From Gemmatimonadota bacterium (GTDB lineage: Bacteria; Gemmatimonadota; Gemmatimonadetes; Gemmatimonadales; Gemmatimonadaceae): a DNA stretch of 64,000 nt. Each line of letters opens with the position of its first letter. Positions within the stretch are counted from its first letter, which is position 1. The stretch is from NCBI GenBank assembly GCA_021299375.1, contig JAJTGR010000003.1:1-64000 (forward strand). The letters are read 5' to 3'. Both the position numbers and the translations under genes were made by a program. The notes beneath the pieces were generated by a model. The model saw nothing but the letters and a program-made list of their open reading frames with translations. It had not been told where the DNA came from and ran no database searches. Positions 1-64,000 of the stretch are shown in pieces.

Positions 1-9
1 AACTGACCG

Positions 10-1092
10 ATGATCAACATGCGTCTGCTTCTCCTCGGGGTCGCGTCGGTGGCAGTGCTCACCGCCTGCGAAGACACCCGTTCCCTCACCACCGCACCGG
101 GCGGCGGGCTTGGCTTTGGCGTGAGCCTCGCGAAGCCCGCGGCCTCGAACGTGCCGCGCGGGATCATCCGCTTCCCGGTAGCCGGCCGGCTGGCGTCGGC
201 CAACCCGGCCAACGACTCCATCGTCGTGACGCTGACCACCCCGGACACGCTGGGCGCCGGTGCGCAGTATGTGGTGTGGGCCACCAACGACTCGGCCACC
301 CGCTTCGTGCGGCTCACCGGTGACCTCGTCGTCACTCGCACCGACACCACGCAGAATCAGGCGGGTGACCTCGTGTTCCGCACGACCAGCACCACCCGCA
401 ACGGTGTGAATGGCTTCGGCGTGGGTGGCTCCAACGTGACGCTGCGCTTCCGGGCGTTCCGGGCGGGCCAGGCCGGGCTCGCCAACACCGACTCCATCGG
501 CGCGATCATCGTGTCCACGGAAACGGGCACGGTGGGCGCGGCGCCGAGTGCGGTGCGCAGCATCTGGGGCCGCTTCTCCGAGGCCTCGGCGAGCCAGACG
601 GCCATCCGTTTCGGCACCTTCGCGCCTCGCACGGCCGACCAGTTCGTGTACTCCACGACGGCGGTGCCGGTCATCACGCCGCGTGGTCGCGTGGAGCTTC
701 GTGAAGGCGTGCTGGTGGCCATCGACTCGAACTACTTCCGGCCGCCGCGTGGCTACTTCTACGCCATGTTCGCGGTCAAGGTGGACTCGCTGTCGGGGCG
801 GCCGCTCGATACGCTGTACCTCGGCGAGCGCACCGGCCCGGCGCCGCAGCGCGCCTCGCTGTTCAACGCCGACGCCGATGCCGCGCTGACGACGAACAAC
901 GTGATCGTGGCCATGAACCAGCGCGTCAAGCTCGACACGCTGCCGGCCCAGAAGCTCGGCCCGGCGGAACGGCCGCTCAAGGAGTACGGGTTCGTGAACG
1001 TGGTGCTGCAGAACAAGGCGGCCCCGCTCAACCGCATGGGGGCGGGCATCATCATGCAGGCCGCACTGCCGCCGAGTATTCGCGGGCGGTAG
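10..1092 (+). CDS. Hypothetical secreted lipoprotein
   Basis: A 360-residue protein with a short signal peptide ending in the lipobox VLTAC, so it is probably lipid-anchored in the outer membrane or periplasm. The rest is rich in Thr, Ala and Val with alternating beta-strand patterning (VVTLTTPDTLGAG, VTLRFRAFRAG) and no motif I recognise. The start is either the ATG at 10 or the ATG at 19, which gives a tighter signal peptide; neither has a clear ribosome binding site. A TGA at 4-6 may be the end of an upstream gene, which would make this the last gene of an operon. A strong hairpin follows at 1116-1149. The lipoprotein call is well supported; the function is unknown. Confidence 0.7.
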   Translation: MINMRLLLLGVASVAVLTACEDTRSLTTAPGGGLGFGVSLAKPAASNVPRGIIRFPVAGRLASANPANDSIVVTLTTPDTLGAGAQYVVWATNDSATRFVRLTGDLVVTRTDTTQNQAGDLVFRTTSTTRNGVNGFGVGGSNVTLRFRAFRAGQAGLANTDSIGAIIVSTETGTVGAAPSAVRSIWGRFSEASASQTAIRFGTFAPRTADQFVYSTTAVPVITPRGRVELREGVLVAIDSNYFRPPRGYFYAMFAVKVDSLSGRPLDTLYLGERTGPAPQRASLFNADADAALTTNNVIVAMNQRVKLDTLPAQKLGPAERPLKEYGFVNVVLQNKAAPLNRMGAGIIMQAALPPSIRGR

Positions 1093-1115
1093 GCGCACGC
1101 AGGTGTTGCAACGCG

Positions 1116-1149
1116 ACGGGCCCGGCTCTTTCGAGAGAGCCGGGCCCGT
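1116..1149. terminator. Bidirectional hairpin terminator
   Basis: A perfect 14-bp inverted repeat (ACGGGCCCGGCTCT at 1116-1129 with its complement at 1136-1149) and a 6-base loop. It lies between two convergent genes (ends at 1092 and 1236), so it can serve both. There is no long T run, as is usual in very GC-rich genomes. Confidence 0.8.
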
Positions 1150-1235
1150 TGTGCGTTCACTGCTCGATGTTCTCTGCGCCGTGCTCCGCGTTCGGAGTGA
1201 TCAGCTCCGCCTTCTCCTGATCTACCGCTACGTGG

Positions 1236-2468
1236 CTATCGCACCCGCACCAGCTCTGTGCGGCCGCGGTCACCCACCCAGACCACACCGCCGTCGGTCT
1301 TGACCAGGGTAACGAACGGGAACTGGCGGCTCGAGTCGATGATCCGCAGCGTGGGCTCGATCGCCACGCGGAACAGACCGTCCACGCCGCCCGCCACGTA
1401 CAACACGTCGCCGGCAAAGTCGGCATCGAACACGAACCGGGGTTCACCGGCCAACCGCAAAGGCGCGATCACACCGCCCTGCTGGGCACTGGTGAGCGAC
1501 GCACGCGGCCATGCCATGAGACCGGCCTCGCCGAGCGCCACCGCGATGTGGGTGGCCGACAGGGCGATGCGCCGGCCGGCGGCCGGGAGCGGCAGCGTGA
1601 TCCCGGCATCGAGGCCGTTGGCCGACTCGCGCACACGGACGAGCTGCGAGTCGGTCGCCACCCACCACGACCCGCCGAGGGAGTCCCACACCACGGCCGT
1701 CACCGGTGTGCGCAGGTCGAGCGAGTCCCTGGCGGCCGAGTCGCCACGCACCAGGTGCAGGATCGTTCCGGTGGCGCTGAGCAGCGAGGCGGAGGATGCC
1801 CCGAGCGCGGTGACGGCGCCGTCGGCGACGCGGCGGGCTGGCCCCGTGCCAACGGGTGCTTCCCAGAGTGCGGTCGCGGTGCCGATGGCCAGACTTCCGC
1901 GCGCGGGAACGAAGGCGACCTGCCGGATCCCCCGGAGACCCGCGGCGCGCCGCGCCAGCGCCCGTGGTGTCGCCGTGGCCGACACGAGCTGCACCCCGCT
2001 GTCGCTGGCCACCACCACCAGCGTATCGCGCACGTCCAGATACGTGGGCGGCGCCAGCAGGGCGGCAGCGGTGGACGCGTACTTCACGGCGTCACCGCTA
2101 CGCGGCGTAAGCGCGATGCGCTGCATCTCGAGTTCACGCCCCAGAAAGAGCCCGGCCACCGCGCCACTCAGCGTGAGATACGGCAACGCACACTCGAGCG
2201 GTCGGCAGTCGCCGCCACGCCGGCCTTCTTCGCTCACCGACCAGTACCCGAAGGCCAGCGCCGCGCCCGTGGCGGCGCCGATGGCGCTGTAGCGTGCCAG
2301 GCGCGAGCCCGAGACGCGCAACTCGCGCTGTCCGGCGGCCTCGGCTCGGAGCAGGCTGCCGGCCGGGGCCGGCTCCTGGGCGGCGCCGGTCACCGGCAGC
2401 GTACTCAGCAACGCCCCGATCACGGCAGCGGCGGGCGTGAGGCGGCGCAATGCGCGGGGGACGGACAC
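1236..2468 (-). CDS. Secreted or membrane-anchored beta-repeat protein, unknown function
   Basis: A 410-residue protein with a signal peptide (positively charged start, hydrophobic core, cleavage likely after TGAAQ). Two glycine-rich hydrophobic stretches at about residues 60-80 and 95-112 could be a membrane hairpin. The remaining two-thirds contain repeated short units of the type DTLVVVASDSGVQLVSAT and DVLYVAGGVDGLFRVAI, which resemble the blades of a beta-propeller (LVIVD/YVTN-like). Its start lies 11 bases after the stop of the GWxTD gene, so the two form a leftward operon and may act together at the envelope. The propeller assignment is an inference from repeat spacing only. Confidence 0.6.
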   Translation of the reverse strand: MSVPRALRRLTPAAAVIGALLSTLPVTGAAQEPAPAGSLLRAEAAGQRELRVSGSRLARYSAIGAATGAALAFGYWSVSEEGRRGGDCRPLECALPYLTLSGAVAGLFLGRELEMQRIALTPRSGDAVKYASTAAALLAPPTYLDVRDTLVVVASDSGVQLVSATATPRALARRAAGLRGIRQVAFVPARGSLAIGTATALWEAPVGTGPARRVADGAVTALGASSASLLSATGTILHLVRGDSAARDSLDLRTPVTAVVWDSLGGSWWVATDSQLVRVRESANGLDAGITLPLPAAGRRIALSATHIAVALGEAGLMAWPRASLTSAQQGGVIAPLRLAGEPRFVFDADFAGDVLYVAGGVDGLFRVAIEPTLRIIDSSRQFPFVTLVKTDGGVVWVGDRGRTELVRVR

Positions 2469-2479
2469 GGTGGGGCTCC

Positions 2480-4771
2480 TCAGGGTCGAACGATGGCGAA
2501 ATCGCGCTGGCTCGTGGCCGTACGGGCCGTGCGGCGATCGGTGACGGTCACGGTGAGGCGATAGCGCCCCGCCGGTGACGTACCGAGTCCGAGCGTGATC
2601 AGTTCCGGTTGCCGGTCGTCGGGGCCCGTGGGGGCCGCTTCATCGCGTGTGAAGCGCATCGACAGTCGGTCGTCGCCCACGGGCGAGAGGCCCACCAGAT
2701 CGGAGACCCCTCCGAAGAAGCGGATGATCGGATCGGGCCCCCGATCGAGCGAGAGGATGGTCACCGACACCTGCAGCTCGTACTCGAGGCGACCGTTGGC
2801 ACCGGGCTGCAGGCCGTACAGCTCCCAGTACACGCTGAAGGTGTCGCGCTGGGCCAGGCGCAGGTCGCCGAGTGGCTCGAGCCGCAGCTGCGGCCAGCGC
2901 ACCACACGTGGCGGCGACGGGATGCGGCGGGCGATCAGCAGGTCGCTGCTTACGAGCGCACGCGCCAACGTGGTGCTGTCGGTGCGCAGCGCCGGCAGGT
3001 CCACCTGCGCGCGGGCCACCGCCCCATCGAGCGACGGATCGATGGCCTCGAGGCGGGCTCGCACATCGTCGGCGCGCATCGGAATGGCCACGGTACGGGA
3101 AAGCGCGCGGGGAGCGGGCAGCTGCACGGCGATGGTATCGGTGCGCTGCAGGCGCATGGCGCCGGCGGGTCCGGCCCGCAATGACAGTTGCAGCGAACTG
3201 CGATCGACCGGGGCGTCGGCGTAGAGCGTTCCGGCCGGAACGGCGCTGGCCACCACGAGCTCCGTTTCACGTGGTGTCGTGCCACGGAAGCGCGCCACCT
3301 GCACCGGGATGGTATCGACGCGCAGTGCCAGCGGCAGGTTCTCGAGTCCGAACGGGGCGATCTCCCGGCGCTCTTCGGCGTAATCGCGATAGTTGCCGGC
3401 GAAGGAGGCGTAGTTGAACGCCGGGGGGCCGGAGAAGACGAACTCCACTTCGGGGCGGGGATAGTACCACACCGTGATCACCCGGCCGATGGCATCCCGC
3501 GCGTCGGCATTGACCTGGGGCGAAAAGGTGGCCACCACGGGCGGCTCGCCGTAGCGGGCGAGGATCATGGCCCGGTCGGTACGCCAGCCGGCCTGCCGCA
3601 TGTCCTCGTCGGTGAAGTGCAGGTCGGCGTAGGCCATACGCGACAGGAACTCAAGTCGGGCTTCGTTCTCCGGCGTGGCGAGCAGCGGATCGTTGGCTTC
3701 CCAGTAGGCGCTGTCGGTGCGCGCCCGCACGTCGTCGGCAAGACCGGCGACACGCACCGAATCGCCGCGCCGCAGAATGCGCCCGAGATTGAGCAGTTCG
3801 TCACGGTCGCCCGGCAGCATCAGGGCGATGCCGCGATTGAAGGCCGCCTCGGCGTCGGCCAGCCGCTGCAGCCGGAATGCGGCCAGCCCCTCGGCCAGAT
3901 GCACACGGGGGCTGGCGGCCACGGCGCCAGCGGGGCGCCCCGTGATGGTGCCCCGAATGAGCGCCAGCATCTCGTCGTAGCGCCGCTGATCGTAGAGCAG
4001 ATCGAGCAGGGGCAGCACACTCGCCGGATCGTCCGGACGTGCCCGGAGGGCGCGGCGGAAGTACTCCTCCGCCTCGATCCGATCGACATCGCCGACATTG
4101 CTGATGGGGATGGACAGCTGTTCGATGAACTCGCGCGTGTAGTGCATACGCGAGCGCTCGCGGGCCTGCAGCGGGTCGAACACGTTGGGGCCCGTGTACA
4201 TGCGGCGGTCACGCCCCGTGAGGTAGCGCCGCCGTTTCACTTCCCCGAGCTCGCGCGACGCCTCGGCCACGTGGGCGGTGTCGCCGGTGCGTTCGGCGAT
4301 GGCGAGCGCCTTGCGGAAGATGCGTTCGGCCTCGACGCGCCGCAGCGGCGTTCGCAGGCGCAGCCGCCCCAGCGCGAGCAGGTAGCGCGGATTGTCCGGA
4401 TCGAGATCGGCCGCGCGGTCGAGCAGCTTCGAGGCCAACCGCCGTCGCATGCTGTCGCCGAGCCCGAGCTCGGTGGTGCGCAGCATGACGAGGCTGCGCC
4501 AGTAGAGCGCATCCGCATCGCGCGGCGACTGGTCGGTGGCGCGCTCGAGCAGTTCGAGGGCGGCGGCGGTGTCGCCGAGTTCGGCCTTGGCCCGCCCTTC
4601 GCGGACGAGCTCCGCGGTGGGGATCCGGAGGCGCGACTGGCCGGGCAGGGCCGCGGGGGGCGCGGCAACGGCACCGAGCAGCAGCCCCAGGGCGATCGCG
4701 TTGGGAAGTCGGAGCACCTTGGGAAGATAGGAGCGTGTACCGCGGGCGGGCAGGATGGTGACGTGTACCAC
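2480..4771 (-). CDS. GWxTD domain protein with N-terminal TPR repeats
   Basis: A 763-residue exported protein. After a hydrophobic signal segment (about residues 25-45) come TPR-like helices (about 50-330, for example ALELLERATDQSPRDADALY). The diagnostic motif GWRTDRA follows inside a GWxTD domain at about residues 400-480, which also has the family's RYGEPP and VWYYPRPE elements. The C-terminal third is beta-rich and unassigned. GWxTD proteins occur widely in Acidobacteriota, Bacteroidota and Gemmatimonadota and their role is not settled. The longest frame begins with GTG at 4771 and no good ribosome binding site is visible. It is first in a two-gene leftward operon with the 1236-2468 gene. 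Confidence 0.8.
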   Translation of the reverse strand: MVHVTILPARGTRSYLPKVLRLPNAIALGLLLGAVAAPPAALPGQSRLRIPTAELVREGRAKAELGDTAAALELLERATDQSPRDADALYWRSLVMLRTTELGLGDSMRRRLASKLLDRAADLDPDNPRYLLALGRLRLRTPLRRVEAERIFRKALAIAERTGDTAHVAEASRELGEVKRRRYLTGRDRRMYTGPNVFDPLQARERSRMHYTREFIEQLSIPISNVGDVDRIEAEEYFRRALRARPDDPASVLPLLDLLYDQRRYDEMLALIRGTITGRPAGAVAASPRVHLAEGLAAFRLQRLADAEAAFNRGIALMLPGDRDELLNLGRILRRGDSVRVAGLADDVRARTDSAYWEANDPLLATPENEARLEFLSRMAYADLHFTDEDMRQAGWRTDRAMILARYGEPPVVATFSPQVNADARDAIGRVITVWYYPRPEVEFVFSGPPAFNYASFAGNYRDYAEERREIAPFGLENLPLALRVDTIPVQVARFRGTTPRETELVVASAVPAGTLYADAPVDRSSLQLSLRAGPAGAMRLQRTDTIAVQLPAPRALSRTVAIPMRADDVRARLEAIDPSLDGAVARAQVDLPALRTDSTTLARALVSSDLLIARRIPSPPRVVRWPQLRLEPLGDLRLAQRDTFSVYWELYGLQPGANGRLEYELQVSVTILSLDRGPDPIIRFFGGVSDLVGLSPVGDDRLSMRFTRDEAAPTGPDDRQPELITLGLGTSPAGRYRLTVTVTDRRTARTATSQRDFAIVRP

Positions 4772-4885
4772 GGGCTTCGGTGGAACCGGGCGGGGCCCTT
4801 CACGTAGAATGCGCTATCCGGTGCCGCCTGATCGTATCGTCCCACGGTCACCGTGCGTCGCTGTTCCCTCATGTCTGGAGCCTTC

Positions 4886-5566
4886 ATGTCGTCACGTTCG
4901 CGCCGGCCGGCGCTGTCCCGCTTGGTTGTCACCGGTGTCCTGCTTGCGCTCGCCCTGCCTGTGGGCGCTGCGCAGGCGCAGGCGTACAACTATCCCGCCA
5001 TGCAGTTGCCCGGCGCCAGCGAGCGCGATTACACGGCGGCGATTGCTGGCGGCGGTGGGACGACGCTGCTGTTCCAGTGGCGCGAGGGGGCAGGGAAGGG
5101 GCTGCACTTTTCCCTCGACGCCGGGCTGGCCGACCCGAAAGGGCGCCTCGATCCCTTGCTGTTCGTGGGCGGCGGGCTCGGCAAGGAACTCCTGCGGGCC
5201 ACCCGTGATCAGCCGCTCGACCTGCTCTTCACGGCGGGCGCCGGTGCGGCGTTTGGTGGAAACGCCACGGCACTGCGGGTGCCGGTGGGGGTGAGCATCG
5301 GGCACACCTTCGGGCTCGATCGGGACATGTCGATCACGCCGTTCGTGCATCCCCGGGTGTCGCTCGATGCCTGCGGCCGCTGTCGCCGCGACAATGAACG
5401 CGACGTGACGGCCAGCCTGAACTTCGACCTCGGGGCGAACTGGCAGGTCACGCGACAGTTCGCCGTCCGGATGGCGGCGTCATTCACCGGGTCCGAGGTG
5501 GTCGGTACGGACGAAACGCTGGCCGTGGGCTTCACCTGGACGCCGGCGGGGCTGGTCCGTCGATAG
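4886..5566 (+). CDS. Small outer-membrane beta-barrel-like protein
   Basis: About 226 residues from the ATG at 4886, which I prefer over upstream starts at 4853 and 4871 because it places the twin-Arg-containing n-region directly before the hydrophobic core. The signal peptide is cleaved near AQAQA. The mature part alternates hydrophobic and polar residues in about eight strands with glycine-rich turns, including GTTLLFQWREG, LLFTAGAGAAFGG and TLAVGFTWTPAG. That is the pattern of a small 8-stranded outer-membrane barrel. A CGRC pair in the middle is unusual for such a protein. It is divergent from the GWxTD operon and has its own terminator downstream at 5598-5627. Transport or binding role unknown. 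Confidence 0.55.
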   Translation: MSSRSRRPALSRLVVTGVLLALALPVGAAQAQAYNYPAMQLPGASERDYTAAIAGGGGTTLLFQWREGAGKGLHFSLDAGLADPKGRLDPLLFVGGGLGKELLRATRDQPLDLLFTAGAGAAFGGNATALRVPVGVSIGHTFGLDRDMSITPFVHPRVSLDACGRCRRDNERDVTASLNFDLGANWQVTRQFAVRMAASFTGSEVVGTDETLAVGFTWTPAGLVRR

Positions 5567-5597
5567 TCCCCCACTCAGCGTCGTCGCCTTCTGCGTG

Positions 5598-5627
5598 GGG
5601 CCCGCCGATCGGCCGACCGGCGGGCCC
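5598..5627 (+). terminator. Hairpin terminator
   Basis: A 10-bp perfect stem, GGGCCCGCCG at 5598-5607 with its complement at 5618-5627 around a 10-base loop, 31 bases after the stop of the beta-barrel gene. Confidence 0.7.
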
Positions 5628-6113
5628 TCGTCTTGGGGGCCGGTCGCGGGCGAGGTGTGCGGTTCGTCCCAAAGAGGGCGCCCGGACGATCCGGAGCGCG
5701 GCTGGTCACAAGGTTGTGGCCGGTTGGCATTGAATAACGGTGACGGGATTGATACTCTTGCTGTTCACAGTGGCATGAAGGCCGCCTGCATCGCGGTTGC
5801 CACGCCGGTGCGCCTCATCCATTCGTGCTGGTCGTCCCTCGGGCCGGTCGGCTGACCCCACCTTTCGTTATCCCTCCCGACGTAGTGCCCCTCGCCGGCT
5901 GTTCGCTGTGCGCGTGTCGACCGCGCCGCACGCGGCTCCGCCCGAGAGGCTTGGTTGGTCCCGGGTCCTTCTCTTCCTGGCCCCGGGTGCCTGGCCCGGA
6001 TCGCGCCCCCTTCACGGGGCTATCCGGGTTCACCTGCCGTTGTCCTGCCCCCCGGGCCATCGGCGTTGTCCCCTCTCCCCCGTTTCCGGCGTTTGAACCG
6101 CCGAGGGCTGAGC
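5628..6113. other. Long leader upstream of susC; no gene seen
   Basis: About 490 bases without a convincing gene. An open frame from 5955 runs into susC, but its first 53 codons are proline- and arginine-rich and lack coding character, so I treat this stretch as untranslated leader. A possible promoter (TTGAAT, a 15-base gap, GATACT) lies around 5748-5774; the short gap makes it weak. Confidence 0.4.
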
Positions 6114-9100
6114 ATGTCGAGACTGATGCGGTGGCTGTATCGGTTCCCCATGGCCGCGGCCCTGTTGCTGGTGCCTTCCTTGGCACAGGCGCAGGGTCCT
6201 GCGGTCATCACTGGCGTGGTGAAGAGCGAGTTTGGTGATCCGCTCGAGAACGCCAATGTGTATATCGTCGAACTCGCCCTGTCGGTGGGTACCAACGCGA
6301 CGGGCAAGTACACGCTGACCATTCCGGCCGACCGCGTGCGTGGTCAGGCCGTCCAACTGCGGGCGCGCGCGATCGGCTACAAGGCCGACATCAAGCCGCT
6401 CACGGTGCGCGCCGGCAACCAGACGTTCGACTTCAGCCTGCAGAAGGACGTGAACCGCCTGCAGGAAGTGGTCACCACCGGCGTCACGGGTGCGACGGAG
6501 CAGAAGAAGCTCGCGTTCTCGGTGGCTCAGGTGAGCGAGAAGGACATGCCGGTGCCCGGCTCCAACCCCCTCTCGCAGCTGCAGGGCAAGGTCGCGGGCG
6601 CCAACATCGTGTCGGCCACCGGCCGTCCCGGTGCGGCGCCGGCGGTCATCCTGCGTGGCCCCCAGTCCATCAACGCCTCGGGCCGTGGTCAGGACCCGCT
6701 GTACATCATCGACGGCGTGATCTCGCAGGGTGGCTTGCAGGACATCAACCCCCAGGACATCGAGAACATCGAGGTCGTGAAGGGCGCTGCCGCCTCGTCG
6801 CTGTACGGCTCGCGCGCCGGCAACGGCGTCATCCAGATCACCACGCGTAGCGGCAAGAACCAGTCGGAAGGGGTGCGTTTCCGGGCCCAGGTCGAGTACG
6901 GGACGTCGGACATCGAGAACGAGTACCGGTATCCGACCACGCACTTCATGCTGATGGACGAAACCGCCACGCGCTTCTGCGCCGTGGTGTCGGGTGCGCA
7001 GGAGTGCTCGCGCACGATCGACATCTATCAGGAAACGTTTCGCGTGAACAATGACGGTGGCGATTTCTCGCTGCCGCCGCTGTCCATCCGCAATGATGCC
7101 GGCATCGCGCTCAACCCCGGCGGCCTCAACTCGCGCTCGCTGTTCCAGGTGAACGAGTTCCCGAAGGCCTACAACCCCATCCAGCAGCTCGTGACGAACG
7201 GTCAGGTCGTCAACAGCACGCTCGATGCCACGGGGCGCGTGGGGCAGACCAACTTCTTCGCCTCGGTGAACCAGCTGCGGCAGGAGGGCTCGGTCCGGTT
7301 CATGCCGGGTTACACGCGTAACTCGATGCGCGTGAACGTCGACCAGCAGCTGGGCGGGAATGTGAACTTCTCGCTGCGCTCGTCGTACAGCACGGCCAAC
7401 GACTACAACTCGGGTGGCGCCTTCTTCAGCCTCACGCGGCAGCCGGTCAATGCGCAGCTGCTCGCCACCGACGACAAGGGGCGTCCGTACATCCGGACGG
7501 TGGCCCAGCAGTCGGGCGCGCAGAATACGAACCCGGTCTATGCCAACCAGAACTTCCAGCCGCTCAACCGCATCGACCGTTTCGTCGGCAATGCGACGGC
7601 GCGCTGGACGCCGCTCTCGTGGCTCGACGGTGAATTCAACTTCGGTTTCGACAACCGCAACAATTTCCAGGAAACGCAGCAGGATCGCGGCTACCGCACG
7701 TCGGCGCAGAGTGCGACGAATCTCGGCAACATCGACCGCAGCGCCGGCCGTGCCTACTCGCTGAACGCCAGTGGCAACATCTCGGCGCGCAAGAACTGGT
7801 TCGATGAGGCGCTCAGCTCGCGCCTGACCCTGCGCTATCTCTACGAGGGGCAGGATTCACGCTCCCAGGCGCTCAGTGGCACCAATCTCGCCGTCCCGGG
7901 GCTGATCACGCCGAATGCGGCGATCCAGAACCAGGCGGTGAGTGGCGGGCAGGAGCAGGTCCGGCAGGTCGGCTACTTCGCCAACCTCGACCTCGACTAC
8001 AAGGGCCGCTACATCGTCGGTGCCCTGGTGCGTCGGGATGCTTCGTCGCTGTTCGGCGCGGCCCGCCGCTGGCAGACCTACGGCCGCGGCTCCTTCGCCT
8101 GGCGCCTGTCGGACGAGCCGTGGTTCAACGTGAACCAGGTCTCCGACCTCAAGTTCCGCTACTCCATCGGTCAGGCTGGTAACCGCCCGATCTTCTCGGC
8201 CCAGTACGAGACGTTCACCATCGGTACCGGTGGCGCCCTCAATCCGAACACACTCGGCAACAAGAACCTGCGCCCGGAGGTGTCGACGGAGCAGGAAATG
8301 GGTATGGACCTCGAGCTGCTCGGCAAGTACGGCCTGACGGTCACCAAGTCGCGCAACGTGATCGAGGATCAGCTGCTGCAGGTGCCGCCGCCGGCGGCCG
8401 CCGGCTTCGCCAATCAGTGGCTGAACGCAGGCCAGCTCACGAACAACACGTGGGAAGTTTCGCTCAACATCCCGATCGTGGCCACGCGCGCCGTCGACTA
8501 CTCGGCCCGCATCAACTACGATCGCACCCGCTCGGTCATCACGCGCCTCGACGTGCCGGAGTACTTCGTCAGCGCCGCCGGCCAGCAGGGCTCGGAGACG
8601 ATGTTCAAGATCGTCCAGGGCGGCCAGATGGGGCAGATCTACGGCCGCAAGTTCGTGAAGGACTGCAGCCAGCTTCCCGCCGACTTCCAGTCGCGCTGCG
8701 GCGCCGGCCTCGACTACCAGAAGAACAGCGATGGCTTTGTCGTGTACGTGGGTCAGGGCAATACGCTCGCCGACGGCATCACGAAGAACCTGTGGATGAC
8801 GCGAATCCCGGCCGCCCAGGCGCCGTGGCGCGGCGGCACCACGGCCGATCCGCTCAACTGGGGCTTCCCCATCCTCGAGCGTGACGCGAACGGTGCGGTC
8901 CCGGTGCTCCCCATCGGCAACGCGCTCCCCGATTTCCGCTGGTCGCTGTCGCAGAACTTCCGCTACAAGCGCCTGACGGCGTTCGCCCTGCTCGATGCCA
9001 CGGTCGGCAAGGACGTCTGGAACATCGGCCGCCAGTGGTCGCTGGGTGACTTCATGCACCAGGACGCCGACCAGGCCGGTCGCTCGGTGGCCGACGCCCG

Positions 9101-9434
9101 CCCCATTGGCTACTACTTCCGCGCCGTCTCCACCGGTGGCATCGGCGGTCTGTACGACGTGCTGGCGCCGAACAACAACACCGTCGAGGACGCGAGTTTC
9201 GTGAAGGTGCGCGAAGTGTCGATCGGTTACCGGATCGGTTCCATTGGCGGCATCGGCAACTGGACGGCCTCGTTCATCGGCCGCAACCTGCTGACCTTCA
9301 CCAATTACAAGGGCTTCGACCCCGAGGTCGGCAATGCCGGTGGCCAGCTCGGCTCGGGCGTACTGAACGCGATCGACGCCTTCGTTTTCCCGAACCTCCG
9401 CCAGTTCACGTTCTCGCTCAACACGAGCTTCTGA
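6114..9434 (+). CDS. susC: SusC/RagA family TonB-linked outer-membrane transporter
   Basis: A 1106-residue TonB-dependent transporter of the SusC class, which forms a 22-strand barrel capped by a SusD lipoprotein and imports oligosaccharides or peptides. From the ATG at 6114 it has a signal peptide ending at AQAQ, then a carboxypeptidase-like regulatory domain at about residues 30-115 (ITGVVKSEFGDPLENANVYI). A plug domain at about 125-235 carries the SusC signature NIEVVKGAAASSLYGSRAG. A long beta-barrel ends in the outer-membrane C-terminal pattern FTFSLNTSF. A GAGGG ribosome site sits just before the start. SusD follows 70 bases later. The substrate cannot be read from sequence: there are no glycoside hydrolases nearby, so peptides are as likely as glycans. 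Confidence 0.95.
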   Translation: MSRLMRWLYRFPMAAALLLVPSLAQAQGPAVITGVVKSEFGDPLENANVYIVELALSVGTNATGKYTLTIPADRVRGQAVQLRARAIGYKADIKPLTVRAGNQTFDFSLQKDVNRLQEVVTTGVTGATEQKKLAFSVAQVSEKDMPVPGSNPLSQLQGKVAGANIVSATGRPGAAPAVILRGPQSINASGRGQDPLYIIDGVISQGGLQDINPQDIENIEVVKGAAASSLYGSRAGNGVIQITTRSGKNQSEGVRFRAQVEYGTSDIENEYRYPTTHFMLMDETATRFCAVVSGAQECSRTIDIYQETFRVNNDGGDFSLPPLSIRNDAGIALNPGGLNSRSLFQVNEFPKAYNPIQQLVTNGQVVNSTLDATGRVGQTNFFASVNQLRQEGSVRFMPGYTRNSMRVNVDQQLGGNVNFSLRSSYSTANDYNSGGAFFSLTRQPVNAQLLATDDKGRPYIRTVAQQSGAQNTNPVYANQNFQPLNRIDRFVGNATARWTPLSWLDGEFNFGFDNRNNFQETQQDRGYRTSAQSATNLGNIDRSAGRAYSLNASGNISARKNWFDEALSSRLTLRYLYEGQDSRSQALSGTNLAVPGLITPNAAIQNQAVSGGQEQVRQVGYFANLDLDYKGRYIVGALVRRDASSLFGAARRWQTYGRGSFAWRLSDEPWFNVNQVSDLKFRYSIGQAGNRPIFSAQYETFTIGTGGALNPNTLGNKNLRPEVSTEQEMGMDLELLGKYGLTVTKSRNVIEDQLLQVPPPAAAGFANQWLNAGQLTNNTWEVSLNIPIVATRAVDYSARINYDRTRSVITRLDVPEYFVSAAGQQGSETMFKIVQGGQMGQIYGRKFVKDCSQLPADFQSRCGAGLDYQKNSDGFVVYVGQGNTLADGITKNLWMTRIPAAQAPWRGGTTADPLNWGFPILERDANGAVPVLPIGNALPDFRWSLSQNFRYKRLTAFALLDATVGKDVWNIGRQWSLGDFMHQDADQAGRSVADARPIGYYFRAVSTGGIGGLYDVLAPNNNTVEDASFVKVREVSIGYRIGSIGGIGNWTASFIGRNLLTFTNYKGFDPEVGNAGGQLGSGVLNAIDAFVFPNLRQFTFSLNTSF

Positions 9435-9504
9435 CCCGTCTCCGGTGGCGCGGCGCGCGCTTGCGCGACGCGCGCGCCACCGGGTGCCTCCACGAGGACC
9501 TTCG

Positions 9505-11139
9505 ATGCGTAAGCACGTTTCCACCATCGTGACCAGTGGTGCGTTGCTCGGGCTCACGGCCTGCGGCGACAACCTGAACGTCACGAACCTCAACAACCCC
9601 GACGTTGCCCGCGCCTATGCCACCCCGGCCGGCGTGGAAGGCGTCGTGGCCGGCCTCGGCGTGCAGGTGTTCAACACCCAGCGCGCCACCGAGTCGGTGA
9701 ACACCCAGGCCAAGATCCTGGCCGGCGAGAGCTTCGCCTCCGTGGCCAACTTCGGCATGGCGGCGCGCGCGCAGATCCCGCGCTCGCTCATTTCGAACGA
9801 ACTGGGCAACGACAATCAGGTCGGCAACCTCGCCAACTTCAATCAGTTCTCCCGCGTGTCGCGCACGGCGGCCAACGCGATTCAGGCCATCAATCGCCTG
9901 CAGAGCAGCGGCAGCACCATCGGGTCGCCGGCGCAGGATGCACGGGCCAAGTCGTTCGCCTTCTTCATTCTGGGCCAGGCGCTCGGCAATCTCTCGCTGG
10001 CCTACGACTCGGCGGCCATCGTCACGCCCGCGGTGCCGTCGGACCAGGTGCCGGGGCTGTCGGGGGCAGCGGCGGTGAATGCCGCGGCGCTCGCCATGCT
10101 CGACTCGGCCATCGCCATCGCCAACTCCGCGAACGCCACCAACGGCGCCAACGGCTTTCCACTGCCGACCAACTGGATCAACGGCCAGAGCGTGACGCGT
10201 GAGCAGTACGTGCGCCTCGCCCGGTCGTACAAGGCGCGCTTCCGCGCCGGTCTGGCGCGTACGCCCGCCCAGCGGCAGGCGGTGAACTGGAACGAGGTCA
10301 TTGCCGACGCCACGAACGGCGTCACCACCGACTTCACCGTCAATGTCGGTGGCAGTTCCGGCTGGTCGGCTTCGTTCGATCTGACCCAGATCTACGTGGT
10401 GGGCGGTTGGCACAGCATGTCGCCGCAGTATTACGGCATGGCTGACGTGTCGGGCGGCTACGATGCCTGGCTGGCCACGGCGCGCGACAGCCGGCGCGCG
10501 TTCCTGATCGTGACGCCCGACCGCCGCTGGCCGCAGGGCGCGACGCGTGCGGCGCAGCAGGCGTCCAACCCCAACGTGGCGCCGCCGGCCGGCATGTACG
10601 TGCGCAACCGCCCGAACGGTGAGGATGTGCCGCTCAGCGGCTATGGCGACTCGTGGTACGACCACCGGCGCTACGGCGCGGCCAACCTCGCCGCCAGCAC
10701 CGGCCCGTACGTGGAGATCTCAGCCACCGAGATGGCCATGCTCGCGGCGGAAGGGCACATCCGCGGCAACAACCTGCCCGCGGCGATCACGCTCGTGAAC
10801 GCGAGCCGCGCCCGCAACGGGCTGGACGCCATCCCGGCGGTCACGTCGGCCACCGCGCCGTACTCCACCAACAAGAGCACCTGCGTCCCGCAGGTGCCGC
10901 AGGCGCCGAACTTCACCAGCACGGCCTGCGGCAGCCTGCTCGAGGCGATGAAGTGGGAGAAGCGCATGGAAACGGCCTTCACCGGCTACTTCATTTGGTT
11001 CTCGGACAACCGCGGCTGGGGTGACATGGTCGAAGGCACGACGGTCGAGTGGCCGGTGCCGTATCAGGAAATGCAGGCGCGGCAGCAGGTGTACTACAAC
11101 GGCACCAACCGTGCCGCCCGGGGCACCTACGGGTTCTGA
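9505..11139 (+). CDS. susD: SusD/RagB family nutrient-binding lipoprotein
   Basis: A 544-residue surface lipoprotein that forms the lid of the preceding SusC. From the ATG at 9505 (ribosome site GAGGA just upstream) the signal peptide ends in the lipobox GLTAC with Cys20. The body is alpha-helical, with TPR-like helices including FFILGQALGNLSLAYD and the C-terminal SusD element in which a helix (TEMAMLAAEGHIRGN) precedes LVNASRARNGL, matching the usual 'E-A ... IN-VR-RAG' pattern. I favour 9505 over the longer frame from 9445, whose first 20 codons are arginine-rich and would displace the signal peptide. It is in an operon with susC and at least two lipoprotein genes downstream. Confidence 0.93.
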   Translation: MRKHVSTIVTSGALLGLTACGDNLNVTNLNNPDVARAYATPAGVEGVVAGLGVQVFNTQRATESVNTQAKILAGESFASVANFGMAARAQIPRSLISNELGNDNQVGNLANFNQFSRVSRTAANAIQAINRLQSSGSTIGSPAQDARAKSFAFFILGQALGNLSLAYDSAAIVTPAVPSDQVPGLSGAAAVNAAALAMLDSAIAIANSANATNGANGFPLPTNWINGQSVTREQYVRLARSYKARFRAGLARTPAQRQAVNWNEVIADATNGVTTDFTVNVGGSSGWSASFDLTQIYVVGGWHSMSPQYYGMADVSGGYDAWLATARDSRRAFLIVTPDRRWPQGATRAAQQASNPNVAPPAGMYVRNRPNGEDVPLSGYGDSWYDHRRYGAANLAASTGPYVEISATEMAMLAAEGHIRGNNLPAAITLVNASRARNGLDAIPAVTSATAPYSTNKSTCVPQVPQAPNFTSTACGSLLEAMKWEKRMETAFTGYFIWFSDNRGWGDMVEGTTVEWPVPYQEMQARQQVYYNGTNRAARGTYGF

Positions 11140-11145
11140 TTCGTG

Positions 11146-11643
11146 ATGCGTGACCACCAGCACCCCCTGCGTCCGATGCGCCGGCTCATCCGGCCGGTGG
11201 TCGGCGCGCTGTGGGCCGGGGCGCTCGCCCTGCAGATGGGATGCTACGCGTTCCTCCCGGTGCAGTCGGCGCCGCCGGCGCAGCCGCAGCGGGAGATCGG
11301 GATTGTGATCAACGATCGCGGTCGCACACTGCTCAGCGAACGGGTAGGCCCGCTGGTGGAGCGTATCGATGGGCGGATCGACAAGCGAGAGAATGGCGTC
11401 GTGACCATGGCGGTCTTCCGCGTGACGGACGTGCGCGGCGAGTCCAGCACCTGGACCGGCGAGCAGGTCGCCATCCCGGAAGAAGCCATTCTCGGCTACC
11501 GCCCGAAGAAGATCTCGAAGTTCAAGACGGCACTGCTCGTCGGCGCCCTGGCGCTGGCGGTGGTCCTCACGCTGGGCACCTCGCTCGACCTGTTCGGGGT
11601 GCCCACCGAAGGACCGCCCGGCGGCGGGCCGTCGCAATCCTGA
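11146..11643 (+). CDS. Lipoprotein with C-terminal membrane segment, unknown
   Basis: About 165 residues, beginning 6 bases after the susD stop and so clearly in the same operon. The signal peptide ends at LQMGC; the same MGC context recurs in the aminopeptidase gene at 27062. A small beta-rich core (IGIVINDRGRTLLSE, TMAVFRVTDVRGESSTWTG) is followed by a second hydrophobic segment near residues 128-147 and a glycine/proline tail. No known family was recognised. An internal ATG at 11176 is an alternative start with a more typical signal-peptide length. The position suggests an accessory part of the SusC/SusD uptake system. Confidence 0.65.
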   Translation: MRDHQHPLRPMRRLIRPVVGALWAGALALQMGCYAFLPVQSAPPAQPQREIGIVINDRGRTLLSERVGPLVERIDGRIDKRENGVVTMAVFRVTDVRGESSTWTGEQVAIPEEAILGYRPKKISKFKTALLVGALALAVVLTLGTSLDLFGVPTEGPPGGGPSQS

Positions 11644-11715
11644 TCCGTATCGAGCCGATCCTCGATCGCTCGTTCGACTTTCCTGCGTCGTTTCACTTTT
11701 CGGAGTTCACGCCCC

Positions 11716-12558
11716 ATGCGGCTTACCAAATTCGCTCCCCTCGGGCTGGCGCTGGCTGCGCTGGCCGCCTGTGGTGAGGCCAGCAACGACCCCACCACGC
11801 CGAACACGCCGGCGCTCGCGTACGTGCGCTACATCAACGCCGTGCCGGACACGCTCAACACCACCGTGCGCTTCATCGACCAGGTGGCCTACTCGCCCAT
11901 GACCTTCGTGAACGTGCCGTTTCGCGGGCTCGGGCAGGGCAACTACCAGCCCACGCAGGTGGGCGCGCGGAAGTTCCGGGTGTTCACCGCCAACACGGCG
12001 GACTTCAGCACCGCCGGCAACACGGTGGTGCTCGTCGACACGACCATCACCTTCGAGGCCGGCAAGTACTACACGCTGTTGCACATGGGCTTTGCCCGTG
12101 CCGGCAGCACGCCTCGGCAGCGCATCGTGGTCATCAACGACAACCTGCCGACGCCGGGTGCGCAGATCGCCGTGCGCGCGATTCACGCGGCGCTTGGCGT
12201 GGGCACCGTCGACATCTATGCCACCGCGACGGCCACCTCGCCGCTCACGGGTACGCCGCTCTTCCGCGGCGTCGCCACGGAAGCGGTGTCGGCGTACCAG
12301 AACGTGGCGCCGGGCGCCTTCGCGGCGCAGATCGCCGCTGCTGGCAGCACTGAGTCGCTGGTGGCGGCGGCGGCGCCGGCTGGCACCTCCGGTACCACGG
12401 CCGCCGACCCCATCGGTGGCGCGACGGTGGCCGGCTCGGTGATTTCGGCCGTCGCGTTCCCAGCCTCGCCGGCGAACTCGGCGGGCGCCCGCTTCGCGGC
12501 CCCCGGCATCGTGTACTTCATCGACCGGCACCCGCCGCGCACCACGCCGAACCCGTAA
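11716..12558 (+). CDS. DUF4397 domain lipoprotein
   Basis: A 280-residue protein with a signal peptide and lipobox ALAAC. The mature part matches DUF4397: the opening YVRYINAVPDT with the strand pattern VRFIDQ, then a second half-repeat beginning VRAIHAALGVGTVDIYAT. DUF4397 proteins are extracellular beta-sandwich repeats, often near SusC/SusD genes or polysaccharide-related loci, and their ligand is unknown. It lies 72 bases after the previous lipoprotein gene on the same strand and is probably co-transcribed with susCD. The C-terminus ends in PPRTTPNP without an anchor. Confidence 0.85.
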   Translation: MRLTKFAPLGLALAALAACGEASNDPTTPNTPALAYVRYINAVPDTLNTTVRFIDQVAYSPMTFVNVPFRGLGQGNYQPTQVGARKFRVFTANTADFSTAGNTVVLVDTTITFEAGKYYTLLHMGFARAGSTPRQRIVVINDNLPTPGAQIAVRAIHAALGVGTVDIYATATATSPLTGTPLFRGVATEAVSAYQNVAPGAFAAQIAAAGSTESLVAAAAPAGTSGTTAADPIGGATVAGSVISAVAFPASPANSAGARFAAPGIVYFIDRHPPRTTPNP

Positions 12559-12582
12559 GTACATGCCTCACATGGTGAGGAC

Positions 12583-13395
12583 GTGATCGGCCACCTGGCC
12601 GAACGCCTGCGGGTCACCACGACCGCGAACGCGAGCCCTCTCGTGTTCGCGGTCGTGGTCGTTTGTGCGCTGCTGTGGCCCGCGCGCGGTCTGCATGCGC
12701 AGGTACTGCGCGGCGTGGCGCGCACCGCCGGCAGCGAGCGCCCCATCGAACGGGCCCGCGTCGTTGCCCTCCTCATCGATGGCCGCAGTGTGGGTGAGAC
12801 CACCACCGATGACGACGGCCGCTTTCTGCTCAGGGTGCAGGCCCGCGGCAACGTGTTCGTGGTGGCTGTCACGCGCATCGGCATGAAGCCCACCATGTCC
12901 AGTGAGCTGATGCTCAGTCCCCGCGATACGCTCGACGTGGACTTCAGCATCACCGAGGAGGGCATCGTCACCGACACCATGCGCGTCACCGCGGCTCCGG
13001 GGCTCAACGAGATCCGCTTGCGAGAGGCCGAGCGACGCGGGTGGCGTCTGTTCCCGCCGGCGGAGGTCGAGCGAATCCGCGAGCGCGTTATGAGCTTCGA
13101 GGATCTGCTGCGCTCCACCGGCTATCCGGGGTTGGTCATTTCGCCGCGTCGCGACGAGTGCATTCGCACGTCGCGGACCAACAAGTGCGTGCTCATCGTG
13201 CTCGACGGGATTCCGTTGGGAGGCACGTATCCACTCATCAACCCGCGCGACGTGTACTTCATGGCCCTGCTCTCGCCCAACCAGGCCATGGTGCAGTTCG
13301 GCGACCGCGGGGTGAACGGGGCGCTGCAGGTATACACACGGTCCCGCGGCGATCGGTACGACGAACAGCGGCACCGCGAACAGCGGCACCGATAA
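12583..13395 (+). CDS. Carboxypeptidase-regulatory-like plus plug-like protein without a barrel
   Basis: A 270-residue exported protein from the GTG at 12583 (no in-frame ATG precedes the hydrophobic segment). The signal peptide ends near GLHAQ. Residues about 45-130 form a carboxypeptidase regulatory-like fold (ARVVALLIDGRS, then TTTDDDGRFLLRVQ). The C-terminal part resembles the TonB-receptor plug that follows this domain in SusC proteins, with KCVLIVLDGIPLGGTY and QFGDRGVNGALQVYTR standing where SusC has YIIDGV and the LYGSRAGNGVI element. The protein stops there: there is no beta-barrel. It is last in the susCD cluster and may bind ligand or partner proteins. It ends in a short HREQRHR repeat, just before the 74-bp repeat array. 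Confidence 0.75.
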   Translation: MIGHLAERLRVTTTANASPLVFAVVVVCALLWPARGLHAQVLRGVARTAGSERPIERARVVALLIDGRSVGETTTDDDGRFLLRVQARGNVFVVAVTRIGMKPTMSSELMLSPRDTLDVDFSITEEGIVTDTMRVTAAPGLNEIRLREAERRGWRLFPPAEVERIRERVMSFEDLLRSTGYPGLVISPRRDECIRTSRTNKCVLIVLDGIPLGGTYPLINPRDVYFMALLSPNQAMVQFGDRGVNGALQVYTRSRGDRYDEQRHREQRHR

Positions 13396-13504
13396 CGGCG
13401 TCATGTGTGACAGCGTAATCGGGACAGCGGGGCGCGCGCGCGATAGCGTCGGGGGACGTGACCGAGTTGGGCGTACCGCCGTTACGGGTACCGTGGTGAT
13501 GGGT

Positions 13505-13740
13505 ACCGCCGTTCGTTACTCCGTCGTTCCGATTACGGCAGGTGTCATGACGCCGGTAGGGCTGCCGCCGTCCCAGCTGCCGCCGTTCCTCATTCCGTCG
13601 TTCCGATTACGGAAGTCTTCATGACGACGGTAGGGCTGCCGCCGTCCCAGCTACCGCCGTTCGTCATTCCGTCGTTCCGATTACGTCCGTCTCCATGACG
13701 CCGCCATCGGTGCCGCCGTCCCAGCTGCCGCCGTCTGTTG
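13505..13740. repeat. 74-bp tandem repeat, about 3.2 copies
   Basis: Three adjacent 74-base copies (13505-13578, 13579-13652, 13653-13726) and a partial fourth. Each contains TCCGTCGTTCCGATTACG, then CATGACG, then GCCGCCGTCCCAGCT. The period is not a multiple of three and the copies have stop codons in different frames, so this is not coding. It sits between the 3' ends of two convergent genes (13395 and 13749), where transcription from both sides must end. Confidence 0.9.
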
Positions 13741-13748
13741 CCCCGCCG

Positions 13749-15047
13749 TCAGCCTCTCAGCAGCCCCTCGATCAGCCCCACCGACCGCGCCGTCGCCCCG
13801 AGTTCCGCCTGCACGAGCGCTCGTGCTCGCCCCCCCGCGTCGTCACGCCCTCCACCATCGGCGAGCCACGTCCGCAGCACCGCCGCCAGCGCCCCCGCGT
13901 CGGCCACCGCTGCTCCGCCTCCGGCTTCCAGCAGCAGCCCCGCCTCACGGCTCATGTGATGCCCGGGGCCGAACACCACCGGCGCCCCGAACGCTGCTGG
14001 CTCGATCGCCGAGTGCAGTCCGGCCGAGTGAAACCCCCCGCCCACGAATGCGGCCGTGGCCAGCGCGTAGAGATCGCCAAGGACCCCGACACGGTCCACC
14101 ACCAGCACGTCGGCGCCGCACGGTACGCCCGCCCGCTCAACATCCGCGAGTGTGGCCACCTGAAGCCCAGCGCCACGCGCCCACGCCAACATTGGCGTCA
14201 CATGCGAGGCAGTCGGTTCATGCGGGGCCACAATCAGCCGCGCCCGCGGCACTGCGGCGCGCGCCGCCCGCCAGGCCGGCAGCAGTACTGCCTCGTCGCT
14301 CGGCCAGGTGGAGCCGGCCACCAGCGTCGGGCGGTCGCTCGCGAGCAGCCGCAGCAACGGTGAGGCGCGATCCACGCCCTGCGCGCGCGCCCACACCTGG
14401 TCAAAACGCGTGTCGCCGGTGACGTGCACCACCTCGCGGCGTACCCCCAGCGCCACCAGCCGGTCGGCGTTGGCGGCGTCGATCGCCCCCACCGCCGACA
14501 GCGCGGCGTAGGCGTCGTGCAGCAGCGCCTGCGCGAGCCCGCTGCGGCGCCCGGAGCCGGCCGACAACGTGGCGCTTAGCATGGCCACCGGTACCCCACG
14601 CGCGACCGCGCGCGCGACCAGCACGGGCCACACATCGAGCTTCACGAACACCAGCAGGTCGGGGCGCAGCGCATCGAGCATCCGTTCGGCCTCGGTCGCG
14701 CCGTCGAACGGCAGGTAGTCCGTCAGCTCGGCGCCCACACGTGCCGCGAACCGCTCTGCGCTGGGCGAAAAGAACGAGTACGCCTGCTGCACGTCGGGGC
14801 GCGCGGCGCGCAGGGCGTGCGCCACGGGGCGCGCCTGCAGCCCTTCGCCGACCGAGGGGGCGTGCAGCCACACCAGCGGGCGGCTCGGGTCACGCGTGGC
14901 TGCGGCGGCCCGCTCCCAGCGCGTCAGCAGGCCGCGGCGCGCCCGCAACGAGCGCCAGATCTTCCCGTCGCAGTCCGGTGCCATGAGCGAGGCCGCACGG
15001 GCAACGCTCACTCCACCGGCATAAAGCACACCAAGCAGCGGATGCAC
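13749..15047 (-). CDS. waaA: 3-deoxy-D-manno-octulosonate (Kdo) transferase
   Basis: A 432-residue enzyme that transfers Kdo from CMP-Kdo onto lipid A at the cytoplasmic membrane, the first step of lipopolysaccharide core assembly. An N-terminal hydrophobic stretch (residues 3-20) is followed by the family motif HAPSVGEG, whose Glu68 corresponds to the catalytic base. FVKLDVWP (about 133-140), GDTRFDQV and VFGPGHHM near the C-terminus are the expected Kdo transferase (GT30) elements, and the length is normal. It shows that the organism makes a Kdo-containing outer membrane. The DsbA-like gene ends 15 bases upstream on the same strand, so the two are probably co-transcribed. Confidence 0.95.
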   Translation of the reverse strand: MHPLLGVLYAGGVSVARAASLMAPDCDGKIWRSLRARRGLLTRWERAAAATRDPSRPLVWLHAPSVGEGLQARPVAHALRAARPDVQQAYSFFSPSAERFAARVGAELTDYLPFDGATEAERMLDALRPDLLVFVKLDVWPVLVARAVARGVPVAMLSATLSAGSGRRSGLAQALLHDAYAALSAVGAIDAANADRLVALGVRREVVHVTGDTRFDQVWARAQGVDRASPLLRLLASDRPTLVAGSTWPSDEAVLLPAWRAARAAVPRARLIVAPHEPTASHVTPMLAWARGAGLQVATLADVERAGVPCGADVLVVDRVGVLGDLYALATAAFVGGGFHSAGLHSAIEPAAFGAPVVFGPGHHMSREAGLLLEAGGGAAVADAGALAAVLRTWLADGGGRDDAGGRARALVQAELGATARSVGLIEGLLRG

Positions 15048-15062
15048 GCCGGCCCGCTGGCG

Positions 15063-15857
15063 TCAGGGCGCGGTGCCCGGCGCCTTGCGGTTCTTCGCCA
15101 GCGCCAGCGCGGAGTCCACCGCCTTGGTGAAGTCCGGGTACGGGATGGCTCCCTGCACCAGAAACTCGCCGATGATGAACGATGGCGTGGACTGCACCCC
15201 GGCCTGTGTCGCCTGCCGGATGTCGTTGGTGACGAGGTTGCGGATGGCCGGCGAGGTGCGGCATTGCTCGAACGCGGGCACGTCCAGCGACAGCTCGCGC
15301 GCAAACCGCGTGAGCAGCGGTGACACGTTGGTCATCCCCTTCACGGTGTCGTAGGCCCCGAAGATGGCCTCGGCATACGGCCAGAACTTCCCCTGCACAC
15401 CGGCGCACAGCGACGCCTCCGCCTCGGCCCGGGCATGCGGGTGGATGGACTCCAGGGGCAGGTGCAGGTACGCGAAGCGCACTTTGCCCCGGTCGACGTA
15501 GTCGCGGCGGAACTTCGTCATCGACTCGTCATGCCACCGCTTGCAATAGGGGCACTGGAAGTCGCTGATCATCACCACCCACATCGCACCGTCCACGCCG
15601 AGCAGGCGGCTCGTGTCGGCGCGCGTCTGCAGTTCGCGCAGCGGGTCCGGGTCCGGGTCCCGGGCTGCCGGCTGTCCGGTGGACGGCGCGGCCGCCACGG
15701 GCTGGGCCTTGGCCGTCGACTTCGACTGGGCCGCGGCGTCGGCTCTGCCGCAGGCTGTCACGCCGGTGGCGAGGCAGAGCGCGGCAAGCACACGGCCAAA
15801 GGTTCGGCCGACGGGACGGCCGTAGCGGAGCACATGGAGCGTGGGAATCCCTGACAT
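15063..15857 (-). CDS. DsbA-family thioredoxin-like protein (exported)
   Basis: About 264 residues from the ATG at 15857; the open frame continues upstream, but that part overlaps a divergent gene and lacks coding character. The signal segment ends at TGVTAC, so it may be a lipoprotein (Cys36). After an Ala/Pro-rich linker, the thioredoxin fold carries FQCPYCKRWH with redox cysteines 102 and 105, and the cis-proline loop GVQSTPSFII. CPYC centres are typical of DsbA/DsbG-like oxidoreductases that make or reshuffle disulfides in exported proteins. It sits in front of waaA in a two-gene leftward unit. Confidence 0.88.
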   Translation of the reverse strand: MSGIPTLHVLRYGRPVGRTFGRVLAALCLATGVTACGRADAAAQSKSTAKAQPVAAAPSTGQPAARDPDPDPLRELQTRADTSRLLGVDGAMWVVMISDFQCPYCKRWHDESMTKFRRDYVDRGKVRFAYLHLPLESIHPHARAEAEASLCAGVQGKFWPYAEAIFGAYDTVKGMTNVSPLLTRFARELSLDVPAFEQCRTSPAIRNLVTNDIRQATQAGVQSTPSFIIGEFLVQGAIPYPDFTKAVDSALALAKNRKAPGTAP

Positions 15858-15917
15858 GCAAGAAGGGTAGCAGAAACCGGGGCATTGCACAGCCGTACGG
15901 CGACTATCTTCCACTCC

Positions 15918-16805
15918 GTGCCAGACTTCGTGCGTTCCATTCTGCCCGGACGCTCCGGGTTCGTCCACCTGCTGCGAGGCTGGCTGACGGTCGCCGTCAC
16001 TTCGGTGGCGCTCGCGGCTCAGACACCGGCGCCCGCCAACGCGCCGCTGCCGCAGCCGGTGGGCTACGTCAACGACTTCGCCAACGTGCTCAGTCCTGAG
16101 GCTGAGGCGCGTATCGACGCTCTCGCTCGGCGAGTGCATGCGGCGACGCGGGGCGACATGGTCGTGGTGACGCTGCCGGACCTTCAGGGGCGCCCGGTGG
16201 AGGAGATCGCGCTCCGGCTCGGGCGAGAGTGGAAGGTCGGTGCCGACGCGGCTATCGGCGACCAGGCGCGCAACGCCGGTGTCATCATCCTCGTGGTGCC
16301 CAAGGAGACGGCCAGCGACGGTCGCGGGCGGTGCCGGATCGAGACCGGGCAGGGGGCCGAGGGCTTCATCACCGACGCCACGGCGGGCGCGCTCTGCCGG
16401 GAGCAGATACCGCGCTTTCAGGCGCAGGACTACTCCGGCGCCCTCGAGCCGTTGGCGGAGGCCGTGGCCGACCGATACGCCGCCGCGTTCGGGGTGACGC
16501 TCGATGGCCAGCCGCGGGAGGAGCGTCGCCCCGATTCGTCCGACGAAGACCCGTCGGCATTCGGGTTCCTGGTCCTCCTGGTCATCCTGTTCATCGTGTT
16601 CAGTTCGCTGGGGGGGCGGCGTCGCCGCGGCTGCATCGGGTGCATTCCGCTCCCCATCCCTGGTCCCGGCATTCACCTTGGTGGAATGCGTGGCGGTGGC
16701 TGGGGAGGCGGTGGCTTCGGTGGTGGCGGGTTTGGCGGTGGCGGGTTCGGGGGGTTCGGCGGCGGCGGTGGCTTCAGCGGAGGTGGCGGTGGCTCAGACT
16801 GGTAA
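15918..16805 (+). CDS. TPM domain (YgcG-type) membrane protein
   Basis: About 295 residues from a GTG at 15918; a TTG at 15885 or a GTG at 15930 is also possible. A signal segment ends at ALAAQ, then a TPM domain (about residues 50-190) begins with the family pattern VNDFANVLSPEAEARID and contains GDMVVVTLPDLQGRPVEE. A transmembrane helix follows (FGFLVLLVILFIVFSSLG), then a tail of GGG-F repeats ending GGGGSDW, exactly as in YgcG-type proteins. TPM proteins are thought to work on membrane protein quality control, often with LemA. The next two genes follow closely on the same strand and end with lemA, supporting one operon. Confidence 0.88.
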   Translation: MPDFVRSILPGRSGFVHLLRGWLTVAVTSVALAAQTPAPANAPLPQPVGYVNDFANVLSPEAEARIDALARRVHAATRGDMVVVTLPDLQGRPVEEIALRLGREWKVGADAAIGDQARNAGVIILVVPKETASDGRGRCRIETGQGAEGFITDATAGALCREQIPRFQAQDYSGALEPLAEAVADRYAAAFGVTLDGQPREERRPDSSDEDPSAFGFLVLLVILFIVFSSLGGRRRRGCIGCIPLPIPGPGIHLGGMRGGGWGGGGFGGGGFGGGGFGGFGGGGGFSGGGGGSDW

Positions 16806-16818
16806 AGCGGGCGCGACG

Positions 16819-17556
16819 ATGACGCTCGACGAGCTCGTGTTGCAGCTGCGGCAGGTGCACGGCGACGCGCTGCAGGCGGTCGTGCTCTACGGCTCGGCGG
16901 CGACGGGCGAGCAGGTGGCGGGGCACTCGGACCTCAACGTGATGGCGGTGTCCGACACCATCACCTTCGAGGCGATGCGCGCCCTCGGTCAGACCATGCG
17001 CGCGTGGCAGGAGGCTGGCCATCCGCCGGTGCTCGAATTGACCACCCACGAGTGGCGTTCCTCGGCGGACATCTTTCCCATGGAGTACGCCGACATCTTC
17101 GAGCGGCACCGGGTGCTGCACGGATCGCTGCCGCTGGAGGGCGTGGCGGTGCGGCTTTCCGACCTGCGCCTGCAAGTGGAGCAGGAAGCCATGGGCAAGC
17201 TGCTGCGCCTGCGTCGCGGGGTGATGGTGGCCGGCACCGACCATTCGCGGCAGCAGGAGCTGTTGCGGGCCAGCCTCAGCACACTGCTGGTGATTTTCCG
17301 GGCGGTCCTGCGGCTGAACGGCGAGCGTCCGCCCCGCGACGCCGACCAGGTCATCGCGTCCGTGAGCCGCACGTGCGGGTTCGACGCGGCGCCCTTCACG
17401 CGCGTGCTGGCACTCAAACGTGGCACCGCGATCGAGGTCCGCGACACGCAGGGCGTGCTCGAGGGGTATGTAACCGGCATGGCCGCCCTCGTGGCCTATC
17501 TCGACCGCTATACCCCGCCGCAGGATGCGGCGGAGCTGTCTCCCGTCATTCCCTGA
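16819..17556 (+). CDS. Nucleotidyltransferase-fold protein (probably degenerate)
   Basis: About 245 residues from the ATG at 16819, which follows the TPM stop by 13 bases; the longer frame simply reads through the TPM glycine repeats in another phase. The N-terminus has a pol-beta-type nucleotidyltransferase pattern, VVLYGSAATGEQVAGHSDLN. The family needs an SDxD pair of metal-binding carboxylates; here the second position is Asn, so catalysis is doubtful. The C-terminal half is helical (LRLQVEQEAMGKLLRLRRG) and resembles an HEPN-like or substrate domain. Sitting between TPM and LemA genes, it may regulate that membrane system rather than transfer nucleotides. Confidence 0.7.
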   Translation: MTLDELVLQLRQVHGDALQAVVLYGSAATGEQVAGHSDLNVMAVSDTITFEAMRALGQTMRAWQEAGHPPVLELTTHEWRSSADIFPMEYADIFERHRVLHGSLPLEGVAVRLSDLRLQVEQEAMGKLLRLRRGVMVAGTDHSRQQELLRASLSTLLVIFRAVLRLNGERPPRDADQVIASVSRTCGFDAAPFTRVLALKRGTAIEVRDTQGVLEGYVTGMAALVAYLDRYTPPQDAAELSPVIP

Positions 17557-17593
17557 TGCTCCACTGAAGCTCACGACCTGCGCCGAGGATCTC

Positions 17594-18220
17594 ATGGCTG
17601 CTCTTTCCGCTCTGCTCTCCCCGTTTTCGCCGACGCCACGTCCGGCGCGCCGGCGGGCGATGACGTTTGCCCTGCTCCTGCCGTTCGCGTTCGGCGCCTG
17701 TGGTTACAACACCATCCAGTCGTACGACGAACAAGCGGCGCAGGCCAAGCAGAACATCGACGCCCAGTTGCAGCGGCGCGCCGACCTCATCCCGAACCTC
17801 GTGAATACCGTGAAGGGATTCGCGAAGCAGGAGGAGAGCGTGCTCACGCAGGTCACGCAGGCGCGCGCGGGGCTCGTGGGCGCGCTCCAGAAGCCCGGCG
17901 GATCGGACCCGACCGAACTGGCCAACGCCAATCAGGCGCTCACCACCGCGCTGGGGCGCATGAACGTGGTGATCGAGGCGTACCCCGAGCTCAAGTCCAA
18001 CGAGAACTTCCTGCGCCTGCAGGATGAGCTCACGGGCACCGAGAATCGCATCGCGGTGTCGCGCACCGACTACAACGGGGCCGTGCGCACGTACAACGAG
18101 TACATCCGCAAGTTTCCGCAGGTGCTGACGGCCAAGGCCACCGGGGCCAAGCCCCGCACCTACTTCGAGGTCACCGATGCGGCGGCGCGGACGGCGCCGA
18201 CGGTGGACTTCTCGAAGTAG
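17594..18220 (+). CDS. lemA: LemA family protein
   Basis: A 208-residue protein from the ATG at 17594 with an N-terminal hydrophobic anchor whose end (AFGAC) could be a lipobox. The body is the LemA helical bundle, with the conserved NIDAQLQRRADLIPNLVNTV, then KSNENFLRLQDELTGTENRI and YNGAVRTYNEYIRKFP. LemA proteins are membrane-anchored with a periplasmic or external bundle, and their role is unclear. Pairing with TPM proteins is common and is repeated here, with the nucleotidyltransferase-like gene in between. A large hairpin repeat lies just downstream. Confidence 0.92.
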   Translation: MAALSALLSPFSPTPRPARRRAMTFALLLPFAFGACGYNTIQSYDEQAAQAKQNIDAQLQRRADLIPNLVNTVKGFAKQEESVLTQVTQARAGLVGALQKPGGSDPTELANANQALTTALGRMNVVIEAYPELKSNENFLRLQDELTGTENRIAVSRTDYNGAVRTYNEYIRKFPQVLTAKATGAKPRTYFEVTDAAARTAPTVDFSK

Positions 18221-18240
18221 TTCGCGCGTCGAGACGAACC

Positions 18241-18337
18241 GCCCTCACGGAGGGCACGAAGCACAGCGAGGGCATGGAGAACAACCACGGCCGTGGTCCT
18301 CCATGCCCCCACTGTTCCCGGTGCCCTCCGTGAGGGC
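18241..18337. repeat. 97-bp inverted repeat between convergent lemA and metG
   Basis: Perfect 17-bp outer arms (GCCCTCACGGAGGGCAC at 18241-18257, complement at 18321-18337) enclose a second arm pair (GGGCATGGAG / CTCCATGCCC) and a central CCACGGCCGTGG palindrome. The whole would fold into one long hairpin. It can act as a two-way terminator, but it is larger than needed for that and looks like a REP/MITE-type element. Confidence 0.8.
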
Positions 18338-18352
18338 AGTTCAGAAGGCAGT

Positions 18353-19897
18353 CTACGACGCCTTTGCCGGCTCCGGCCGCGGAAACAGCGGCTCCCCCTT
18401 GGACACCGTCCAACCCGTCACGTCCAGCGCCGTGAGCGCATCGAATCGTTGCGCGCTGACGCGTCCCGGACCGCCCAGCTGCGCCCACACCTGCTCGGTC
18501 TTCTGCGGCATGAACGGAGCGAGCAACACCGTCTGCGTCGCAATCCGACGGATGAGTGAGGCGAGGATCTGCTCCAGGTCAGCGCGGCGCGATGGATCCT
18601 TGGCCACGGTCCAGGGCGCGGTGGCGGCCGTGTACTCGTTGGCGCGCTGCGTCATGCGATAGACCGCCGACAGTCCATCGTGCAGCAGCCACCCCTGTTC
18701 GCCATGCATGGCGGCATGATACGCCGCCACATCGGCGTCGTCCTCGCGCTCCGCGTCCGGACGTGCCGCTGCCGGCACCACACCGCCACAGTACTTCTCC
18801 ACCATCGCCATGGCACGGCTGGCCAGGTTGCCGAACGCGTTGGCGAGGTCGCTCGTGTATCGCTCCTCGAAACGTTCCCACGAGAAGTTGCCGTCGCCGT
18901 CGAAGGGCACTTCGCGCAACAGCACATAGCGGAACGCATCGGCGCCGAAGCGGTCGATGGCCTCGCCAAGGTCGAGCTTCACACCCGCGCTCTTGGAGAA
19001 GCGCTCGCCACCCAGCTGGACGAAGCCATGGGCCCACACCTGCCTCGGTAGCGGCAGCCCCGCGGCCTGCAGCATGGCGGGCCAGATCACCACGTGAAAG
19101 CGCGTGATATCCTTGCCGATGATGTGCAAGTCGGCCGGCCAACGCGCGTCGAAGCCGGCGTCGGGGAACCCCGTTGCCGTGAGATAACTCGGGAGCGCAT
19201 CAAACCACACATACGTGCCCTGCGTCTCCCCGTTCGACAGCGGCAGCGGAAAGGGCACCGCCCAGTCGAGACGTGCCCGCGACGCCGAGATGTCGTCGAG
19301 CCCCTGATTGAGCAGGCCAAGGATTTCGTTGCGGCGGCTCTCGGGTTCGATGAATGTCGGATGGCTCGCGAGCAGCTCCTGCAGGAACGGTTGGTACTTC
19401 GAGAGGCGGAAGAACCAGTTGCGCTCTTCCACCTCCTCGAGGACGCGTGTGGGGTGCAGCACACACGTGCCGTCGACGATGTCGGCGTCCTGCTTGAACG
19501 CCTCGCAGCCGACGCAGTACATGCCGGTGTACGACCGCTCGTAGAAGTCGTCCGGGTTCCGCTCGGCGATCATCCGGATGAGCGCCTGTACGCCGGCCTT
19601 GTGGTGCACCTCCGTGGTGCGGATGAACTGGTCGTACGAAATGCCCAGCTTCGCCCACGTGGCCTGGAAGCGCGCCGCGATCGTGTCGGTGAACGCCTGC
19701 GGGGCGACCCCATCCTTGGCGGCCGTCTGCTGCACCTTCTGGCCGTGCTCGTCCATGCCGATGAGCAGGTGCACATCATCACCGCACAGGCGGCGATACC
19801 GGGCAATCACGTCGGCGCCGATCTTCTCCAGCGCGTGACCGAGGTGCGGGTCGCCATTCGCGTAGTCGATGGCGGTCGTGAGATAGAAGCGGGACAT
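18353..19897 (-). CDS. metG: Methionyl-tRNA synthetase
   Basis: A 514-residue class I aminoacyl-tRNA synthetase that charges tRNA-Met in the cytoplasm. The HIGH signature appears as PHLGHA (residues 17-22) and KMSKS as FSKSAGV (300-306). The connective peptide has a likely zinc site made of Cys128, Cys131, Cys145 and His148. The C-terminal half is the helical anticodon-binding domain. There is no extra C-terminal tRNA-binding (EMAP-like) domain, so this is the short type. It is the last gene of the leftward dnaE-accA-ricT-metG run, 79 bases after ricT. Confidence 0.97.
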   Translation of the reverse strand: MSRFYLTTAIDYANGDPHLGHALEKIGADVIARYRRLCGDDVHLLIGMDEHGQKVQQTAAKDGVAPQAFTDTIAARFQATWAKLGISYDQFIRTTEVHHKAGVQALIRMIAERNPDDFYERSYTGMYCVGCEAFKQDADIVDGTCVLHPTRVLEEVEERNWFFRLSKYQPFLQELLASHPTFIEPESRRNEILGLLNQGLDDISASRARLDWAVPFPLPLSNGETQGTYVWFDALPSYLTATGFPDAGFDARWPADLHIIGKDITRFHVVIWPAMLQAAGLPLPRQVWAHGFVQLGGERFSKSAGVKLDLGEAIDRFGADAFRYVLLREVPFDGDGNFSWERFEERYTSDLANAFGNLASRAMAMVEKYCGGVVPAAARPDAEREDDADVAAYHAAMHGEQGWLLHDGLSAVYRMTQRANEYTAATAPWTVAKDPSRRADLEQILASLIRRIATQTVLLAPFMPQKTEQVWAQLGGPGRVSAQRFDALTALDVTGWTVSKGEPLFPRPEPAKAS

Positions 19898-19976
19898 GCC
19901 CCAAAGCTAATCGGGGCAGCGGTGGACGGTCACAGGCGCAGAGACGCACCCCGTCGCACCCCGGGAAGAAACCGAC

Positions 19977-21260
19977 TCACTCCTCCGAGTCGACTTCGCC
20001 TTCACCATCCGGTTCACCCTCGTCCGGATCGGCCCCGGTCTTCCGGCGCTCCTCGGCCGCGCGCAACCGGCGACCGCCGCGACGGCCACGCCGGCGTTTG
20101 CGGCGAGGGGCGTCCTCGGCGGCCTCGACGGGGGGGGCGTCTGCAGTCGGATTGGGTGACTCGGGTGGTACGGCGCCAGCCGGAACGTCGCGAGCCTGTG
20201 GAGAGCGAGCTGGAACGTCGTGAGCGGGCGACGGCGACACGGCGGGTGGCAACCCGGTATCTGAAGCTGGCGGCATCCGCTCCGCCTCCACCGTCCGCGC
20301 GAACGCGGGCGCCTCGAGCATCACGGTCTCGTACTCCGCCGTATCGAGCATCGCCACGGTGCTGTCGTCGAGCGTGACCGCCACCGCGGTGGTGATCGTG
20401 GCATCGGCCACCTGAGCCGCGGCCGTATCGAAGCCTTCGACCTCGCTCCGCAACTCCGCCAGCGTCAGGACCCGCGAGTCACCGTCGACCGTGCGCAGCG
20501 TGACCCGCTCGTGGAAGATGTCGCAGGAGACGACCTTCTCCTCGCCCCGCGACGTGAGCAGAATCTTTCCTTCCTTGGGGAATTTGCGCCGGCTCTGCAC
20601 ATAGAACTCGTGTTCGTAGCGCAAGCAGCACATGAGCCGCCCGCACGCCCCGGAGATTTGCTGTGGATTGAGCGACAGCTTCTGGTCCTTGGCCACGCCC
20701 AGATTCACCGGGCGCAGATCGGGCAGCCAGCTTGCCGAGCAGTATTCGCGGCCGCAGCGCCCCACGCCGCCCAAGCGTTTCGCCTCGTCGCGCACGCCGA
20801 TCTGCTTGAGTTCGATGCGCGCCTTGAAGAGCGCCGCGAGGTCGCGCACCAGGTTGCGGAAATCCACCCGGCGTTCGGCGGTGAAGAAGATCGTGAGCTT
20901 CTTGCGGTCCCACTGCCACTCGGCGTCGGTCAGCTTCATCACGAGGCCATTGGCCTTGACCCGCTCCATGGCCCGGCGCCGCGCGCGTTCGTTCTCGTCG
21001 CCAAGTTCGCGGTCGAGGCGCTCCTCGTCGCGCGTGGCCAGCCGCAGCGCGCGGCGTGGTGGCGGCGCGGTGCCGCAGCCGTGCGCGCAGCCGCGGCACC
21101 GCACCTCGGCCAGTTCGCCGGTGGCGTGCACACGCCCGAAGTCCTCGCCGCGATCGGCCTCGACGATCACCCCTGTCTTGAGCGGGGGGGGGATCTCGCC
21201 GTCCCACGAGAAGAACTCCTTGCGATTGCCGCGGAACGCGACTTCGATAAGATGCGCCAC
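19977..21260 (-). CDS. ricT: PSP1 domain protein, RicT/YaaT-like, with charged tail
   Basis: About 427 residues from a GTG at 21260; the frame is open further upstream, but there it overlaps accA and is not coding-like. Residues about 1-270 are the PSP1/RicT family, which in Bacillus forms an Fe-S complex that tunes RNase Y and mRNA processing. The expected cysteines are all present: CRGCAHGC (55-62), GRCGREYC and GACGRLMCC. The remaining 150 residues are a low-complexity tail with a basic block (RRKRRRGRRGGRR) and an acidic end, suggestive of RNA binding and unusual for the family. The start lies 11 bases after the accA stop. Confidence 0.88.
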   Translation of the reverse strand: MAHLIEVAFRGNRKEFFSWDGEIPPPLKTGVIVEADRGEDFGRVHATGELAEVRCRGCAHGCGTAPPPRRALRLATRDEERLDRELGDENERARRRAMERVKANGLVMKLTDAEWQWDRKKLTIFFTAERRVDFRNLVRDLAALFKARIELKQIGVRDEAKRLGGVGRCGREYCSASWLPDLRPVNLGVAKDQKLSLNPQQISGACGRLMCCLRYEHEFYVQSRRKFPKEGKILLTSRGEEKVVSCDIFHERVTLRTVDGDSRVLTLAELRSEVEGFDTAAAQVADATITTAVAVTLDDSTVAMLDTAEYETVMLEAPAFARTVEAERMPPASDTGLPPAVSPSPAHDVPARSPQARDVPAGAVPPESPNPTADAPPVEAAEDAPRRKRRRGRRGGRRLRAAEERRKTGADPDEGEPDGEGEVDSEE

Positions 21261-21271
21261 GGCGAGCGGAT

Positions 21272-22240
21272 CTACTCGGTGAACTGGCCCATGCGCAGGA
21301 ACTTCTCCCGCCGCCGCCGCACGAGCTTGTCCGGCTTGAGGCGGCGCAGCTCCTCGAGATTCCGCGACAGCGTCTCGCGCAGCGCCTGCGCCGTGGCGGC
21401 ATGGTCCGAATGGGCGCCGCCGGCGGGTTCCGGAATGACCTCGTCCACCACCCGCAGCTCCACCAGGTCCGCAGCGGTGAGGCGGAGTGCCGTGGCGGCC
21501 TTCTCGCGCATCTCGGGGCTCTTGCCGTCCTTCCAGAGAATGGCGGCACACCCCTCCACCGAGATCGTGGAATACACCGAGTTCTCGAGCATCAGCACGC
21601 GATCGGCGACGCCCAGCGCGAGCGCGCCGCCCGACCCGCCTTCGCCGATGACGGTGGCGATGATCGGCACCTGCAGCTGGCTCATTTCAAGCAGGTTGCG
21701 GGCGATCGCCTCACTCTGCCCACGCTCTTCGGCGCCGAGACCCGGCCACGCACCTGGCGTGTCGATGAACGTGATGACCGGCACCTGGAACTTCTCGGCG
21801 AGCTTCATCAGGCGAAGCGCCTTGCGATAGCCCTCGGGGTGCGGCATGCCGAAGTTGCGCTTGAGGTTCTCCTTGGTGTCGCGCCCGCGTTCGTGACCGA
21901 TGAGCATGACCGTCTCGCCGTCGAGGCGCGCCCAGCCGGCCATGATCGCCGCGTCCTCACGGAACAGGCGGTCGCCGTGCAACTCGATGAAGTCCGTGAA
22001 GGCGAGCCTGAGGTAATCCGACGTGAACGGCCGCCGCGACATGCGCGCCACCTGGACGCGCTGGAGTGGCGTGAGGTTCTGGTACACCTGGACCCGCAGG
22101 TCCCCGAGCTTCTTCTCGAGCGGCGCCAGCTCGGCGGCCACGTCGAGCGACCGGTCGGCGGCGAGTCGTTTCAGCTCCTCGATCTGCTTCTCGAGGTCCG
22201 CGATGGGACGCTCGAATTCGAGTACCGGGGCAGCAGCCAT
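21272..22240 (-). CDS. accA: Acetyl-CoA carboxylase carboxyltransferase subunit alpha
   Basis: A 322-residue carboxyltransferase alpha subunit that, with AccD, moves CO2 from carboxybiotin to acetyl-CoA to make malonyl-CoA for fatty acid synthesis. Family landmarks are the N-terminal LEKQIEELKRLA helix, the GHERGRDTKENLKRNFGM block, FIDTPGAWPGLGAEERGQSE and IGEGGSGGALALGVADRV, which forms the oxyanion site. Length and order are normal. It lies 30 bases after dnaE, the same dnaE-accA order seen in Escherichia coli, and is probably co-transcribed with dnaE and ricT. Confidence 0.97.
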   Translation of the reverse strand: MAAAPVLEFERPIADLEKQIEELKRLAADRSLDVAAELAPLEKKLGDLRVQVYQNLTPLQRVQVARMSRRPFTSDYLRLAFTDFIELHGDRLFREDAAIMAGWARLDGETVMLIGHERGRDTKENLKRNFGMPHPEGYRKALRLMKLAEKFQVPVITFIDTPGAWPGLGAEERGQSEAIARNLLEMSQLQVPIIATVIGEGGSGGALALGVADRVLMLENSVYSTISVEGCAAILWKDGKSPEMREKAATALRLTAADLVELRVVDEVIPEPAGGAHSDHAATAQALRETLSRNLEELRRLKPDKLVRRRREKFLRMGQFTE

Positions 22241-22270
22241 GGCGATCCTGGAAAAGTGATGCGGCGCTCG

Positions 22271-25200
22271 TCAGCCACCGGTGCGTACGAGCCGCACCCG
22301 GTCAGCGCCAAGCAGCGCACGAAGGTCTGAAAGAATGGCGGGCGATGCCGTTACGGTGAGCGACTTCGACCGGAAGCGTACGGGCTTCCCATCGCCGTCG
22401 CGCCACCGCAGCTCGAGTGGGGCCGAACCTTCGTGGGCTTCCACCCTCGCGCGGACATCGTCCATGATGGCTGGCGGTAGGTCCAGCCCAGGGGCCAGAT
22501 CGATCGCCACCGCCACCTCACCGCTGGCCCGCACTTCGGCGAAGCGCGTGACCGTGTCCACGATGAAGGTGGCGCTTTCCACGTCCTGGTCCTTCCGAGA
22601 GTACCCGCCCGCCAGGAGCAGCGGCACGTCGGGCCGGACACGTTCGGCAATCACGCCCCACGCCTCCGGAAAGACCAGTACCTCGGAAGATCCGGAAAAA
22701 TCCTCGACTGTCAACCGGGCGAACTCGGCGCCGGAGCGCTTCGAGATCTGCTTCCTGATGGCCGTGACCACCACCCCGATGGTCACCTTGTCGCCCGTCC
22801 ACGTGCCCAACTGCGACACCGTGTGGGTGGCGAAGAGTTCGCACTCTGTTCGGTATGGTTCGAGCGGATGTCCGGAGATGTAGAAGCCCAGAAGCTCCTT
22901 CTCCCGCTGCAATCGCTCGCTTTCGGTCCAGGTCGGGACGGACGGGAGCGTGGGGGCACCGGACCGCTCGTTGTTGCCTGTGGCCTCGGGCTCCGCCATC
23001 AGGTCGCCGAAGAGCGAGCCTTTCCCCCGCTCCGCCTCCTCCTGCTGCAGCGCCGCCTCGCTGATCGCGGCATCGAGCGCCGCGACCAGCTGCGCGCGGT
23101 GGCCACCCAGCGCGTCGCAGGCCCCGGCGGCGATCAGCGCCTCGAACACGCGCTTGTTGCACAGCCGCAGGTCGATGCGCGCGCACAGATCGTACAGCGA
23201 CGCGAACGGGCCGTCGGCGCGGGCCGCGAGCAGCGAGTCGATGGCGCCACGCCCCACATTGCGAATGGCGCCGAGGCCGAAGCGAATGCGCCGGTCGCCC
23301 ACCACCGTGAAGCGCCACCCCGATTCATTGACATCGGGGGCCAGCACCTCGAGCCCCATTTCGCGGGCCTCGGCGATGTATTTGATGATTTCTTCCGTCT
23401 TGCCGATGTTCGACGACAAGAGCGCGGCCATGAACTCGGCCGGGTAGTGCGTCTTGAGGTACGCGGTGTGGTAGGCGACGACGGAATACGCGACCGAGTG
23501 GCTGTTATGAACGACGAGGTCGTTCGCCACGAAGTTGTGCGTGTCGGCGATCTCGAGGTCGTAGGTGCGCTCCTCGCCCGCCGGCTCGATCGACACCACC
23601 CGGTCCCAGAGCACGTCGCTCGAACCCAGGCGCTGCAGCGCCGCATCGTCGAAATACTGCGCCAGCCGGTTCACAACCCCGCGCGTGAACCCGATCTTCG
23701 CCGGATTGGTCCCGACCGGATACAGATCGCGCGCACTGACGTCCGCACCGACCTCCACCTGCTCCCATGTCTCACCCCGTGAAGCTCTCGCCGCGCGGGC
23801 AAGGGCGCGCACCGGGCCGACCGGCACCCGGTCCTTCGAGGGGCCAGGCTCGGCGGTGAGCGGCATGGCGGCCATCGCTGCCCGCTTTGCCGGGGCCACG
23901 AGGTGCATGCCAATCAGCTCGACGAACGGCCGCAGGTTCTCCGCGCCGGTCACGAAGACCTGATACCCGGTCTTCTGTCCGCCCCGATCGCTGAACTCGA
24001 CCTGACGGATGCGACCGAGGATACCCAGTCGCAACAGGACGTGCTGCACCTGATGGGCGAGACGCTTCGACGAGGTGGCGAAATAGGTGGAACGGTCGCC
24101 GGCGTTTACATGACCATCACCGTCCCACATGCGTCCGAGCAGCAGGCCCAAATGGGCATTCGACAGGTCGAATGCTGCGGCCGGAATCTCCTTGTTCGTG
24201 GCAACCTTGCCGAGCAAGTCGAGCGAGCGAGCCCATGCAAAGATGCCGTTCGAGGCCGTCCGGTCGATGCGACCGGTGTAGATCGAGGCCGTGCCCTTGT
24301 GCGTCGTACGGGTGCAACGGACATTCGCAAACTGCTCGGCCGCGGCGATGAAATCCGCGACTGAGGCTTCATCCTGGTTGTCGTAGTACACGCCGCTGGG
24401 ATGACCCAGATTGCCCTCGGCCAGCAGGTGACCGAGCGCGATGACCTCGTGGGCAGGCCATTCCACGCGCGAGCCGGTAACCGGCAGGGTGCGCGGAACC
24501 GCCACATGCTCGCCGATGGTGATCGCATCGAGCTGCCGCCAGCCATCGATCATCAGGAACGGGTGATTGCCTGTGGCAACGATCTCGCGGCCGGACTCGG
24601 TGCGGAGGCGGAACACCGGCTTGATGCCATTGTCCACGACATCGACGACGCGCCCTTCACCCAGGCGGAGCGTGTCCACATCGCACGTGGCCACGGCGCC
24701 AAGGGTGGCCCGTCCTTCGAACACATCAGCGATGCGCACCAGACGCCCGGATGCGGCGTCATAGATCTCCGTGTCGCCAACGAGGCACTTGTTGAAGCCA
24801 TACCGCCCGAACGTCTCGATCTGCCCCGCCAGCTCGTCGATGATCTTCGGGTCGTACCCCTTCGCGACGGCCTTCTCGGTGAACGTGCCGAGCTCCTTCT
24901 TGATGAGCTCCGCGTCCTTCTTGCCGACGGCTTTTCGCAACACGTCGGCTTCGGCCAGTGAGATACCCGCGAGCACCTGCGCGATACGCATCACCTGTTC
25001 CTGATAGGTGATGACGCCGTAGGTGTTGGAGAGGATCGGCTCGAGCTCCGGCAGCGCGTACACCGTCGGCTCTTCGCCGCGCTTGCGCCGGATGTACACG
25101 TTGTGCATCCCGGCGTCGAGCGGACCGGGACGCAGCAGCGCGTTCGACGCCACGAGGTCGTCGAACCGGTCGCAGCGCATGCGCTTGAGCACATCGGTGG

Positions 25201-27052
25201 CCAGCGGACTTTCGAACTGGAACACCCCGCCGGTCCGCCCGGCGCGCAGCACCTGGTAGGTCTTCTCGTCGGTGAAGCCCCGTTCCTCGAGTGTGACCTC
25301 GATGCCATGCCGCTCCTTGATGTTGCGGAGCGTGTCGCTGATCACGGTGAGCGTGGTCAGGCCGAGGAAGTCCATCTTGAGCATGCCGGCCTTCTCGAGC
25401 GCCGTCATGTCGTACTGCGTCACGATCACCCGCTCGTCGCCGTCGCTGCCTGACCCCTTGGTGGCCTGGGTGCAGATGGGCACGAAGTCGTCGAGCGGGC
25501 CCGGCGCGATCACGACACCGGCGGCGTGCACCCCGGTATGGCGCGACAGCCCTTCGAGCTTGACCGCGAAGTCGAGCAGCTGCCGGTAGCGTTCGTCGTT
25601 CTGGTAGAACGACTTCACCTCGGGCACCTGCTCGATGGCCTCCTTCACCGTGAGCGAATGGTTGGGCGCGTTCGGGATGAGCTTGGCCAGCGCATCGGTT
25701 TCCGCCGGCGTGAAGCCGAGCGTGCGCCCCACATCCTTGATCGCGGCGCGGGACTTCATGGTCCCGAAGGTGACGATCTGTCCGACGCTGTCCTTGCCGT
25801 ACTTCTGCCGCACGTACTCGATCACTTCTCCGCGCCGCTCGAAGCAGAAGTCCACGTCCACGTCGGGCATGGACACGCGCTCGGGGTTCAGGAAGCGCTC
25901 GAAGAGCAGGTCGAACTCGAGCGGACACACATCGGTGATGCGCGTCGCGTAGGCGACCAACGAACCGGCCGCCGAACCACGCCCCGGTCCCACCGGAATG
26001 CCGCGGTCACGCGCCGCCTTGATGAAATCGGCGGTGATCAGGAAGTAGCCGGCATAGCCGGTCTTCGTGATGACCCCGAGTTCGTAGTCGAGCCGCTCTT
26101 GCACGGCCTGCGGCAGCGGATCGCCATAGCGTTCCTTCGCCCCCGCGGTAGCGAGCTGCACCAGCAGGTCGTTCTCCGTCTCCACGCCGGCGGGCAGCGG
26201 GAACGACGGCACGTAGTACTTCTTCGCGAACTGCACGTCCACCGCGTCGGCGATGGCCAGCGTGTTCGTGAGCACGTCCTCGCGGCCCGGAAAGAACGGG
26301 CGGATCTCGTCGGCGCTCTTGAAGTACAGGCCGTCGTCGTACTTCATCCGGTCGCGATCGTGGCGATCCTTGCCGAGCCCGATGCACAGCAGTACGTCGT
26401 GGGCGTCGTGGTCCTCGTGCTTGAGGAAGTGCGCATCGTTCGTGGCGATGACCGGCAGCCCCAGGTCATCGCCCAGCGACAGGATCTTGGCGTTGAGCGT
26501 GGCCTGGCCTTCGCTCGTGTGCGCCTGCACCTCGAGGTAGTACCGACCCTTGAACAGCTCGGCATACCATGCCGCCGCCTCACGCGCCTGCTCGAGCCGG
26601 TCGTCCATGAGGTGCCCAGCCACTTCGCCCGCGAGGCACGCTGACGACACGATCAGCCCCTCGGAGTGCGCCGCCAGCAGTTCCCTGTCGATGCGGGGCT
26701 TCGTGTAGAAGCCCTCGGTGTACCCGAGCGACGTGAGCTTGACCAGATTGCGGTAGCCCACGAGATCGCGGGCGAGCAGCACGAGGTGGTAGTACGGCTT
26801 CACCCCCGGCGCGGGGCGGCCGCGCTGGCGGCGGTCACCGGGGGCGACGTAGGCTTCCATCCCCAGGATGGGCTTCACGCCCGCCTTCCGCGCCTTCTCC
26901 TGGAACTCCCAGGCGGCGTGCATGTTACCGTGATCGGTGATCGCCAGCGCCGGCATCTCGAAATGCTGGGCGCGCTTGATCAGATCATCGATACGATTCG
27001 CGCCGTCGAGGAGCGAATACTCGGAGTGGCAGTGGAGATGAACGAACGACAT
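22271..27052 (-). CDS. dnaE: DNA polymerase III alpha subunit with an in-frame intein
   Basis: A 1593-codon reading frame: a normal 1165-residue replicative polymerase plus a 428-residue intein. The start is the ATG at 27052 (MSFVHLHCHSEYS), the usual beginning of the PHP domain; ten upstream codons in frame are unlikely to be used. The catalytic aspartates are in PDVDVDF (residues 396-402). The C-terminal part has helix-hairpin-helix and OB-fold regions (VTIGVVVTAIRKQISKR). The intein occupies residues 756-1183, splitting FNK from SHS next to the polymerase active region, so the protein must splice to work. Neighbours accA, ricT and metG follow on the same strand. The upstream aminopeptidase gene is divergent. 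Confidence 0.97.
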   Translation of the reverse strand: MSFVHLHCHSEYSLLDGANRIDDLIKRAQHFEMPALAITDHGNMHAAWEFQEKARKAGVKPILGMEAYVAPGDRRQRGRPAPGVKPYYHLVLLARDLVGYRNLVKLTSLGYTEGFYTKPRIDRELLAAHSEGLIVSSACLAGEVAGHLMDDRLEQAREAAAWYAELFKGRYYLEVQAHTSEGQATLNAKILSLGDDLGLPVIATNDAHFLKHEDHDAHDVLLCIGLGKDRHDRDRMKYDDGLYFKSADEIRPFFPGREDVLTNTLAIADAVDVQFAKKYYVPSFPLPAGVETENDLLVQLATAGAKERYGDPLPQAVQERLDYELGVITKTGYAGYFLITADFIKAARDRGIPVGPGRGSAAGSLVAYATRITDVCPLEFDLLFERFLNPERVSMPDVDVDFCFERRGEVIEYVRQKYGKDSVGQIVTFGTMKSRAAIKDVGRTLGFTPAETDALAKLIPNAPNHSLTVKEAIEQVPEVKSFYQNDERYRQLLDFAVKLEGLSRHTGVHAAGVVIAPGPLDDFVPICTQATKGSGSDGDERVIVTQYDMTALEKAGMLKMDFLGLTTLTVISDTLRNIKERHGIEVTLEERGFTDEKTYQVLRAGRTGGVFQFESPLATDVLKRMRCDRFDDLVASNALLRPGPLDAGMHNVYIRRKRGEEPTVYALPELEPILSNTYGVITYQEQVMRIAQVLAGISLAEADVLRKAVGKKDAELIKKELGTFTEKAVAKGYDPKIIDELAGQIETFGRYGFNKCLVGDTEIYDAASGRLVRIADVFEGRATLGAVATCDVDTLRLGEGRVVDVVDNGIKPVFRLRTESGREIVATGNHPFLMIDGWRQLDAITIGEHVAVPRTLPVTGSRVEWPAHEVIALGHLLAEGNLGHPSGVYYDNQDEASVADFIAAAEQFANVRCTRTTHKGTASIYTGRIDRTASNGIFAWARSLDLLGKVATNKEIPAAAFDLSNAHLGLLLGRMWDGDGHVNAGDRSTYFATSSKRLAHQVQHVLLRLGILGRIRQVEFSDRGGQKTGYQVFVTGAENLRPFVELIGMHLVAPAKRAAMAAMPLTAEPGPSKDRVPVGPVRALARAARASRGETWEQVEVGADVSARDLYPVGTNPAKIGFTRGVVNRLAQYFDDAALQRLGSSDVLWDRVVSIEPAGEERTYDLEIADTHNFVANDLVVHNSHSVAYSVVAYHTAYLKTHYPAEFMAALLSSNIGKTEEIIKYIAEAREMGLEVLAPDVNESGWRFTVVGDRRIRFGLGAIRNVGRGAIDSLLAARADGPFASLYDLCARIDLRLCNKRVFEALIAAGACDALGGHRAQLVAALDAAISEAALQQEEAERGKGSLFGDLMAEPEATGNNERSGAPTLPSVPTWTESERLQREKELLGFYISGHPLEPYRTECELFATHTVSQLGTWTGDKVTIGVVVTAIRKQISKRSGAEFARLTVEDFSGSSEVLVFPEAWGVIAERVRPDVPLLLAGGYSRKDQDVESATFIVDTVTRFAEVRASGEVAVAIDLAPGLDLPPAIMDDVRARVEAHEGSAPLELRWRDGDGKPVRFRSKSLTVTASPAILSDLRALLGADRVRLVRTGG
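23504..24787 (-). mobile_element. DnaE intein with LAGLIDADG homing endonuclease motifs
   Basis: A 428-residue protein intron inside dnaE. It starts with Cys in CLVGDTEIYD (block A) after FNK and ends HN before Ser in VVHN-SHS, the classic nucleophiles for Cys1, His-Asn and Ser+1 splicing. Block B is ATGNHPFLMIDG and block F is YDLEIADTHNFVANDLVVHN. Between them are two LAGLIDADG-type helices, LGHLLAEGNL and LGLLLGRMWDGDG; the second keeps the acidic metal ligands and the first has Glu. This suggests a bifunctional, perhaps active homing element. GC content looks lower than in the flanking dnaE sequence, in line with transfer. Removing it restores the continuous polymerase sequence YGFNKSHSVAY. 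Confidence 0.95.
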
Positions 27053-27061
27053 GGGACGGGA

Positions 27062-28171
27062 ATGATACGTCGGCCGGCACACGCCCGGGAGCAGTTGACG
27101 GCGGCCTTGCGGCGGCAGGGACGCCTACCGTGGCGCCTGTTGCGGCGTCTGACGGGGGCGGGCACTGTGCTCGCGGCGTTGGCGCTGGGGCTCACGCCCA
27201 TGGGCTGCTATCTGTCACGAGCGGCCTACGAGGAGGCGCGCATCCTGGCCAGGCGCCAGCCCATCCAGCGGCTGGTGGTGCGGGACAATACCGACCCGGC
27301 GCTCCGCGCCAAGCTGGCGCTGGTGCTCGAAGCGCGGCAGTTCGCGATCGACTCCCTGCACCTCAAGGCAGGCGAGAGCTTCACGACGTTTTCGCCGTTG
27401 GACCGCGATACGCTGGTGCTGGTCGTGTCGGCCGCCTATCGCGACCGCCTCGCGCGCAAGACCTGGTGGTTTCCGGTGGTCGGCCGCTTCCCGTACAAGG
27501 GGTTCTTCGACTTCGCCGAGGCGGCGCGCACGGCCGGCCAGCTCCGCGCGGAGGGGTTCGATGTCGTGGTCGGTCCCTCGAGCGCGTTCAGCACGCTTGG
27601 CTGGTTCAATGACCCGCTGGTCAGCACCACCGTCAAGGCCGACTCGGTCACGCTCGTGAACACGGTGCTGCATGAGCTCCTGCACACCACGTTCTTTGCC
27701 AAGGGGCAGGTGAGCTTCAACGAGTCCTTCGCCACGTTCGTGGGTGGCCGCGGCGCCGAGCATTTCTTCCGCGCCCGCGGGGACTCGGCGCTGCTGTCAC
27801 GGGCCCGCGACGACTGGCACGACGACCGGCTGCTCGGTGCCTTCTGGGAACGCACGGCGAACGAGATCGACAGCGTGTTCGCGGCGCGGCGCGATTCGGC
27901 CCGCGACGCCCGCATCGCGGCCCGCGACACCGTGTATGCGAGGGCCCGTGTCCGGCTGGTCGACTCGGTGGGCCCGCAGCTGCGCACCTATCCCGCCGGG
28001 TGGGTGCGCCGGGTGCCGCTCGACAACGCGGTGCTCATGTCGCGCCGCGTGTATGCCGAGCGGCTCGATCGCTTCGACTCCGTGTACGCGGCCGCCGGCG
28101 GCGACATCCGGCTTGCGATTCAGCGGGTCATCGCGATGCACCGGGATTCGGTGGCTTCAGCGCGCCGGTGA
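27062..28171 (+). CDS. Putative zinc aminopeptidase lipoprotein (DUF2265/Aminopep family)
   Basis: Up to 369 residues. The zinc-site motif HELLH (204-208 in this numbering) is followed by FNESFATFVG, giving the HExxH plus downstream Glu pattern of the putative aminopeptidase family. Other family features are MGCYLSRAAYEEARILARRQPI after the signal and WFPVVGRFPYKGFFD. It is exported and probably lipid-anchored at Cys in PMGC. The start is uncertain: the ATG at 27062 lies only 9 bases from the divergent dnaE start and gives a very long basic n-region, whereas a TTG at 27140 gives a standard lipoprotein signal peptide and leaves room for promoters. Followed by an inverted repeat at 28231. Confidence 0.85.
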   Translation: MIRRPAHAREQLTAALRRQGRLPWRLLRRLTGAGTVLAALALGLTPMGCYLSRAAYEEARILARRQPIQRLVVRDNTDPALRAKLALVLEARQFAIDSLHLKAGESFTTFSPLDRDTLVLVVSAAYRDRLARKTWWFPVVGRFPYKGFFDFAEAARTAGQLRAEGFDVVVGPSSAFSTLGWFNDPLVSTTVKADSVTLVNTVLHELLHTTFFAKGQVSFNESFATFVGGRGAEHFFRARGDSALLSRARDDWHDDRLLGAFWERTANEIDSVFAARRDSARDARIAARDTVYARARVRLVDSVGPQLRTYPAGWVRRVPLDNAVLMSRRVYAERLDRFDSVYAAAGGDIRLAIQRVIAMHRDSVASARR

Positions 28172-28230
28172 CGGCGGGCAGGTATCAGCTGGTCGGGAGG
28201 CGTTGGCCACGGAGCGAACCGAAACGCACC

Positions 28231-28277
28231 GAAACATCAGGATCGAACCGGTATTGATCGTGGCATCCTGATGTTTC
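28231..28277 (+). terminator. Inverted repeat, probable terminator
   Basis: A perfect 13-bp inverted repeat, GAAACATCAGGAT at 28231-28243 with its complement at 28265-28277 and a 21-base spacer, 60 bases after the aminopeptidase stop. It is less GC-rich than the other hairpins here, so it may instead be a binding site or a repeat-element end. Confidence 0.5.
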
Positions 28278-28619
28278 GAAACATGGCGCTTCCGGGTTCG
28301 GCGTGAGTTGGTCGGGCCACATCGCGGTCCTCTGGATAGCTGGCCCGGCGGGCGCCGTGATACTGGCACCGTGATGCGGCCGCCGCGAAGCGGGCGCCGC
28401 CTTCGGCGTTGCGATCCACAACGGGAGAACAGCAGGATCGCCCTGCGAAGCCGGCCACCCACGCGCGCTCCGCGGGTGGCGCACCCGGGGTGAGCCGGTG
28501 GGGCCTCCCGTCATGGATCGCCCGCCGCAGCGCGCTCGATTTCGGCCTCCGCCCAACCGAACGCCACCCCACAACCCCGAAGAGCGCCGAACATCTCCGC
28601 CTCGTCGGCGGCCCAGCAG
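28278..28619. other. Gene-free GC-rich spacer
   Basis: About 340 bases between convergent genes. Short open frames exist on both strands but they are Arg/Pro/Gly-rich with no recognisable domain or ribosome site. It could be a decayed gene; I see nothing I can name. Confidence 0.4.
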
Positions 28620-31469
28620 TTACGGCTTTTCCGGCAACAGCACGAACCGCGCCCGGTTCGCCTCGTGCAGATAACGCTTGGCCGCCGCCGCGAGCGTCTC
28701 GGGCGTCAGCGACGCGAACTGCTGCTCCTCGCCGCCGATCGCATCGAGCGGATCGCCATTCTCCGCCCGGGAGCGAATGGCGCCCACCCAGTAGCCGTTC
28801 TGCTTCCGCGCCACCTCGAGTTCGCGGCGCTGCTGTTCCCGAACCCGTTCGACCTCAGCTGCCGTGGGCGGTACGCGGCGCAACGAGTCGAGCTCCTGCT
28901 GCACGGCCGCGAACATCGTATCCGCCTTCTCCGGTGCCGATCCGTAGCTGATCACGACCTGCCACTCCTGGCGCGGGCGGCGCGAGAACCCCGTACTCAC
29001 GTTCACCGAGTACGTGCCGCCAAGCGACTCACGCAGCCGGTCCAGCAGTCGCATCTCCAGCAGTTCGCCGAGCGAGGAGAGGACATACGCCTCCTCTCGG
29101 CTCCACGGGCCGACGCCCGCCAGGAGCAATGCTGTCTGGCTCTGCGGCGCGATACCCTTGCGGACCTGCTTGTCGATCGTGCCGGTGAACTGCTTCGGCC
29201 CCACGTCGCGCGGCGTTTCCTTGCGTCCCGACGACGGCAGCGAACCCAGCCACTGCTCGGCCAGTGGCTTCAGCACCGCGAGGTCGATAGTGCCCACGAA
29301 GACGAAGGTGAAATCTCCCGCGTCGCTGAAACGCTCCTTGTAGATCGCCAGCATGTCGTCGAGCTTGAGCTCCTGCAGCATGTCGAGCGTCAGTGGCCGG
29401 ACGCGCGGGTGGCCACCGGCAAGGGTCACCTGTACCGTGTCGCTGAACACGGCGGCCGGATTCGCGTCCTTGTTCTTCAGCACCGTCTCGAACTGCTGCA
29501 TCGTGGCCTTGAAGACCGTGCTGTCGGCGCGTGGGGCCGTCAGGCGCAGGTAGGTCAGCTGCAGCAGCGTCTCGAGGTCGCGCGGAGAGGCCCCGCCGCT
29601 CACCCCTTCGCTCAGGTCGGCAATGCTCGGCTGTACCTGCGCGACCTTGCCCGTGAGCTTCTTGCGCAGGTCGATCGTCGAGAAGCTGCCCACGCCGCCC
29701 TGCGCGATCACCACCGGTGTCAGCGATGTCTTGAACACATCCTGATCGCTCACCATGCTCGCCCCGCCGGGGCTCCAGCCGGTCATCTGGATCTGGTCGG
29801 CGTTGAAGTCGGTGGGCTTCACCAGCACCCGCACACCGTTGGCGAGTGTCCACTCGGTGATGTTGTGGGCGGGGATGGTGCGCTCATTCACCACGCGGCC
29901 CGGCGACGGCGGCGACGCCACCAGCGCCCCCTCGGCGACGGTTTCCGCATACGGTGCGATGTTCGCCGCCAGCACCGTGCCGAAGACCGCCCGCACCTCG
30001 GCCTCCGTGGGGACGCGCAGCCCCTCCTTCTCCGGCAAGGTCACCGTGACCACGCGATTCGCCGCGCCGCTGCGCGCTTGCGCGAGCGCATTCACTTCGG
30101 CCACCGTCACGGTCGGCAGCAGCTTCTGCACCGCCGCGTACTCGAACGCGATGCCGGGCATCGCCTCACCCTGCAGGAAGTGACCGATGTACGCCGACAC
30201 GAACGCCCCGCTCGGCGTCTTGTCGCGCTCGGTATACGCCCGCTCGTAGGCGCGCAGCAGGTTGGTGCGCGCCCGGTCGAGCTCACTGGCCAGGAAGCCG
30301 TGACGCTGCACCCGCTCCGCCTCGGTCAGCAGGGCCTGCAGCGATTCGAGCAGCTTGCCTTCCTTGGCATTGGCGTCGAGCGAGTTGAACTCGCTGCCGC
30401 GCACAAAGCCGCCGCTGCCGGCCCCCGCGCCCGCAAACGGTGTCTCGGGCTTCAGCGCGAGTTCGCTGAAGCGCTGGTTGATCATCGTGTTGTACAGCCG
30501 ATCCAGCAGGTCCGCGCGCAGGTCGCCCACCGTCCGTGCGACCCGCCCCGGACGCTTCCAGAGCACACCGACACTCGATGAGGTCAGCTCCTTGTCGGTG
30601 GCAATGGACACCAGTGTCGAATCGTGGGGCGGCACCGTGGCCAGGGTCCGCGCCCGCTTGGTGGTGCGTGGCGGAATCGGCGCAAAGGTGCGGCGGATGA
30701 GCCGTTCCACTTCCGCCGGGTCGGCATCACCCACCGCGATCACGGCCATGAGGTCGGGGCGATACCAGTCGCGCCAGAAGCGACGCATCGGCCCGGGATT
30801 TGCGCCCTCGAGGATCGCCGGCTTCCCGATCGGCAGGCGTTCGGCGTAGCGCGAGCCCTTGAAGATCACGGGGAACTGCTTGTCACGCAGCCGCTCACCG
30901 GCGCCGAGCCCGTTGCGCCATTCACTGAGGACCACGCCGCGCTCGGCAACCACCTCGGTGGAGTCAAACAGCACGCCCGACGCCACGTCGCCAAGGAACC
31001 GGAAGCTCTTGTCGAGAATGCCAGCGCTGTCGGTGGGAACCGGCAGGATGTAGACCGTCTCGTCGAAGCTCGTGTACGCGTTCAGGTCGGCGCCGAAGCG
31101 CACACCGATCGATTCGAGGTACTTCACGATGTCGTTCTTCGCGAAGCTCTTCGTGCCGTTGAACGCCATGTGCTCGACGAAGTGGGCGAGCCCGCGCTGG
31201 TCGTCATCTTCGAGGATCGAGCCTGCGTTCACCACCAGCCGCAACTCGGCCCGCTTCTCCGGCTTGGCGTTCTTGCGGATGTAGTACGCGATGCCGTTGG
31301 GCAGCGTGCCCATCTTCACCGCCGGATCGGCCGGCAGCGGGGCGGTGAGGGCGAACGAGTCTCGGGGGGCTTGGGCCTTGGGGGCTGACGCACGCGTCTG
31401 AGCCAGCAGCGCCGTCGGCACGGCGAGGGTCAGGCACGCGATACGGCGCATTGCGGAGAAATTGGGCAT
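28620..31469 (-). CDS. M16 family zinc protease (two-lobe, pitrilysin-like)
   Basis: A 949-residue exported metalloprotease. The signal peptide ends near LLAQT. The inverted zinc motif HFVEH is at residues 96-100 (context GLAHFVEHMAFNGTKSF), and a downstream acidic helix (STEVVAERGVVLSEW) supplies the third ligand, as in M16 enzymes. The full double-lobe length is present, with a second M16 half from about residue 540 that lacks the zinc site, as expected for the inactive lobe. Such proteins degrade peptides in the periplasm or outside the cell. It is monocistronic as far as can be seen, and its upstream region contains the DUF4258-like/DUF2283 island. Confidence 0.95.
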   Translation of the reverse strand: MPNFSAMRRIACLTLAVPTALLAQTRASAPKAQAPRDSFALTAPLPADPAVKMGTLPNGIAYYIRKNAKPEKRAELRLVVNAGSILEDDDQRGLAHFVEHMAFNGTKSFAKNDIVKYLESIGVRFGADLNAYTSFDETVYILPVPTDSAGILDKSFRFLGDVASGVLFDSTEVVAERGVVLSEWRNGLGAGERLRDKQFPVIFKGSRYAERLPIGKPAILEGANPGPMRRFWRDWYRPDLMAVIAVGDADPAEVERLIRRTFAPIPPRTTKRARTLATVPPHDSTLVSIATDKELTSSSVGVLWKRPGRVARTVGDLRADLLDRLYNTMINQRFSELALKPETPFAGAGAGSGGFVRGSEFNSLDANAKEGKLLESLQALLTEAERVQRHGFLASELDRARTNLLRAYERAYTERDKTPSGAFVSAYIGHFLQGEAMPGIAFEYAAVQKLLPTVTVAEVNALAQARSGAANRVVTVTLPEKEGLRVPTEAEVRAVFGTVLAANIAPYAETVAEGALVASPPSPGRVVNERTIPAHNITEWTLANGVRVLVKPTDFNADQIQMTGWSPGGASMVSDQDVFKTSLTPVVIAQGGVGSFSTIDLRKKLTGKVAQVQPSIADLSEGVSGGASPRDLETLLQLTYLRLTAPRADSTVFKATMQQFETVLKNKDANPAAVFSDTVQVTLAGGHPRVRPLTLDMLQELKLDDMLAIYKERFSDAGDFTFVFVGTIDLAVLKPLAEQWLGSLPSSGRKETPRDVGPKQFTGTIDKQVRKGIAPQSQTALLLAGVGPWSREEAYVLSSLGELLEMRLLDRLRESLGGTYSVNVSTGFSRRPRQEWQVVISYGSAPEKADTMFAAVQQELDSLRRVPPTAAEVERVREQQRRELEVARKQNGYWVGAIRSRAENGDPLDAIGGEEQQFASLTPETLAAAAKRYLHEANRARFVLLPEKP

Positions 31470-31598
31470 GGCGGGAAATGGGTGAGAGAGCGAATGGACG
31501 AGCTGTTTGGCGAGCCCCGGGCGGCGGCTGTGGCAAGCTGAATCTACCGTCTGGAGTGGGAAACGATCCCGGTCGGCGAGTGGGGATGTAGGGCAATC

Positions 31599-31643
31599 CG
31601 TGAGATTTGGTCCAGAAAAGGCGTGAGAAATGGTCCAAAAGTG
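31599..31643 (+). repeat. 23-bp direct repeat, two copies
   Basis: Two adjacent, similar copies starting at 31599 and 31622. Each contains CGTGAG, then TTGGTCC or ATGGTCC, then AAAAG. It lies about 60-100 bases upstream of the small gene pair starting at 31702. It could be an operator for that pair. The TGAGAAATGGTCC element also resembles the repeated ends of IS21-family insertion sequences, so it may be the scar of one. Confidence 0.5.
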
Positions 31644-31701
31644 AACTCAACCTATGGGACCTGGAGCGGCATCCCGGCCGCTTTCGAGGTACGTTTCTCG
31701 G

Positions 31702-31944
31702 GTGACCGATTCCCTGTTCACCGAGGACTTCGAGGACGAAGTCCTCCGGAAGCGCCCATACCTCCAGAAGGAGTGGTGCATTCGCGTCGTTCAGTCTCCC
31801 GTGCGGAAGGAACGGCAGGAGCAGAATCGCTGGCGGTTCTGGGCACCGATTCCGGAACTCGGCGACCGATATGTCCGCGTCGTCACGCTCGATGATCAGC
31901 GCACGATACACAACGCCTTCCCCGACCGGGGATTCAAGCCATGA
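31702..31944 (+). CDS. DUF4258-like small protein, candidate toxin of a gene pair
   Basis: About 80 residues from a GTG at 31702; an ATG at 31654 would add 16 residues of poor coding character. The sequence runs from YLQKEWCIRVV through RFWAPIPELG and YVRVVTLDDQ to IHNAFPDRGFKP. This is the pattern I associate with small DUF4258-like proteins that precede DUF2283 genes in many genomes. Its stop overlaps the start of the DUF2283 gene (ATGA at 31941-31944), so the two are translated together. Toxin-antitoxin behaviour is an inference from size, pairing and overlap; no catalytic residues are evident. Confidence 0.65.
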   Translation: MTDSLFTEDFEDEVLRKRPYLQKEWCIRVVQSPVRKERQEQNRWRFWAPIPELGDRYVRVVTLDDQRTIHNAFPDRGFKP

Positions 31945-32159
31945 AGCTCAATTATCACGCCGATACCGACTCGCTCTACATCGACCTTTCCGAGCGAACG
32001 AGCGTCGAGAGCCGCGAGATCTCGGATGGCGTTGTGCTGGATGATGATGCCGATGGCAATCTGGTGGGCATCGACATCGACAACGCGAGTCACAAGGTGG
32101 CGCTTCAGCGTCTCGTCGTAAGTCGGCTGCCAGGCGAACTTGAGCGCATTGCGGGTTGA
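31941..32159 (+). CDS. DUF2283 domain protein, candidate antitoxin
   Basis: A 72-residue protein that is entirely a DUF2283 domain: MKLNYHADTDSLYIDLSER, then SREISDGVVLDDDADGNLVG and IDIDNAS. The start overlaps the preceding gene's stop by four bases, which points to translational coupling. DUF2283 proteins are small beta-rich proteins of unknown biochemistry, commonly encoded beside DUF4258 genes. This copy has no added DNA-binding domain, unlike the second DUF2283 protein at 45372. It ends 22 bases before a broken DUF4143 gene tail, so the pair may have landed inside that gene. Confidence 0.85.
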   Translation: MKLNYHADTDSLYIDLSERTSVESREISDGVVLDDDADGNLVGIDIDNASHKVALQRLVVSRLPGELERIAG

Positions 32160-32180
32160 CCGCTTAGACGGCGGTTCTAG

Positions 32181-32399
32181 CAGATCGATCTGATCGTCGA
32201 GCGGGCCGATCATCGGGTCGTGGCCATCGAAGTCAAACTGGCCGGTGCCATCGACGACGCGCACGTCGAGCATCTGCAGTGGCTCAAGAATCGCCTGGGT
32301 GACGATCTCCTCGACGCCGTGGTGGTGACCACTGGCCCGGTCGCCTATCGGCGTCCGGACGGCATTGCCGTGGTCCCCGCGGCGTTGCTCGGGCCGTGA
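32181..32399 (+). pseudogene. C-terminal fragment of a DUF4143 ATPase gene
   Basis: A 72-codon open stretch with no start codon, beginning just after an in-frame TAG at 32178 and ending at the TGA at 32397. It encodes QIDLIVERADHRVVAIEVKL, then DDAHVEHLQWLKNRLGD and a C-terminus AVVVTTGPVAYRRPDG, closing VVPAALLGP. This is the end of the nuclease-like DUF4143 domain that follows an AAA ATPase domain in a common family of about 400 residues. The first 80 percent of the gene is missing. It lies directly behind the DUF4258-like/DUF2283 pair, which suggests that insertion or deletion at this site destroyed the gene. Confidence 0.85.
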
Positions 32400-32467
32400 G
32401 CGACCCGAGGTCGTCACGCCGCGTCGATGGAGTACCGCGTTCTGCCCGACAGGAACCCGTCGTTCCG

Positions 32468-33007
32468 TCAGCGCGGCGCGACGGCCACCCGCACGTCCAT
32501 CGACCGGCCACCGGAGGCGTTGGTGATGTTGATGCGGAACCCGTAGGTCTGCTCGGTCGGCGAGGCCGGCAACACCGCCGTGGCGCTCATCTTGCCGGGA
32601 TTGTTGATCGTCACCGTCGGGCCTTCGATCTGCATCCACTGCATCATGCCGTCGTCGAGCAACCCCTTCGGATCCTCGGTGGCATTCTTCGCCACGCCGA
32701 TCAGGTCCCAGAGCGGGAGCGAGGTGATGCCTTGGAGCCGCACGACCTGCGCCGGGGCCTCGAACAGCGACAGGAAATCGGCCGACTGATTGTTGCGCGC
32801 CTTCTGGATGACGGCGGGCGGCAGTTCTGACGCCGGCGCGGCGGCGGACGGGGTGGCTATCACCGGGCCGGAAGCCGGCGCGTTTGCCGCCGTCGACGCG
32901 GCGGCCGCCGAATCGGCGATGATCACTTCGGTGTCGTCGCCGCAGGCGACGACGGACAGTGACAGGGCGAGCACCAGAGTGCCGGCGGAAACATGAGAAC
33001 GCGTCAT
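32468..33007 (-). CDS. Hypothetical lipoprotein
   Basis: A 179-residue protein with a signal peptide and lipobox SVVAC followed by GDD, then an Ala/Ser/Pro-rich linker to about residue 65. The C-terminal 110 residues look like a compact beta-rich domain (QWMQIEGPTVTINNPGKMS, YGFRINITNASGG). I do not recognise a family. The helicase gene on the same strand is further right: its stop is at 33060 and this start at 33007, so the two could be co-transcribed. Function unknown. Confidence 0.65.
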   Translation of the reverse strand: MTRSHVSAGTLVLALSLSVVACGDDTEVIIADSAAAASTAANAPASGPVIATPSAAAPASELPPAVIQKARNNQSADFLSLFEAPAQVVRLQGITSLPLWDLIGVAKNATEDPKGLLDDGMMQWMQIEGPTVTINNPGKMSATAVLPASPTEQTYGFRINITNASGGRSMDVRVAVAPR

Positions 33008-33059
33008 GGCGCGGGAATTGGTCGAAGTTGGGACGAAACGATCGGCGAATACTAATGGG

Positions 33060-35174
33060 TCAGGTGGCGCCGAACCGCCCCCGCAGCAGCGCCCGCAAGT
33101 CCACGACCGGCTCGATCACCGCCCCCTCCCGAGGCCCCGGCAACGCGGGCGGCCCATGCTCCCCGAGGGTGACGCGTTGCATGGTCTGGCGCACCCCCTG
33201 GTCCAGGAACCGGGACAGCTGTGTGTACGCGAAGTCCGCCCCCATGCGCGTGGCGTAGCTGTGCAGGGGGTACGTCACGTACAGCTCGTGGCGCGCCCGG
33301 GTCATCGCCACGTACAGCAGCCGGCGCTCCTCGTCCACCTGCGCCTCGTCCACCGCCGCCCGGGCCATCGGGAACACGCCGTCACTGGCATGGATGACGA
33401 AGACCGCGTCCCACTCCTTGCCTTTGGCCGAATGCACCGTGGAGAGGATGAGCGCGTCGTCCTCGTCGGTGCTGCCCACCGCGAGGTCCTGCGTGTTGGC
33501 CGGCGGTTCGAGCGCCAGCGCGGCCAGAAACGCCTGACGGTCCGGATATCCGGCGGCGATCACCTCCAGCTGGTCCAGGTCGGCCAGTCGCGGCGGGGCG
33601 TCGTCGTAGGTGGCCTGCAGGATCGGGTCGTACAGTTGCCGCGCCAGACGGATGCTCTCGGCGGGTCCATGCCGCTGTGCCCCGCGCTCCACTCGGCGCA
33701 GGCCGTCGAACAGGGCGGCCACTGCCTGCAGTCCTGGCCGAGCCCGCGCGGGCGCACGGACGGCACCGATCGCCATCGGCTCCCAGGCATGCTGGGCCAG
33801 CAGCTCGATCGCCGCCCGCGCGGTCGCGTCACCTACCCCGGGCAGCAGGCGGAGCAGGCGGTACCAGCTCACCTCGTCGCGCGGGTTCTCGAGGATGCGC
33901 AGGAACGCCAGCATATCCTTGATGTGCGCTGCCTCGAGGAACTTGAGGCCGCCCCACTTCTCGTAGGGAATGCGACGATTGGCGAGTTCGATCTCGAGGT
34001 CGGCGCTGAGGTAGCCGGCGCGGAACAGCACCGCCATCTCGCGCAGGGGAGTACCCTGTTCGTGCAGTTCCAGGAGCCGGTCCACCACGAACGCCGTCTG
34101 CATGGCCTCGTCGCGCACCGTCACCAGCCACGGCGCCTCGCCGCCCGCGCGCTCCGTCCAGAGGCGCTTGCTGTAGCGCTCGCTACTCCGCGCGATCAGG
34201 GTGTTGGTGGTGTCGAGAATCGGGGCCGTCGAGCGGTAGTTCTGCTCGAGGGTGACGATGCGCGTGCCCGGGAACTGGTGCGGAAAGTCGAGGATGTTGC
34301 GGATGGTCGCGCCGCGGAAGGCATAAATGCTCTGGGCATCGTCGCCCACCACCGTGAGGCGCCCGTTCGTGCACAGCCCGCGCAGGATGCGCGACTGCAG
34401 CGGGTTGGTGTCCTGGTACTCGTCCACCAGCACATGGTCGTAGTGGGCCCGGATCTGCTCGGCGATGGGCGGGGCCTGCTCCAGGAGCAGGGCCCACGAC
34501 AGCAACAGGTCGTCGTAGTCCAGGAGGTTGCGTTCGCCCTTGCGGCGCACGTAGTCGGTGAAGCAGCGCTCGAGGTCGCCGGCCCACGAGAGGAAATGCG
34601 GCCACTGGTCGCCGAGCAGGTCGGCGACGGGTTGGTCGGTGTTGACGTGGCGCGAGTAGACGGCGAGCAGCGTTTCGGCTCGCGGGAAGCGCGGGGCGCC
34701 GCGCGGCGCGTGCTTGAGGTCGCCGTAGCCCAGGGCCGACCGGGACAGCCCCATGAGGTCGCCCGCGTCACTCTGGTCGAGGATGGTGAAGTCGGCCGGG
34801 AGGCCGGCGGCCGGACCAAAGCGGCGGAGCAGGCGGTGGGCCACGCCGTGGAAGGTGCCCCCCTGGACCTGTTGGGAGGCGGACCCAACCAGCCGTTCGC
34901 AGCGTCCGATCATCTCCTGGGCAGCCCGGCGGGTAAATGTCAGGAGAAGGATCCGGCTGGGGGGCACCCCGCGGCCGATGAGGGCCGCGACTCTATGGAT
35001 GAGGGTGCGGGTCTTCCCCGTGCCGGCGCCGGCGACAATGAGGAGGGGGGTGTCCCCGTGGCTGGCGGCGTCGGCTTGGGCGGCGTTGAGCGCGGGCCCG
35101 GTGGCCGCGGCAGGGGGCGGGGGGACGTGCCGGCGGGCGGGGAGGGGGACGTGGATCCGGGGGGGCTCGGCCAT
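33060..35174 (-). CDS. UvrD/PcrA-type superfamily 1 DNA helicase
   Basis: About 704 residues from the ATG at 35174, giving MAEPPRIHVP; the longer open frame upstream is not coding-like. All superfamily 1A motifs are present in order: Walker A AGAGTGKT (48-55), TFTRRAAQEM, VDEYQDTN (motif II), GDDAQSIYAFRGA (III), LEQNYRS (IV), STVHSAKGKEWDAVFV (V) and LLYVAMTRARHEL (VI). It unwinds DNA 3' to 5' with ATP in repair or restart of replication. The sequence is closest in style to ATP-dependent helicases related to UvrD and Rep rather than to RecB or AddA, because no nuclease domain follows. It is not possible to separate a housekeeping UvrD from a paralogue here. Confidence 0.95.
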   Translation of the reverse strand: MAEPPRIHVPLPARRHVPPPPAAATGPALNAAQADAASHGDTPLLIVAGAGTGKTRTLIHRVAALIGRGVPPSRILLLTFTRRAAQEMIGRCERLVGSASQQVQGGTFHGVAHRLLRRFGPAAGLPADFTILDQSDAGDLMGLSRSALGYGDLKHAPRGAPRFPRAETLLAVYSRHVNTDQPVADLLGDQWPHFLSWAGDLERCFTDYVRRKGERNLLDYDDLLLSWALLLEQAPPIAEQIRAHYDHVLVDEYQDTNPLQSRILRGLCTNGRLTVVGDDAQSIYAFRGATIRNILDFPHQFPGTRIVTLEQNYRSTAPILDTTNTLIARSSERYSKRLWTERAGGEAPWLVTVRDEAMQTAFVVDRLLELHEQGTPLREMAVLFRAGYLSADLEIELANRRIPYEKWGGLKFLEAAHIKDMLAFLRILENPRDEVSWYRLLRLLPGVGDATARAAIELLAQHAWEPMAIGAVRAPARARPGLQAVAALFDGLRRVERGAQRHGPAESIRLARQLYDPILQATYDDAPPRLADLDQLEVIAAGYPDRQAFLAALALEPPANTQDLAVGSTDEDDALILSTVHSAKGKEWDAVFVIHASDGVFPMARAAVDEAQVDEERRLLYVAMTRARHELYVTYPLHSYATRMGADFAYTQLSRFLDQGVRQTMQRVTLGEHGPPALPGPREGAVIEPVVDLRALLRGRFGAT

Positions 35175-35767
35175 GGCCGGAAGGTAGCGAGCGTGCCCGA
35201 CTTGTGACGTTGGCAGGCGCTGGACGTCATATTCCGATGGCGGGTCGGCCGACGAGGGCGCGCCGCTCGGGCCGACGGCCATTGTGGATAACTCCCGGCC
35301 GGGTCGTCTTCCAGACCAACTTGTGACACCCGGCCCGGAATTTTGGGTGCGTCCGCTGCTTGACCGCACCGGGATGCGTCCCTACGTTACAGCCTGCTAT
35401 GCTGGCGAGGAGTGTGCCCGCCACCCCATTCCCGGGGTGACGGGTCGCGCTGCTCGCTGGTAGTGCTGGTGCAGGACCGCAGGTGCAGGGCTCATGTGGC
35501 GCCGGAGCTTGGACCGTGCGCCGTGTGAGCGTGGGGCTGCGAAGTGCTTCCGTGTTTCGCAGGTGGTGTTCGGGCATCACGTCGTTCGACATGACCGATG
35601 GACTTCGATTCGGCCGCTCCCCGGGTGAAGTCCACGATCCGCTGTCTGCCGCACGGTGATGAAGCGCACGCCAATCGGGTGAGCGCTTGCGAACGCAGGA
35701 CGTTGTCGATGAGGCACCCGACCTCGGTGACAGCAGTTACCTCCACGACCTCGAAAGAGGGGGATGC
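35175..35767. other. Long spacer and leader of the Ig-like lipoprotein gene
   Basis: A 593-base stretch without a credible gene; short frames on both strands have no ribosome site or domain. It includes the promoter-like sequence at 35360-35388, implying a leader of about 370 bases. It ends in a strong ribosome site (AGAGGGGG) before the ATG at 35768. Confidence 0.5.
35360..35388 (+). promoter_or_regulatory. Sigma-70-like promoter
   Basis: TTGACC at 35360-35365 and TACGTT at 35383-35388, separated by exactly 17 bases. A second possible -10 (TGCTATGCT) follows a few bases later. It faces the large gene at 35768. Confidence 0.5.
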
Positions 35768-38700
35768 ATGCAACTCTTTTCTCGGAACAAGGCGTTGATC
35801 GCCCTGAGCCTCGGTGCCTTGACGGCACTGGGCGCTTGCGGTGACGACGTCACGGTGTCAGAGCCGGCGCCGACGCCGGTAACGGTCGCCATTACGCCGC
35901 CCAGCGCCAGCATGAATGTTGGCGAGTCGCTCAACTTCGCCGTCCAGATCTCGGGCGGTGCCGCGACGGCCACCCCGACGCTCGCCAGCTGCACGTCGAG
36001 CAACACGGCGGTGGCGACGGCGGCGGTCTCGGGCGCGGCGTGCCGCGTCACGGCCGTAGCGGCGGGGAATGCCACGGTCACCGCGGCGGCCAGCACGGGC
36101 CAGGCGGCGGCGGCGGCCATCACGGTCAACGCCCCGGCGGCGGCCATCAGCGGGTTGACCCTCTCGCCGACGACGTCGAACATCGCCGTCGGGCAGTCGG
36201 TCACGATCGTTCCCACGGTGAACCGGGCCGGCTCGGCCGTCACGGTCGCCTACACGTACACGTCCTCGTCGAACGCGATCGCCACGGTGAACGCGAGCGG
36301 CGTCGTGACGGCCGTGGCGCCTGGCGTCGCGACGATCACGGTGTCGGCGACGGGCACGGGCACGGGCTTCTCGTCGGCCACGCTGACGGGGGCCGCCACG
36401 GTGACCGTTGCGGCGCTGCCGCAGGGCATCACGGCGCTCAACGTCCAGCCGACGTCGCTGGCCATCGCGCTCGGCAGCACGGCGCAGCTCGCCGCCTCGG
36501 CGCAGCAGCCCACGGGCGCGGCCGCGGCCACGATCACCTACGGCACGACGGTCCCGTCGGTCGCCACGGTGTCGGCCACGGGCCTCGTGACGGCGGTGGC
36601 GCCGGGCACGGCGGTGATCACGGTGACGGCCACCTCGGCCGCCAACGCGAACTTCGCCGCGTCGACGCTCACGCAGCTGGTCCCGGTGACGGTGTCGCCG
36701 TCGGCCAACGTGACCATCCAGACGATCACGCAGGGCCCGATCGTCACGTCGTATGTCGAGGCCACGAGCGGCAGCGCGCTGCAGGCCGGTATCGTCACCG
36801 CGACGAACGCCCAGGTCAATCAGCCGATCGACATCACGAACGTCCGCGACCAGATCCAGGTCACGGCCAACCTGCAGCCGAACGGCCAGCGGGTGGACTC
36901 GGTGGTGGTGTTCATCGCCAACGCGGACGGCTCGGGCCGTCGCGCGGCGGCCCGCCAGCTGTTCTCGAACGGCACGGCGAACGCCGGTGACATCAACCTG
37001 TTCGTGAACACGGCCGACTTCGCGGCCAACTTCACGGCCGGCACGGCCGATGTGTTCTACCCGAACGGCCAGAAGCTGATCTCGGTCTCGGTGTTCACGA
37101 CCGAAGGCACGACGGCCCGCGAAATCCAGAACGCGCAGAACAACCGCCAGACCGTCAACTTCAACAACATCGACGGCTACGCGGCCCAGTACACCAACCC
37201 GACGCGCACCGCCAACAACCCGGCCAACGGGTTCAACTGGTGGGGCGGCCCGGGCGCCGAGGGTCAGGGTTCGGCGACGATCGTGCCCGTGTTCTACACG
37301 GCCGGCCGTCAGATCACCGCGCTCACGCTCGGCATGCGTCAGGGTCTGACCTTCACGACCGCGATCTGCGATCAGGCGGGTCAGGCGACCGCCACGCTCT
37401 CCGGTCAGGGTGTCAGCACCGAGTCGTACACGGCGGCGCCGTTCCGCGCCACGTACAACGCGAACATCGGCCGCATGACGTCGAGCGGCACGGCCACCTC
37501 GACGGCCTGGTCCAGCGCCGGCAACGGCAACATCGAGTGCCGTGGCTACGAGCACCCGGCGGCCCAGCAGCAGAACGTGATGGGCGTCGTCGCGGCGACG
37601 GACAACCAGAACAACAACGCCCCGCTCGTGACGTTTGCCGAGGGCTACCGCTTCTCGACGGCCGTGGGCCGGCCGATGGCGAACCGCCTCGACTACGCCG
37701 CGCCGGTCACCCCGGAGCCGGACATCCGCCGCGCCAACCCGTCGGTGACGGGCACGCCGGCCATCACGGGCTGGGTCAACGCCGCGTTCAGCATTGCCAG
37801 CAACACGAACACCGCGTCGACGGACGCCGGTGTCGGCCCGTCGGGCACGCGTAACTGGTTCTACCGTGGCTGTGCGGCCGGCAACACCGGCGGCTCGGAC
37901 ACCCTGTCGGTGTCGTTCGACGGCACGGGCAACACGGTGCCGGAGTGCGCCGCCAACGCCCTTGGCGGGTGGGACGGCGCGACGTTCACGGCGAGCGGCG
38001 GCACGGGCGCCTACGGCATCCGTACGCGCGGACCGTTCCGCGCCTACTTCGTCGAGACCGACCGCCTCCTGAACTCGGCCGAGTCGCCCGCGTCGCAGCA
38101 GTTCGGCGTCGACAAGACCTTGCCGGCGATCCGCTGGACGGCCAACACGTCGGCTGACACCACGATCGGCAACTTCTCGTTCAGCAACGACGTGCTCGAC
38201 GAGCGCGCCGGCTTCATCGACGCGTCGCTCGACGCGACGGCCATCCAGAAGAATTCGGATGGCACCAACGGCACGCTCAGTGTCACGACGCGTGGCTCGC
38301 AGCAGGTGCTGGTCTCGCGCGGCGCTGGTGTCATCACCAACACCACGAACCGCACGAACTGCTGGAACCTCAACACGCTGACGCCGGTGGTGGTGCTCGA
38401 CGGGAACAGCAACGCCGTGTCGGCCGGTGCCACGTTCAACTCGGCGCCGACCTGCTCGTTCTTTGCGCTGCCGGCCAACCAGATCGCCGGTACGCTTTCC
38501 GACGGCTGGCGCTCGGCGTACACGTTCACGACCGCGACCGACGGCATTTACCACTATGCCACGCGCGTGTTCGACCGTGCCGGCAACGCGACCGAGACGG
38601 TGCGTCGCCGCGCGATCAAGGACAACACCGGCTCCGCGCCGGTGGTGGCCGACCTGAACGTGCCGCTCTCGATCGACCGCAACACCAACCCGACGTTCCC

Positions 38701-40648
38701 GGTCACGACCAGCGACAACGTCGAGATCCGTGGGAACAACGTGACGCTCTCGTATGGCTCGGCCATCCCGAGCAGCTTCCCGCTCGTGTACCCGAAGCAG
38801 CTCATCGACGCCCGCTTCAACGACGTCGTGAACTCGCCGCTGGTGCGTGATGTGACGGTGCCGCTCCCCACGCCGTTCGTGGTCAGCGTCCAGAGCTCCG
38901 GCGGGACGACGCCGACGACCAGCACGACGGCCGGGACGAACCTGACGAGCATCACCGCGCGGATGTTCGATCCGGAGAACGCCAGCACGGCCTCGCCGAC
39001 GATCACCTTCGGCTCGACCGTGTTCAACACGCAGAACGGGTTCGGTGCGGTCAACCCCGCGTCGGCGCCGCTGTTCTCGCAGTGGGCGGTGCTGCCGTCG
39101 ACGGCGGCAGGCTGGAATGCGCCGGAAGGCCTGAAGGCGCAGCTGCGCTCGAGCACGAACGTGACCAACTCGCCGTTCTCGCGCGTGGACTTCTACCGCC
39201 TCAACGGTAGCCAGTACGAGTACCTGGCGTCGGCGACCACGCCGGCGGCCGCGGACCAGGGCAGCGAGCGCAACTGGACGTACACGGTGGCGTCGTCGTC
39301 CTTCGCCAACACGCCGACCGCGCTGCAGACGATTCAGCGTCCGGTGCAGGTGGGGGATGCCATCATCGCCATCGGCGTCCGCTCCAACGGTGCGGGTCTG
39401 GTGACGCCGGCCGGCGTGATCGGTGGCAACGCCCTCAACCTCACCATCGCGGGTCTCCCGGCTGGTGGCGCGGGTAGCGTGACCATCACCGATGGCGCGG
39501 GCTTCACCACCACGGCGACCGCCTCGGGCATCGTGTCGCTGCCGGCTGCCGGCACGTACTTCGTGACCGGTAACGCGGTGACGGTGAACAGCGTGGCCTA
39601 CGGCCCGACCTCGGGCACGCAGACCATCACGGTGAACGGCCTGGCCAGTGCCACGGTGACGTACGGCATCGCGGCCACGCAGATCAACGTGACCACCACC
39701 GGCCTGTTCTCGGGCTCGGGCTCGTACACGGTGACTGGCCCGGGTGGCTACTCGGCCAGCTTCACGGACGCCAACGGCACCCGCACGATCAACGTCCCGG
39801 CTGCCGGCAGCTACACGATCACGGCGACGGCCACCCAGACCATCGGCGGCCTGCAGTACGGCGTCGCGGTCTCGGCCAGCCCGGTGACGGTGGTGGTTGG
39901 CTCCACCCCGGCGACCTCCACGTTGACGTACACGCAGCAGACGCTGCGCCTGAACGTGGCCATCACGGCCCCGACGGGCGTGACGCCGAACGTGTCGGTT
40001 TCGTGCACGGGCGGCGCGGGCTTCGCGTCGGGCACGATCGCGAGCACGGGCACGACCCTGCTCACGACCGGTAACACGGCCACCGACAACAACGCCACGT
40101 GCACCACGACGGCGGCGGCGGTGACGGTCGGCGGTCTGACGTACACGGCTTCCATCTCGCAGGCCAACGCCAGCACGTCGAGCACCATCCCGACGGCCAC
40201 GGTGACCTACGCGTTGGTCCAGCCGACCATCACGGTCAACCTGGGCTCGATCGGTGGTGCGCCGAACAACCTCCCGAACGGCATCGCGTACTCGGTGCGC
40301 GTGACGAGCTCGGCCTACTCGTCGACGGGTGGCTTCATCGACGTGCCCGGTGTCACGGGTACGCCGCTGGTCATCAACGCCCCGGTGAACGGCACCTACA
40401 ACGTGTCGATCAACCGCATCCTGACGCTCAACACGCAGACCTGGCGCATCGAAGCCACGGCCGACGTGACGACGACGGGTGGTGCCACGGTCGGTACGGT
40501 CAACGCGGGCATGGTGGCGGGCGACTTCGCCCTCTCGCCGAACCCGCGCCCGAACGCCATCGTCTCGGGTATCGTCCTCACCGGTTCGGCCACGGCGACG
40601 GACTACCAGGCGGTCGTGAACTTCGGCTTCACCGGCCCGCTGCCGTAA
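35768..40648 (+). CDS. Giant Ig-like (Big_2) surface lipoprotein
   Basis: A 1626-residue lipoprotein from the ATG at 35768 (lipobox LGAC, ribosome site AGAGGGGG). Three bacterial Ig-like Big_2 repeats fill about residues 35-325; each ends with a motif such as VVTAVAPGVATITVSATG or LVTAVAPGTAVITVTA. A long central region (about 330-1230) rich in Asn, Thr and aromatic residues is unassigned. The last 400 residues hold three diverged copies of the GLP-type repeat also present in the two protease lipoproteins further right (for example LNLTIAGLPAGGAGSVTI and GSYTVTGPGGYSASF). It is probably an adhesin or surface-layer component. It has its own terminator downstream. Codon bias is strong enough to leave a 5-kb antisense frame open. 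Confidence 0.88.
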   Translation: MQLFSRNKALIALSLGALTALGACGDDVTVSEPAPTPVTVAITPPSASMNVGESLNFAVQISGGAATATPTLASCTSSNTAVATAAVSGAACRVTAVAAGNATVTAAASTGQAAAAAITVNAPAAAISGLTLSPTTSNIAVGQSVTIVPTVNRAGSAVTVAYTYTSSSNAIATVNASGVVTAVAPGVATITVSATGTGTGFSSATLTGAATVTVAALPQGITALNVQPTSLAIALGSTAQLAASAQQPTGAAAATITYGTTVPSVATVSATGLVTAVAPGTAVITVTATSAANANFAASTLTQLVPVTVSPSANVTIQTITQGPIVTSYVEATSGSALQAGIVTATNAQVNQPIDITNVRDQIQVTANLQPNGQRVDSVVVFIANADGSGRRAAARQLFSNGTANAGDINLFVNTADFAANFTAGTADVFYPNGQKLISVSVFTTEGTTAREIQNAQNNRQTVNFNNIDGYAAQYTNPTRTANNPANGFNWWGGPGAEGQGSATIVPVFYTAGRQITALTLGMRQGLTFTTAICDQAGQATATLSGQGVSTESYTAAPFRATYNANIGRMTSSGTATSTAWSSAGNGNIECRGYEHPAAQQQNVMGVVAATDNQNNNAPLVTFAEGYRFSTAVGRPMANRLDYAAPVTPEPDIRRANPSVTGTPAITGWVNAAFSIASNTNTASTDAGVGPSGTRNWFYRGCAAGNTGGSDTLSVSFDGTGNTVPECAANALGGWDGATFTASGGTGAYGIRTRGPFRAYFVETDRLLNSAESPASQQFGVDKTLPAIRWTANTSADTTIGNFSFSNDVLDERAGFIDASLDATAIQKNSDGTNGTLSVTTRGSQQVLVSRGAGVITNTTNRTNCWNLNTLTPVVVLDGNSNAVSAGATFNSAPTCSFFALPANQIAGTLSDGWRSAYTFTTATDGIYHYATRVFDRAGNATETVRRRAIKDNTGSAPVVADLNVPLSIDRNTNPTFPVTTSDNVEIRGNNVTLSYGSAIPSSFPLVYPKQLIDARFNDVVNSPLVRDVTVPLPTPFVVSVQSSGGTTPTTSTTAGTNLTSITARMFDPENASTASPTITFGSTVFNTQNGFGAVNPASAPLFSQWAVLPSTAAGWNAPEGLKAQLRSSTNVTNSPFSRVDFYRLNGSQYEYLASATTPAAADQGSERNWTYTVASSSFANTPTALQTIQRPVQVGDAIIAIGVRSNGAGLVTPAGVIGGNALNLTIAGLPAGGAGSVTITDGAGFTTTATASGIVSLPAAGTYFVTGNAVTVNSVAYGPTSGTQTITVNGLASATVTYGIAATQINVTTTGLFSGSGSYTVTGPGGYSASFTDANGTRTINVPAAGSYTITATATQTIGGLQYGVAVSASPVTVVVGSTPATSTLTYTQQTLRLNVAITAPTGVTPNVSVSCTGGAGFASGTIASTGTTLLTTGNTATDNNATCTTTAAAVTVGGLTYTASISQANASTSSTIPTATVTYALVQPTITVNLGSIGGAPNNLPNGIAYSVRVTSSAYSSTGGFIDVPGVTGTPLVINAPVNGTYNVSINRILTLNTQTWRIEATADVTTTGGATVGTVNAGMVAGDFALSPNPRPNAIVSGIVLTGSATATDYQAVVNFGFTGPLP

Positions 40649-40685
40649 TCGCAGCAGTCGCTGAACTGAACTAGCGCAGGAAGAG

Positions 40686-40713
40686 TGGGGGGCGTCCTTC
40701 GGGGCGCCCCCCA
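40686..40713 (+). terminator. Hairpin terminator with UUCG loop
   Basis: Stem TGGGGGGCG (40686-40694) pairs with CGCCCCCCA (40705-40713). The inner bases extend the stem by one wobble and two GC pairs to a TTCG tetraloop. It lies 37 bases after the stop of the giant Ig-like gene. Confidence 0.85.
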
Positions 40714-40846
40714 TTGGCGTTGCACCCTCGGGTTGACGGGGGCACCTGCATGAACGTCGCCAAGCCCCACCGCATGGGACCGTCACATGGGACCGCGTCG
40801 TGAAACGGAACCCGCTCTGCAATTCGGCTACAGGTCGCTATCATTC

Positions 40847-40873
40847 AAGGCTGCGCGGGCCCCGCGCAGCCTT
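40847..40873 (+). terminator. Second GC-rich palindrome before the 40901 gene
   Basis: AAGGCTGCGCGGG (40847-40859) and its complement (40861-40873) form a near-perfect palindrome followed by TTTCTC. Only 27 bases before a start codon, it could be a backup terminator or an attenuator in the next gene's leader. Confidence 0.5.
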
Positions 40874-40900
40874 TCTCCGTACCTGACCCCCTGTTCGCAT

Positions 40901-41350
40901 ATGACCCCTGCATTCGTTCGCACTTTCTCCATGATGGCCGCAGCCGCTGCACTGCTGCTCGCGGCCTGCGGCCCCTCCGATGTCGTGGGCAAGGAAAAGC
41001 TTGGCCCCGTCAACGAGGGCATGAAGCTCGCCGACCTCCCCCCCGTCCTCGGCACGGGACCGCTCGCGCCCAATCAGCCGGCCGATTCGCTCCGCCTGTT
41101 CAACGGCTACCGTACGCAGGTCTTCCTGGTGCAGGGCAAGCAGTACCGGGTGGTGTGGTACCGCGACAAGCCCGGCAGCATCGAGGAGGAGATCTCTCGT
41201 GAGCGCGAGACCCCCGTGCTGCTCGAGAACGACGTCGTGATTGGAAAGGGGTGGGCCTTCTTCGATCAGACGGCCGAGGAGGTGGGTATCCCGAATCCGT
41301 ACCGCACACGCGAACGGCTGGATTCCATCGCCCAGGCACAGACGAGGTAG
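40901..41350 (+). CDS. Small lipoprotein, unknown
   Basis: A 149-residue protein from the ATG at 40901 with lipobox LLAAC followed by GPSDVVG. The longer frame from 40787 adds residues before the signal peptide and spans the palindrome at 40847-40873, so I reject it. The mature part contains a short beta domain (YRTQVFLVQGKQYRVVWYRD) and a C-terminal charged helix. No family was recognised. Convergent with the 41620-43887 gene and separated from it by a strong shared terminator. Confidence 0.7.
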   Translation: MTPAFVRTFSMMAAAAALLLAACGPSDVVGKEKLGPVNEGMKLADLPPVLGTGPLAPNQPADSLRLFNGYRTQVFLVQGKQYRVVWYRDKPGSIEEEISRERETPVLLENDVVIGKGWAFFDQTAEEVGIPNPYRTRERLDSIAQAQTR

Positions 41351-41483
41351 CCGTAGTCGCGCCTCGTGCGCTGCCAACGGTAAGGGCGTCTCGGCGCGTC
41401 AGTCTCGATCATCGGGTCAACCGGCAGGCTCCCTCGCCGCACTGTTGGTGTGGCCGCCTTGCTCCCACCCCGTGGTTCACAAT

Positions 41484-41522
41484 ACAAACGGCCCCCGCGA
41501 GTCACTCACGGGGGCCGTTTGT
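41484..41522. terminator. Bidirectional terminator
   Basis: A perfect 14-bp stem: ACAAACGGCCCCCG at 41484-41497 with its complement at 41509-41522 and an 11-base loop. The A/T-rich outer ends give short T runs in both directions, fitting the convergent genes ending at 41350 and 41620. Confidence 0.88.
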
Positions 41523-41619
41523 CGTTCCGGGCAAAGCACGTGACAGCGCCTGTACCGCCGCGCGAGGCGCTGGCGGCCCCCCACCCTCCCCGGGGGAGCG
41601 CCAGCGTCAGGCCATTCCC

Positions 41620-43887
41620 TTACTGGAGCACGGCGGTGGCCGACGCGCTCAGCAGCCCCGCTGACGTGGCCGTCAGGGTCTGCGTGGAGCCCGTTCCGGT
41701 GCCGGTCACCCACGTGACCGTGATGAGCCCGCTTGCATCGGTCGCCGCGGGATTGGCCGAGGAAATCGTGCCGGCAACTGGCGTGGTACCGCCCGACGCC
41801 GCGGCCGACAACCCGATGCTGACGCCCTGCACCAGCACGTTGTTGCCGAATGCATCTTGCACGCGGAAAACGACCTGGTAGCTCGTGCTCGCGACCGCGT
41901 TCGTGGTGGGCGCCGTGGAAGACACCAGTACCAGGCGGTTGGCTGCGGCCGCCGCCATGTTGGCCGTGAAGGTGACGCCGGTGACGTTCGGGATAGTCGC
42001 CACCACCGACGCGGTGCCCGCTACCGTGGGCAGCGTCCACGAGCCAAGGGTCGCGACGCCATTGGCGTTGGTCGTCTGCGTCCCCCCGGTGATCGTGCCC
42101 GACGCGTTGTTGCCGAGCGTGAACGTCACCGTGACGCCCGCCACGGGGTTCCCGAGCGCATCGGTGACCCGAACCGACGGCAGCGTCGGGGCAGCCTGAT
42201 TCGAGGCCACCACGATCGTGCCGAGGCTGGTGCTGGTCTGGGCCGTCAGGTTGGCGGCGGCACCGGCCGTGGCCGTCGCCGTGAACGTGAAGTCCGGCAG
42301 GTTGGCTACCCGGGCAATGAGCGTTTGGGCACCCGCCGTTCCGCCAAGGGTCCAGCTTCCGACCGTGGCGACACCCACCGCGTTGGTGGTGGCCGTGCCG
42401 CCAGTCAGGGAACCGCCGCCCGAGCCGATGAGGAACGACACCGCCACGCCCGGCACCGGGTTGCCGCGGTTGTCGCGCACGACCACACTGGGGGCGATCG
42501 CCACCGCCGTACCGGCTATGGCCGCCTGGTTGTTGCCGGCGTTTACGACCACCGTAGCCGGCGCCCCGGCGGTGGCCGTGGCCGAGAAGAGCACCGGGTT
42601 GCCGGTAATGCCCTGAGCCTGGACGGTGGCTCGAAGCGAGTTGGCGCCGATGTCGTCGCCGAGGGTCCAGCCGCCGACGGTGGCAATCCCCAGCGCATTG
42701 GTTACGGGACGCCGGGTGACGGCCGAACCGCCACCGCTCACCACCTCGAACAGGACCTCGAGCCCCGCTACCGGGTTGCCGAAGCTGTCGGACACCCGCA
42801 CCGCGGGTTCGATAGGCACCGGGCGGCCAACCGGGACCGACTGGTTGTTGCCCGCCGAGATGGCGACCTGGCTCGCGACGGCTGCGCGCGCCGCGGCCGT
42901 GAAGACCACGGGGGGCAGCGTCCCGGCCGTGGCCGTCAGGGTGTAGTTCTGCGCCGTCGTGCCGAGCTGCCACCCATCGGGTGAGGCGTTGCCGTTGGCA
43001 TCGGTGTTCTTGGTGCCACCCGCTACGTTGGAGCCTGCCGAGGCGACGAACGAAACGGCGGCACCGGCCACCGGGTTACCATTGGCGTCGAGCACCCGCA
43101 CGGTCGGGATGGGTGTGAGCAGCGCGCCCACGGTTCCCGTCAGGCTGGTGGTGCCGGTGGCCACGACGCTGGCCGCCGCACCGGCCGTGGCTGTGGCGGT
43201 GAACGTAAGGGGGTTGGAGGCCACCCCGTTGGAAAGCACCAGCGCGGTCAGGCGGTTGGCGCCGACAGCGGGGCCGAGGGTCCACGAGCCGACCGCGGCT
43301 ACACCCTGGGCGTTGGTGGTCGCGCCGGCGCCCGAAACGGAACCGCCGCCGGCGGCGACAGTGAAGAAGACCGAGGTGCCGGCGACCGGGTTGTTGAAGC
43401 GGTCACGCACCACGACGGCCGGGGGCGTCCCGACCGCGGCGCCAGCCACGGCGTTCTGGTTGTTGCCCGCCGAGATGGCCACTGAGCTTGGCGCTCCGGC
43501 GGTGGCGGTGGCGGTGAACGTCGCCGAGGTGGCGACACCGGCCACAGTGGCCGTCAAGCGCTGGGCGCCGGCCGCTTCGCCGAGCCGCCAGCGTGTGCTG
43601 GCCGTGCCCGTGTTGTCGGTGGTGTCGACAGCCGGCGTCACCGTACCGCCACCGTCGACGGCGAACGTCACGATCTGGCCGCCGAGCGGCGCGCCACCGT
43701 TGTCGGCCACGCGCACGCTGATAGGTTCGCTGAGCAGTTCCCCGACGGTACCGGCGAGTGTCACGCCGCCGACGGGCGACACGGATGCGGGGGGGCGAGG
43801 GCCATCACCGCCATTACAGGCAGCGAGGCCAAGGGCGGAAAGCGAGAGGGCCAGCGCCGGCCAGGAGAGGTGCGCGCGTCTCTTCAT
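41620..43887 (-). CDS. Seven-repeat Ig-like (Big_1/invasin-type) lipoprotein
   Basis: A 755-residue lipoprotein (signal ending LGLAAC, Cys24) made almost entirely of seven tandem Ig-like repeats of about 100 residues. Each repeat has the Big_1/invasin pattern: a start like SAGNNQ, a core like VVVRDRFNNPVAGTSVFFTV, then GVATVGSWTLG and a closing FTATATAGA. Consecutive repeats are clearly related but not identical, so this is not a recent expansion. Such proteins are rigid surface stalks used in adhesion. No C-terminal binding or anchoring domain is present beyond the last repeat, so the N-terminal lipid holds it to the membrane. Transcribed alone. Confidence 0.9.
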   Translation of the reverse strand: MKRRAHLSWPALALSLSALGLAACNGGDGPRPPASVSPVGGVTLAGTVGELLSEPISVRVADNGGAPLGGQIVTFAVDGGGTVTPAVDTTDNTGTASTRWRLGEAAGAQRLTATVAGVATSATFTATATAGAPSSVAISAGNNQNAVAGAAVGTPPAVVVRDRFNNPVAGTSVFFTVAAGGGSVSGAGATTNAQGVAAVGSWTLGPAVGANRLTALVLSNGVASNPLTFTATATAGAAASVVATGTTSLTGTVGALLTPIPTVRVLDANGNPVAGAAVSFVASAGSNVAGGTKNTDANGNASPDGWQLGTTAQNYTLTATAGTLPPVVFTAAARAAVASQVAISAGNNQSVPVGRPVPIEPAVRVSDSFGNPVAGLEVLFEVVSGGGSAVTRRPVTNALGIATVGGWTLGDDIGANSLRATVQAQGITGNPVLFSATATAGAPATVVVNAGNNQAAIAGTAVAIAPSVVVRDNRGNPVPGVAVSFLIGSGGGSLTGGTATTNAVGVATVGSWTLGGTAGAQTLIARVANLPDFTFTATATAGAAANLTAQTSTSLGTIVVASNQAAPTLPSVRVTDALGNPVAGVTVTFTLGNNASGTITGGTQTTNANGVATLGSWTLPTVAGTASVVATIPNVTGVTFTANMAAAAANRLVLVSSTAPTTNAVASTSYQVVFRVQDAFGNNVLVQGVSIGLSAAASGGTTPVAGTISSANPAATDASGLITVTWVTGTGTGSTQTLTATSAGLLSASATAVLQ

Positions 43888-44038
43888 GGGACATTGGGGT
43901 GGCGAGGAGATCGCCAGCGTACACCCGTAGCGCCGGCGAGCCGTGCTGACGCATTACCCTGCGTCGGGGCGTCGCGTGACAGTAATGCCGCTCAATCAGG
44001 CGCGAAAGAGTCGCCGCACAACCCGCGTGTGTAACCGG

Positions 44039-44737
44039 TCACCACGCCGGTGGATGCGATGGTGCCAGTGGCGTGGGGGTGAGCGCGAACACGGCGGCCA
44101 TACCTGCGATGAGCGCGCGCTGCACGTCGACGAATGCCGGCACCGGCAGCTCGGCGTTCGCGCATTCGCGGGCGACCGTGCTCATGGTCACGCCATCAAT
44201 GCCGCACGGCACGGTGTGGTCGAAGGTGCGCAGGTCGTTCTCGACGTTCAGCGCCACGCCGTGCCAGGTAACCCAGTCGCGCGCGTGCACACCAATGCTC
44301 GCCAGCTTGCGCCGGCCGTCGGCGTCCTCACGCCAGACGCCCGTGAGCCCAGCCACGCGACTCGTCTCGAGCCCCAGCATGGCGAGGCCGTGCATCACGG
44401 CGCCCTCGACCTGTCGCAGGTACCAGTGCAGGTCCTTCCGGTGGCGCTTGAGGTCGATGATGGGATACGCGACGAGCTGCCCGGGTTCGTGCACGGTCAC
44501 GTCGCCGCCGCGCTCGACGTCGCGGAGTTGGATGCCCTGCGCCTCGAGGTACTGCGGTGTCGCCAGCAGATGCGCGGGCTTGGTGCTGCGACCGAGCGTG
44601 ACCACTGGTGGGTGCTGCACGAGGATCAGCAAGTCCTCGTCGAGGGCGCCGCTGATGCGGGCGGCGGCGGCGCGCTTCTGCAGCGCCCAGGCGTCGTCGT
44701 AGGGGGTGAGGCCGAGATCGAGCGTGTAGAGGAGCAC
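44039..44737 (-). CDS. lipB: Lipoyl(octanoyl) transferase
   Basis: A 232-residue enzyme that moves octanoyl from acyl carrier protein to apo-E2 proteins, the first step in lipoate attachment. The active-site loop is RGGDVTVHEPGQ (76-87), a variant of the usual RGGxVTYHGPGQ with Glu in place of the first Gly. The catalytic Lys144 is in KLASIGVHARDWVTWHG and the nucleophile Cys178 is in VPCGIDG. LALNVN appears as VALNVEND. Length is normal. LipA, which inserts sulfur afterwards, is encoded at 57279-58190 on the same strand, on the far side of the pyruvate dehydrogenase genes. Confidence 0.95.
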   Translation of the reverse strand: MLLYTLDLGLTPYDDAWALQKRAAAARISGALDEDLLILVQHPPVVTLGRSTKPAHLLATPQYLEAQGIQLRDVERGGDVTVHEPGQLVAYPIIDLKRHRKDLHWYLRQVEGAVMHGLAMLGLETSRVAGLTGVWREDADGRRKLASIGVHARDWVTWHGVALNVENDLRTFDHTVPCGIDGVTMSTVARECANAELPVPAFVDVQRALIAGMAAVFALTPTPLAPSHPPAW

Positions 44738-45132
44738 GCGTGAATATAGGGCCGCGTCCGTGCTGGGCCGGGGCGCTCGGGCGGCCTGGCAATCCCATGA
44801 TCAAGGGTGCGTCGTTCCGCTCACGGAGCAGGGGCGCACGTGATGTAGTTGCTGCGGATGGGCGTGCTCCGCGCGGTGAGGCAGCGCAAGGTGCTGGCCG
44901 TGCTGCAGGAAATGTTCGCGGTGTAGACCGTGGGCGCCGTGACGGGCGGGCAATGGGCACGTCGCGGCGACGCAGGCCTACGGGAACCGATCTGGCGAGT
45001 GAGCAACCGACGGCGCGTCGGAATGAGCCATCGGCGCTGAAAATGGTGAAGGCCGAACGGGCGTTCGAACCCATGCTGCGGGTGAGCGCAAAGCGCTGAG
45101 GTTCCTTTTGCACGCTCCCGTAGATATCTTGA
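44738..45132. other. Spacer without a confident gene
   Basis: About 395 bases. Open frames exist on both strands (for example 44740-45099 plus and 44821-45225 minus), but they conflict with each other, are Arg/Ala-rich and lack ribosome sites or domains. I see no nameable feature. Confidence 0.4.
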
Positions 45133-45576
45133 ATGCCGAAGCCGATCGTGTTTTCGCCTCATGCCAGAAGCCGCATGGCGCAGCGCGGGATCAGTGAGGC
45201 TGACGCCCGCCACATTGCCGACCATGGCGTGTGCAGACCGGATGCCGCTCCTGTTGGTGCGCCAACCCGGACGCGGTGCACCGGTTCCCGCGCCGGTCGT
45301 TCGGTCACCGTCGTGATCGCCGATGAGGCGACGAGGCTGGTCGTCATCACCGTCTGCGAGAGGTGCGCTCCATGCAGTGGACGTACGATCCCTCGGTCGA
45401 TGCCCTCACCATCGTGTTCGCGCCACGCCGACACGCGTCGCGCACTGATGAACTGCGCCCGGGCATGTTCATGGACGTCGACGATGCCGGGTGTCCGGTC
45501 GCTCTCGAGTTTCTCGATGCGAGCACGCAGTTCCCGCGAGAGGGGCTCGCGTCACTGCCGCTGCCGAAAGCCTTGA
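45133..45576 (+). CDS. DUF4258 protein, candidate toxin, frame extended past its normal end
   Basis: The first 77 residues are a full DUF4258 domain: FSPHARSRMAQRGISEADAR, then RCTGSRAGRSVTVVIADE and LVVITVCER. DUF4258 domains are short and usually end right there. Here the frame continues for another 70 residues of Ser/Arg/Cys-rich sequence that lies entirely over the next gene in a different phase. At the natural end the codon is TGC (45364-45366) where a TGA would give the expected stop, so a point change may have removed it. It precedes a DUF2283 gene, as in the pair at 31702. Toxin function is inferred, not shown. Confidence 0.75.
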   Translation: MPKPIVFSPHARSRMAQRGISEADARHIADHGVCRPDAAPVGAPTRTRCTGSRAGRSVTVVIADEATRLVVITVCERCAPCSGRTIPRSMPSPSCSRHADTRRALMNCARACSWTSTMPGVRSLSSFSMRARSSRERGSRHCRCRKP

Positions 45577-45773
45577 TTCCGCTGCGGGATGCCGCCGCGC
45601 GTGCGGGCTTGGCGCCGGCCACCCTCCGTCAACAGATCCGCAATGCTCGGCTCGTAGCGACCAAGTGGCATCGCGAGTGGTGGATCGATGAGCGCGAGCT
45701 GCACGCCTACTTGAGAAGCCGTGCGCCGCAGGGCCGCCGGAGCCGGCGCGGAACTCGACTCACGGATGTGTAG
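45372..45773 (+). CDS. DUF2283 protein fused to a helix-turn-helix domain, candidate antitoxin
   Basis: About 133 residues from the ATG at 45372, preceded by GAGAGG as ribosome site; a GTG at 45363 is also in frame. Residues 1-50 are a DUF2283 domain (MQWTYDPSVDALTIVFAP, then MFMDVDDAGCPVALEFLDAS). Residues about 68-122 form an excisionase/MerR-like helix-turn-helix: IPLRDAAARAGLAPATLRQQ, then WWIDERELHAYLRSR. The tail is arginine-rich. The fusion suggests that the protein binds DNA and may repress its own operon, as many antitoxins do. It overlaps the extended frame of the DUF4258 gene and ends before a terminator shared with lpdA. Confidence 0.82.
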   Translation: MQWTYDPSVDALTIVFAPRRHASRTDELRPGMFMDVDDAGCPVALEFLDASTQFPREGLASLPLPKALIPLRDAAARAGLAPATLRQQIRNARLVATKWHREWWIDERELHAYLRSRAPQGRRSRRGTRLTDV

Positions 45774-45798
45774 CTGCGCGGGTGCGGCGTGATGCGAA

Positions 45799-45830
45799 AG
45801 GGGCCGTCCCGGTTCACGGGAACGGCCCCT
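45799..45830. terminator. Bidirectional terminator
   Basis: AGGGGCCGT (45799-45807) pairs with ACGGCCCCT (45822-45830), extended inward by CCC/GGG with one bulged A. It lies between the convergent DUF2283-HTH gene and lpdA. Confidence 0.8.
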
Positions 45831-45858
45831 CAAAGTCTCGCGTGAGCGGCGCGATGCT

Positions 45859-47262
45859 TTACGCGTGCAGCATCTTCCCCAGCGAGTCCAGCACCGCCTC
45901 CCCGATCGCCTCGGAGAGCGTGGGGTGCGCGTGCACGGCGAGGTCGATCTCCTCGACGGTGAACTCGTTCTCGCGGGCTACCACGAGTTCGTGGATCATC
46001 TCGGTGGCGTGGGCGCCGACGATGTGGGCGCCGAGGATCTCGCCGTGCTTGGCGCCGCGGATGATCTTCACGAAGCCGTCGGTCTCGCCGCTGGTGCGGG
46101 CGCGGCCGTTGGCGCTGAAGGGGAACTTGCCGACCTTGTAGTCGAGCTGCTGGTCCTTGCAGGCCTGCTCGGTGAGACCAATGCTGGCCACCTCGGGGTG
46201 GCAGTAGGTGCAGCTCGGGATGTTGCCGTAGTTCACCAGGTGCGCATGCTGCCCGCCGAGCAAGTCGGCGAGTACGTGCCCTTCGCGCGAGCCCTTGTGG
46301 GCGAGCATCTGGTTGCCGGCCACGTCGCCGATGGCGTAATAGCCGGGGACGTTGGTCTCGAACTTCGCGTTGATCTTCACGAAACCCCGCTCGCTCTTGG
46401 CGATGCCCACGGCCTCGAGGCCGATCTTCTCGACGTTGGGCGCGCGGCCGGCGGCCACGAGCACCTTCTCCACCTCGAGCGTCTCCGTCTGCCCGCCCGC
46501 TTCCACGGTCATGGTGGCGCCGGCCTTGCCGACCTTGACGTTCGAGATCTTCGCGCCGGTGCGCACGTCGATCTTGCGCTTCTTGAACGCCTTGGCCAGC
46601 TCGGCGCTGCAGTCGGCGTCTTCGATGGGCAGGATGGTGGGCGCCACCTCGAGCAGCGTGACCTTGGTGCCGAAGCTGGCGAACACGTCGGCGAACTCGC
46701 ACCCCACGGCGCCTGCCCCGACGATGGCCATGGTGGCCGGCGCCTTCTCGGCCACCAGCACGTCATCGCTGCTGAGCACGACCTGCCTGTCGAGCGCGAG
46801 GCCGACCTGCGGGAGCCCCTTCACGCGCGAGCCGGTGGCAATGACGACGGCCTTCCTGGCCTCGTGTGTCTCCCTCTTGCCGTCGGCGGTGGTGACGGTG
46901 ACCTTCTTGCCCTTCTCGAGCACGCCCTCGCCGCGGATCCAGGTGACCTTGTGCTTCTTGAAGAGGAACTCGACGCCTTTGGAGTTCTGCTGGGACACGG
47001 CACGCGACCGCTTCATGGCCGGTCCGAAGTCGAGGGTCACGCCATCGATGGTGATGCCGTGCTCGGCGGCCTTGCCGAGCTTCTGGGCGAGGCCGGCACT
47101 TTCGAGGAGCGCCTTGGCGGGGATGCACCCCCAGATCACACAGGTGCCGCCCAGCGCTTCACGCTCGACGACGGCGACCTGCAAGCCGAGTTGGGCGCAG
47201 CGAATGGCGCAGACGTAACCGGCGGGACCGCCGCCAAGCACGAGGACGTCGAACGAAGCCAT
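45859..47262 (-). CDS. lpdA: Dihydrolipoyl dehydrogenase (E3)
   Basis: A 467-residue flavoprotein from the ATG at 47262 (MASFDVLVLGGGPAGY). It reoxidises the dihydrolipoyl group of pyruvate and 2-oxoacid dehydrogenases with NAD. It has the FAD site GGGPAG at 10-15, redox cysteines 41 and 46 in GGTCVIWGCIPAK, the NAD site VGAGAVGCEFADVFASFG, and the C-terminal catalytic His446-Glu pair in HAHPTLSE. Inside the redox loop the usual LNV is replaced by VIW, a variant that keeps the spacing. It is on the same strand as pdhA, pdhB and pdhC but is separated from them by two protease-lipoprotein genes and a large inverted repeat at 47348-47581. Confidence 0.96.
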   Translation of the reverse strand: MASFDVLVLGGGPAGYVCAIRCAQLGLQVAVVEREALGGTCVIWGCIPAKALLESAGLAQKLGKAAEHGITIDGVTLDFGPAMKRSRAVSQQNSKGVEFLFKKHKVTWIRGEGVLEKGKKVTVTTADGKRETHEARKAVVIATGSRVKGLPQVGLALDRQVVLSSDDVLVAEKAPATMAIVGAGAVGCEFADVFASFGTKVTLLEVAPTILPIEDADCSAELAKAFKKRKIDVRTGAKISNVKVGKAGATMTVEAGGQTETLEVEKVLVAAGRAPNVEKIGLEAVGIAKSERGFVKINAKFETNVPGYYAIGDVAGNQMLAHKGSREGHVLADLLGGQHAHLVNYGNIPSCTYCHPEVASIGLTEQACKDQQLDYKVGKFPFSANGRARTSGETDGFVKIIRGAKHGEILGAHIVGAHATEMIHELVVARENEFTVEEIDLAVHAHPTLSEAIGEAVLDSLGKMLHA

Positions 47263-47347
47263 GGGAGTCGGGGAAAGCGGTGAGAGGTAACCCCGAAAGC
47301 TAGTCGCGGGCACTCGCTTCTGAGAACTCGATTCCCAGAGATCAGAT

Positions 47348-47581
47348 CTGAGGGTCTCGAACTCCGACGGCGATAGAGTCTTGAGACGGTGAGCCACGCA
47401 AGAATCGAGAGCACCGAGCGCTGGCGTCCGCCGGGGGGGTACCGCGTACCGGCGGCGCACTTGGCGCAGTTGGCGAGGCCCGTGGGCGCCCCTCCCCGTG
47501 CGGATGCAGCGCTCTGGTGATCGACTCGTGGGTGGCTCAGCGTCTCACCATGCTATCGTCGTCCGGGTTCGAGACGCTCAG
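47348..47581. repeat. Long imperfect inverted repeat upstream of lpdA
   Basis: Two arms of about 75 bases (47348-47423 and 47507-47581) are reverse complements at roughly four positions in five. Matched blocks include GTCTCGAAC, CGATAG, TGAGCCAC and GAGCGCTG. Weaker pairing continues inward to about 47442 and 47490. The whole would fold into one long hairpin in the spacer between the protease gene and lpdA. It may be a MITE-like element or a structured leader RNA. Confidence 0.75.
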
Positions 47582-47606
47582 CTGCATGTTTTGAGATCTC
47601 AGGCGT

Positions 47607-50600
47607 TCAGCGCTTCACCGCGCTCCGTACCCCGTCTGAAAAGACCACCTCGACTGCCCGCCCTCCCGTCGCCACCGACGCCCCCGACCGCCGGACGAAG
47701 CCCATGACCTCGCCGGTGGCGGCATCGCGCACCATGCCCATGGCAAAGCCGCCGTTACGCCAGTTGACGCGCACTCGGCCGGTTTCCGCGACGAGTGACG
47801 CATCGGGGTCCGGGTCGGCGACGAGGCGCGGGACCCCCGGGGCCGCCGAGGGGCGCAGGGAGCGGCGAACGGTGGTCTGCACGGGCACGCGGGCGTCGCT
47901 CACGCGAATGGCGGCCAGCCCGTCCTCGAGCGCGGCGCTCCACGGGACCACCACGGCGAACTGTCGCTCTTCATGGCTTGGCGTGTGGTCGACCAGGGCG
48001 GCCTCCAGCGGCAGCTGCAGCAGGGGGCGATCGTCGGCGTCGAGCAACGTGAGCCGGTGGGTCGCGCGCACGGCCGCCGGCGTGATGGGCGCTGACACCC
48101 GGAAGGCCGGTTCGAGCTGGATGGCTCCATTCACCACCCGGCCCCACACGAGCAGGCCGGCCTGTCGTGTGGCGCCCTGCTCCCGCGCCGACGCCACGGT
48201 GCCGCTGCCACTGCGGTGCTGCAGGACCGCGCTCCACGTGTAGTCGCTGATCCAGTTGTTGTTGCAGTAGCCCATGAGATCGGTGGCGGACGGCGACACC
48301 AAGGTGTTCGTGGCGCTGTTCCACCCCCACTGACCAATCACGCCCCCCGCGTACGGGTAGCCGGGGTCGCCGCTGACGCCGCAGGGCGCGTGCCCGCGGG
48401 AGAAGTTGTGTCCCCATTCGTGGGCCGCCACGAGGTCACCACTGGGGAGGTAGTCCCACCCGATCGCGGCGCGACCGGGCAGATAGCCGTATCCGGCGAT
48501 GCCGCTGGTGTAGTTCACCTTCACCACACCGTAGTAGTGCGTGGTCGAGGGCGCCCCATCAGTCGTGCGGAGCACGTTGATCTCGTTCAGCACGGTGAGC
48601 CACTGACCGTTGCCGTCGTTGGCTTGCAGCTCGGTGGCGCTCGACGTGAACGGCGCCCGCACGTCGGACACCACGTCGCGGAGCGGGAACAGTCGGCGGG
48701 TGCTGGTGAGGAACTGCTCGCGGTTTCCGCTCGACACGTTGCCGGTCTGGGCGCCGGTGATCACGGGAACGAACCGCACCGTGAACGCGGGCACACTGCT
48801 CACTGCGATGGCCTGCGGGGTGCCGGTGGCGGGCCAGCTGTTGTCGGCGCGGTCGGCGTCCGGCACCGCCTGCGTCGGATCGAGGTCGACCAGCACGCGC
48901 AGCGCGGGCCGAACGGTCGCGCCCGGAACACTCAGGTTCCACGTGGAGCCGAGCGTGCCCTCGGCGACTGCCGTCCGCACGCTCGCTTCCGGTGCGGTCA
49001 GCACGGTGGTCTGCAGCAGGGTCGTGCCGTCGTAGAGGCGGACGCGTACCTCGGGGCGCGCACTGTTGGCCGCGCTGGCGACCACGAACACGCGCAGCAG
49101 GGCGTCCCGGTTGGCTACCAGCGGCACCGAGCCGTCGAGCTTCTGGATGGCCTGGGTGATGTAGACATGCGCGATGCGGTAGTTCACGCCCGCGCCACCG
49201 CCACCGCCACCGCCTCCTCCGTTCGAGGCGTAGGTGAACGACGTCGAGGCGGTGCTGTTCGCGCTGATCGTGACCGACGCCGAGGCGGGCGTGGCCGTGT
49301 AGGTGGTTCCGCCGCTGCTCACCGTTGCCGGCGTCACCGTCCAGGTGCCGACGGCGAGACCACTCACGGTGCCGGTGCCGGTTGCCGTGCGGGTGCTGCT
49401 GCCGCTGGTGAGCGTGAAGGTGGGGACTGCCCCACCGGGGAGCCCCGATGCCGCGATGTTGACGGCGCCGGTGGGCGCGGCGTACGAGACGGTGGCGCCG
49501 GCCGCCACCGTCGACGCGATCACGGTGACCGTCTGTGTGGCGGGCGTCGGCACGTGAGTGGTGCCCGACGCCGTGACCGCCGTTGCCGAAACGGTATAGC
49601 TGCCGGGCACGAGCTTGGTGAACGTCACGGTGCCGGTGGCCGTCCGGGCAAAGCCGTCCGGGCCGGTGACATTCACGGCGCCGGCCACGCCGTTGGGCAG
49701 TCCAGTGACCACGAGCGCGAGCGACCCAGTGGTGATGGTGTACTCCACGGCGAAGCGCAGCGTGTCGCCGGCGGTCACGCTGGTATCGTGCGAGGCGGGT
49801 GCAGGCTGGTAGCTGGCCGTGCCCGTGGTGACCATCGAGGCCGTGTAGCGCCAGCGGCCTGGCCGCGCGGGAAGTACGCGCTGCGAGGTGGTGATGGCGT
49901 AGCTCTCGCCGGATGGGTCGACCATGGCGATGGCGGCATTTGCGCTGCCGGGCAGGCCACTGACCAGCACATCGACGACGGTCGGGACGAGCACGTAGGT
50001 CATGGCAACCGTCGCCGGCGTGGCACTCGCGGTGACGTCGACTGTGCGAGTGCCGGTGGCCAGGCCAAACGCCTCGGTTGCCGACCGCACGGTGCGCGCC
50101 GTGACCGTGTAGCGGCCTGGCAGTAGGCCAGCGAGGGTCGCGGTGGAGGTCACCGTCCGCGTGAAGGCGCCGGGGCCGCTCACCACGACCTCGCCGGCGA
50201 GGCCGGCGGGCAGCCCCAGCACCGAGACGGCGAGGCTCCCCGAGGCCAGCTGGTAGGTGGCGGCGGCGCTCACGGTCGTGCCCACTGTCACCGCGATGGT
50301 CTGCGATGCCGGGGTGGCCGCGTAGCGGTCGGGGCCTGCGGTCACGCTGGCCGCACTGAGGGTGTAGCTCCCCGCGGGGAGCGAGTCGAGCGTGGCGCTG
50401 CTCGCGAGTGTCCGGGTGAGGCCGGCTCCCGCGAGCGTGAGTGCCGCCGCGGCGCCGTCGGGTAGCCCGTTCACGGTCACCGCGAGACGGCCGACCTGGG
50501 CTACATAGACCACTGGCGCCGGCGCGGCCACGAGGGACGCGATCACGTCGACGGTGATGGTGTCCGTGGCCGGGCGATAAGTGATCCCGCCCGTGGCAAC

Positions 50601-51443
50601 GGGCGTGCTGATCACGCGATACGCCCCCGGCGTGAGGCCGGTGAGGGTGGTGGTCGCTGTCAGGGTGCGGGAGAAGTCCCCAGGCCCCACCACCTGCACG
50701 GCGGCCGCGAGCGAGGCAGGCAACCCACCGACGGCCACCGCGAGGGCGCCGGTGGCGATGGTGTAGCGCACGGCGACCCGCGCGGTGTCGCCGAAGCTCA
50801 CGACCGTGTCGAAGGCGGCGGGGGTCGGTGTGAAGCGGGCGCCTTCCGCGGAGACCTCGGCGGCGGTCACGCGCCAGACATCGGGCGTGTTGCTGCCGCT
50901 CGGCAGCTGCGGGGCCAGCACCACGGTGGCCGGCGCGACCGCTGCCGGCGAGCCATTCGGCGGTGTGACGGTGAACGTCGGGGTGGCCGTGGCCGGCAGG
51001 CCTGTTGCCGACACCGCCAGCGCCGACGGCACGGCGCGATACACCGCGGTGACGGTCGATAGTGGACCACCGGCGGGGACATCGACCTCCAACGAGGCCG
51101 GGGCGCCGGCAAAGGTGCCGGCCGCACCGCGCACCGGGCGAATGGCCACGGCGTAGCGCCCCGCTGGAATGTCGGTCCACACCACGGAGCCGGTGGTCGT
51201 CCGGGAGAAGGTCGCCCCCGGCAAGGGTCCGGTGACCTGCAGCTGCGGGCTCAGGCCCTCGGGCAACCCACTGCTCGCCAGACTCAATATGCCGGGAGCG
51301 ACCGGGGCAGGGGCGATGGGCGGCACCTTCGGCGGGGCGGTCGGGCCCGAGGACGACGAGTCGCCACCCGCACACCCCGCCAACAAGGCGACGCCGGCGA
51401 GCAGGGACAGGCGAACACGTGAGGACGCGAAGACAGGGAGCAA
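47607..51443 (-). CDS. Repeat-rich metzincin protease lipoprotein (8 repeats)
   Basis: A 1278-residue lipoprotein (lipobox LLAGC). Residues about 50-740 are eight tandem repeats of about 85 residues, each of the form SLAVSVLGLPAGLAG, then PGRYTVTA and a closing strand VAMTYVL. A glycine run (about residue 745) leads to a protease domain. HEWGHNFSRGH at about 1008-1018 is the HExxHxxGxxH-type metzincin zinc site, with Arg in the usual Gly position, and DLMGYC downstream is the Met-turn. A final 180 residues form a beta-rich domain. A paralogue with three repeats lies directly upstream. Probably a surface endopeptidase on a long stalk; its substrate is unknown. Confidence 0.88.
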   Translation of the reverse strand: MLPVFASSRVRLSLLAGVALLAGCAGGDSSSSGPTAPPKVPPIAPAPVAPGILSLASSGLPEGLSPQLQVTGPLPGATFSRTTTGSVVWTDIPAGRYAVAIRPVRGAAGTFAGAPASLEVDVPAGGPLSTVTAVYRAVPSALAVSATGLPATATPTFTVTPPNGSPAAVAPATVVLAPQLPSGSNTPDVWRVTAAEVSAEGARFTPTPAAFDTVVSFGDTARVAVRYTIATGALAVAVGGLPASLAAAVQVVGPGDFSRTLTATTTLTGLTPGAYRVISTPVATGGITYRPATDTITVDVIASLVAAPAPVVYVAQVGRLAVTVNGLPDGAAAALTLAGAGLTRTLASSATLDSLPAGSYTLSAASVTAGPDRYAATPASQTIAVTVGTTVSAAATYQLASGSLAVSVLGLPAGLAGEVVVSGPGAFTRTVTSTATLAGLLPGRYTVTARTVRSATEAFGLATGTRTVDVTASATPATVAMTYVLVPTVVDVLVSGLPGSANAAIAMVDPSGESYAITTSQRVLPARPGRWRYTASMVTTGTASYQPAPASHDTSVTAGDTLRFAVEYTITTGSLALVVTGLPNGVAGAVNVTGPDGFARTATGTVTFTKLVPGSYTVSATAVTASGTTHVPTPATQTVTVIASTVAAGATVSYAAPTGAVNIAASGLPGGAVPTFTLTSGSSTRTATGTGTVSGLAVGTWTVTPATVSSGGTTYTATPASASVTISANSTASTSFTYASNGGGGGGGGGAGVNYRIAHVYITQAIQKLDGSVPLVANRDALLRVFVVASAANSARPEVRVRLYDGTTLLQTTVLTAPEASVRTAVAEGTLGSTWNLSVPGATVRPALRVLVDLDPTQAVPDADRADNSWPATGTPQAIAVSSVPAFTVRFVPVITGAQTGNVSSGNREQFLTSTRRLFPLRDVVSDVRAPFTSSATELQANDGNGQWLTVLNEINVLRTTDGAPSTTHYYGVVKVNYTSGIAGYGYLPGRAAIGWDYLPSGDLVAAHEWGHNFSRGHAPCGVSGDPGYPYAGGVIGQWGWNSATNTLVSPSATDLMGYCNNNWISDYTWSAVLQHRSGSGTVASAREQGATRQAGLLVWGRVVNGAIQLEPAFRVSAPITPAAVRATHRLTLLDADDRPLLQLPLEAALVDHTPSHEERQFAVVVPWSAALEDGLAAIRVSDARVPVQTTVRRSLRPSAAPGVPRLVADPDPDASLVAETGRVRVNWRNGGFAMGMVRDAATGEVMGFVRRSGASVATGGRAVEVVFSDGVRSAVKR

Positions 51444-51533
51444 GGGAGGCGACGAAAGGGTCCGGCGGAGGACGATTCGTCGCCGAGGGGCGCTACAAAT
51501 CCTGGCCGGCGGTCTCGCCGGTGGCCGCCGTCG

Positions 51534-53819
51534 TCACCGTGGCGGGCGTTGACGTAGGCGGTACGGGCGAGTGGCGGCGACCAGTGGTGTCCGCACGTCG
51601 CGAACGCGGACGTGCGCCAGCCGCTGGGCCACGTCCCCGGCGAACGGGAGCACCACCGCGAAGATCTGGTCACGACGCGGGCCATGATCGACCACCTCGG
51701 CCTCGATTGGCCACGAGATGAGCGGCTGCAGGTCGGCGTCAAGCAGGTCGACGACATGGGTGGGGGCGCCGGCCGGTGGCGTGATGGGCGCGTGCAGGTC
51801 GGTGGCCGGTTCGAGCACCAGCGCGCCACGCACGACGCGCCCCCAGACGAGCAGCCCATCGGCCTCACCCGGAGAGGCCACAAGCCGAGGCGCGGACAGC
51901 GCGGCGGCTTGCCGGAACGCGAGGACGCGGGTGTAGCTGTACTCGGAGACCCACGCCGGCGTGCAGTAGCCCATGATGTCGGCCGTCGTCGGTCCGAACA
52001 CGGTGGACGTGCGCGCGTCCCACCCGATGGTGCCCGTGAGCCCCCCGACGCTGGGGAATTGGGGGTCCGCGTTCGGGGGGTCGCCGCACGGTGCGTGCAG
52101 GCGGCCGAAGTTGTGCCCCCATTCATGCGCCGCCACGACGTCCGCATCGGCACGGTCCCAGCCGACGGCGGTCGGACTTCCGACGAGTCCCAGTCCGAAC
52201 GTGCCGCTGTCGTACGGGACCGGGACCACACCGTAGTAGTGCGTGGTGGGGGGCGCCCCGTCGAGCAGCCGGAGCGCCCGGAGCTCACTCAGCACGGTGG
52301 TCCAGGCGCCGTTGGCATCGGTGGGGTGCAGCACCGGTGCCGCCGACACGAGGGGTGTGCGTACGTCGCTGGTGACCTGCGCCAGCGGCCAGAGCGTACG
52401 CGCCGTATGCAGGAACCGCGTCTGTGTGCGTGCCGAGATGTCGCCCGTCGCCGTGCCAATCGTCACCGGCACGAAGCGCACGGTGAAGGGCGGCACGACC
52501 GTGGCATTCAAGGCGCGGGGCGTGGCACCGGCGGGCCACACGTTGTCGCTGCGCTGCGTCTCGCCCAGGGTGCTGTCGGGGTCGACATCCACGACCAGGC
52601 GCAACGACGAACGCACGAGGTCGCCGGCGAGTCTGATCGCGTACGTGGAGGCGAGGTCGCTTTCGAGCGGTTCGAGCGGCACGCTCCCCACCGGAGGCGT
52701 CAGCACCAGCGCGCCGAGCACGGTGGTGCCTTCGAACAGGCGTACGCGCGCGGGGACCGCGCGCACACCGGCGCGATCGGCGCGCACGTAGGCGCGCAAC
52801 AGGGCCTCTCGTCCCGCCACGAGCGGGATGCTGTTGTCGGCCCGCTGCACCGCCTGGGTGATCGTCACGCGATCGATGGTCAGGTTGGGGGCCGATGGGT
52901 TGGACGCATACGACACCGTGACGGTATCCGCGGTGGCCGTGGTCACCACGCGCGGTACGCTGCGGCTGGCTGGTGACCAGCTTGGCCCGGACCCGTCGGG
53001 GAGCGCGCTGACGGCCAGCGGCGTGATCTGGTAGCTGCCGACGGGCAACGAGGCGACCTCACCGCCGACGATGAACCGGTCGACCTGCAGCGGACCCTGT
53101 ACGCGCGCGCGCGGTCGCACCCCTGCGGGCAGCCCCGTCGCGCCAAGCACCAGGCGGCCGGTCACGTTCTCATAGGGTACGAGGAGGGTGGACGGGACGG
53201 TGGAGGCGTTGATGCGGACGTCCGGCGCCGCTGGACTGCGCCAGGCGGTGCCGCCGGCATTCACCGAATCGACACGTACCGTATAGCTGCCAGGTGGCAG
53301 ATCACCGAACACCACGGAACCGCTGGCCACGCGCGTCAGGCCACCCGGGCCGCTGATGCGCACCGCGCCGACAACGCCGCCAGGCAGGCCGGTCACCGTC
53401 ACGGCGAGCGCCCCGGTGGCGAGTTCGTATCCGATGGCCAGGCGCGACGTATCACCGGTGGGCACGCCCACGTCGGCGCTCGACGGCATGCCGCTCCACG
53501 TGAAGCCGCTCACGCGCACGTCGCCGGCGCGGGCCAGGTATCGGCCGGGCATGAGATTGGACAGCACGTCACTGCCCGTCAGCGTACGCGCGAATCCGTT
53601 CGGCCCCGTGACGTGGACATCGGCGTCCGCCCCGGCCGGCAACCCGGTAACCTGCACGACCAGGGTGCCACGCGGCGGATCGGCTGGCGTGGGCGTGGGA
53701 TGCTCGCAGGCGGCGGCCGGGAGCAGCAGCAGCACGGACCCGCTCCAGCGCACGAACGCCCCGACTGCGCGGTGCCACGCGGCAGGTCGGGGCGTCGTGA
53801 GTGGCGGCATGCGCGGCAT
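51534..53819 (-). CDS. Repeat-rich metzincin protease lipoprotein (3 repeats)
   Basis: A 761-residue paralogue of the neighbouring 1278-residue protein. The signal peptide ends at PAAAC. Only three of the 85-residue GLP repeats are present (about 45-310, for example GALAVTVTGLPGGVVGAV). Then comes the same protease domain, beginning near LTIDRVTITQAVQRADNSIP. The zinc site is HEWGHNFGRLH at about 565-575, followed by PCG, and the Met-turn is DIMGYC. It lacks most of the C-terminal extension of its neighbour. It lies 90 bases upstream of the longer gene and 68 bases downstream of pdhC on the same strand, so read-through from the pyruvate dehydrogenase operon is possible. Confidence 0.88.
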   Translation of the reverse strand: MPRMPPLTTPRPAAWHRAVGAFVRWSGSVLLLLPAAACEHPTPTPADPPRGTLVVQVTGLPAGADADVHVTGPNGFARTLTGSDVLSNLMPGRYLARAGDVRVSGFTWSGMPSSADVGVPTGDTSRLAIGYELATGALAVTVTGLPGGVVGAVRISGPGGLTRVASGSVVFGDLPPGSYTVRVDSVNAGGTAWRSPAAPDVRINASTVPSTLLVPYENVTGRLVLGATGLPAGVRPRARVQGPLQVDRFIVGGEVASLPVGSYQITPLAVSALPDGSGPSWSPASRSVPRVVTTATADTVTVSYASNPSAPNLTIDRVTITQAVQRADNSIPLVAGREALLRAYVRADRAGVRAVPARVRLFEGTTVLGALVLTPPVGSVPLEPLESDLASTYAIRLAGDLVRSSLRLVVDVDPDSTLGETQRSDNVWPAGATPRALNATVVPPFTVRFVPVTIGTATGDISARTQTRFLHTARTLWPLAQVTSDVRTPLVSAAPVLHPTDANGAWTTVLSELRALRLLDGAPPTTHYYGVVPVPYDSGTFGLGLVGSPTAVGWDRADADVVAAHEWGHNFGRLHAPCGDPPNADPQFPSVGGLTGTIGWDARTSTVFGPTTADIMGYCTPAWVSEYSYTRVLAFRQAAALSAPRLVASPGEADGLLVWGRVVRGALVLEPATDLHAPITPPAGAPTHVVDLLDADLQPLISWPIEAEVVDHGPRRDQIFAVVLPFAGDVAQRLAHVRVRDVRTPLVAATRPYRLRQRPPR

Positions 53820-53887
53820 CCTCGAGGCGGCCCCGTGGCGGACTCCGGGCCGGAGTCACCACGGGTGGCCAGCGGACGCCGGCCGGC

Positions 53888-55198
53888 TCAGTACAGCATC
53901 ATCAGCGGGGACTCCAACAGCTGCTTCACCGTCTGAAGGAACCTCGCACCGACGGCACCGTCAATGATGCGATGGTCGCAGCTCATGGTAACGCGCATGC
54001 GCTGCCGCGGTACGAACTGGCCATGCTCCCAGACCGGCTTGGTCTCGGTGCCACCCACCGCCAGGATGGCGGCCTCTGGCGGGTTGATGATGGCCGTGAA
54101 CTGGTCGATGCCGAACATGCCGAGGTTGGAGACACTGAATGTGCCCCCCGTGAACTCGGCCGGCTGCAGCTTGCGTTCGCGGGCCCGCCGGGCCAGCTCG
54201 CGGGCTTCCGTCCCGATGGCGCCAAGCCCCTTGAGGTGCGCATCGCGGATGACGGGCACGATCAGGCCGTCATCGGTGGCGACCGCCATACCCACATGCG
54301 CGGCGCTGAAGTAGCGGATGCTGTCCCCCATCCAGTGCGCGTTGCACTCCGGATGGCGTGTGAGCGCGATGGCGACCGCCTTGATGACGATGTCGTTGAC
54401 CGAGACCTTGAAGGCGTCGCCGGCGGCCACCATCTGCTCGCGCAGCTTTGCCACGTTCGTCATGTCGATTTCCGACGTGAGATAGAACGTGGGGACGGGG
54501 CCGATCGACTCGCCCAGGCGACGGGCAATCGTCTTGCGCATCTGGGTGAGCGCGACGTCCTTGTACGCGCCGTCGATCTGCATGGCGGTGGCGACGGCGG
54601 TGGGCTTCGCAACGCTCGAGGCCGACGCGGTCGCCGGTGCCGCCGCAGGCACCGGGGCGGCAGACGCCGCCGCCTCGATGTCGCGCAGGATCACACGACC
54701 GCCGGGGCCTGTGCCTCGAATGGCCGCGAGGTTCAGCCCCTTTTCGGCCGCCAGGCGCCGGGCCAGCGGAGAGGAGCGCGGCGGTCCCTCCGTTCCCACC
54801 GTCACTCCGAGGCCTCCGACGGGCTGGCCCGACGGACTTGCCGCGGCCGCCGTCGCCTCCGGCACGGGTGTGGTTGCGGTCGTTACGGCCTCGGCTGACG
54901 GCGCGAAGGCACTCGCTCCGCCGCCCGCCGCCGCGCCGGTGAGCGCCGCAATGTCCTCATCCGCCGCCGCGATCACGCCGATCACCGCGCCCACGGCACT
55001 CGTGGAGCCTTCCTCGACGAGCCGCGCGCGCAGCACACCGTCGCCGCGTGCCACGAGCTCCATGATCGCCTTGTCGGTCTCCACCTCGGCGAGCGTGTCA
55101 CCGTTCTTCACGGCATCGCCGACGTTCTTGAACCACTTCACCAGGCGTCCCTCCTCCATCGTCGGGGAGAGCGCCTCCATCATCACCTTGGTCGCCAT
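53888..55198 (-). CDS. pdhC: Pyruvate dehydrogenase E2 (dihydrolipoamide acetyltransferase)
   Basis: A 436-residue core subunit that moves the acetyl group from the lipoyl arm to CoA. It has one N-terminal lipoyl domain with the attachment lysine Lys43 in ETDKAIMEL and an Ala/Pro linker. An E3-binding domain (PRSSPLARRLAAEKGLNL, then GTGPGGRVILRDI) sits near residues 145-180. The C-terminal catalytic domain has His409 in HRIIDGAVGA. The opening MATKVMMEALSPTMEEG is close to mitochondrial-type E2. It lies 11 bases after pdhB in a tight leftward operon lipA-pdhA-pdhB-pdhC. Confidence 0.97.
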   Translation of the reverse strand: MATKVMMEALSPTMEEGRLVKWFKNVGDAVKNGDTLAEVETDKAIMELVARGDGVLRARLVEEGSTSAVGAVIGVIAAADEDIAALTGAAAGGGASAFAPSAEAVTTATTPVPEATAAAASPSGQPVGGLGVTVGTEGPPRSSPLARRLAAEKGLNLAAIRGTGPGGRVILRDIEAAASAAPVPAAAPATASASSVAKPTAVATAMQIDGAYKDVALTQMRKTIARRLGESIGPVPTFYLTSEIDMTNVAKLREQMVAAGDAFKVSVNDIVIKAVAIALTRHPECNAHWMGDSIRYFSAAHVGMAVATDDGLIVPVIRDAHLKGLGAIGTEARELARRARERKLQPAEFTGGTFSVSNLGMFGIDQFTAIINPPEAAILAVGGTETKPVWEHGQFVPRQRMRVTMSCDHRIIDGAVGARFLQTVKQLLESPLMMLY

Positions 55199-55209
55199 GG
55201 GTCGCCTGG

Positions 55210-56190
55210 TCAGTCGAGGTAGAGAACCTGTTTCACCGCCGCGATCGTCTTCGGGACGTCGGGCTTGGCGGCCTTCTCAAGGCTCTTGGTGTACGGCATC
55301 GGCGCGTCGGCCTGATGCACGCGCAGCACCGGGGCATCGAGATGATCGAAGCAGTGGCGCTGCACGTAATCCACCACCTGAGCCCCCACGCCGCACAGCT
55401 CCCACCCTTCTTCCACCACCACCGCCCGGTTGGTCTTGCGCACCGACGCCGTGATCGCGTCGACGTCCATGGGGCGGATGGTGCGCAGGTCCACGACGTC
55501 GCAGCGGATGCCTTCCTTGGCCAGCTGGTCGGCGGCCTGCATGGCCACCAGCACCATCTTGCCGTGCGTGATGAGCGTGCAGTGATCGCCCTCGCGCTTG
55601 AGGTCGGCCGTGCCGAGGGGAATGACGTACTCGTCCTCGGGGACCTCCCCCTTGGTGTTGTACAGCATCTCCCCCTCGAGGAAGCACACCGGGTTGTCGT
55701 CGCGGATGGCCGCCTTGAGCAGCCCCTTGGCATCGTACGGCGTGCCCGGCGCCACCACCTTGAGGCCGGGGATGTGCGCGAGCCAGGATTCCCAGGCCTG
55801 CGAGTGCTGCGCCGCAAGCTGCAGCGCCGCGCCGTTGGGGCCGCGGAACACCATCGGCATCGGGAACTGTCCGCCGGACATGTACAGCATCTTGGCGGCG
55901 GCGTTCACCACCTGATCGAGGGCAAGCAGCGCGAAGTTCCAGGTCATGAACTCGATGATCGGGCGGAGGCCCGCCATCGCGGCGCCGACGCCCACACCGG
56001 CAAATCCCAGCTCGGTGATGGGCGTGTCCACCACGCGCATCTCACCGAACTCCTGCAGCAGCCCCTTCGACACCTTGTAGGCGCCCTGGTAGACGGCGAC
56101 CTCCTCGCCCATGAGGAAGACGCGGTCGTCGCGGTGCATCTCTTCGCGGAGCGCCTGATTGAGGGCGTCGCGGTACGTAATGATGGCCAT
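55210..56190 (-). CDS. pdhB: Pyruvate dehydrogenase E1 component, beta subunit
   Basis: A 326-residue subunit that, with PdhA, uses thiamine diphosphate to decarboxylate pyruvate and acetylate the E2 lipoyl arm. Family features are the opening YRDALNQALREEMHRD, EEVAVYQGAYKVSKGL, the thiamine-contacting DTPITELGFAGVGVGAAM, and the C-terminal transketolase domain with VVVEEGWELCG. Length is normal. It lies between pdhA (8-base gap) and pdhC (11-base gap), so all three are surely co-translated. The heterotetrameric E1 type matches the separate alpha subunit next door. Confidence 0.97.
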   Translation of the reverse strand: MAIITYRDALNQALREEMHRDDRVFLMGEEVAVYQGAYKVSKGLLQEFGEMRVVDTPITELGFAGVGVGAAMAGLRPIIEFMTWNFALLALDQVVNAAAKMLYMSGGQFPMPMVFRGPNGAALQLAAQHSQAWESWLAHIPGLKVVAPGTPYDAKGLLKAAIRDDNPVCFLEGEMLYNTKGEVPEDEYVIPLGTADLKREGDHCTLITHGKMVLVAMQAADQLAKEGIRCDVVDLRTIRPMDVDAITASVRKTNRAVVVEEGWELCGVGAQVVDYVQRHCFDHLDAPVLRVHQADAPMPYTKSLEKAAKPDVPKTIAAVKQVLYLD

Positions 56191-56198
56191 CGGGGGGC

Positions 56199-57218
56199 TC
56201 AGCTCGCGGTCTCGACGAGGACGTCTTCCAGGAGCGCCTCGAGCGGCAACTCCGGACTGGCTTCTGCGAAGTCGATGCTGTCCTGCACGAGTTGCTTGAT
56301 CTGGTCGTCCATGGCCGCGATGTCAGCGGCGGTGATCTCGCCGGCATCTTCCATGCGCTGCCGGTGCAAGGCGATGGGGTCGCGCTTGAGGTACTGCTCG
56401 AGCTCCTCCTTGGTGCGGTACGTGCCGCTCACCGCATCCGACATGGAGTGGCCCATGAAGCGATAGGTGCGGATCTCGAGCAGCGTCGGTGTGCCGTCCT
56501 GGCGGGCTCGGGCGATCGCCTCGCCGGCGGCCTGCCGCACCGCCAGCACATCCTGGCCGTCGACGACGTCGCGCGGCATGTCGTACGAGGCGCCGCGCTT
56601 GTAGATGTCGTGAATGGCCGAGGCCCGCTCGAGGGCAGTACCCATACCGTAGCGGTTGTTCTCGATGACGAACAGGCAGGGAAGCTTCCAGAGCGCCGCC
56701 ATGTTGAGCGCCTCGTGGAACGCCCCGTTGTTCACCGCGGCCTCGCCCATGAAGCACACAATGACCTGGTCGCCGCCGCGATACCTGATGGCGAACCCCA
56801 CACCGGCCGCGATGGGGATGTGGCCTCCGACGATGCCGTGCCCGCCGAGGAAACCGAGCTGCTTGTCGAACATGTGCATCGAGCCGCCCTTGCCCTTCGC
56901 GCAGCCGTCCTGGCGCCCGAAGAGCTCCGCCATCACGGCCCGTGGCGACATGCCGCGCGCCAGCGCCTGCCCGTGATCACGATACGTGGTGATGATGTAG
57001 TCGTCGGGGCGAAGCTGGGAGATGATCCCGGTGGAGACCGCCTCCTGGCCGATGTACAGGTGGCAGAAGCCGCCGATGCGGCCGATGGCGTACATCTCGG
57101 CGCAGCGTTCCTCGAAGCGTCGCTGCAGCAGCATCGAGTAAAGCAGTTCGCGGTGGAGCGCGGCGGACGTTTCCGCTTTCACGGGCACCGGCAGGTCAGA
57201 TTTCTTCTTCGGAGGCAT
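56199..57218 (-). CDS. pdhA: Pyruvate dehydrogenase E1 component, alpha subunit
   Basis: A 339-residue subunit from the ATG at 57218 (MPPKKKSDLPVPV); a GTG at 57254 would add 12 residues and cannot be excluded, since neither start has a clear ribosome site. The thiamine diphosphate motif is GEAAVNNGAFHEALNMAALW, the usual GDG appearing as GEA. Also present are GRIGGFCHLYIGQEA, the phosphorylation-loop-like region YRFMGHSMSD, and GGHGIVGGHIPIAAG. It starts the E1-E2 part of the operon, 60 bases after the lipA stop. Confidence 0.95.
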   Translation of the reverse strand: MPPKKKSDLPVPVKAETSAALHRELLYSMLLQRRFEERCAEMYAIGRIGGFCHLYIGQEAVSTGIISQLRPDDYIITTYRDHGQALARGMSPRAVMAELFGRQDGCAKGKGGSMHMFDKQLGFLGGHGIVGGHIPIAAGVGFAIRYRGGDQVIVCFMGEAAVNNGAFHEALNMAALWKLPCLFVIENNRYGMGTALERASAIHDIYKRGASYDMPRDVVDGQDVLAVRQAAGEAIARARQDGTPTLLEIRTYRFMGHSMSDAVSGTYRTKEELEQYLKRDPIALHRQRMEDAGEITAADIAAMDDQIKQLVQDSIDFAEASPELPLEALLEDVLVETAS

Positions 57219-57278
57219 CAAGGCGACAGTGGGGAGTGTCGGACGCACCGTCACACGGACGGCGAACGGCGGGTGGGA

Positions 57279-58190
57279 TCAGGCCAGGGCGGCGGCCTGG
57301 ACCTGCTCCCAGGCGTGGTACGAGGAGCGGACCAGCGGGCCGCTCTCGACATGCTTGAAGCCCATCTGCATGCCGATGTCATAGAGCGAGCGGAACTCCT
57401 CGGGGGTGACGTACCGATCGAGTTCGATGTGGGCGTCGGAGGGGCGCAGGTACTGGCCGAGCGTGAGGATGTCCACGTCCACTGCGCGCAGGTCCTTCAT
57501 GACCTCCACCACTTCCTCATTAGTCTCCCCGAGGCCGAGGATGATGCCGGTCTTGGTGGGGATGCCGGGGGCGAGGCGCTTGGCAATGCGGAAGATCTCC
57601 AGTACCCGCTCGTACCGGCCGCCGGGGCGCGCCTTCTTGAACAGGCGGGGGACCGTCTCGGTGTTGTGGTTGTAGATCTCCGGCCGCGCCTCGAGCACGG
57701 TGCGGATGGCGTCCTCGCTGCCCTGGAAGTCGGGCACGAGCACCTCCACCGAGCAGTGGGGCAGGCGGGCGTGGATCTGCCGGATGGTCTCGGCAAAGAT
57801 GTAGGCACCGAAGTCGGGCAGGTCGTCCCGGTCGACCGAGGTGATGACCGCGTGCCGGAGGTTCATCTGGGCGATGGCTTCGCCCACCCGCATCGGCTCC
57901 TCGATGTCGTACTCCGGCGGGCGGCCATGGGCCACGGCGCAGTACGCGCAGTTTCGTGTGCAGACGCTCCCGAGGATCATGAAGGTGGCGGTGCCGTGCT
58001 GCCAGCACTCGCCGATGTTGGGGCAGTGCGCCTCCTCGCAGACCGAGTGGAGCTTGAGCTCCCGCATGAGCTGCTTGAGGCGGATGTAGTTCTCCCCACC
58101 CGGCGCCTTCACCTTGAGCCACTGCGGCTTCCGTTCCGGCAGCGCGGTCCGGCGGTGACGCCCCATGATCTGCACCAACTGCTCAGCCAT
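57279..58190 (-). CDS. lipA: Lipoyl synthase
   Basis: A 303-residue radical SAM enzyme from the ATG at 58190 (MAEQLVQIMGRHRRTALPE). It inserts two sulfurs into the octanoyl group placed by LipB. Both iron-sulfur sites are present: the auxiliary cluster cysteines 51, 56 and 62 in CEEAHCPNIGEC, and the radical SAM cysteines 77, 81 and 84 in CTRNCAYC. The C-terminal RSSYHA holds the conserved serine ligand. It is the first gene of the leftward pyruvate dehydrogenase operon, with a good promoter at 58255-58284, so lipoate synthesis and its main user are made together. Confidence 0.97.
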   Translation of the reverse strand: MAEQLVQIMGRHRRTALPERKPQWLKVKAPGGENYIRLKQLMRELKLHSVCEEAHCPNIGECWQHGTATFMILGSVCTRNCAYCAVAHGRPPEYDIEEPMRVGEAIAQMNLRHAVITSVDRDDLPDFGAYIFAETIRQIHARLPHCSVEVLVPDFQGSEDAIRTVLEARPEIYNHNTETVPRLFKKARPGGRYERVLEIFRIAKRLAPGIPTKTGIILGLGETNEEVVEVMKDLRAVDVDILTLGQYLRPSDAHIELDRYVTPEEFRSLYDIGMQMGFKHVESGPLVRSSYHAWEQVQAAALA

Positions 58191-58254
58191 ACCGTATCGG
58201 GGTTGAGGCCCCGGGGTGGTCCGGAGCGTGACGAGGGAACCTAGTCCGGTGCAC

Positions 58255-58284
58255 AATATCCGGAAACGGCAGGATAACCTGCAA
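58255..58284 (-). promoter_or_regulatory. Promoter for lipA-pdhABC
   Basis: Read leftward: TTGCAG (58284-58279), an 18-base gap and GATATT (58260-58255). That predicts a leader of about 55-60 bases before the lipA ATG at 58190. It is one of the better sigma-70-like matches in the window. Confidence 0.55.
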
Positions 58285-58375
58285 ACGGCTTATAGCTAGA
58301 ATTCCGCTCTGGTGGCGAAACTCCTGCCCAGGGTTAGCGTATGGAGCGGCGACCCTTTCTCGCGCTGAGGCGCTC

Positions 58376-58591
58376 ATGCTCCGCACTCTGTTTTCCGTTG
58401 GCGTCATCGCGCTGCTCGGTCTGGTCGCCCTGAAGCTGGTCTTCGGGCTGCTCGGACCGCTGGTGGCGCTGCTCTTCTGGCTGCTCGGCCTGGCGCTCAA
58501 GGTCCTGCTGATCGGCGCCGTGGTGTACTTCGTCATCCGGGTGGTGAGTCCGGCGACAGCCGAGCGCATCGAGCGCGCGATTCGGCGATAG
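58376..58591 (+). CDS. Small membrane protein
   Basis: A 71-residue protein, almost all hydrophobic: about residues 3-27 (GVIALLGLVALKLVFGLLG) and 30-57 (LLFWLLGLALKVLLIGAVVYF) form one or two membrane helices, followed by a short charged tail VSPATAERIERAIRR. No family assignment is possible from sequence. It is divergent from lipA and sits alone. Coding is supported by clean hydrophobic patterning and third-position GC bias. Confidence 0.7.
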   Translation: MLRTLFSVGVIALLGLVALKLVFGLLGPLVALLFWLLGLALKVLLIGAVVYFVIRVVSPATAERIERAIRR

Positions 58592-58727
58592 CCCCCGCGT
58601 ACCCGCCCGATCGCGAACGGACCACGCTTACCTCGGGAGGCCGGCAGAACGGGAGGCCGTGGGGAGCGCCTTGCGGGTCGCTCGGTGCCGCTTCCCCTTC
58701 TCCTCGTGTGGTCCGTTCCCGCCGACG

Positions 58728-60659
58728 CTAGTCCACGGCGTCGGTCCTGTCGGCCGCCGAGCTGTCGCCCGAGTCGCCGTCACGCTCCCGATCGCGGCGG
58801 CCGCGCGACCGCCGCGCCCCGCCGCGACGGCCTCGCCGACCGCGCCGTCGTGACCGCGGAGCCCCGTCGGCCATGCTGTCGCTGCCCGCGACGTCGTGGT
58901 CTCGGTCGTCATCGCCGTCGTCATCTCGGTCGTCGTCGCCCACCGATTCGAACGCGACCGGTTCCCCGTCGATGTGTTCGCCGAAAGGATCGCGCAGGCG
59001 CGGCGCTGGGACGGTGACGGCCGCGGCCTGCTCAGTGGACTCCCCTTCGGTGCCGTCCTGCTCGCTTTCGCTGGCCGGGCCTTCGCCGGCGGTGCCTTCC
59101 CGTTTGCGCCGGCCACGACGCGAGCGCCGGTTTCGGCGTCGCTTGGTCGGGCGTTCTACGCCCGCCTCGCCTTCAGCCTCCGGGAGGGACTCGGCCTCTG
59201 CCTCGTCCTCGGGACCGGAGAGGCCACCGGCGTGCTCGACCACGTCCACGCCGGCGCTGCCTTCCGACTCGTCGCGAGGCAGCACGGCGTTCGCCTTGGC
59301 GCGGGGCGGCCGGGGCACAGTCTCCGGCACCGGAGCCTCCGCCGTTTCCTCGACCGCGCCCGCGTCGGCGGGCGGTCCCTCGGTGGCGTCGGCAGAAGGC
59401 CGGCTGCTGGCCATGCTGCCGAGGACACGGGAGAACGGGTCTCGCTTGGGCGCCGGCGCGGCGAACGGATCGTCGAGCTGCATGGAGGCGTCGGCCGACG
59501 GGGAGCGCGGCTGATCACGCCGTGGCGCCGGGCGCGGCGCACCGGACCGTCTTTCGGCTCCCCGCGATTCGCTGCGGGAGCCCTTGGGTTCGGCACTGCG
59601 GGTGCCGTCGCGCTCCCGGCCACGCTCCGCCCGGGGCGGGCGTTCGCCACGCGGCAGCCGCTCCGGCGATTCCTTTGCCGACGCCAGGCGCTCGCGCGGC
59701 TCCTGTGGCTCACGCGCTTCCCGCTCCCGCTCACGGCCGCGCCGCCGTTCGCGATCCCGACGGGCGTCAGAGGGATCGCCCTCGAGGCCGCGGGAGCCGT
59801 CGCGGTCCCGCACCTTCTCACGAATCCGCTCCACCGACAGCGGCTCCGTCTCCTCGCGGCGGCGTCCCCCGCTCCGCGGCCCCTTCCGCTCCGGCTCCGC
59901 CGTTGCGTCCGGCGCCGAACCGGCGACGGCGCGCCGCCCACGAGCGCCCCATGCCCACTTGAGGGCGCTCAGGGCATCGCGCATGGCAACCCGACGGGTC
60001 TCGCGCATGCGCACCCCGTAGGTGGGTTCGAGGGGAACCGACTCCACACGCCGAGCATGCGGTACGAGCCGCAGCAGCAGGTCGGCATTGGCCGTCCAGC
60101 TGTCGCCGCGCACGAACGGTTCGCTGCCGGCCGTGCGCAGCGCTTCCCGCAGGGCGGAGATGCGCACCAGACGCATCGAGGCCGTCATGTCGCGCACCCC
60201 CTCGACGCGCACGAACGGGCGCATGGCCCACTGTGCTCCCGTGAAGAGCCGCCGCACGGCGGTTGGCGCATCGGCGACGACCATGCGCTCACCAACCACC
60301 AGGTCGGCCCCGCCCTCGAAACGCCGAGCGAACTCGGGGACCATACCCGGCGGGTCGGTGAAATCGCCCTGCAGGAGCAGCACCGCGTCGCGACGCGGGT
60401 AGCGCGTGAGGCCGGCCACGTGGGTCAGCAGGGCGTTGACGGCGCCGGCGTACCCCAGATGCGTGGTCCCGCGCCGCACCGTGACGGGCATGGCCCGCTC
60501 GTACTGTTCGGCCACGGCCGCCGTCTCGTCCGTGCTCGCGTCGTCGTACACCACGACTTCGTACTCGCGCGGGAACTCGGCGAGCACCGTCCGAAGCCGC
60601 CAGAGCAGGACGCCGATGGTGGCGACCTCGTTGTGCGCGGGAATGGCGAGGTAAAGCAC
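58728..60659 (-). CDS. Family 2 glycosyltransferase with long Arg/Glu-rich disordered tail
   Basis: About 643 residues from a GTG at 60659 (VLYLAIPAHNEVATIG); the open frame upstream is not coding-like. Residues 1-255 are a GT2 (GT-A) domain with the sugar-nucleotide element YDDASTDET, LLLQGDFTDPPG in place of the usual DxD region, and GERMVVADAPTAVRR. The domain lacks membrane helices, unlike dolichol-phosphate mannosyltransferase relatives. The other 390 residues are low complexity: Arg/Glu stretches such as RDRERRRGREREREAREPQE, acidic DDDRDDDGDDD, and a final RRRGRRGRRGGARRSRGRR. This is like RNase E or Rho tails and rare on a glycosyltransferase. Divergent from the 60844 gene. Confidence 0.78.
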   Translation of the reverse strand: MLYLAIPAHNEVATIGVLLWRLRTVLAEFPREYEVVVYDDASTDETAAVAEQYERAMPVTVRRGTTHLGYAGAVNALLTHVAGLTRYPRRDAVLLLQGDFTDPPGMVPEFARRFEGGADLVVGERMVVADAPTAVRRLFTGAQWAMRPFVRVEGVRDMTASMRLVRISALREALRTAGSEPFVRGDSWTANADLLLRLVPHARRVESVPLEPTYGVRMRETRRVAMRDALSALKWAWGARGRRAVAGSAPDATAEPERKGPRSGGRRREETEPLSVERIREKVRDRDGSRGLEGDPSDARRDRERRRGREREREAREPQEPRERLASAKESPERLPRGERPPRAERGRERDGTRSAEPKGSRSESRGAERRSGAPRPAPRRDQPRSPSADASMQLDDPFAAPAPKRDPFSRVLGSMASSRPSADATEGPPADAGAVEETAEAPVPETVPRPPRAKANAVLPRDESEGSAGVDVVEHAGGLSGPEDEAEAESLPEAEGEAGVERPTKRRRNRRSRRGRRKREGTAGEGPASESEQDGTEGESTEQAAAVTVPAPRLRDPFGEHIDGEPVAFESVGDDDRDDDGDDDRDHDVAGSDSMADGAPRSRRRGRRGRRGGARRSRGRRDRERDGDSGDSSAADRTDAVD

Positions 60660-60843
60660 GGGAACCGGAGAGGGGACGAACGGGCCAGCGGCGAGAAAAC
60701 ACTGGCGGTCTGGTGTGCGTCCGATAATAACAGAGAAGTCCCGCCAGCGGTGGCCGTGCACCGGTGCCCCCGGTCCGGTGTACAGGAGGCATGGACAGGC
60801 ACCGGGACTGGCGGCAGGAACCCCTGACCTCGGAGGATGCTGC

Positions 60844-61557
60844 ATGATTCTCGCGAACACGCGCGCCCGACTGAACCGGGAGGATGCGCAACTGGTGGTC
60901 CGGCTGGTAGCTCGTGGCTCGAGCCGCGCCATCGCCTCGGCCGAGGATACCTTGGCCGATCAGGGGCTCGATCCGCTGCTCGACGATCCCGCGCTGCTGG
61001 AGGGGCTGTTGTCGGCGCGGCAGGGGGCACACGCGTCGTGGCCGCTGTTCAGCTACGTCGTGGTGCGACACGCCTTGCGTCAGTCGGGTGAGGAGGACCC
61101 GGTGATCGCCGACTACGTGGCCTCGATCCTGCTGCATTTCGGCCTGCGCCAGCGGGCGCGGCAACTGGGCGCCCATGACGATGCCACCTACGATACGCTG
61201 GCCTCGCTGGGCAACGAACTCGAGGGAGGGGATGCCTCCCGGGCGTTTCTGGCGCGGGCGCACCTGGGCAACTATGCCCTGTGGTTGAGCGGACTGTTCC
61301 CGGATCACATCGAGCAGCGCCGCTGGCGGAAGGGCGGCCCCGATCTGGGCTACTTTGAGGCCATGGGGCAGCGTGGATTTCGCCTTGCCGCCGATCACCG
61401 TCTCGCGAACGAGCATGGGCTGGCTCCGCTCTTTGCCGCCGCTGCCGAGCGCTTCCCGACGCTGCGAGTGGCGCTCAATCGCGTCAGCGACCGGCTGCTC
61501 TTCCCGCATGTGCACACGCCCGAGCGCCTGATGCGGCAGGTGCGGGACATGACCTGA
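60844..61557 (+). CDS. Conserved-looking helical protein, unknown
   Basis: A 237-residue soluble protein from the ATG at 60844, chosen because GGAGG sits 7 bases upstream. It is mostly alpha-helical with motifs such as LFSYVVVRHALRQ and GDASRAFLARAHLGNYALWLSG. It has no signal peptide, membrane helix or recognisable catalytic motif. The regular helices with many Arg and Leu suggest a folded intracellular protein. The function cannot be inferred. It is followed by the 13-bp tandem repeat at 61573. Confidence 0.8.
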   Translation: MILANTRARLNREDAQLVVRLVARGSSRAIASAEDTLADQGLDPLLDDPALLEGLLSARQGAHASWPLFSYVVVRHALRQSGEEDPVIADYVASILLHFGLRQRARQLGAHDDATYDTLASLGNELEGGDASRAFLARAHLGNYALWLSGLFPDHIEQRRWRKGGPDLGYFEAMGQRGFRLAADHRLANEHGLAPLFAAAAERFPTLRVALNRVSDRLLFPHVHTPERLMRQVRDMT

Positions 61558-61572
61558 CGCGGACGGGCCACT

Positions 61573-61650
61573 CGCTGGGGCTGCCCGCTGGGGCTGCCCG
61601 CTGGGGCTGCCCGCTGGGGCTACCCGCTGGGGCTACCCGCTGGGGCTGCC
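61573..61650. repeat. 13-bp tandem repeat, six copies
   Basis: Six perfect-length units of CGCTGGGGCTGCC, with copies 4 and 5 carrying A for G (GCTACC). They occupy the spacer between the genes ending at 61557 and starting at 61688. Copy number at such arrays often varies between strains. Confidence 0.95.
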
Positions 61651-61687
61651 GTTCCCGTGGGCAGCGTGGCTCCCTAGCTTACCGCGC

Positions 61688-62254
61688 ATGTTCGACGATC
61701 TCCGCGACAGTCTGCGCGCCGTTGCCGGCCGCCTCGACCCCGACGAGCGCCGCCGCATGGCGTCGGGCATGCGGGACGCGCTTGTCCACGCCAAGCTGGC
61801 GCTGCAGGACGTGCGGAGCGGTCTGGCACAGACGGCGGCGCGCCTTGCGGCCGAGCAGCAGGAACTCGACACCGTCCGGCGGCGGCAGGCACTGGCGGCG
61901 CAGGTGGACGACCACGAAACGGTGGCGATTGCGGAACGCTTTGCGGCCCAGCATGCCGAGCGGGTGGCGATGCTCGAGACCAAGCGCCTCGCCCAGCAGC
62001 AGGAACTGACGCTGGCCGAGCGTGAGTACGACGAGATGGCGGCCGAGCTGCGCCGCGTGGCGTCCGGCATGGCGCCCGACGCCGTGTCGCCTGAGGCGGC
62101 GGCCGCGCGCGAGGTGGACGCCCTGCTCGCCGATGCGCCCGTTGACGGACGCGATGTGCACGAGGGCCCGCCGTCCTCGCGCCGTTCGCGGGCGGAGCGC
62201 GAAGCCGATGCCGACGCCCGCCTGGCCGATCTCAAGCGCCGACTCGGCAAATGA
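61688..62254 (+). CDS. Coiled-coil protein, unknown
   Basis: A 188-residue protein from the ATG at 61688 that is almost entirely heptad-patterned helix (about residues 15-140: LAQTAARLAAEQQELDTVRR, then ERVAMLETKRLAQQQEL). It ends in a charged segment RSRAEREADADARLADLKRR. There is no signal peptide or catalytic motif. Its stop overlaps the start of the next gene (ATGA at 62251-62254), so it is translated together with the outer-membrane protein and may help its assembly, like a periplasmic or cytoplasmic scaffold. Function is inferred from position only. Confidence 0.75.
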   Translation: MFDDLRDSLRAVAGRLDPDERRRMASGMRDALVHAKLALQDVRSGLAQTAARLAAEQQELDTVRRRQALAAQVDDHETVAIAERFAAQHAERVAMLETKRLAQQQELTLAEREYDEMAAELRRVASGMAPDAVSPEAAAAREVDALLADAPVDGRDVHEGPPSSRRSRAEREADADARLADLKRRLGK

Positions 62255-64000
62255 CGGTGAGGGGCCGGCGGCTGCTGATCGGCTGCCTTGCCGCGCTCTC
62301 CCCGCACTGTGTCGTGGCGTCGCGGGTGGGCGCCCAGGCGCAGCGCCCGCGTCAGCCCCCGGTGTCCAGCCAGGGCCGCCTGGCGGTGACCGGCTGTGCG
62401 GGGCAGCGGATCAGCAACATCGTGGTGATCACGCAGCCGCCGTTCAACGAGCGGCTGCCGCGGGATCTCGAATGGGTGCGGCGCACGGTGCGTACGATGC
62501 ATGTGAATACGCGCGACGACATTGTGCGCCGCTTCCTGCTGCTCAAGGTGGGCGAGCCGTGCAACCAGATCCAACGTGCCGAGTCGGAGCGCATCCTGCG
62601 CGCTCAGCCATTCCTCGTCGATGCGCGCATCCGCGCCTACGACGACGAGAACGGCGGGGTGCTGCTGGAGGTCGAGACGCGCGACGACTTCAGCCTCATC
62701 TTCAAGCCGCTCCTGCGGGCCAGTGCACCGCTGCTCCGCGGCATCCAGTTGGGCGAGATGAACCTGGCGGGCAATGCAACGCAGGCCACCGTGGAGTGGC
62801 GCGACGGGCGGGCGTACAACGACGTGCTCGGGCTGTCGTTCACGGACTATCAGTTCGCCGGTGGCCGTAACGAGTTGCGGGTGGTCGGGCGCCGCAATCC
62901 GTTCGGCCAGCGCATGGAACTCGGGATCCTGCGGCCCTTCTACACGGACCTGCAGCGCTTTGCGTGGGTCGGCGGCGTGGGGGGGACGCGTGAACCACTG
63001 CGGCTGCAGCGCGGTCCGCTGCCGGCGAACGCGGTGAACGTGCGCCGCGAGTACGGCAGCCTTGGGGGGCTGGTGCGCGTGGGCCCCGTCGGGCGGCTCA
63101 AGCTGGTGGGCGCGTCGATCACGCGGGAATCGGAGCGTATCGATCCCGATGCCTTCATGCTGACGCCGAATGGCGTCATCCCCGACACGGTGGCTGCCCC
63201 GTTGCCGACCTTTCGGCGGCAGAGCGTCCTCCGCGCCAACCTGCTGCTCGGCGTTCGCGCCATTCGCTTCGTGCGGGTCCAGGGGTTCGACGCGCTCACC
63301 GGTGCCCAGGACATTCGGGTCGGCGCGCAGGTGGGGCTCGTCGGTGGCCAGTCGCTGGCCATCGGCCCGGCGGTCGATCGCGACCGCTTCTTCGCCACCA
63401 ATGTGTACCTTGGCGCGGGTGGCGAGCGGTGGTTTGCCGGGGTGCAGGCGATTACCGAGATGCGCTACGACCTCGAGCGCCGACTCTGGGACAACACCAT
63501 CGGCAGTGGCCGTGCGGCCTGGTACTTCCGGCCCGCAGTACGCCAGACGACGGTGTTGCAGGCCGAATGGGCGACCGGGCGCCGCATGCGGGTGCCGTTC
63601 CAACTCACGATGGCCGACCGCGAGGGCGGGCTGATCGGCCATCGCAACTCCACGGTGCCGGGCGCGCGGCGCGCGGTGGTGCGCGCGGAGCAGCGCCTGG
63701 TCGTGCCTACGCGCCTGAACCTCGCGGATGTGGGCGTGGCGGGCTTTGCCGAGGCCGGGCGGCTGTGGGCGGAACGCTCGGTACCCTACTCGGTGGACAC
63801 GCCGTGGCGGGGCGCCGTCGGCGTGTCGTTGCTGGCTGCCGTGCCGCCCCGTTCGCGCCGCCTGTGGCGGATCGACGTCGCGGTCCCGGTGGGCAACGAC
63901 CCGAACCGGAAGTTCGAAGTGCGCATCTCGGGGCTCGATCGGAGCCGACTGTTCTGGCGTGATCCGAACGACGTGGGTGTGTCACGGGAAAGGACGGCGC
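62251..64000 (+). CDS. BamA/TamA-like outer-membrane protein, partial (runs off window)
   Basis: An open frame from the ATG at 62251 to the end of the window, 583 codons so far, with no stop yet. A signal peptide ends near VGAQAQ. Residues about 50-150 resemble POTRA domains: ISNIVVITQPPFNERLPRDL, then DDIVRRFLLLKVGEPCNQIQ and GVLLEVETRDDFSLIF. From about residue 160 onward there is alternating amphipathic strand sequence (VEWRDGRAYNDVLGLSFTDY, AGGRNELRVVGRRNPFG), as in a 16-strand surface-antigen barrel. This fits the BamA/TamA or Omp85 family, which inserts or exports other proteins. It shares a four-base overlap with the coiled-coil gene upstream. The C-terminus is outside the window. Confidence 0.8.
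   Translation, partial: MTVRGRRLLIGCLAALSPHCVVASRVGAQAQRPRQPPVSSQGRLAVTGCAGQRISNIVVITQPPFNERLPRDLEWVRRTVRTMHVNTRDDIVRRFLLLKVGEPCNQIQRAESERILRAQPFLVDARIRAYDDENGGVLLEVETRDDFSLIFKPLLRASAPLLRGIQLGEMNLAGNATQATVEWRDGRAYNDVLGLSFTDYQFAGGRNELRVVGRRNPFGQRMELGILRPFYTDLQRFAWVGGVGGTREPLRLQRGPLPANAVNVRREYGSLGGLVRVGPVGRLKLVGASITRESERIDPDAFMLTPNGVIPDTVAAPLPTFRRQSVLRANLLLGVRAIRFVRVQGFDALTGAQDIRVGAQVGLVGGQSLAIGPAVDRDRFFATNVYLGAGGERWFAGVQAITEMRYDLERRLWDNTIGSGRAAWYFRPAVRQTTVLQAEWATGRRMRVPFQLTMADREGGLIGHRNSTVPGARRAVVRAEQRLVVPTRLNLADVGVAGFAEAGRLWAERSVPYSVDTPWRGAVGVSLLAAVPPRSRRLWRIDVAVPVGNDPNRKFEVRISGLDRSRLFWRDPNDVGVSRERTA

What the first reader, a model, noticed from the sequence alone, without database searches (positions are those of the whole stretch)
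45133..45773. Candidate toxin-antitoxin pair: DUF4258 with a DUF2283-helix-turn-helix fusion
A DUF4258 protein is followed, with overlap, by a DUF2283 protein carrying an excisionase/MerR-type helix-turn-helix. Small size, overlap and a fused DNA-binding domain are the marks of toxin-antitoxin operons. I know of no described system with this exact fusion. It would link DUF2283, a domain of unknown role, to antitoxin-style autoregulation.
Basis: partly seen in the sequence, partly recalled or inferred. Interest (0 to 1): 0.78.

Follow-up and report, generated by a model that had tools for sequence, protein, structure and literature searches.

The report
Candidate RelE-fold toxin, DUF2283-HTH antitoxin
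A small toxin-like gene and a partner that combines an uncharacterised domain (DUF2283) with a DNA-binding domain form a conserved two-gene unit in a group of bacteria, with what looks like its own control site, which gives a domain of unknown role a testable job as an antitoxin.

Summary
Window 45133 onward encodes DUF4258 (36 bits, cut-off 25); 45372-45773 encodes DUF2283 (33.6 bits, cut-off 23) joined to an excisionase/MerR-type helix-turn-helix. The large overlap is peculiar to this genome: intact relatives of the toxin stop at or before the partner's start; here that stop is missing and the frame runs to 45576.

In 298 genomes of the phylum, 13 of 26 DUF4258 places lie directly upstream of DUF2283, same strand and order, about 0.002 expected. 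The predicted DUF4258 fold resembles RelE/BrnT/MqsR toxins.

A sister species has lost the toxin body but keeps element and fusion (dN/dS 0.019). Of 84 plain DUF2283 genes, 60 follow DUF4258-like or an unlisted, apparently related family.

Toxicity, neutralisation and DNA binding are untested. New variant of a known kind: a type II-like module whose antitoxin was not found in the papers searched.

The parts
45106..45127 (+). Candidate operator: 22-bp element TTTTGCACG-CTCC-CGTAGATAT, only weakly palindromic here (5 of 9 arm positions), ending 5 bp before the toxin ATG
   Evidence: Conserved with G366, G338, G378; relatives with perfect 9-bp arms before the toxin start in G030 (7 bp) and G271 (about 30 bp); arms covary more than shuffles; within the genus only in the 3 of 30 genomes that carry the fusion, one site each
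45133..45576 (+). DUF4258 toxin-like ORF (147 aa as open frame; domain 45151-45357; intact homologues end soon after the domain, here the stop is absent)
   Evidence: PF14076 36 bits; AlphaFold2 model pLDDT 94.1; nearest solved folds 7vd7_A Z 8.5, BrnT 3u97 Z 8.2, MqsR 3hi2_D Z 8.1
45372..45773 (+). DUF2283-HTH antitoxin-like gene, 133 aa from ATG 45372 (GTG 45363 possible)
   Evidence: PF10049 33.6 bits, HTH_17 20.5 bits; AlphaFold2 pLDDT 91.6; homologues in 15 other genomes of 395, G247 with a degenerate C-terminal part
45381..45524 (+). DUF2283 domain (five strands, then short helices, in the model)
45567..45722 (+). Excisionase/MerR/BldC-type helix-turn-helix, residues 66-117
44039..44737 (-). 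Flanking gene read as lipB (octanoyltransferase; name recalled from the sequence, not from a family search)
45859..47460 (-). Flanking gene read as lpd (dihydrolipoyl dehydrogenase; name recalled). In 17 of 20 genus genomes showing both flanks the two are about 20-247 bp apart with no pair detected

Best explanation
A type II-like toxin-antitoxin operon in toxin-first order. The first gene encodes a DUF4258 protein with the BECR (RelE/BrnT/MqsR) fold, presumably an RNase. The second encodes an antitoxin with two jobs: its DUF2283 domain binds and masks the toxin, and its C-terminal helix-turn-helix binds, probably as a dimer, a 22-bp palindrome-like site just before the toxin start and represses the operon. 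Shown here: the domains, the conserved pairing and order, the predicted folds, the conserved element and its restriction within the genus to fusion carriers, and one-sided toxin loss. Inferred: toxicity, the RNase target, which domain neutralises, DNA binding and autorepression. In this genome the toxin frame lacks its usual stop, so this copy may be altered or decaying.
For: Pairing: 13 of 26 DUF4258 places in 298 genomes directly precede DUF2283, same strand and order, about 0.002 expected. Partner choice: of 94 DUF2283 places, HTH fusions have DUF4258-like partners in 8 of 10 (2 of them remnants, 1 weak) against 14 of 84 plain genes (p 9e-5), and partners of the second family in 0 of 10 against 46 of 84 (p 7e-4). 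Outside the phylum: DUF4258 is annotated directly before DUF2283 on plasmids of Microvirga (43 bits, 4-bp overlap) and of two Thermus (the one tested 15 bits, below cut-off). Fold: model pLDDT 94.1; nearly all of the 50 listed solved neighbours are toxin or nuclease domains of the BECR kind. Operator: palindrome-like element in 11 of 16 fusion loci; at least 7 of 9 arm matches in 7 of 16 against 1 of 83 plain loci; both-sided arm changes reached by 1 of 500 shuffles; in the genus confined to the 3 of 30 genomes with the fusion. Toxin loss: G338 keeps element, fusion and only the last toxin codons. Literature: DUF4258 is listed as a BECR toxin family with unknown target (PMC11980606, passages); authors suspected DUF4258 toxicity when cloning failed in E. 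coli (PMC9232590, passage).
Against: No growth, binding or expression data. The window's toxin lacks its usual stop. Five of 16 fusions have no recognisable toxin, and the G338 fusion is strongly conserved without one (dN/dS 0.019), which could mean a role other than neutralising this toxin. Five of 16 fusions lack the element. The window's own element is weak as a palindrome: its consensus score is reached in 28 of 300 shuffles, and G338, G366, G378 are similar. At the loose threshold (5 of 9 arms) 14 of 83 plain loci also have a match somewhere upstream and the 64-kb window holds 45 such sites (90 counting both strands). The element was defined on the fusion loci, so its enrichment is partly circular, and the 11 loci fall in six genera. 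No sigma-70 promoter match. No complex was predicted. Z near 8 is modest by the tool's note, and no Foldseek row reached E 0.001. The DUF2283 part has no strong structural neighbour.
Confidence: 0.73

Rival explanations
1. Orphan-style regulator: the DUF2283-HTH protein is mainly a self-contained autoregulating DNA-binding protein (for instance an anti-addiction or cross-neutralising factor), and the adjacent DUF4258 gene is optional or decaying.
For: Fusion kept without recognisable toxin in 5 of 16 loci; dN/dS 0.019 in G338-G366, where G338 lacks the toxin body; the toxin here lacks its stop.
Against: Toxin coding constraint (dN/dS 0.18) and conserved toxin-first order in several genera; one matching site per carrier genome in the genus, so no wider regulon at up to 1 mismatch; toxin loss could be recent.
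Confidence: 0.15
2. Mobile-element control pair: the HTH is a true excisionase or recombination directionality factor.
For: HTH resembles Xis (4j2n Z 7.5) and PHROG excisionase families (6e-4 and 4e-3); the pair was not detected in the same spacer in 17 of 20 genus genomes; in G366 it is bracketed by repeats.
Against: BldC and MerR regulators match as well; no integrase seen by eye among the ORFs beside the window pair; no such repeats at the window locus; the DUF4258-DUF2283 pair exists without HTH in other loci.
Confidence: 0.04
3. Part of a defence system such as MADS (PADLOC mad1).
For: PADLOC mad1 match at E 2.3e-4 over residues of the HTH.
Against: The match covers the HTH alone, 19.4 bits; DUF4258 has no PADLOC match at E<=1; the flanks read as metabolic genes.
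Confidence: 0.02

Closest known systems
DUF4258 (PF14076) modules with MqsA-type antitoxins
   Same: Same toxin family; toxin first in the examples seen here (L058, L061, L066)
   Different: Partner there is an MqsA-like zinc-finger protein (23-30 bits, just under the Pfam cut-off of 30), in L066 with an HTH_3-like part; here DUF2283 plus an excisionase-type HTH. PMC11980606 lists DUF4258-MqsA fusions and a family gene order of A/T (passages)
BrnT-BrnA
   Same: Toxin-first order; DUF4258 model is close to BrnT 3u97 (Z 8.2, 2.4 A over 71 residues)
   Different: BrnT Pfam is not reached (L006 14.1 bits, cut-off 34.5). Canonical BrnA is a ribbon-helix-helix antitoxin (PMC11980606 passage); here DUF2283 plus HTH
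MqsR-MqsA
   Same: Toxin-first (table), BECR toxin (3hi2_D Z 8.1); antitoxin with a separate DNA-binding domain (recalled)
   Different: Neither window protein hits MqsR or MqsA in Pfam at E<=1
Plain DUF4258-DUF2283 pairs (for example Microvirga pR24_2, Thermus pTB2)
   Same: Same two families, same order
   Different: DUF2283 there is a 65-74-aa gene with no room for the HTH; in the phylum the strong palindrome is not seen before plain pairs (0 of 14 DUF4258-type plain loci reach 7 of 9)

Membership tests
Type II toxin-antitoxin system | Two small adjacent genes conserved as a pair | tested here: met
   13 of 26 DUF4258 places paired with DUF2283; plasmid cases
Type II toxin-antitoxin system | First protein has a known toxin fold | tested here: met
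   By predicted model only; BECR neighbours
Type II toxin-antitoxin system | Antitoxin protein with a DNA-binding domain | tested here: met
   HTH by profile in relatives and by model; sub-threshold by Pfam in the window protein
Type II toxin-antitoxin system | Autoregulation through an operator at the operon start | tested here: inconclusive
   Conserved palindrome-like element in 11 of 16 loci, weak in the window itself; binding not tested
Type II toxin-antitoxin system | Toxin inhibits growth and antitoxin relieves it | not testable with these tools
   No experiment; a cloning failure elsewhere was tentatively blamed on DUF4258 (PMC9232590 passage)
Pfam DUF4258 (PF14076) | Score above the curated cut-off | tested here: met
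   34.5-36 bits against 25
Pfam DUF2283 (PF10049) | Score above the curated cut-off | tested here: met
   33.6 bits against 23
Pfam HTH_17 (PF12728) | Score above the curated cut-off | tested here: not met
   20.5 bits against 27 in the window protein; L011 33.7 bits
BrnT-BrnA | Toxin in PF04365 | tested here: not met
   No BrnT match for the window protein at E<=1; L006 14.1 bits against 34.5
MADS defence (mad1) | Full-length mad1 with the other MADS genes | tested here: inconclusive
   19.4 bits over the HTH only; other MADS genes not searched across the window

The most novel reading that the evidence does not exclude
DUF2283 is the toxin-neutralising domain of a large, so far unrecognised antitoxin family for DUF4258-superfamily toxins, including an unlisted branch (called HNAF here). 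DNA binding is an optional module: plain DUF2283 antitoxins lack it, and in this lineage an excisionase-type HTH was added together with a dedicated operator. The fusion can outlive its toxin as a conserved self-regulating protein.
Probability: 0.6. Interest if true: 0.72.

Novelty: new variant of a known kind. Interest (0 to 1): 0.62.

Why it matters
DUF2283 and COG5428 appear in 0 papers of the PMC library searched; PF10049 and pfam10049 show 0 occurrences in the 15 rows listed, which could not prove absence. DUF4258 is listed with unknown target. A defined antitoxin partner with a predicted operator makes both families testable in one experiment, and the contrast of plain and fused forms shows how an antitoxin may gain DNA binding.

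Tried and rejected
Chance adjacency: rejected, 13 observed against about 0.002 expected (the 14 in my note was a miscount).

ParE as a further partner of DUF2283: Acidiphilium pACMV6 has a true ParE (64 bits) just before DUF2283, but a 58-aa ORF that looks by eye like its own antitoxin precedes ParE, so I do not count it.

HNAF and DUF4258: profile-profile comparison of the phylum alignments failed (probability 1%); bridging sequences outside the phylum suggested homology. That rests on small home-made profiles run with filters off on a small set.

Searches without a fusion outside the phylum: viral contigs gave 1 weak locus with the fusion profile and none with plain DUF2283; phages no match; plasmids only the DUF2283 domain; the one genome-collection scan gave 5 loci, all Gemmatimonad, from a single short pattern. 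Rfam: nothing. PDB by sequence: one weak Xis match (4j2n, E 0.058) for the antitoxin, nothing meaningful for the toxin. Promoter and terminator scans: none.

DUF2283 domain fold: not resolved; rows covering residues 1-66 were 9a77_B (Z 6.6) and 7vmc_C (Z 5.2).

Plasmid survey: of 15 PLSDB records with DUF2283 I viewed 11, plus pACMV6. DUF4258 is annotated directly before DUF2283 in 3 (Microvirga, two Thermus). Not a simple DUF4258 pair: Gloeothece (no annotated partner), T. aquaticus pTA14 (DUF5647 before it), T. thermophilus pHB5018e (no same-strand gene directly upstream), Rhodoferax (nearest annotated genes upstream are a RelE/ParE-HTH pair), both Acidiphilium plasmids (RelE/ParE). Rhodothermus has an HNAF-like ORF (2.6e-32), Geminocystis a weakly HNAF-like one (2.5e-5), and an unannotated Azospirillum ORF matches both profiles.

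Counting choices: the HTH set was assigned by eye from translations. My DUF4258 profile was seeded with sequences it then classified, including the window, so Pfam hits are the independent test; its threshold was E 0.01, for HNAF 0.001. Likewise the profile was built only from fusion-linked toxins, and its 5 strong matches are its own seeds; the informative part is that no further strong match appeared. One plain locus with under 300 bp upstream was dropped from the element test (83 of 84 used). L021 and G378 carry the same sequence and are counted once.

Full report
What is there. The frame 45133-45576 encodes DUF4258 (34.5-36 bits, residues 7-75), and 45372-45773 encodes a 133-aa protein with DUF2283 (33.6 bits) and a C-terminal helix-turn-helix that is sub-threshold by Pfam (20.5 of 27 bits) but clear in a relative (33.7 bits in L011) and in the structure model. 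Most relatives start at the equivalent of ATG 45372. Intact relatives of the toxin stop before that start (L006, L008, L009, L021, L157) or overlap it by 4 bp (L013); the window's frame runs on for 205 bp. The long overlap is therefore a feature of this genome, not of the system.

Co-occurrence. The same 298 genomes of the phylum were searched with both Pfam families: DUF2283 gave 94 places in 77 genomes, DUF4258 26 places in 23 genomes. Thirteen of the 26 DUF4258 places lie directly upstream of a DUF2283 place, all on the same strand and in the same order; about 0.002 are expected by chance. Of the other 13 DUF4258 places, several are followed by small zinc-finger ORFs, by eye; three of these were tested and all hit MqsA_antitoxin at 23-30 bits, just below its cut-off of 30 (L058, L061, L066). 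So this toxin family seems to have at least two partner types in the phylum.

Fused and plain antitoxins. I classified the surroundings of all 94 DUF2283 places, as far as contigs reached. Ten carry the HTH (G247 with a degenerate C-terminus). Eight of these ten have a DUF4258-like partner (five above the Pfam cut-off, G030 weak, G023 and G135 short remnants), against 14 of 84 plain genes (Fisher p 9e-5). Forty-six of the 84 plain genes, and none of the ten fusions, follow a second small protein family with the signature RYLRVVTL..TIHNAF.DRGF (called HNAF here), which has no meaningful Pfam or NCBIfam match; 24 plain genes had neither. Two sequences from plasmids of other bacteria, an unannotated ORF of Azospirillum AZO_p1 and the DUF4258 protein of Microvirga pR24_2, match both home-made profiles, so HNAF is probably a divergent branch of DUF4258; direct profile comparison within the phylum did not show this. 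A wider search found 16 fusions in 395 genomes. Outside this phylum no fusion was found in the plasmid or phage collections, and the one genome-collection scan returned 5 loci, all Gemmatimonad; it used a single short pattern, so wider occurrence is open.

Folds. The DUF4258 model (pLDDT 94.1) aligns best with 7vd7_A, a Salmonella toxin-antitoxin complex chain (Z 8.5), BrnT (3u97, Z 8.2, 2.4 A over 71 residues) and MqsR (3hi2_D, Z 8.1), then RelE, YafQ, YoeB, ParE and colicin E5; nearly all 50 listed rows are of that kind. No Foldseek row reached E 0.001 (best 0.027, RelE 2khe, probability 1.0), and Z near 8 is modest by the tool's own note. The HTH aligns with BldC, Xis and MerR proteins. The DUF2283 part has no firm match.

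Candidate operator. Just before the toxin start lies a 22-bp element with a CG-N4-CG core: TTTTGCACG-CTCC-CGTAGATAT at 45106-45127. Related elements with varying arms occur in 11 of 16 fusion loci, with perfect 9-bp arms in G271 and G030; in loci without a toxin (G338, G319) it lies about 45 bp before the antitoxin. Across the 11 elements 78.8% of arm cells pair (3 of 500 shuffles as high) and 8 cells show changes on both sides (1 of 500 as high). At least 7 of 9 arm matches occur in 7 of 16 fusion loci against 1 of 83 plain loci (p 6e-6). Against this: the element was defined on these loci; they fall in six genera, so shared ancestry inflates the tests; the window's own element is weak (5 of 9 arms; consensus score reached by 28 of 300 shuffles); at the loose threshold 14 of 83 plain loci also have a match. 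A cleaner check: in 30 genomes of the genus, with one mismatch allowed, the pattern occurs in exactly three, once each and without mismatch: the window genome, G366 and G338. These are the only three of the 30 in which the fusion was found (24 searched, the other 6, mostly incomplete). One site per genome gives no evidence for a wider regulon.

Toxin loss without antitoxin loss. G366 carries element, toxin and fusion. G338 carries element, the last few toxin codons and the fusion, the toxin body being gone. The two fusions differ by 30 synonymous and 2 non-synonymous changes (dN/dS 0.019). In other fusion loci the toxin is a remnant (G023, G135, the latter with an internal stop), doubtful (G047) or not recognisable (G319, G328, G239, G247). 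In the reverse direction, a profile of fusion-linked toxins found 5 strong matches in 307 genomes, all followed by the fusion, as are the weak G030 and the broken G135; but those five are the profile's own seeds, so the result is only that no further strong toxin of this kind turned up alone. The asymmetry is what a toxin-antitoxin pair predicts. Strong conservation without toxin also leaves room for another role of the fusion protein (rival 1).

Place in the genome. The pair sits between genes that read as lipB and lpd (names recalled). In 20 genus genomes where both flanks were seen, 17 have only about 20-247 bp there; G079 has about 1 kb without a detectable pair; the window and G366 have the pair. 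In G338 the fusion lies about 2 kb from lipB. So the pair was gained, or lost elsewhere, at one site within the genus. In G366 it is bracketed by two copies of a repeat with long inverted arms; G338 has a related copy, the window none.

What is known. DUF4258 is listed among 13 BECR toxin families with unknown target in PMC11980606 (passages), appears with other or downstream antitoxins in surveys (PMC4963859 table passage; PMC10790755 passages), and was suspected of toxicity in a failed cloning (PMC9232590 passage). No paper in the library holds DUF2283, DUF4258 together with DUF2283, or COG5428. PF10049 was searched only together with other terms; the listed rows show none. Most subscription papers are outside this library, so novelty in print is likely but not proven.

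Verdict. The system looks like a toxin-first type II module; biochemical membership is untested.

Noticed in passing
window 31654-31944 and 31941-32159 (+): A second DUF2283 gene (58.3 bits), overlapping by 4 bp an upstream small ORF of the HNAF family, which has no Pfam match at E<=1.
   Followed up: partly
46 of 84 plain DUF2283 loci, for example L026, L031, L047; L141 in Rhodothermus: An unlisted conserved family of about 80 aa (signature TIHNAF.DRGF) directly before DUF2283, probably a divergent DUF4258 branch and a candidate new toxin family.
   Followed up: partly
window 45133-45576: The DUF4258 frame lacks the stop found in the intact relatives seen and runs 205 bp into the next gene.
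   Followed up: yes
L155 (G338): Toxin body missing while element, last toxin codons and fusion remain; fusion dN/dS 0.019 against G366.
   Followed up: yes
L157 (G366) 1228-1451 and 2288-2459: Two copies of a repeat of about 170-220 bp with long inverted arms bracket the pair, like a miniature mobile element; a related copy in L155 (G338) at about 2007-2215; none in the window.
   Followed up: partly
L011 (G004): A divergent fusion locus with a longer frame before the DUF2283 domain and no recognisable palindrome element.
   Followed up: no
window 45116-45133 and relatives: No clear Shine-Dalgarno before the toxin start but purine-rich GAGAGG/GGAGG before the antitoxin start, by eye; could favour antitoxin excess.
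   Followed up: no

Follow-up and report, generated by a model that had tools for sequence, protein, structure and literature searches.

Bacterial gene-end signals are usually recognised by a short stem followed by a T-tract, and the intrinsic (Rho-independent) bidirectional terminators place a hairpin of this kind right past the stop codon, in convergent and codirectional gaps alike. Two further groups of described elements resemble the hairpins that are the subject of this work. The REP/BIME sequences and the RAYT-associated REPINs are also dispersed, intergenic palindromes of gene 3' ends which form species-restricted families and serve as targets for IS elements, and MITEs, ERIC/RU-1 and similar non-autonomous elements are also dispersed, intergenic, palindromic over nearly their whole length, and 100-250 bp long. 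Furthermore, an enrichment of inverted repeats downstream of stop codons is general in bacteria (PMC13155455). The hairpins examined here nevertheless differ from each of these. Compared with intrinsic terminators, their stems are 3-10 times longer and imperfect, are followed by no T-tract, and belong to repeated sequence families. REP and REPIN units measure 20-40 bp and often exceed 100 copies, whereas ours are single hairpins of 100-400 bp (the family first met has arms of about 73 nt and 13 copies) which obey a purine-first rule, the purine-rich arm leading; a Y1 transposase (PF01797) is absent from four of the genomes. In contrast to MITEs, they have no matching transposase-carrying ends, and the family among them that is sharp-ended has no target-site duplication. 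We found no description of this hairpin class in the open literature searched, where some of the repeat strings themselves were also looked for. Dispersed palindromes and gene-end hairpins are each of known kinds, but genome-specific families of hairpins that are at once long, purine-first and free of a T-tract are apparently undescribed there. With no T-tract, and with a sequence that varies between species under a nearly invariant purine/pyrimidine polarity, the class would escape standard terminator finders.

The starting point was a long imperfect inverted repeat between lpdA and the gene upstream of it in the window, by which we mean the whole 64,000-nucleotide stretch of Gemmatimonadota DNA that was analysed (Table 1). 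The first-pass annotation had described arms of about 75 bases with weaker pairing further inward, and that description holds: the arm unit is about 73 nt, the outer arms (47348-47408 and 47521-47581) are 80% complementary without gaps, all 234 bp align with their own reverse complement at 72.5% identity, and the inner pairing, too, is real on the + strand. It had also advised that the RNA be folded. The + strand gave -165.8 kcal/mol against -111.0 in shuffles (z -11.3). For the transcribed - strand the value was -146.7 (z -9.4), so that the hairpin pairs worse as transcribed; both values lie far below the shuffles, none of 200 of which matched the native fold. The window copy has no T-run after its stem and its purine polarity is weak (0.55 purine). 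Rfam covariance models found no match to it up to E = 1.

Table 1. Features of the lpdA site, in window positions.
Feature	Position	Strand	Remarks
lpdA, dihydrolipoyl dehydrogenase (Pyr_redox_2, Pyr_redox_dim); downstream gene	45859..47262	-	
Promoter-like CTAGCTT	47297..47303	-	41 nt before the lpdA start
Long imperfect hairpin (the element)	47348..47581	.	outermost pairing may reach slightly further on both sides
Left arm: family unit GAACTCCGACGGCGATAGAG..CGTCCGC, inner subtype A	47359..47431	+	from arm alignment and copies
Central part, G+C-rich: weaker stem and loop, varying between copies	47432..47499	.	
Right arm: the left arm's family unit on the other strand, inner subtype B (GATCACCAGAGCGCTG)	47500..47570	-	from arm alignment
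Upstream gene, 1278-aa ORF with a zinc-protease-like motif, HEWGHNFSRGH	47607..51443	-	no Pfam match over cut-off

The hairpin is not alone in its genome (G000; 4.48 Mb in 116 contigs), which a search with the lpdA protein assigns to Gemmatimonadaceae. At least 13 dispersed places there carry the element, 60-85% alike, and every copy is a long hairpin of 145-250 nt; the arm motif TTGAGACGGTGAGCCAC, allowing up to 2 mismatches, falls in paired hairpins, on opposite strands, in 19 of its 20 matches. Five copies (that in the window, both on contig C109, and those on C113 and C51) pair an A arm with a B arm, either of which may come first along the contig, and because this asymmetry is common to five loci, whole hairpins must have been copied rather than formed anew at each site. 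The window hairpin is thus a member of a dispersed intergenic hairpin family descended from whole elements. Outside its own genome, a BLAST search with the arm consensus found it in none of 40 relatives (24 of the same genus), and an exact degenerate pattern matched nothing in 84,980 species, each represented by one genome, or in viral contigs, searches from which the record of the source genome or of a very near one may have been left out; on the strength of the relatives and the species searched, the sequence is restricted to the species, or nearly so. A second hairpin family of about five members exists in the same genome, one of them on the contig of the window. Separately, convergent gaps are filled at window positions 18236-18342 and at G000:C42:64054-64150 by two long hairpins that are purine-first and have sequences of their own (GAACCGCCCTCACGGAGGGCACGAAG.. 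and GAACCCCAAGGCGTCAGGG..).

Long self-complementary stretches of at least 90 bp were then sought in four Gemmatimonas genomes (1.85 Mb of their sequence), with genes called by a home-made codon-usage caller and with 100 kb of E. coli as a control, and 41 long hairpins emerged: 17 in G000, 10 in G020, 9 in G004 and 5 in G001. The same survey returned no mirror repeats, a composition control by which chance hairpins arising from base composition can be rejected; 200 kb of a further genome, G031, held no long hairpins. The family met at lpdA belongs to this wider class, whose sequence families differ from genome to genome, as illustrated by the ACAGCGGGGGGAACACAGA.. family, which has 42 exact ends in G020, one in G011, and none in 24 other genomes. 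Placement follows the ends of genes. Convergent gaps contained 22 of the hairpins and codirectional gaps 18, one sat at a contig edge, and neither divergent gaps nor coding sequence had any; most lie 0-60 nt past a stop codon, and 17 of the 18 codirectional ones are nearer to the upstream stop. Background gaps of at least 60 bp number 437 codirectional, 163 divergent and 104 convergent, against which an absence from divergent gaps in 40 of 40 cases has a hand-calculated probability of about 3e-5. At a lower threshold a few hairpins do appear in divergent gaps, and two of them, in Gemmatimonas, measure 90 bp or more; as promoter regions select against any insertion, the divergent-gap absence by itself is no proof of a 3'-end function. 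Among the 22 convergent hairpins are 12 with no more than 25 nt between either end and the adjacent stop codon, which leaves little room for another terminator.

The long hairpins share a polarity of composition as well as a position. All 45 that were measured (the 41 of the survey and four further family copies) carry more purines in their 5' half, with a mean of 0.62 against 0.38. As a palindrome reads identically from both strands, the purine-first rule belongs to the hairpin and not to one strand. In a gap-by-gap scan, purine-first hairpins outnumbered the others by 49:1 where the length was 90 bp or more and by 58:39 where it was below 60 bp; the rule is not shown by the short hairpins of the same genomes. 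Over the 10 nt that follow the stem, short hairpins in codirectional gaps have 3.3 T, compared with 1.6-1.8 for the long ones. Purine content is 0.50 in genes and 0.515/0.496 in convergent gaps free of hairpins, by which a mere by-product of purine-loaded genes or 3' UTRs is rejected. Since many copies are related, we also grouped 105 Gemmatimonadota hairpins of at least 60 bp into 51 sequence clusters, and 43 of these were purine-first against 7 that were not (p 2e-7). In 80 diverse lpdA neighbourhoods the hairpins of at least 60 bp are purine-first by 23:3, and in G027, from another family of the order, all 10 are, their arms being composed of degenerate units 9-10 nt long, for example GGGGCAAGGT. 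One genome, G029, breaks the rule (2:3).

Taken together, the position at gene ends, the double-sidedness and the leading purine arm suggest that the long hairpins mark the ends of transcripts, and termination is what we infer for them. Our main reading, to which we assign a probability of roughly 0.5, is that they are sequence-fluid, bidirectional 3'-end hairpins, acting in termination or as transcript boundaries, that would spread as whole elements and be kept symmetrical by copying from arm to arm. A hybrid of pyrimidine RNA with purine DNA is the weakest kind, while the RNA duplex of purine with pyrimidine strands is strong. A polymerase leaving the upstream gene would transcribe the purine arm and then the pyrimidine arm, at which point the hairpin may zip up behind the enzyme and draw its 3' arm out of the hybrid, such that the polymerase would be stopped or released, or at the least the 3' end of the mRNA would be fixed and protected. 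With a weak hybrid and a strong RNA stem, folding could pull the RNA free of the polymerase with no need for a T-tract, and because the element is palindromic it would work from both sides, so one copy could serve two converging genes. At the site in the window, the hairpin would keep the protease-like gene's transcript apart from the lpdA promoter. A broader form of this proposal, which we regard as possible rather than probable, is that U-tract-free bidirectional gene-end hairpins, defined not by sequence but by strand chemistry with the purine arm ahead of the pyrimidine arm, occur throughout the phylum, are renewed by genome-specific repeat families, and stay symmetrical via template switching. 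If true, they would permit a direct test of whether the strength of the RNA:DNA hybrid, as against that of the RNA:RNA stem, is alone enough to stop the polymerase.

The first-pass annotation had considered a MITE, and a related explanation must be weighed: that these are purely selfish miniature elements, MITE- or REP-like, which are moved by an unknown recombinase, survive only outside promoters and genes, bring the host no benefit, and owe their polarity to the common descent of all families. Dispersed copies of whole elements with a common internal asymmetry are what such elements would leave, and to that extent the suggestion was sound; genome-restricted families are likewise in keeping with it, as is the G020 family, whose ends (CAGCGGGGGGAACAC) are sharp and conserved, with 42 exact matches. 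Y1/RAYT transposases (PF01797) are absent from G000, G020, G004 and G001, while control genomes were positive, and a REP/RAYT identity is rejected on that ground. No target-site duplication was found at 21 copies of the sharp-ended G020 family, 19 of which have a complementary terminal pair (one site is listed twice in this set); the ends of the G000 family are too worn for such a judgement. Two 1.4-kb stretches in G020 (L221:15004-16418 and L328:767-2179) were considered as an autonomous partner transposon, a candidate rejected upon finding that they are IS3-like elements, unrelated to each other, which lie in the loops of two family hairpins and do not use the hairpin ends as their own termini. 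A third copy, on G000 contig C31 (L026:1525-3215), is split within its 3' arm by an IS110-family element (Transposase_20, DEDD_Tnp_IS110), and the arm's outer tip, missing on the near side, lies beyond it. With three copies split in this way, the long hairpins are landing places for IS elements, as is described for REP elements (PMC1525189). Furthermore, the polarity extends over 43 of 50 clusters without detectable sequence relation, and insertion alone does not explain how convergent gaps come to be filled from stop to stop. We consider a purely selfish origin unlikely.

A second explanation retains a role at the 3' end and dispenses with termination, the hairpin acting to stabilise or process mRNA by blocking exonucleases, as REP does between codirectional genes of E. 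coli. Long and stable stems just past stop codons, with no T-tract, would suit this function. It predicts neither the purine-first polarity nor the preference for convergent gaps (22 of 40 hairpins against 104 of 704 gaps), however, and is in our estimation improbable.

The gene-end reading further supposes that the arms are kept complementary, and here the copies of the family are informative. Among 26 arms alignable as one family, identity is 0.75 within a copy and 0.70 between copies, a difference that none of 20,000 random re-pairings reached; two families have arms more alike within copies than between them (0/20000 in each). Counting base pairs on an alignment of 12 copies, we find 40 two-sided changes against 23.7 after shuffling, a level that none of 500 shuffles attained. 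The covariation score was 0.160, compared with 0.114 in shuffles; the number of pairs with two-sided changes is less extreme, being reached by 22 of the 500. Covariation, which the first-pass annotation had proposed to look for in relatives, is therefore present across copies within the genome, and as further copies exist too, neither of these two grounds on which it would have let the element go applies. It bears as well on the suggestion of a decayed pair, namely that the hairpin is an old chance pair of inverted 73-nt repeat insertions with no role and no upkeep. That arms are nearly as alike between copies as within them (0.70 v 0.75) would fit, but single arms are almost absent, close motif matches lying in paired hairpins in the proportion given above, and covariation exceeds every shuffle, which leaves a chance pair very improbable.

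How complementarity is maintained is a separate matter. Slow compensation at the RNA level should leave more G.U pairs, and on the transcribed strand of codirectional hairpins the excess of G.U over A.C was not significant (81:66, p 0.25). Selection on the RNA, insofar as a G.U excess would reveal it, is thereby rejected, and repair of the arms at the DNA level fits better. Template switching is known to make and repair hairpins (PMC8794818), and there, too, it accounts for matching arm changes of several bases without G.U intermediates; that work concerns RNA genes, while for the dispersed gene-end hairpins discussed here the process is proposed. Copies arise through duplication of whole elements, as the inherited internal asymmetry shows. 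The arms would afterwards stay complementary in spite of sequence drift, and the likeliest means is template switching from one arm to the other at DNA replication, together with selection for pairing. The hairpins would offer a natural test bed for arm-to-arm template switching, in that a single genome allows comparison among dozens of them that have independent histories.

Last, the first-pass annotation had placed the inverted repeat in the leader of lpdA and entertained a structured regulatory RNA. Between the upstream gene's stop codon and the hairpin there are 25 nt, and from the hairpin to the lpdA start there are 85 nt, a stretch that contains the promoter-like motif. A [CG]TAnnTT sequence precedes the lpdA start in 13 of 14 orthologs, mostly at 40-59 nt, and since the hairpin lies upstream of this conserved motif it is likely outside the lpdA transcript, and so likely upstream of the lpdA promoter as judged from the motif. 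Congeners that keep the same gene pair have a short spacer or other, smaller hairpins of unrelated sequence (G001, G004), and as several with a short spacer have no long hairpin at lpdA, the element is dispensable there. A riboswitch-like leader RNA, which the location in the spacer before lpdA and the covariation across copies might favour, is hardly credible, and is rejected, given this position, the want of conservation at lpdA in congeners, the same element at 12 unrelated places, the lack of an Rfam match and the weaker fold on the transcribed strand.

Other features of the same neighbourhood deserve mention. The upstream gene and its neighbour at 51534-53819 are secreted-looking paralogs with the zinc-protease motifs HEWGHNFSRGH and HEWGHNFGRLH, respectively; both have repeated domains and neither matches a Pfam family over the cut-off. 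At three loci from other families of the order (L098, L102 and L103), the spacer before lpdA carries hairpins in which short, degenerate units repeat in tandem, (GCGGATT)n, (GTCGGAC)n and (GGGAGCA)n, and in two congeners (G005 and G015, loci L090 and L091) a long degenerate tandem repeat with units of about 200 bp lies directly upstream of lpdA.
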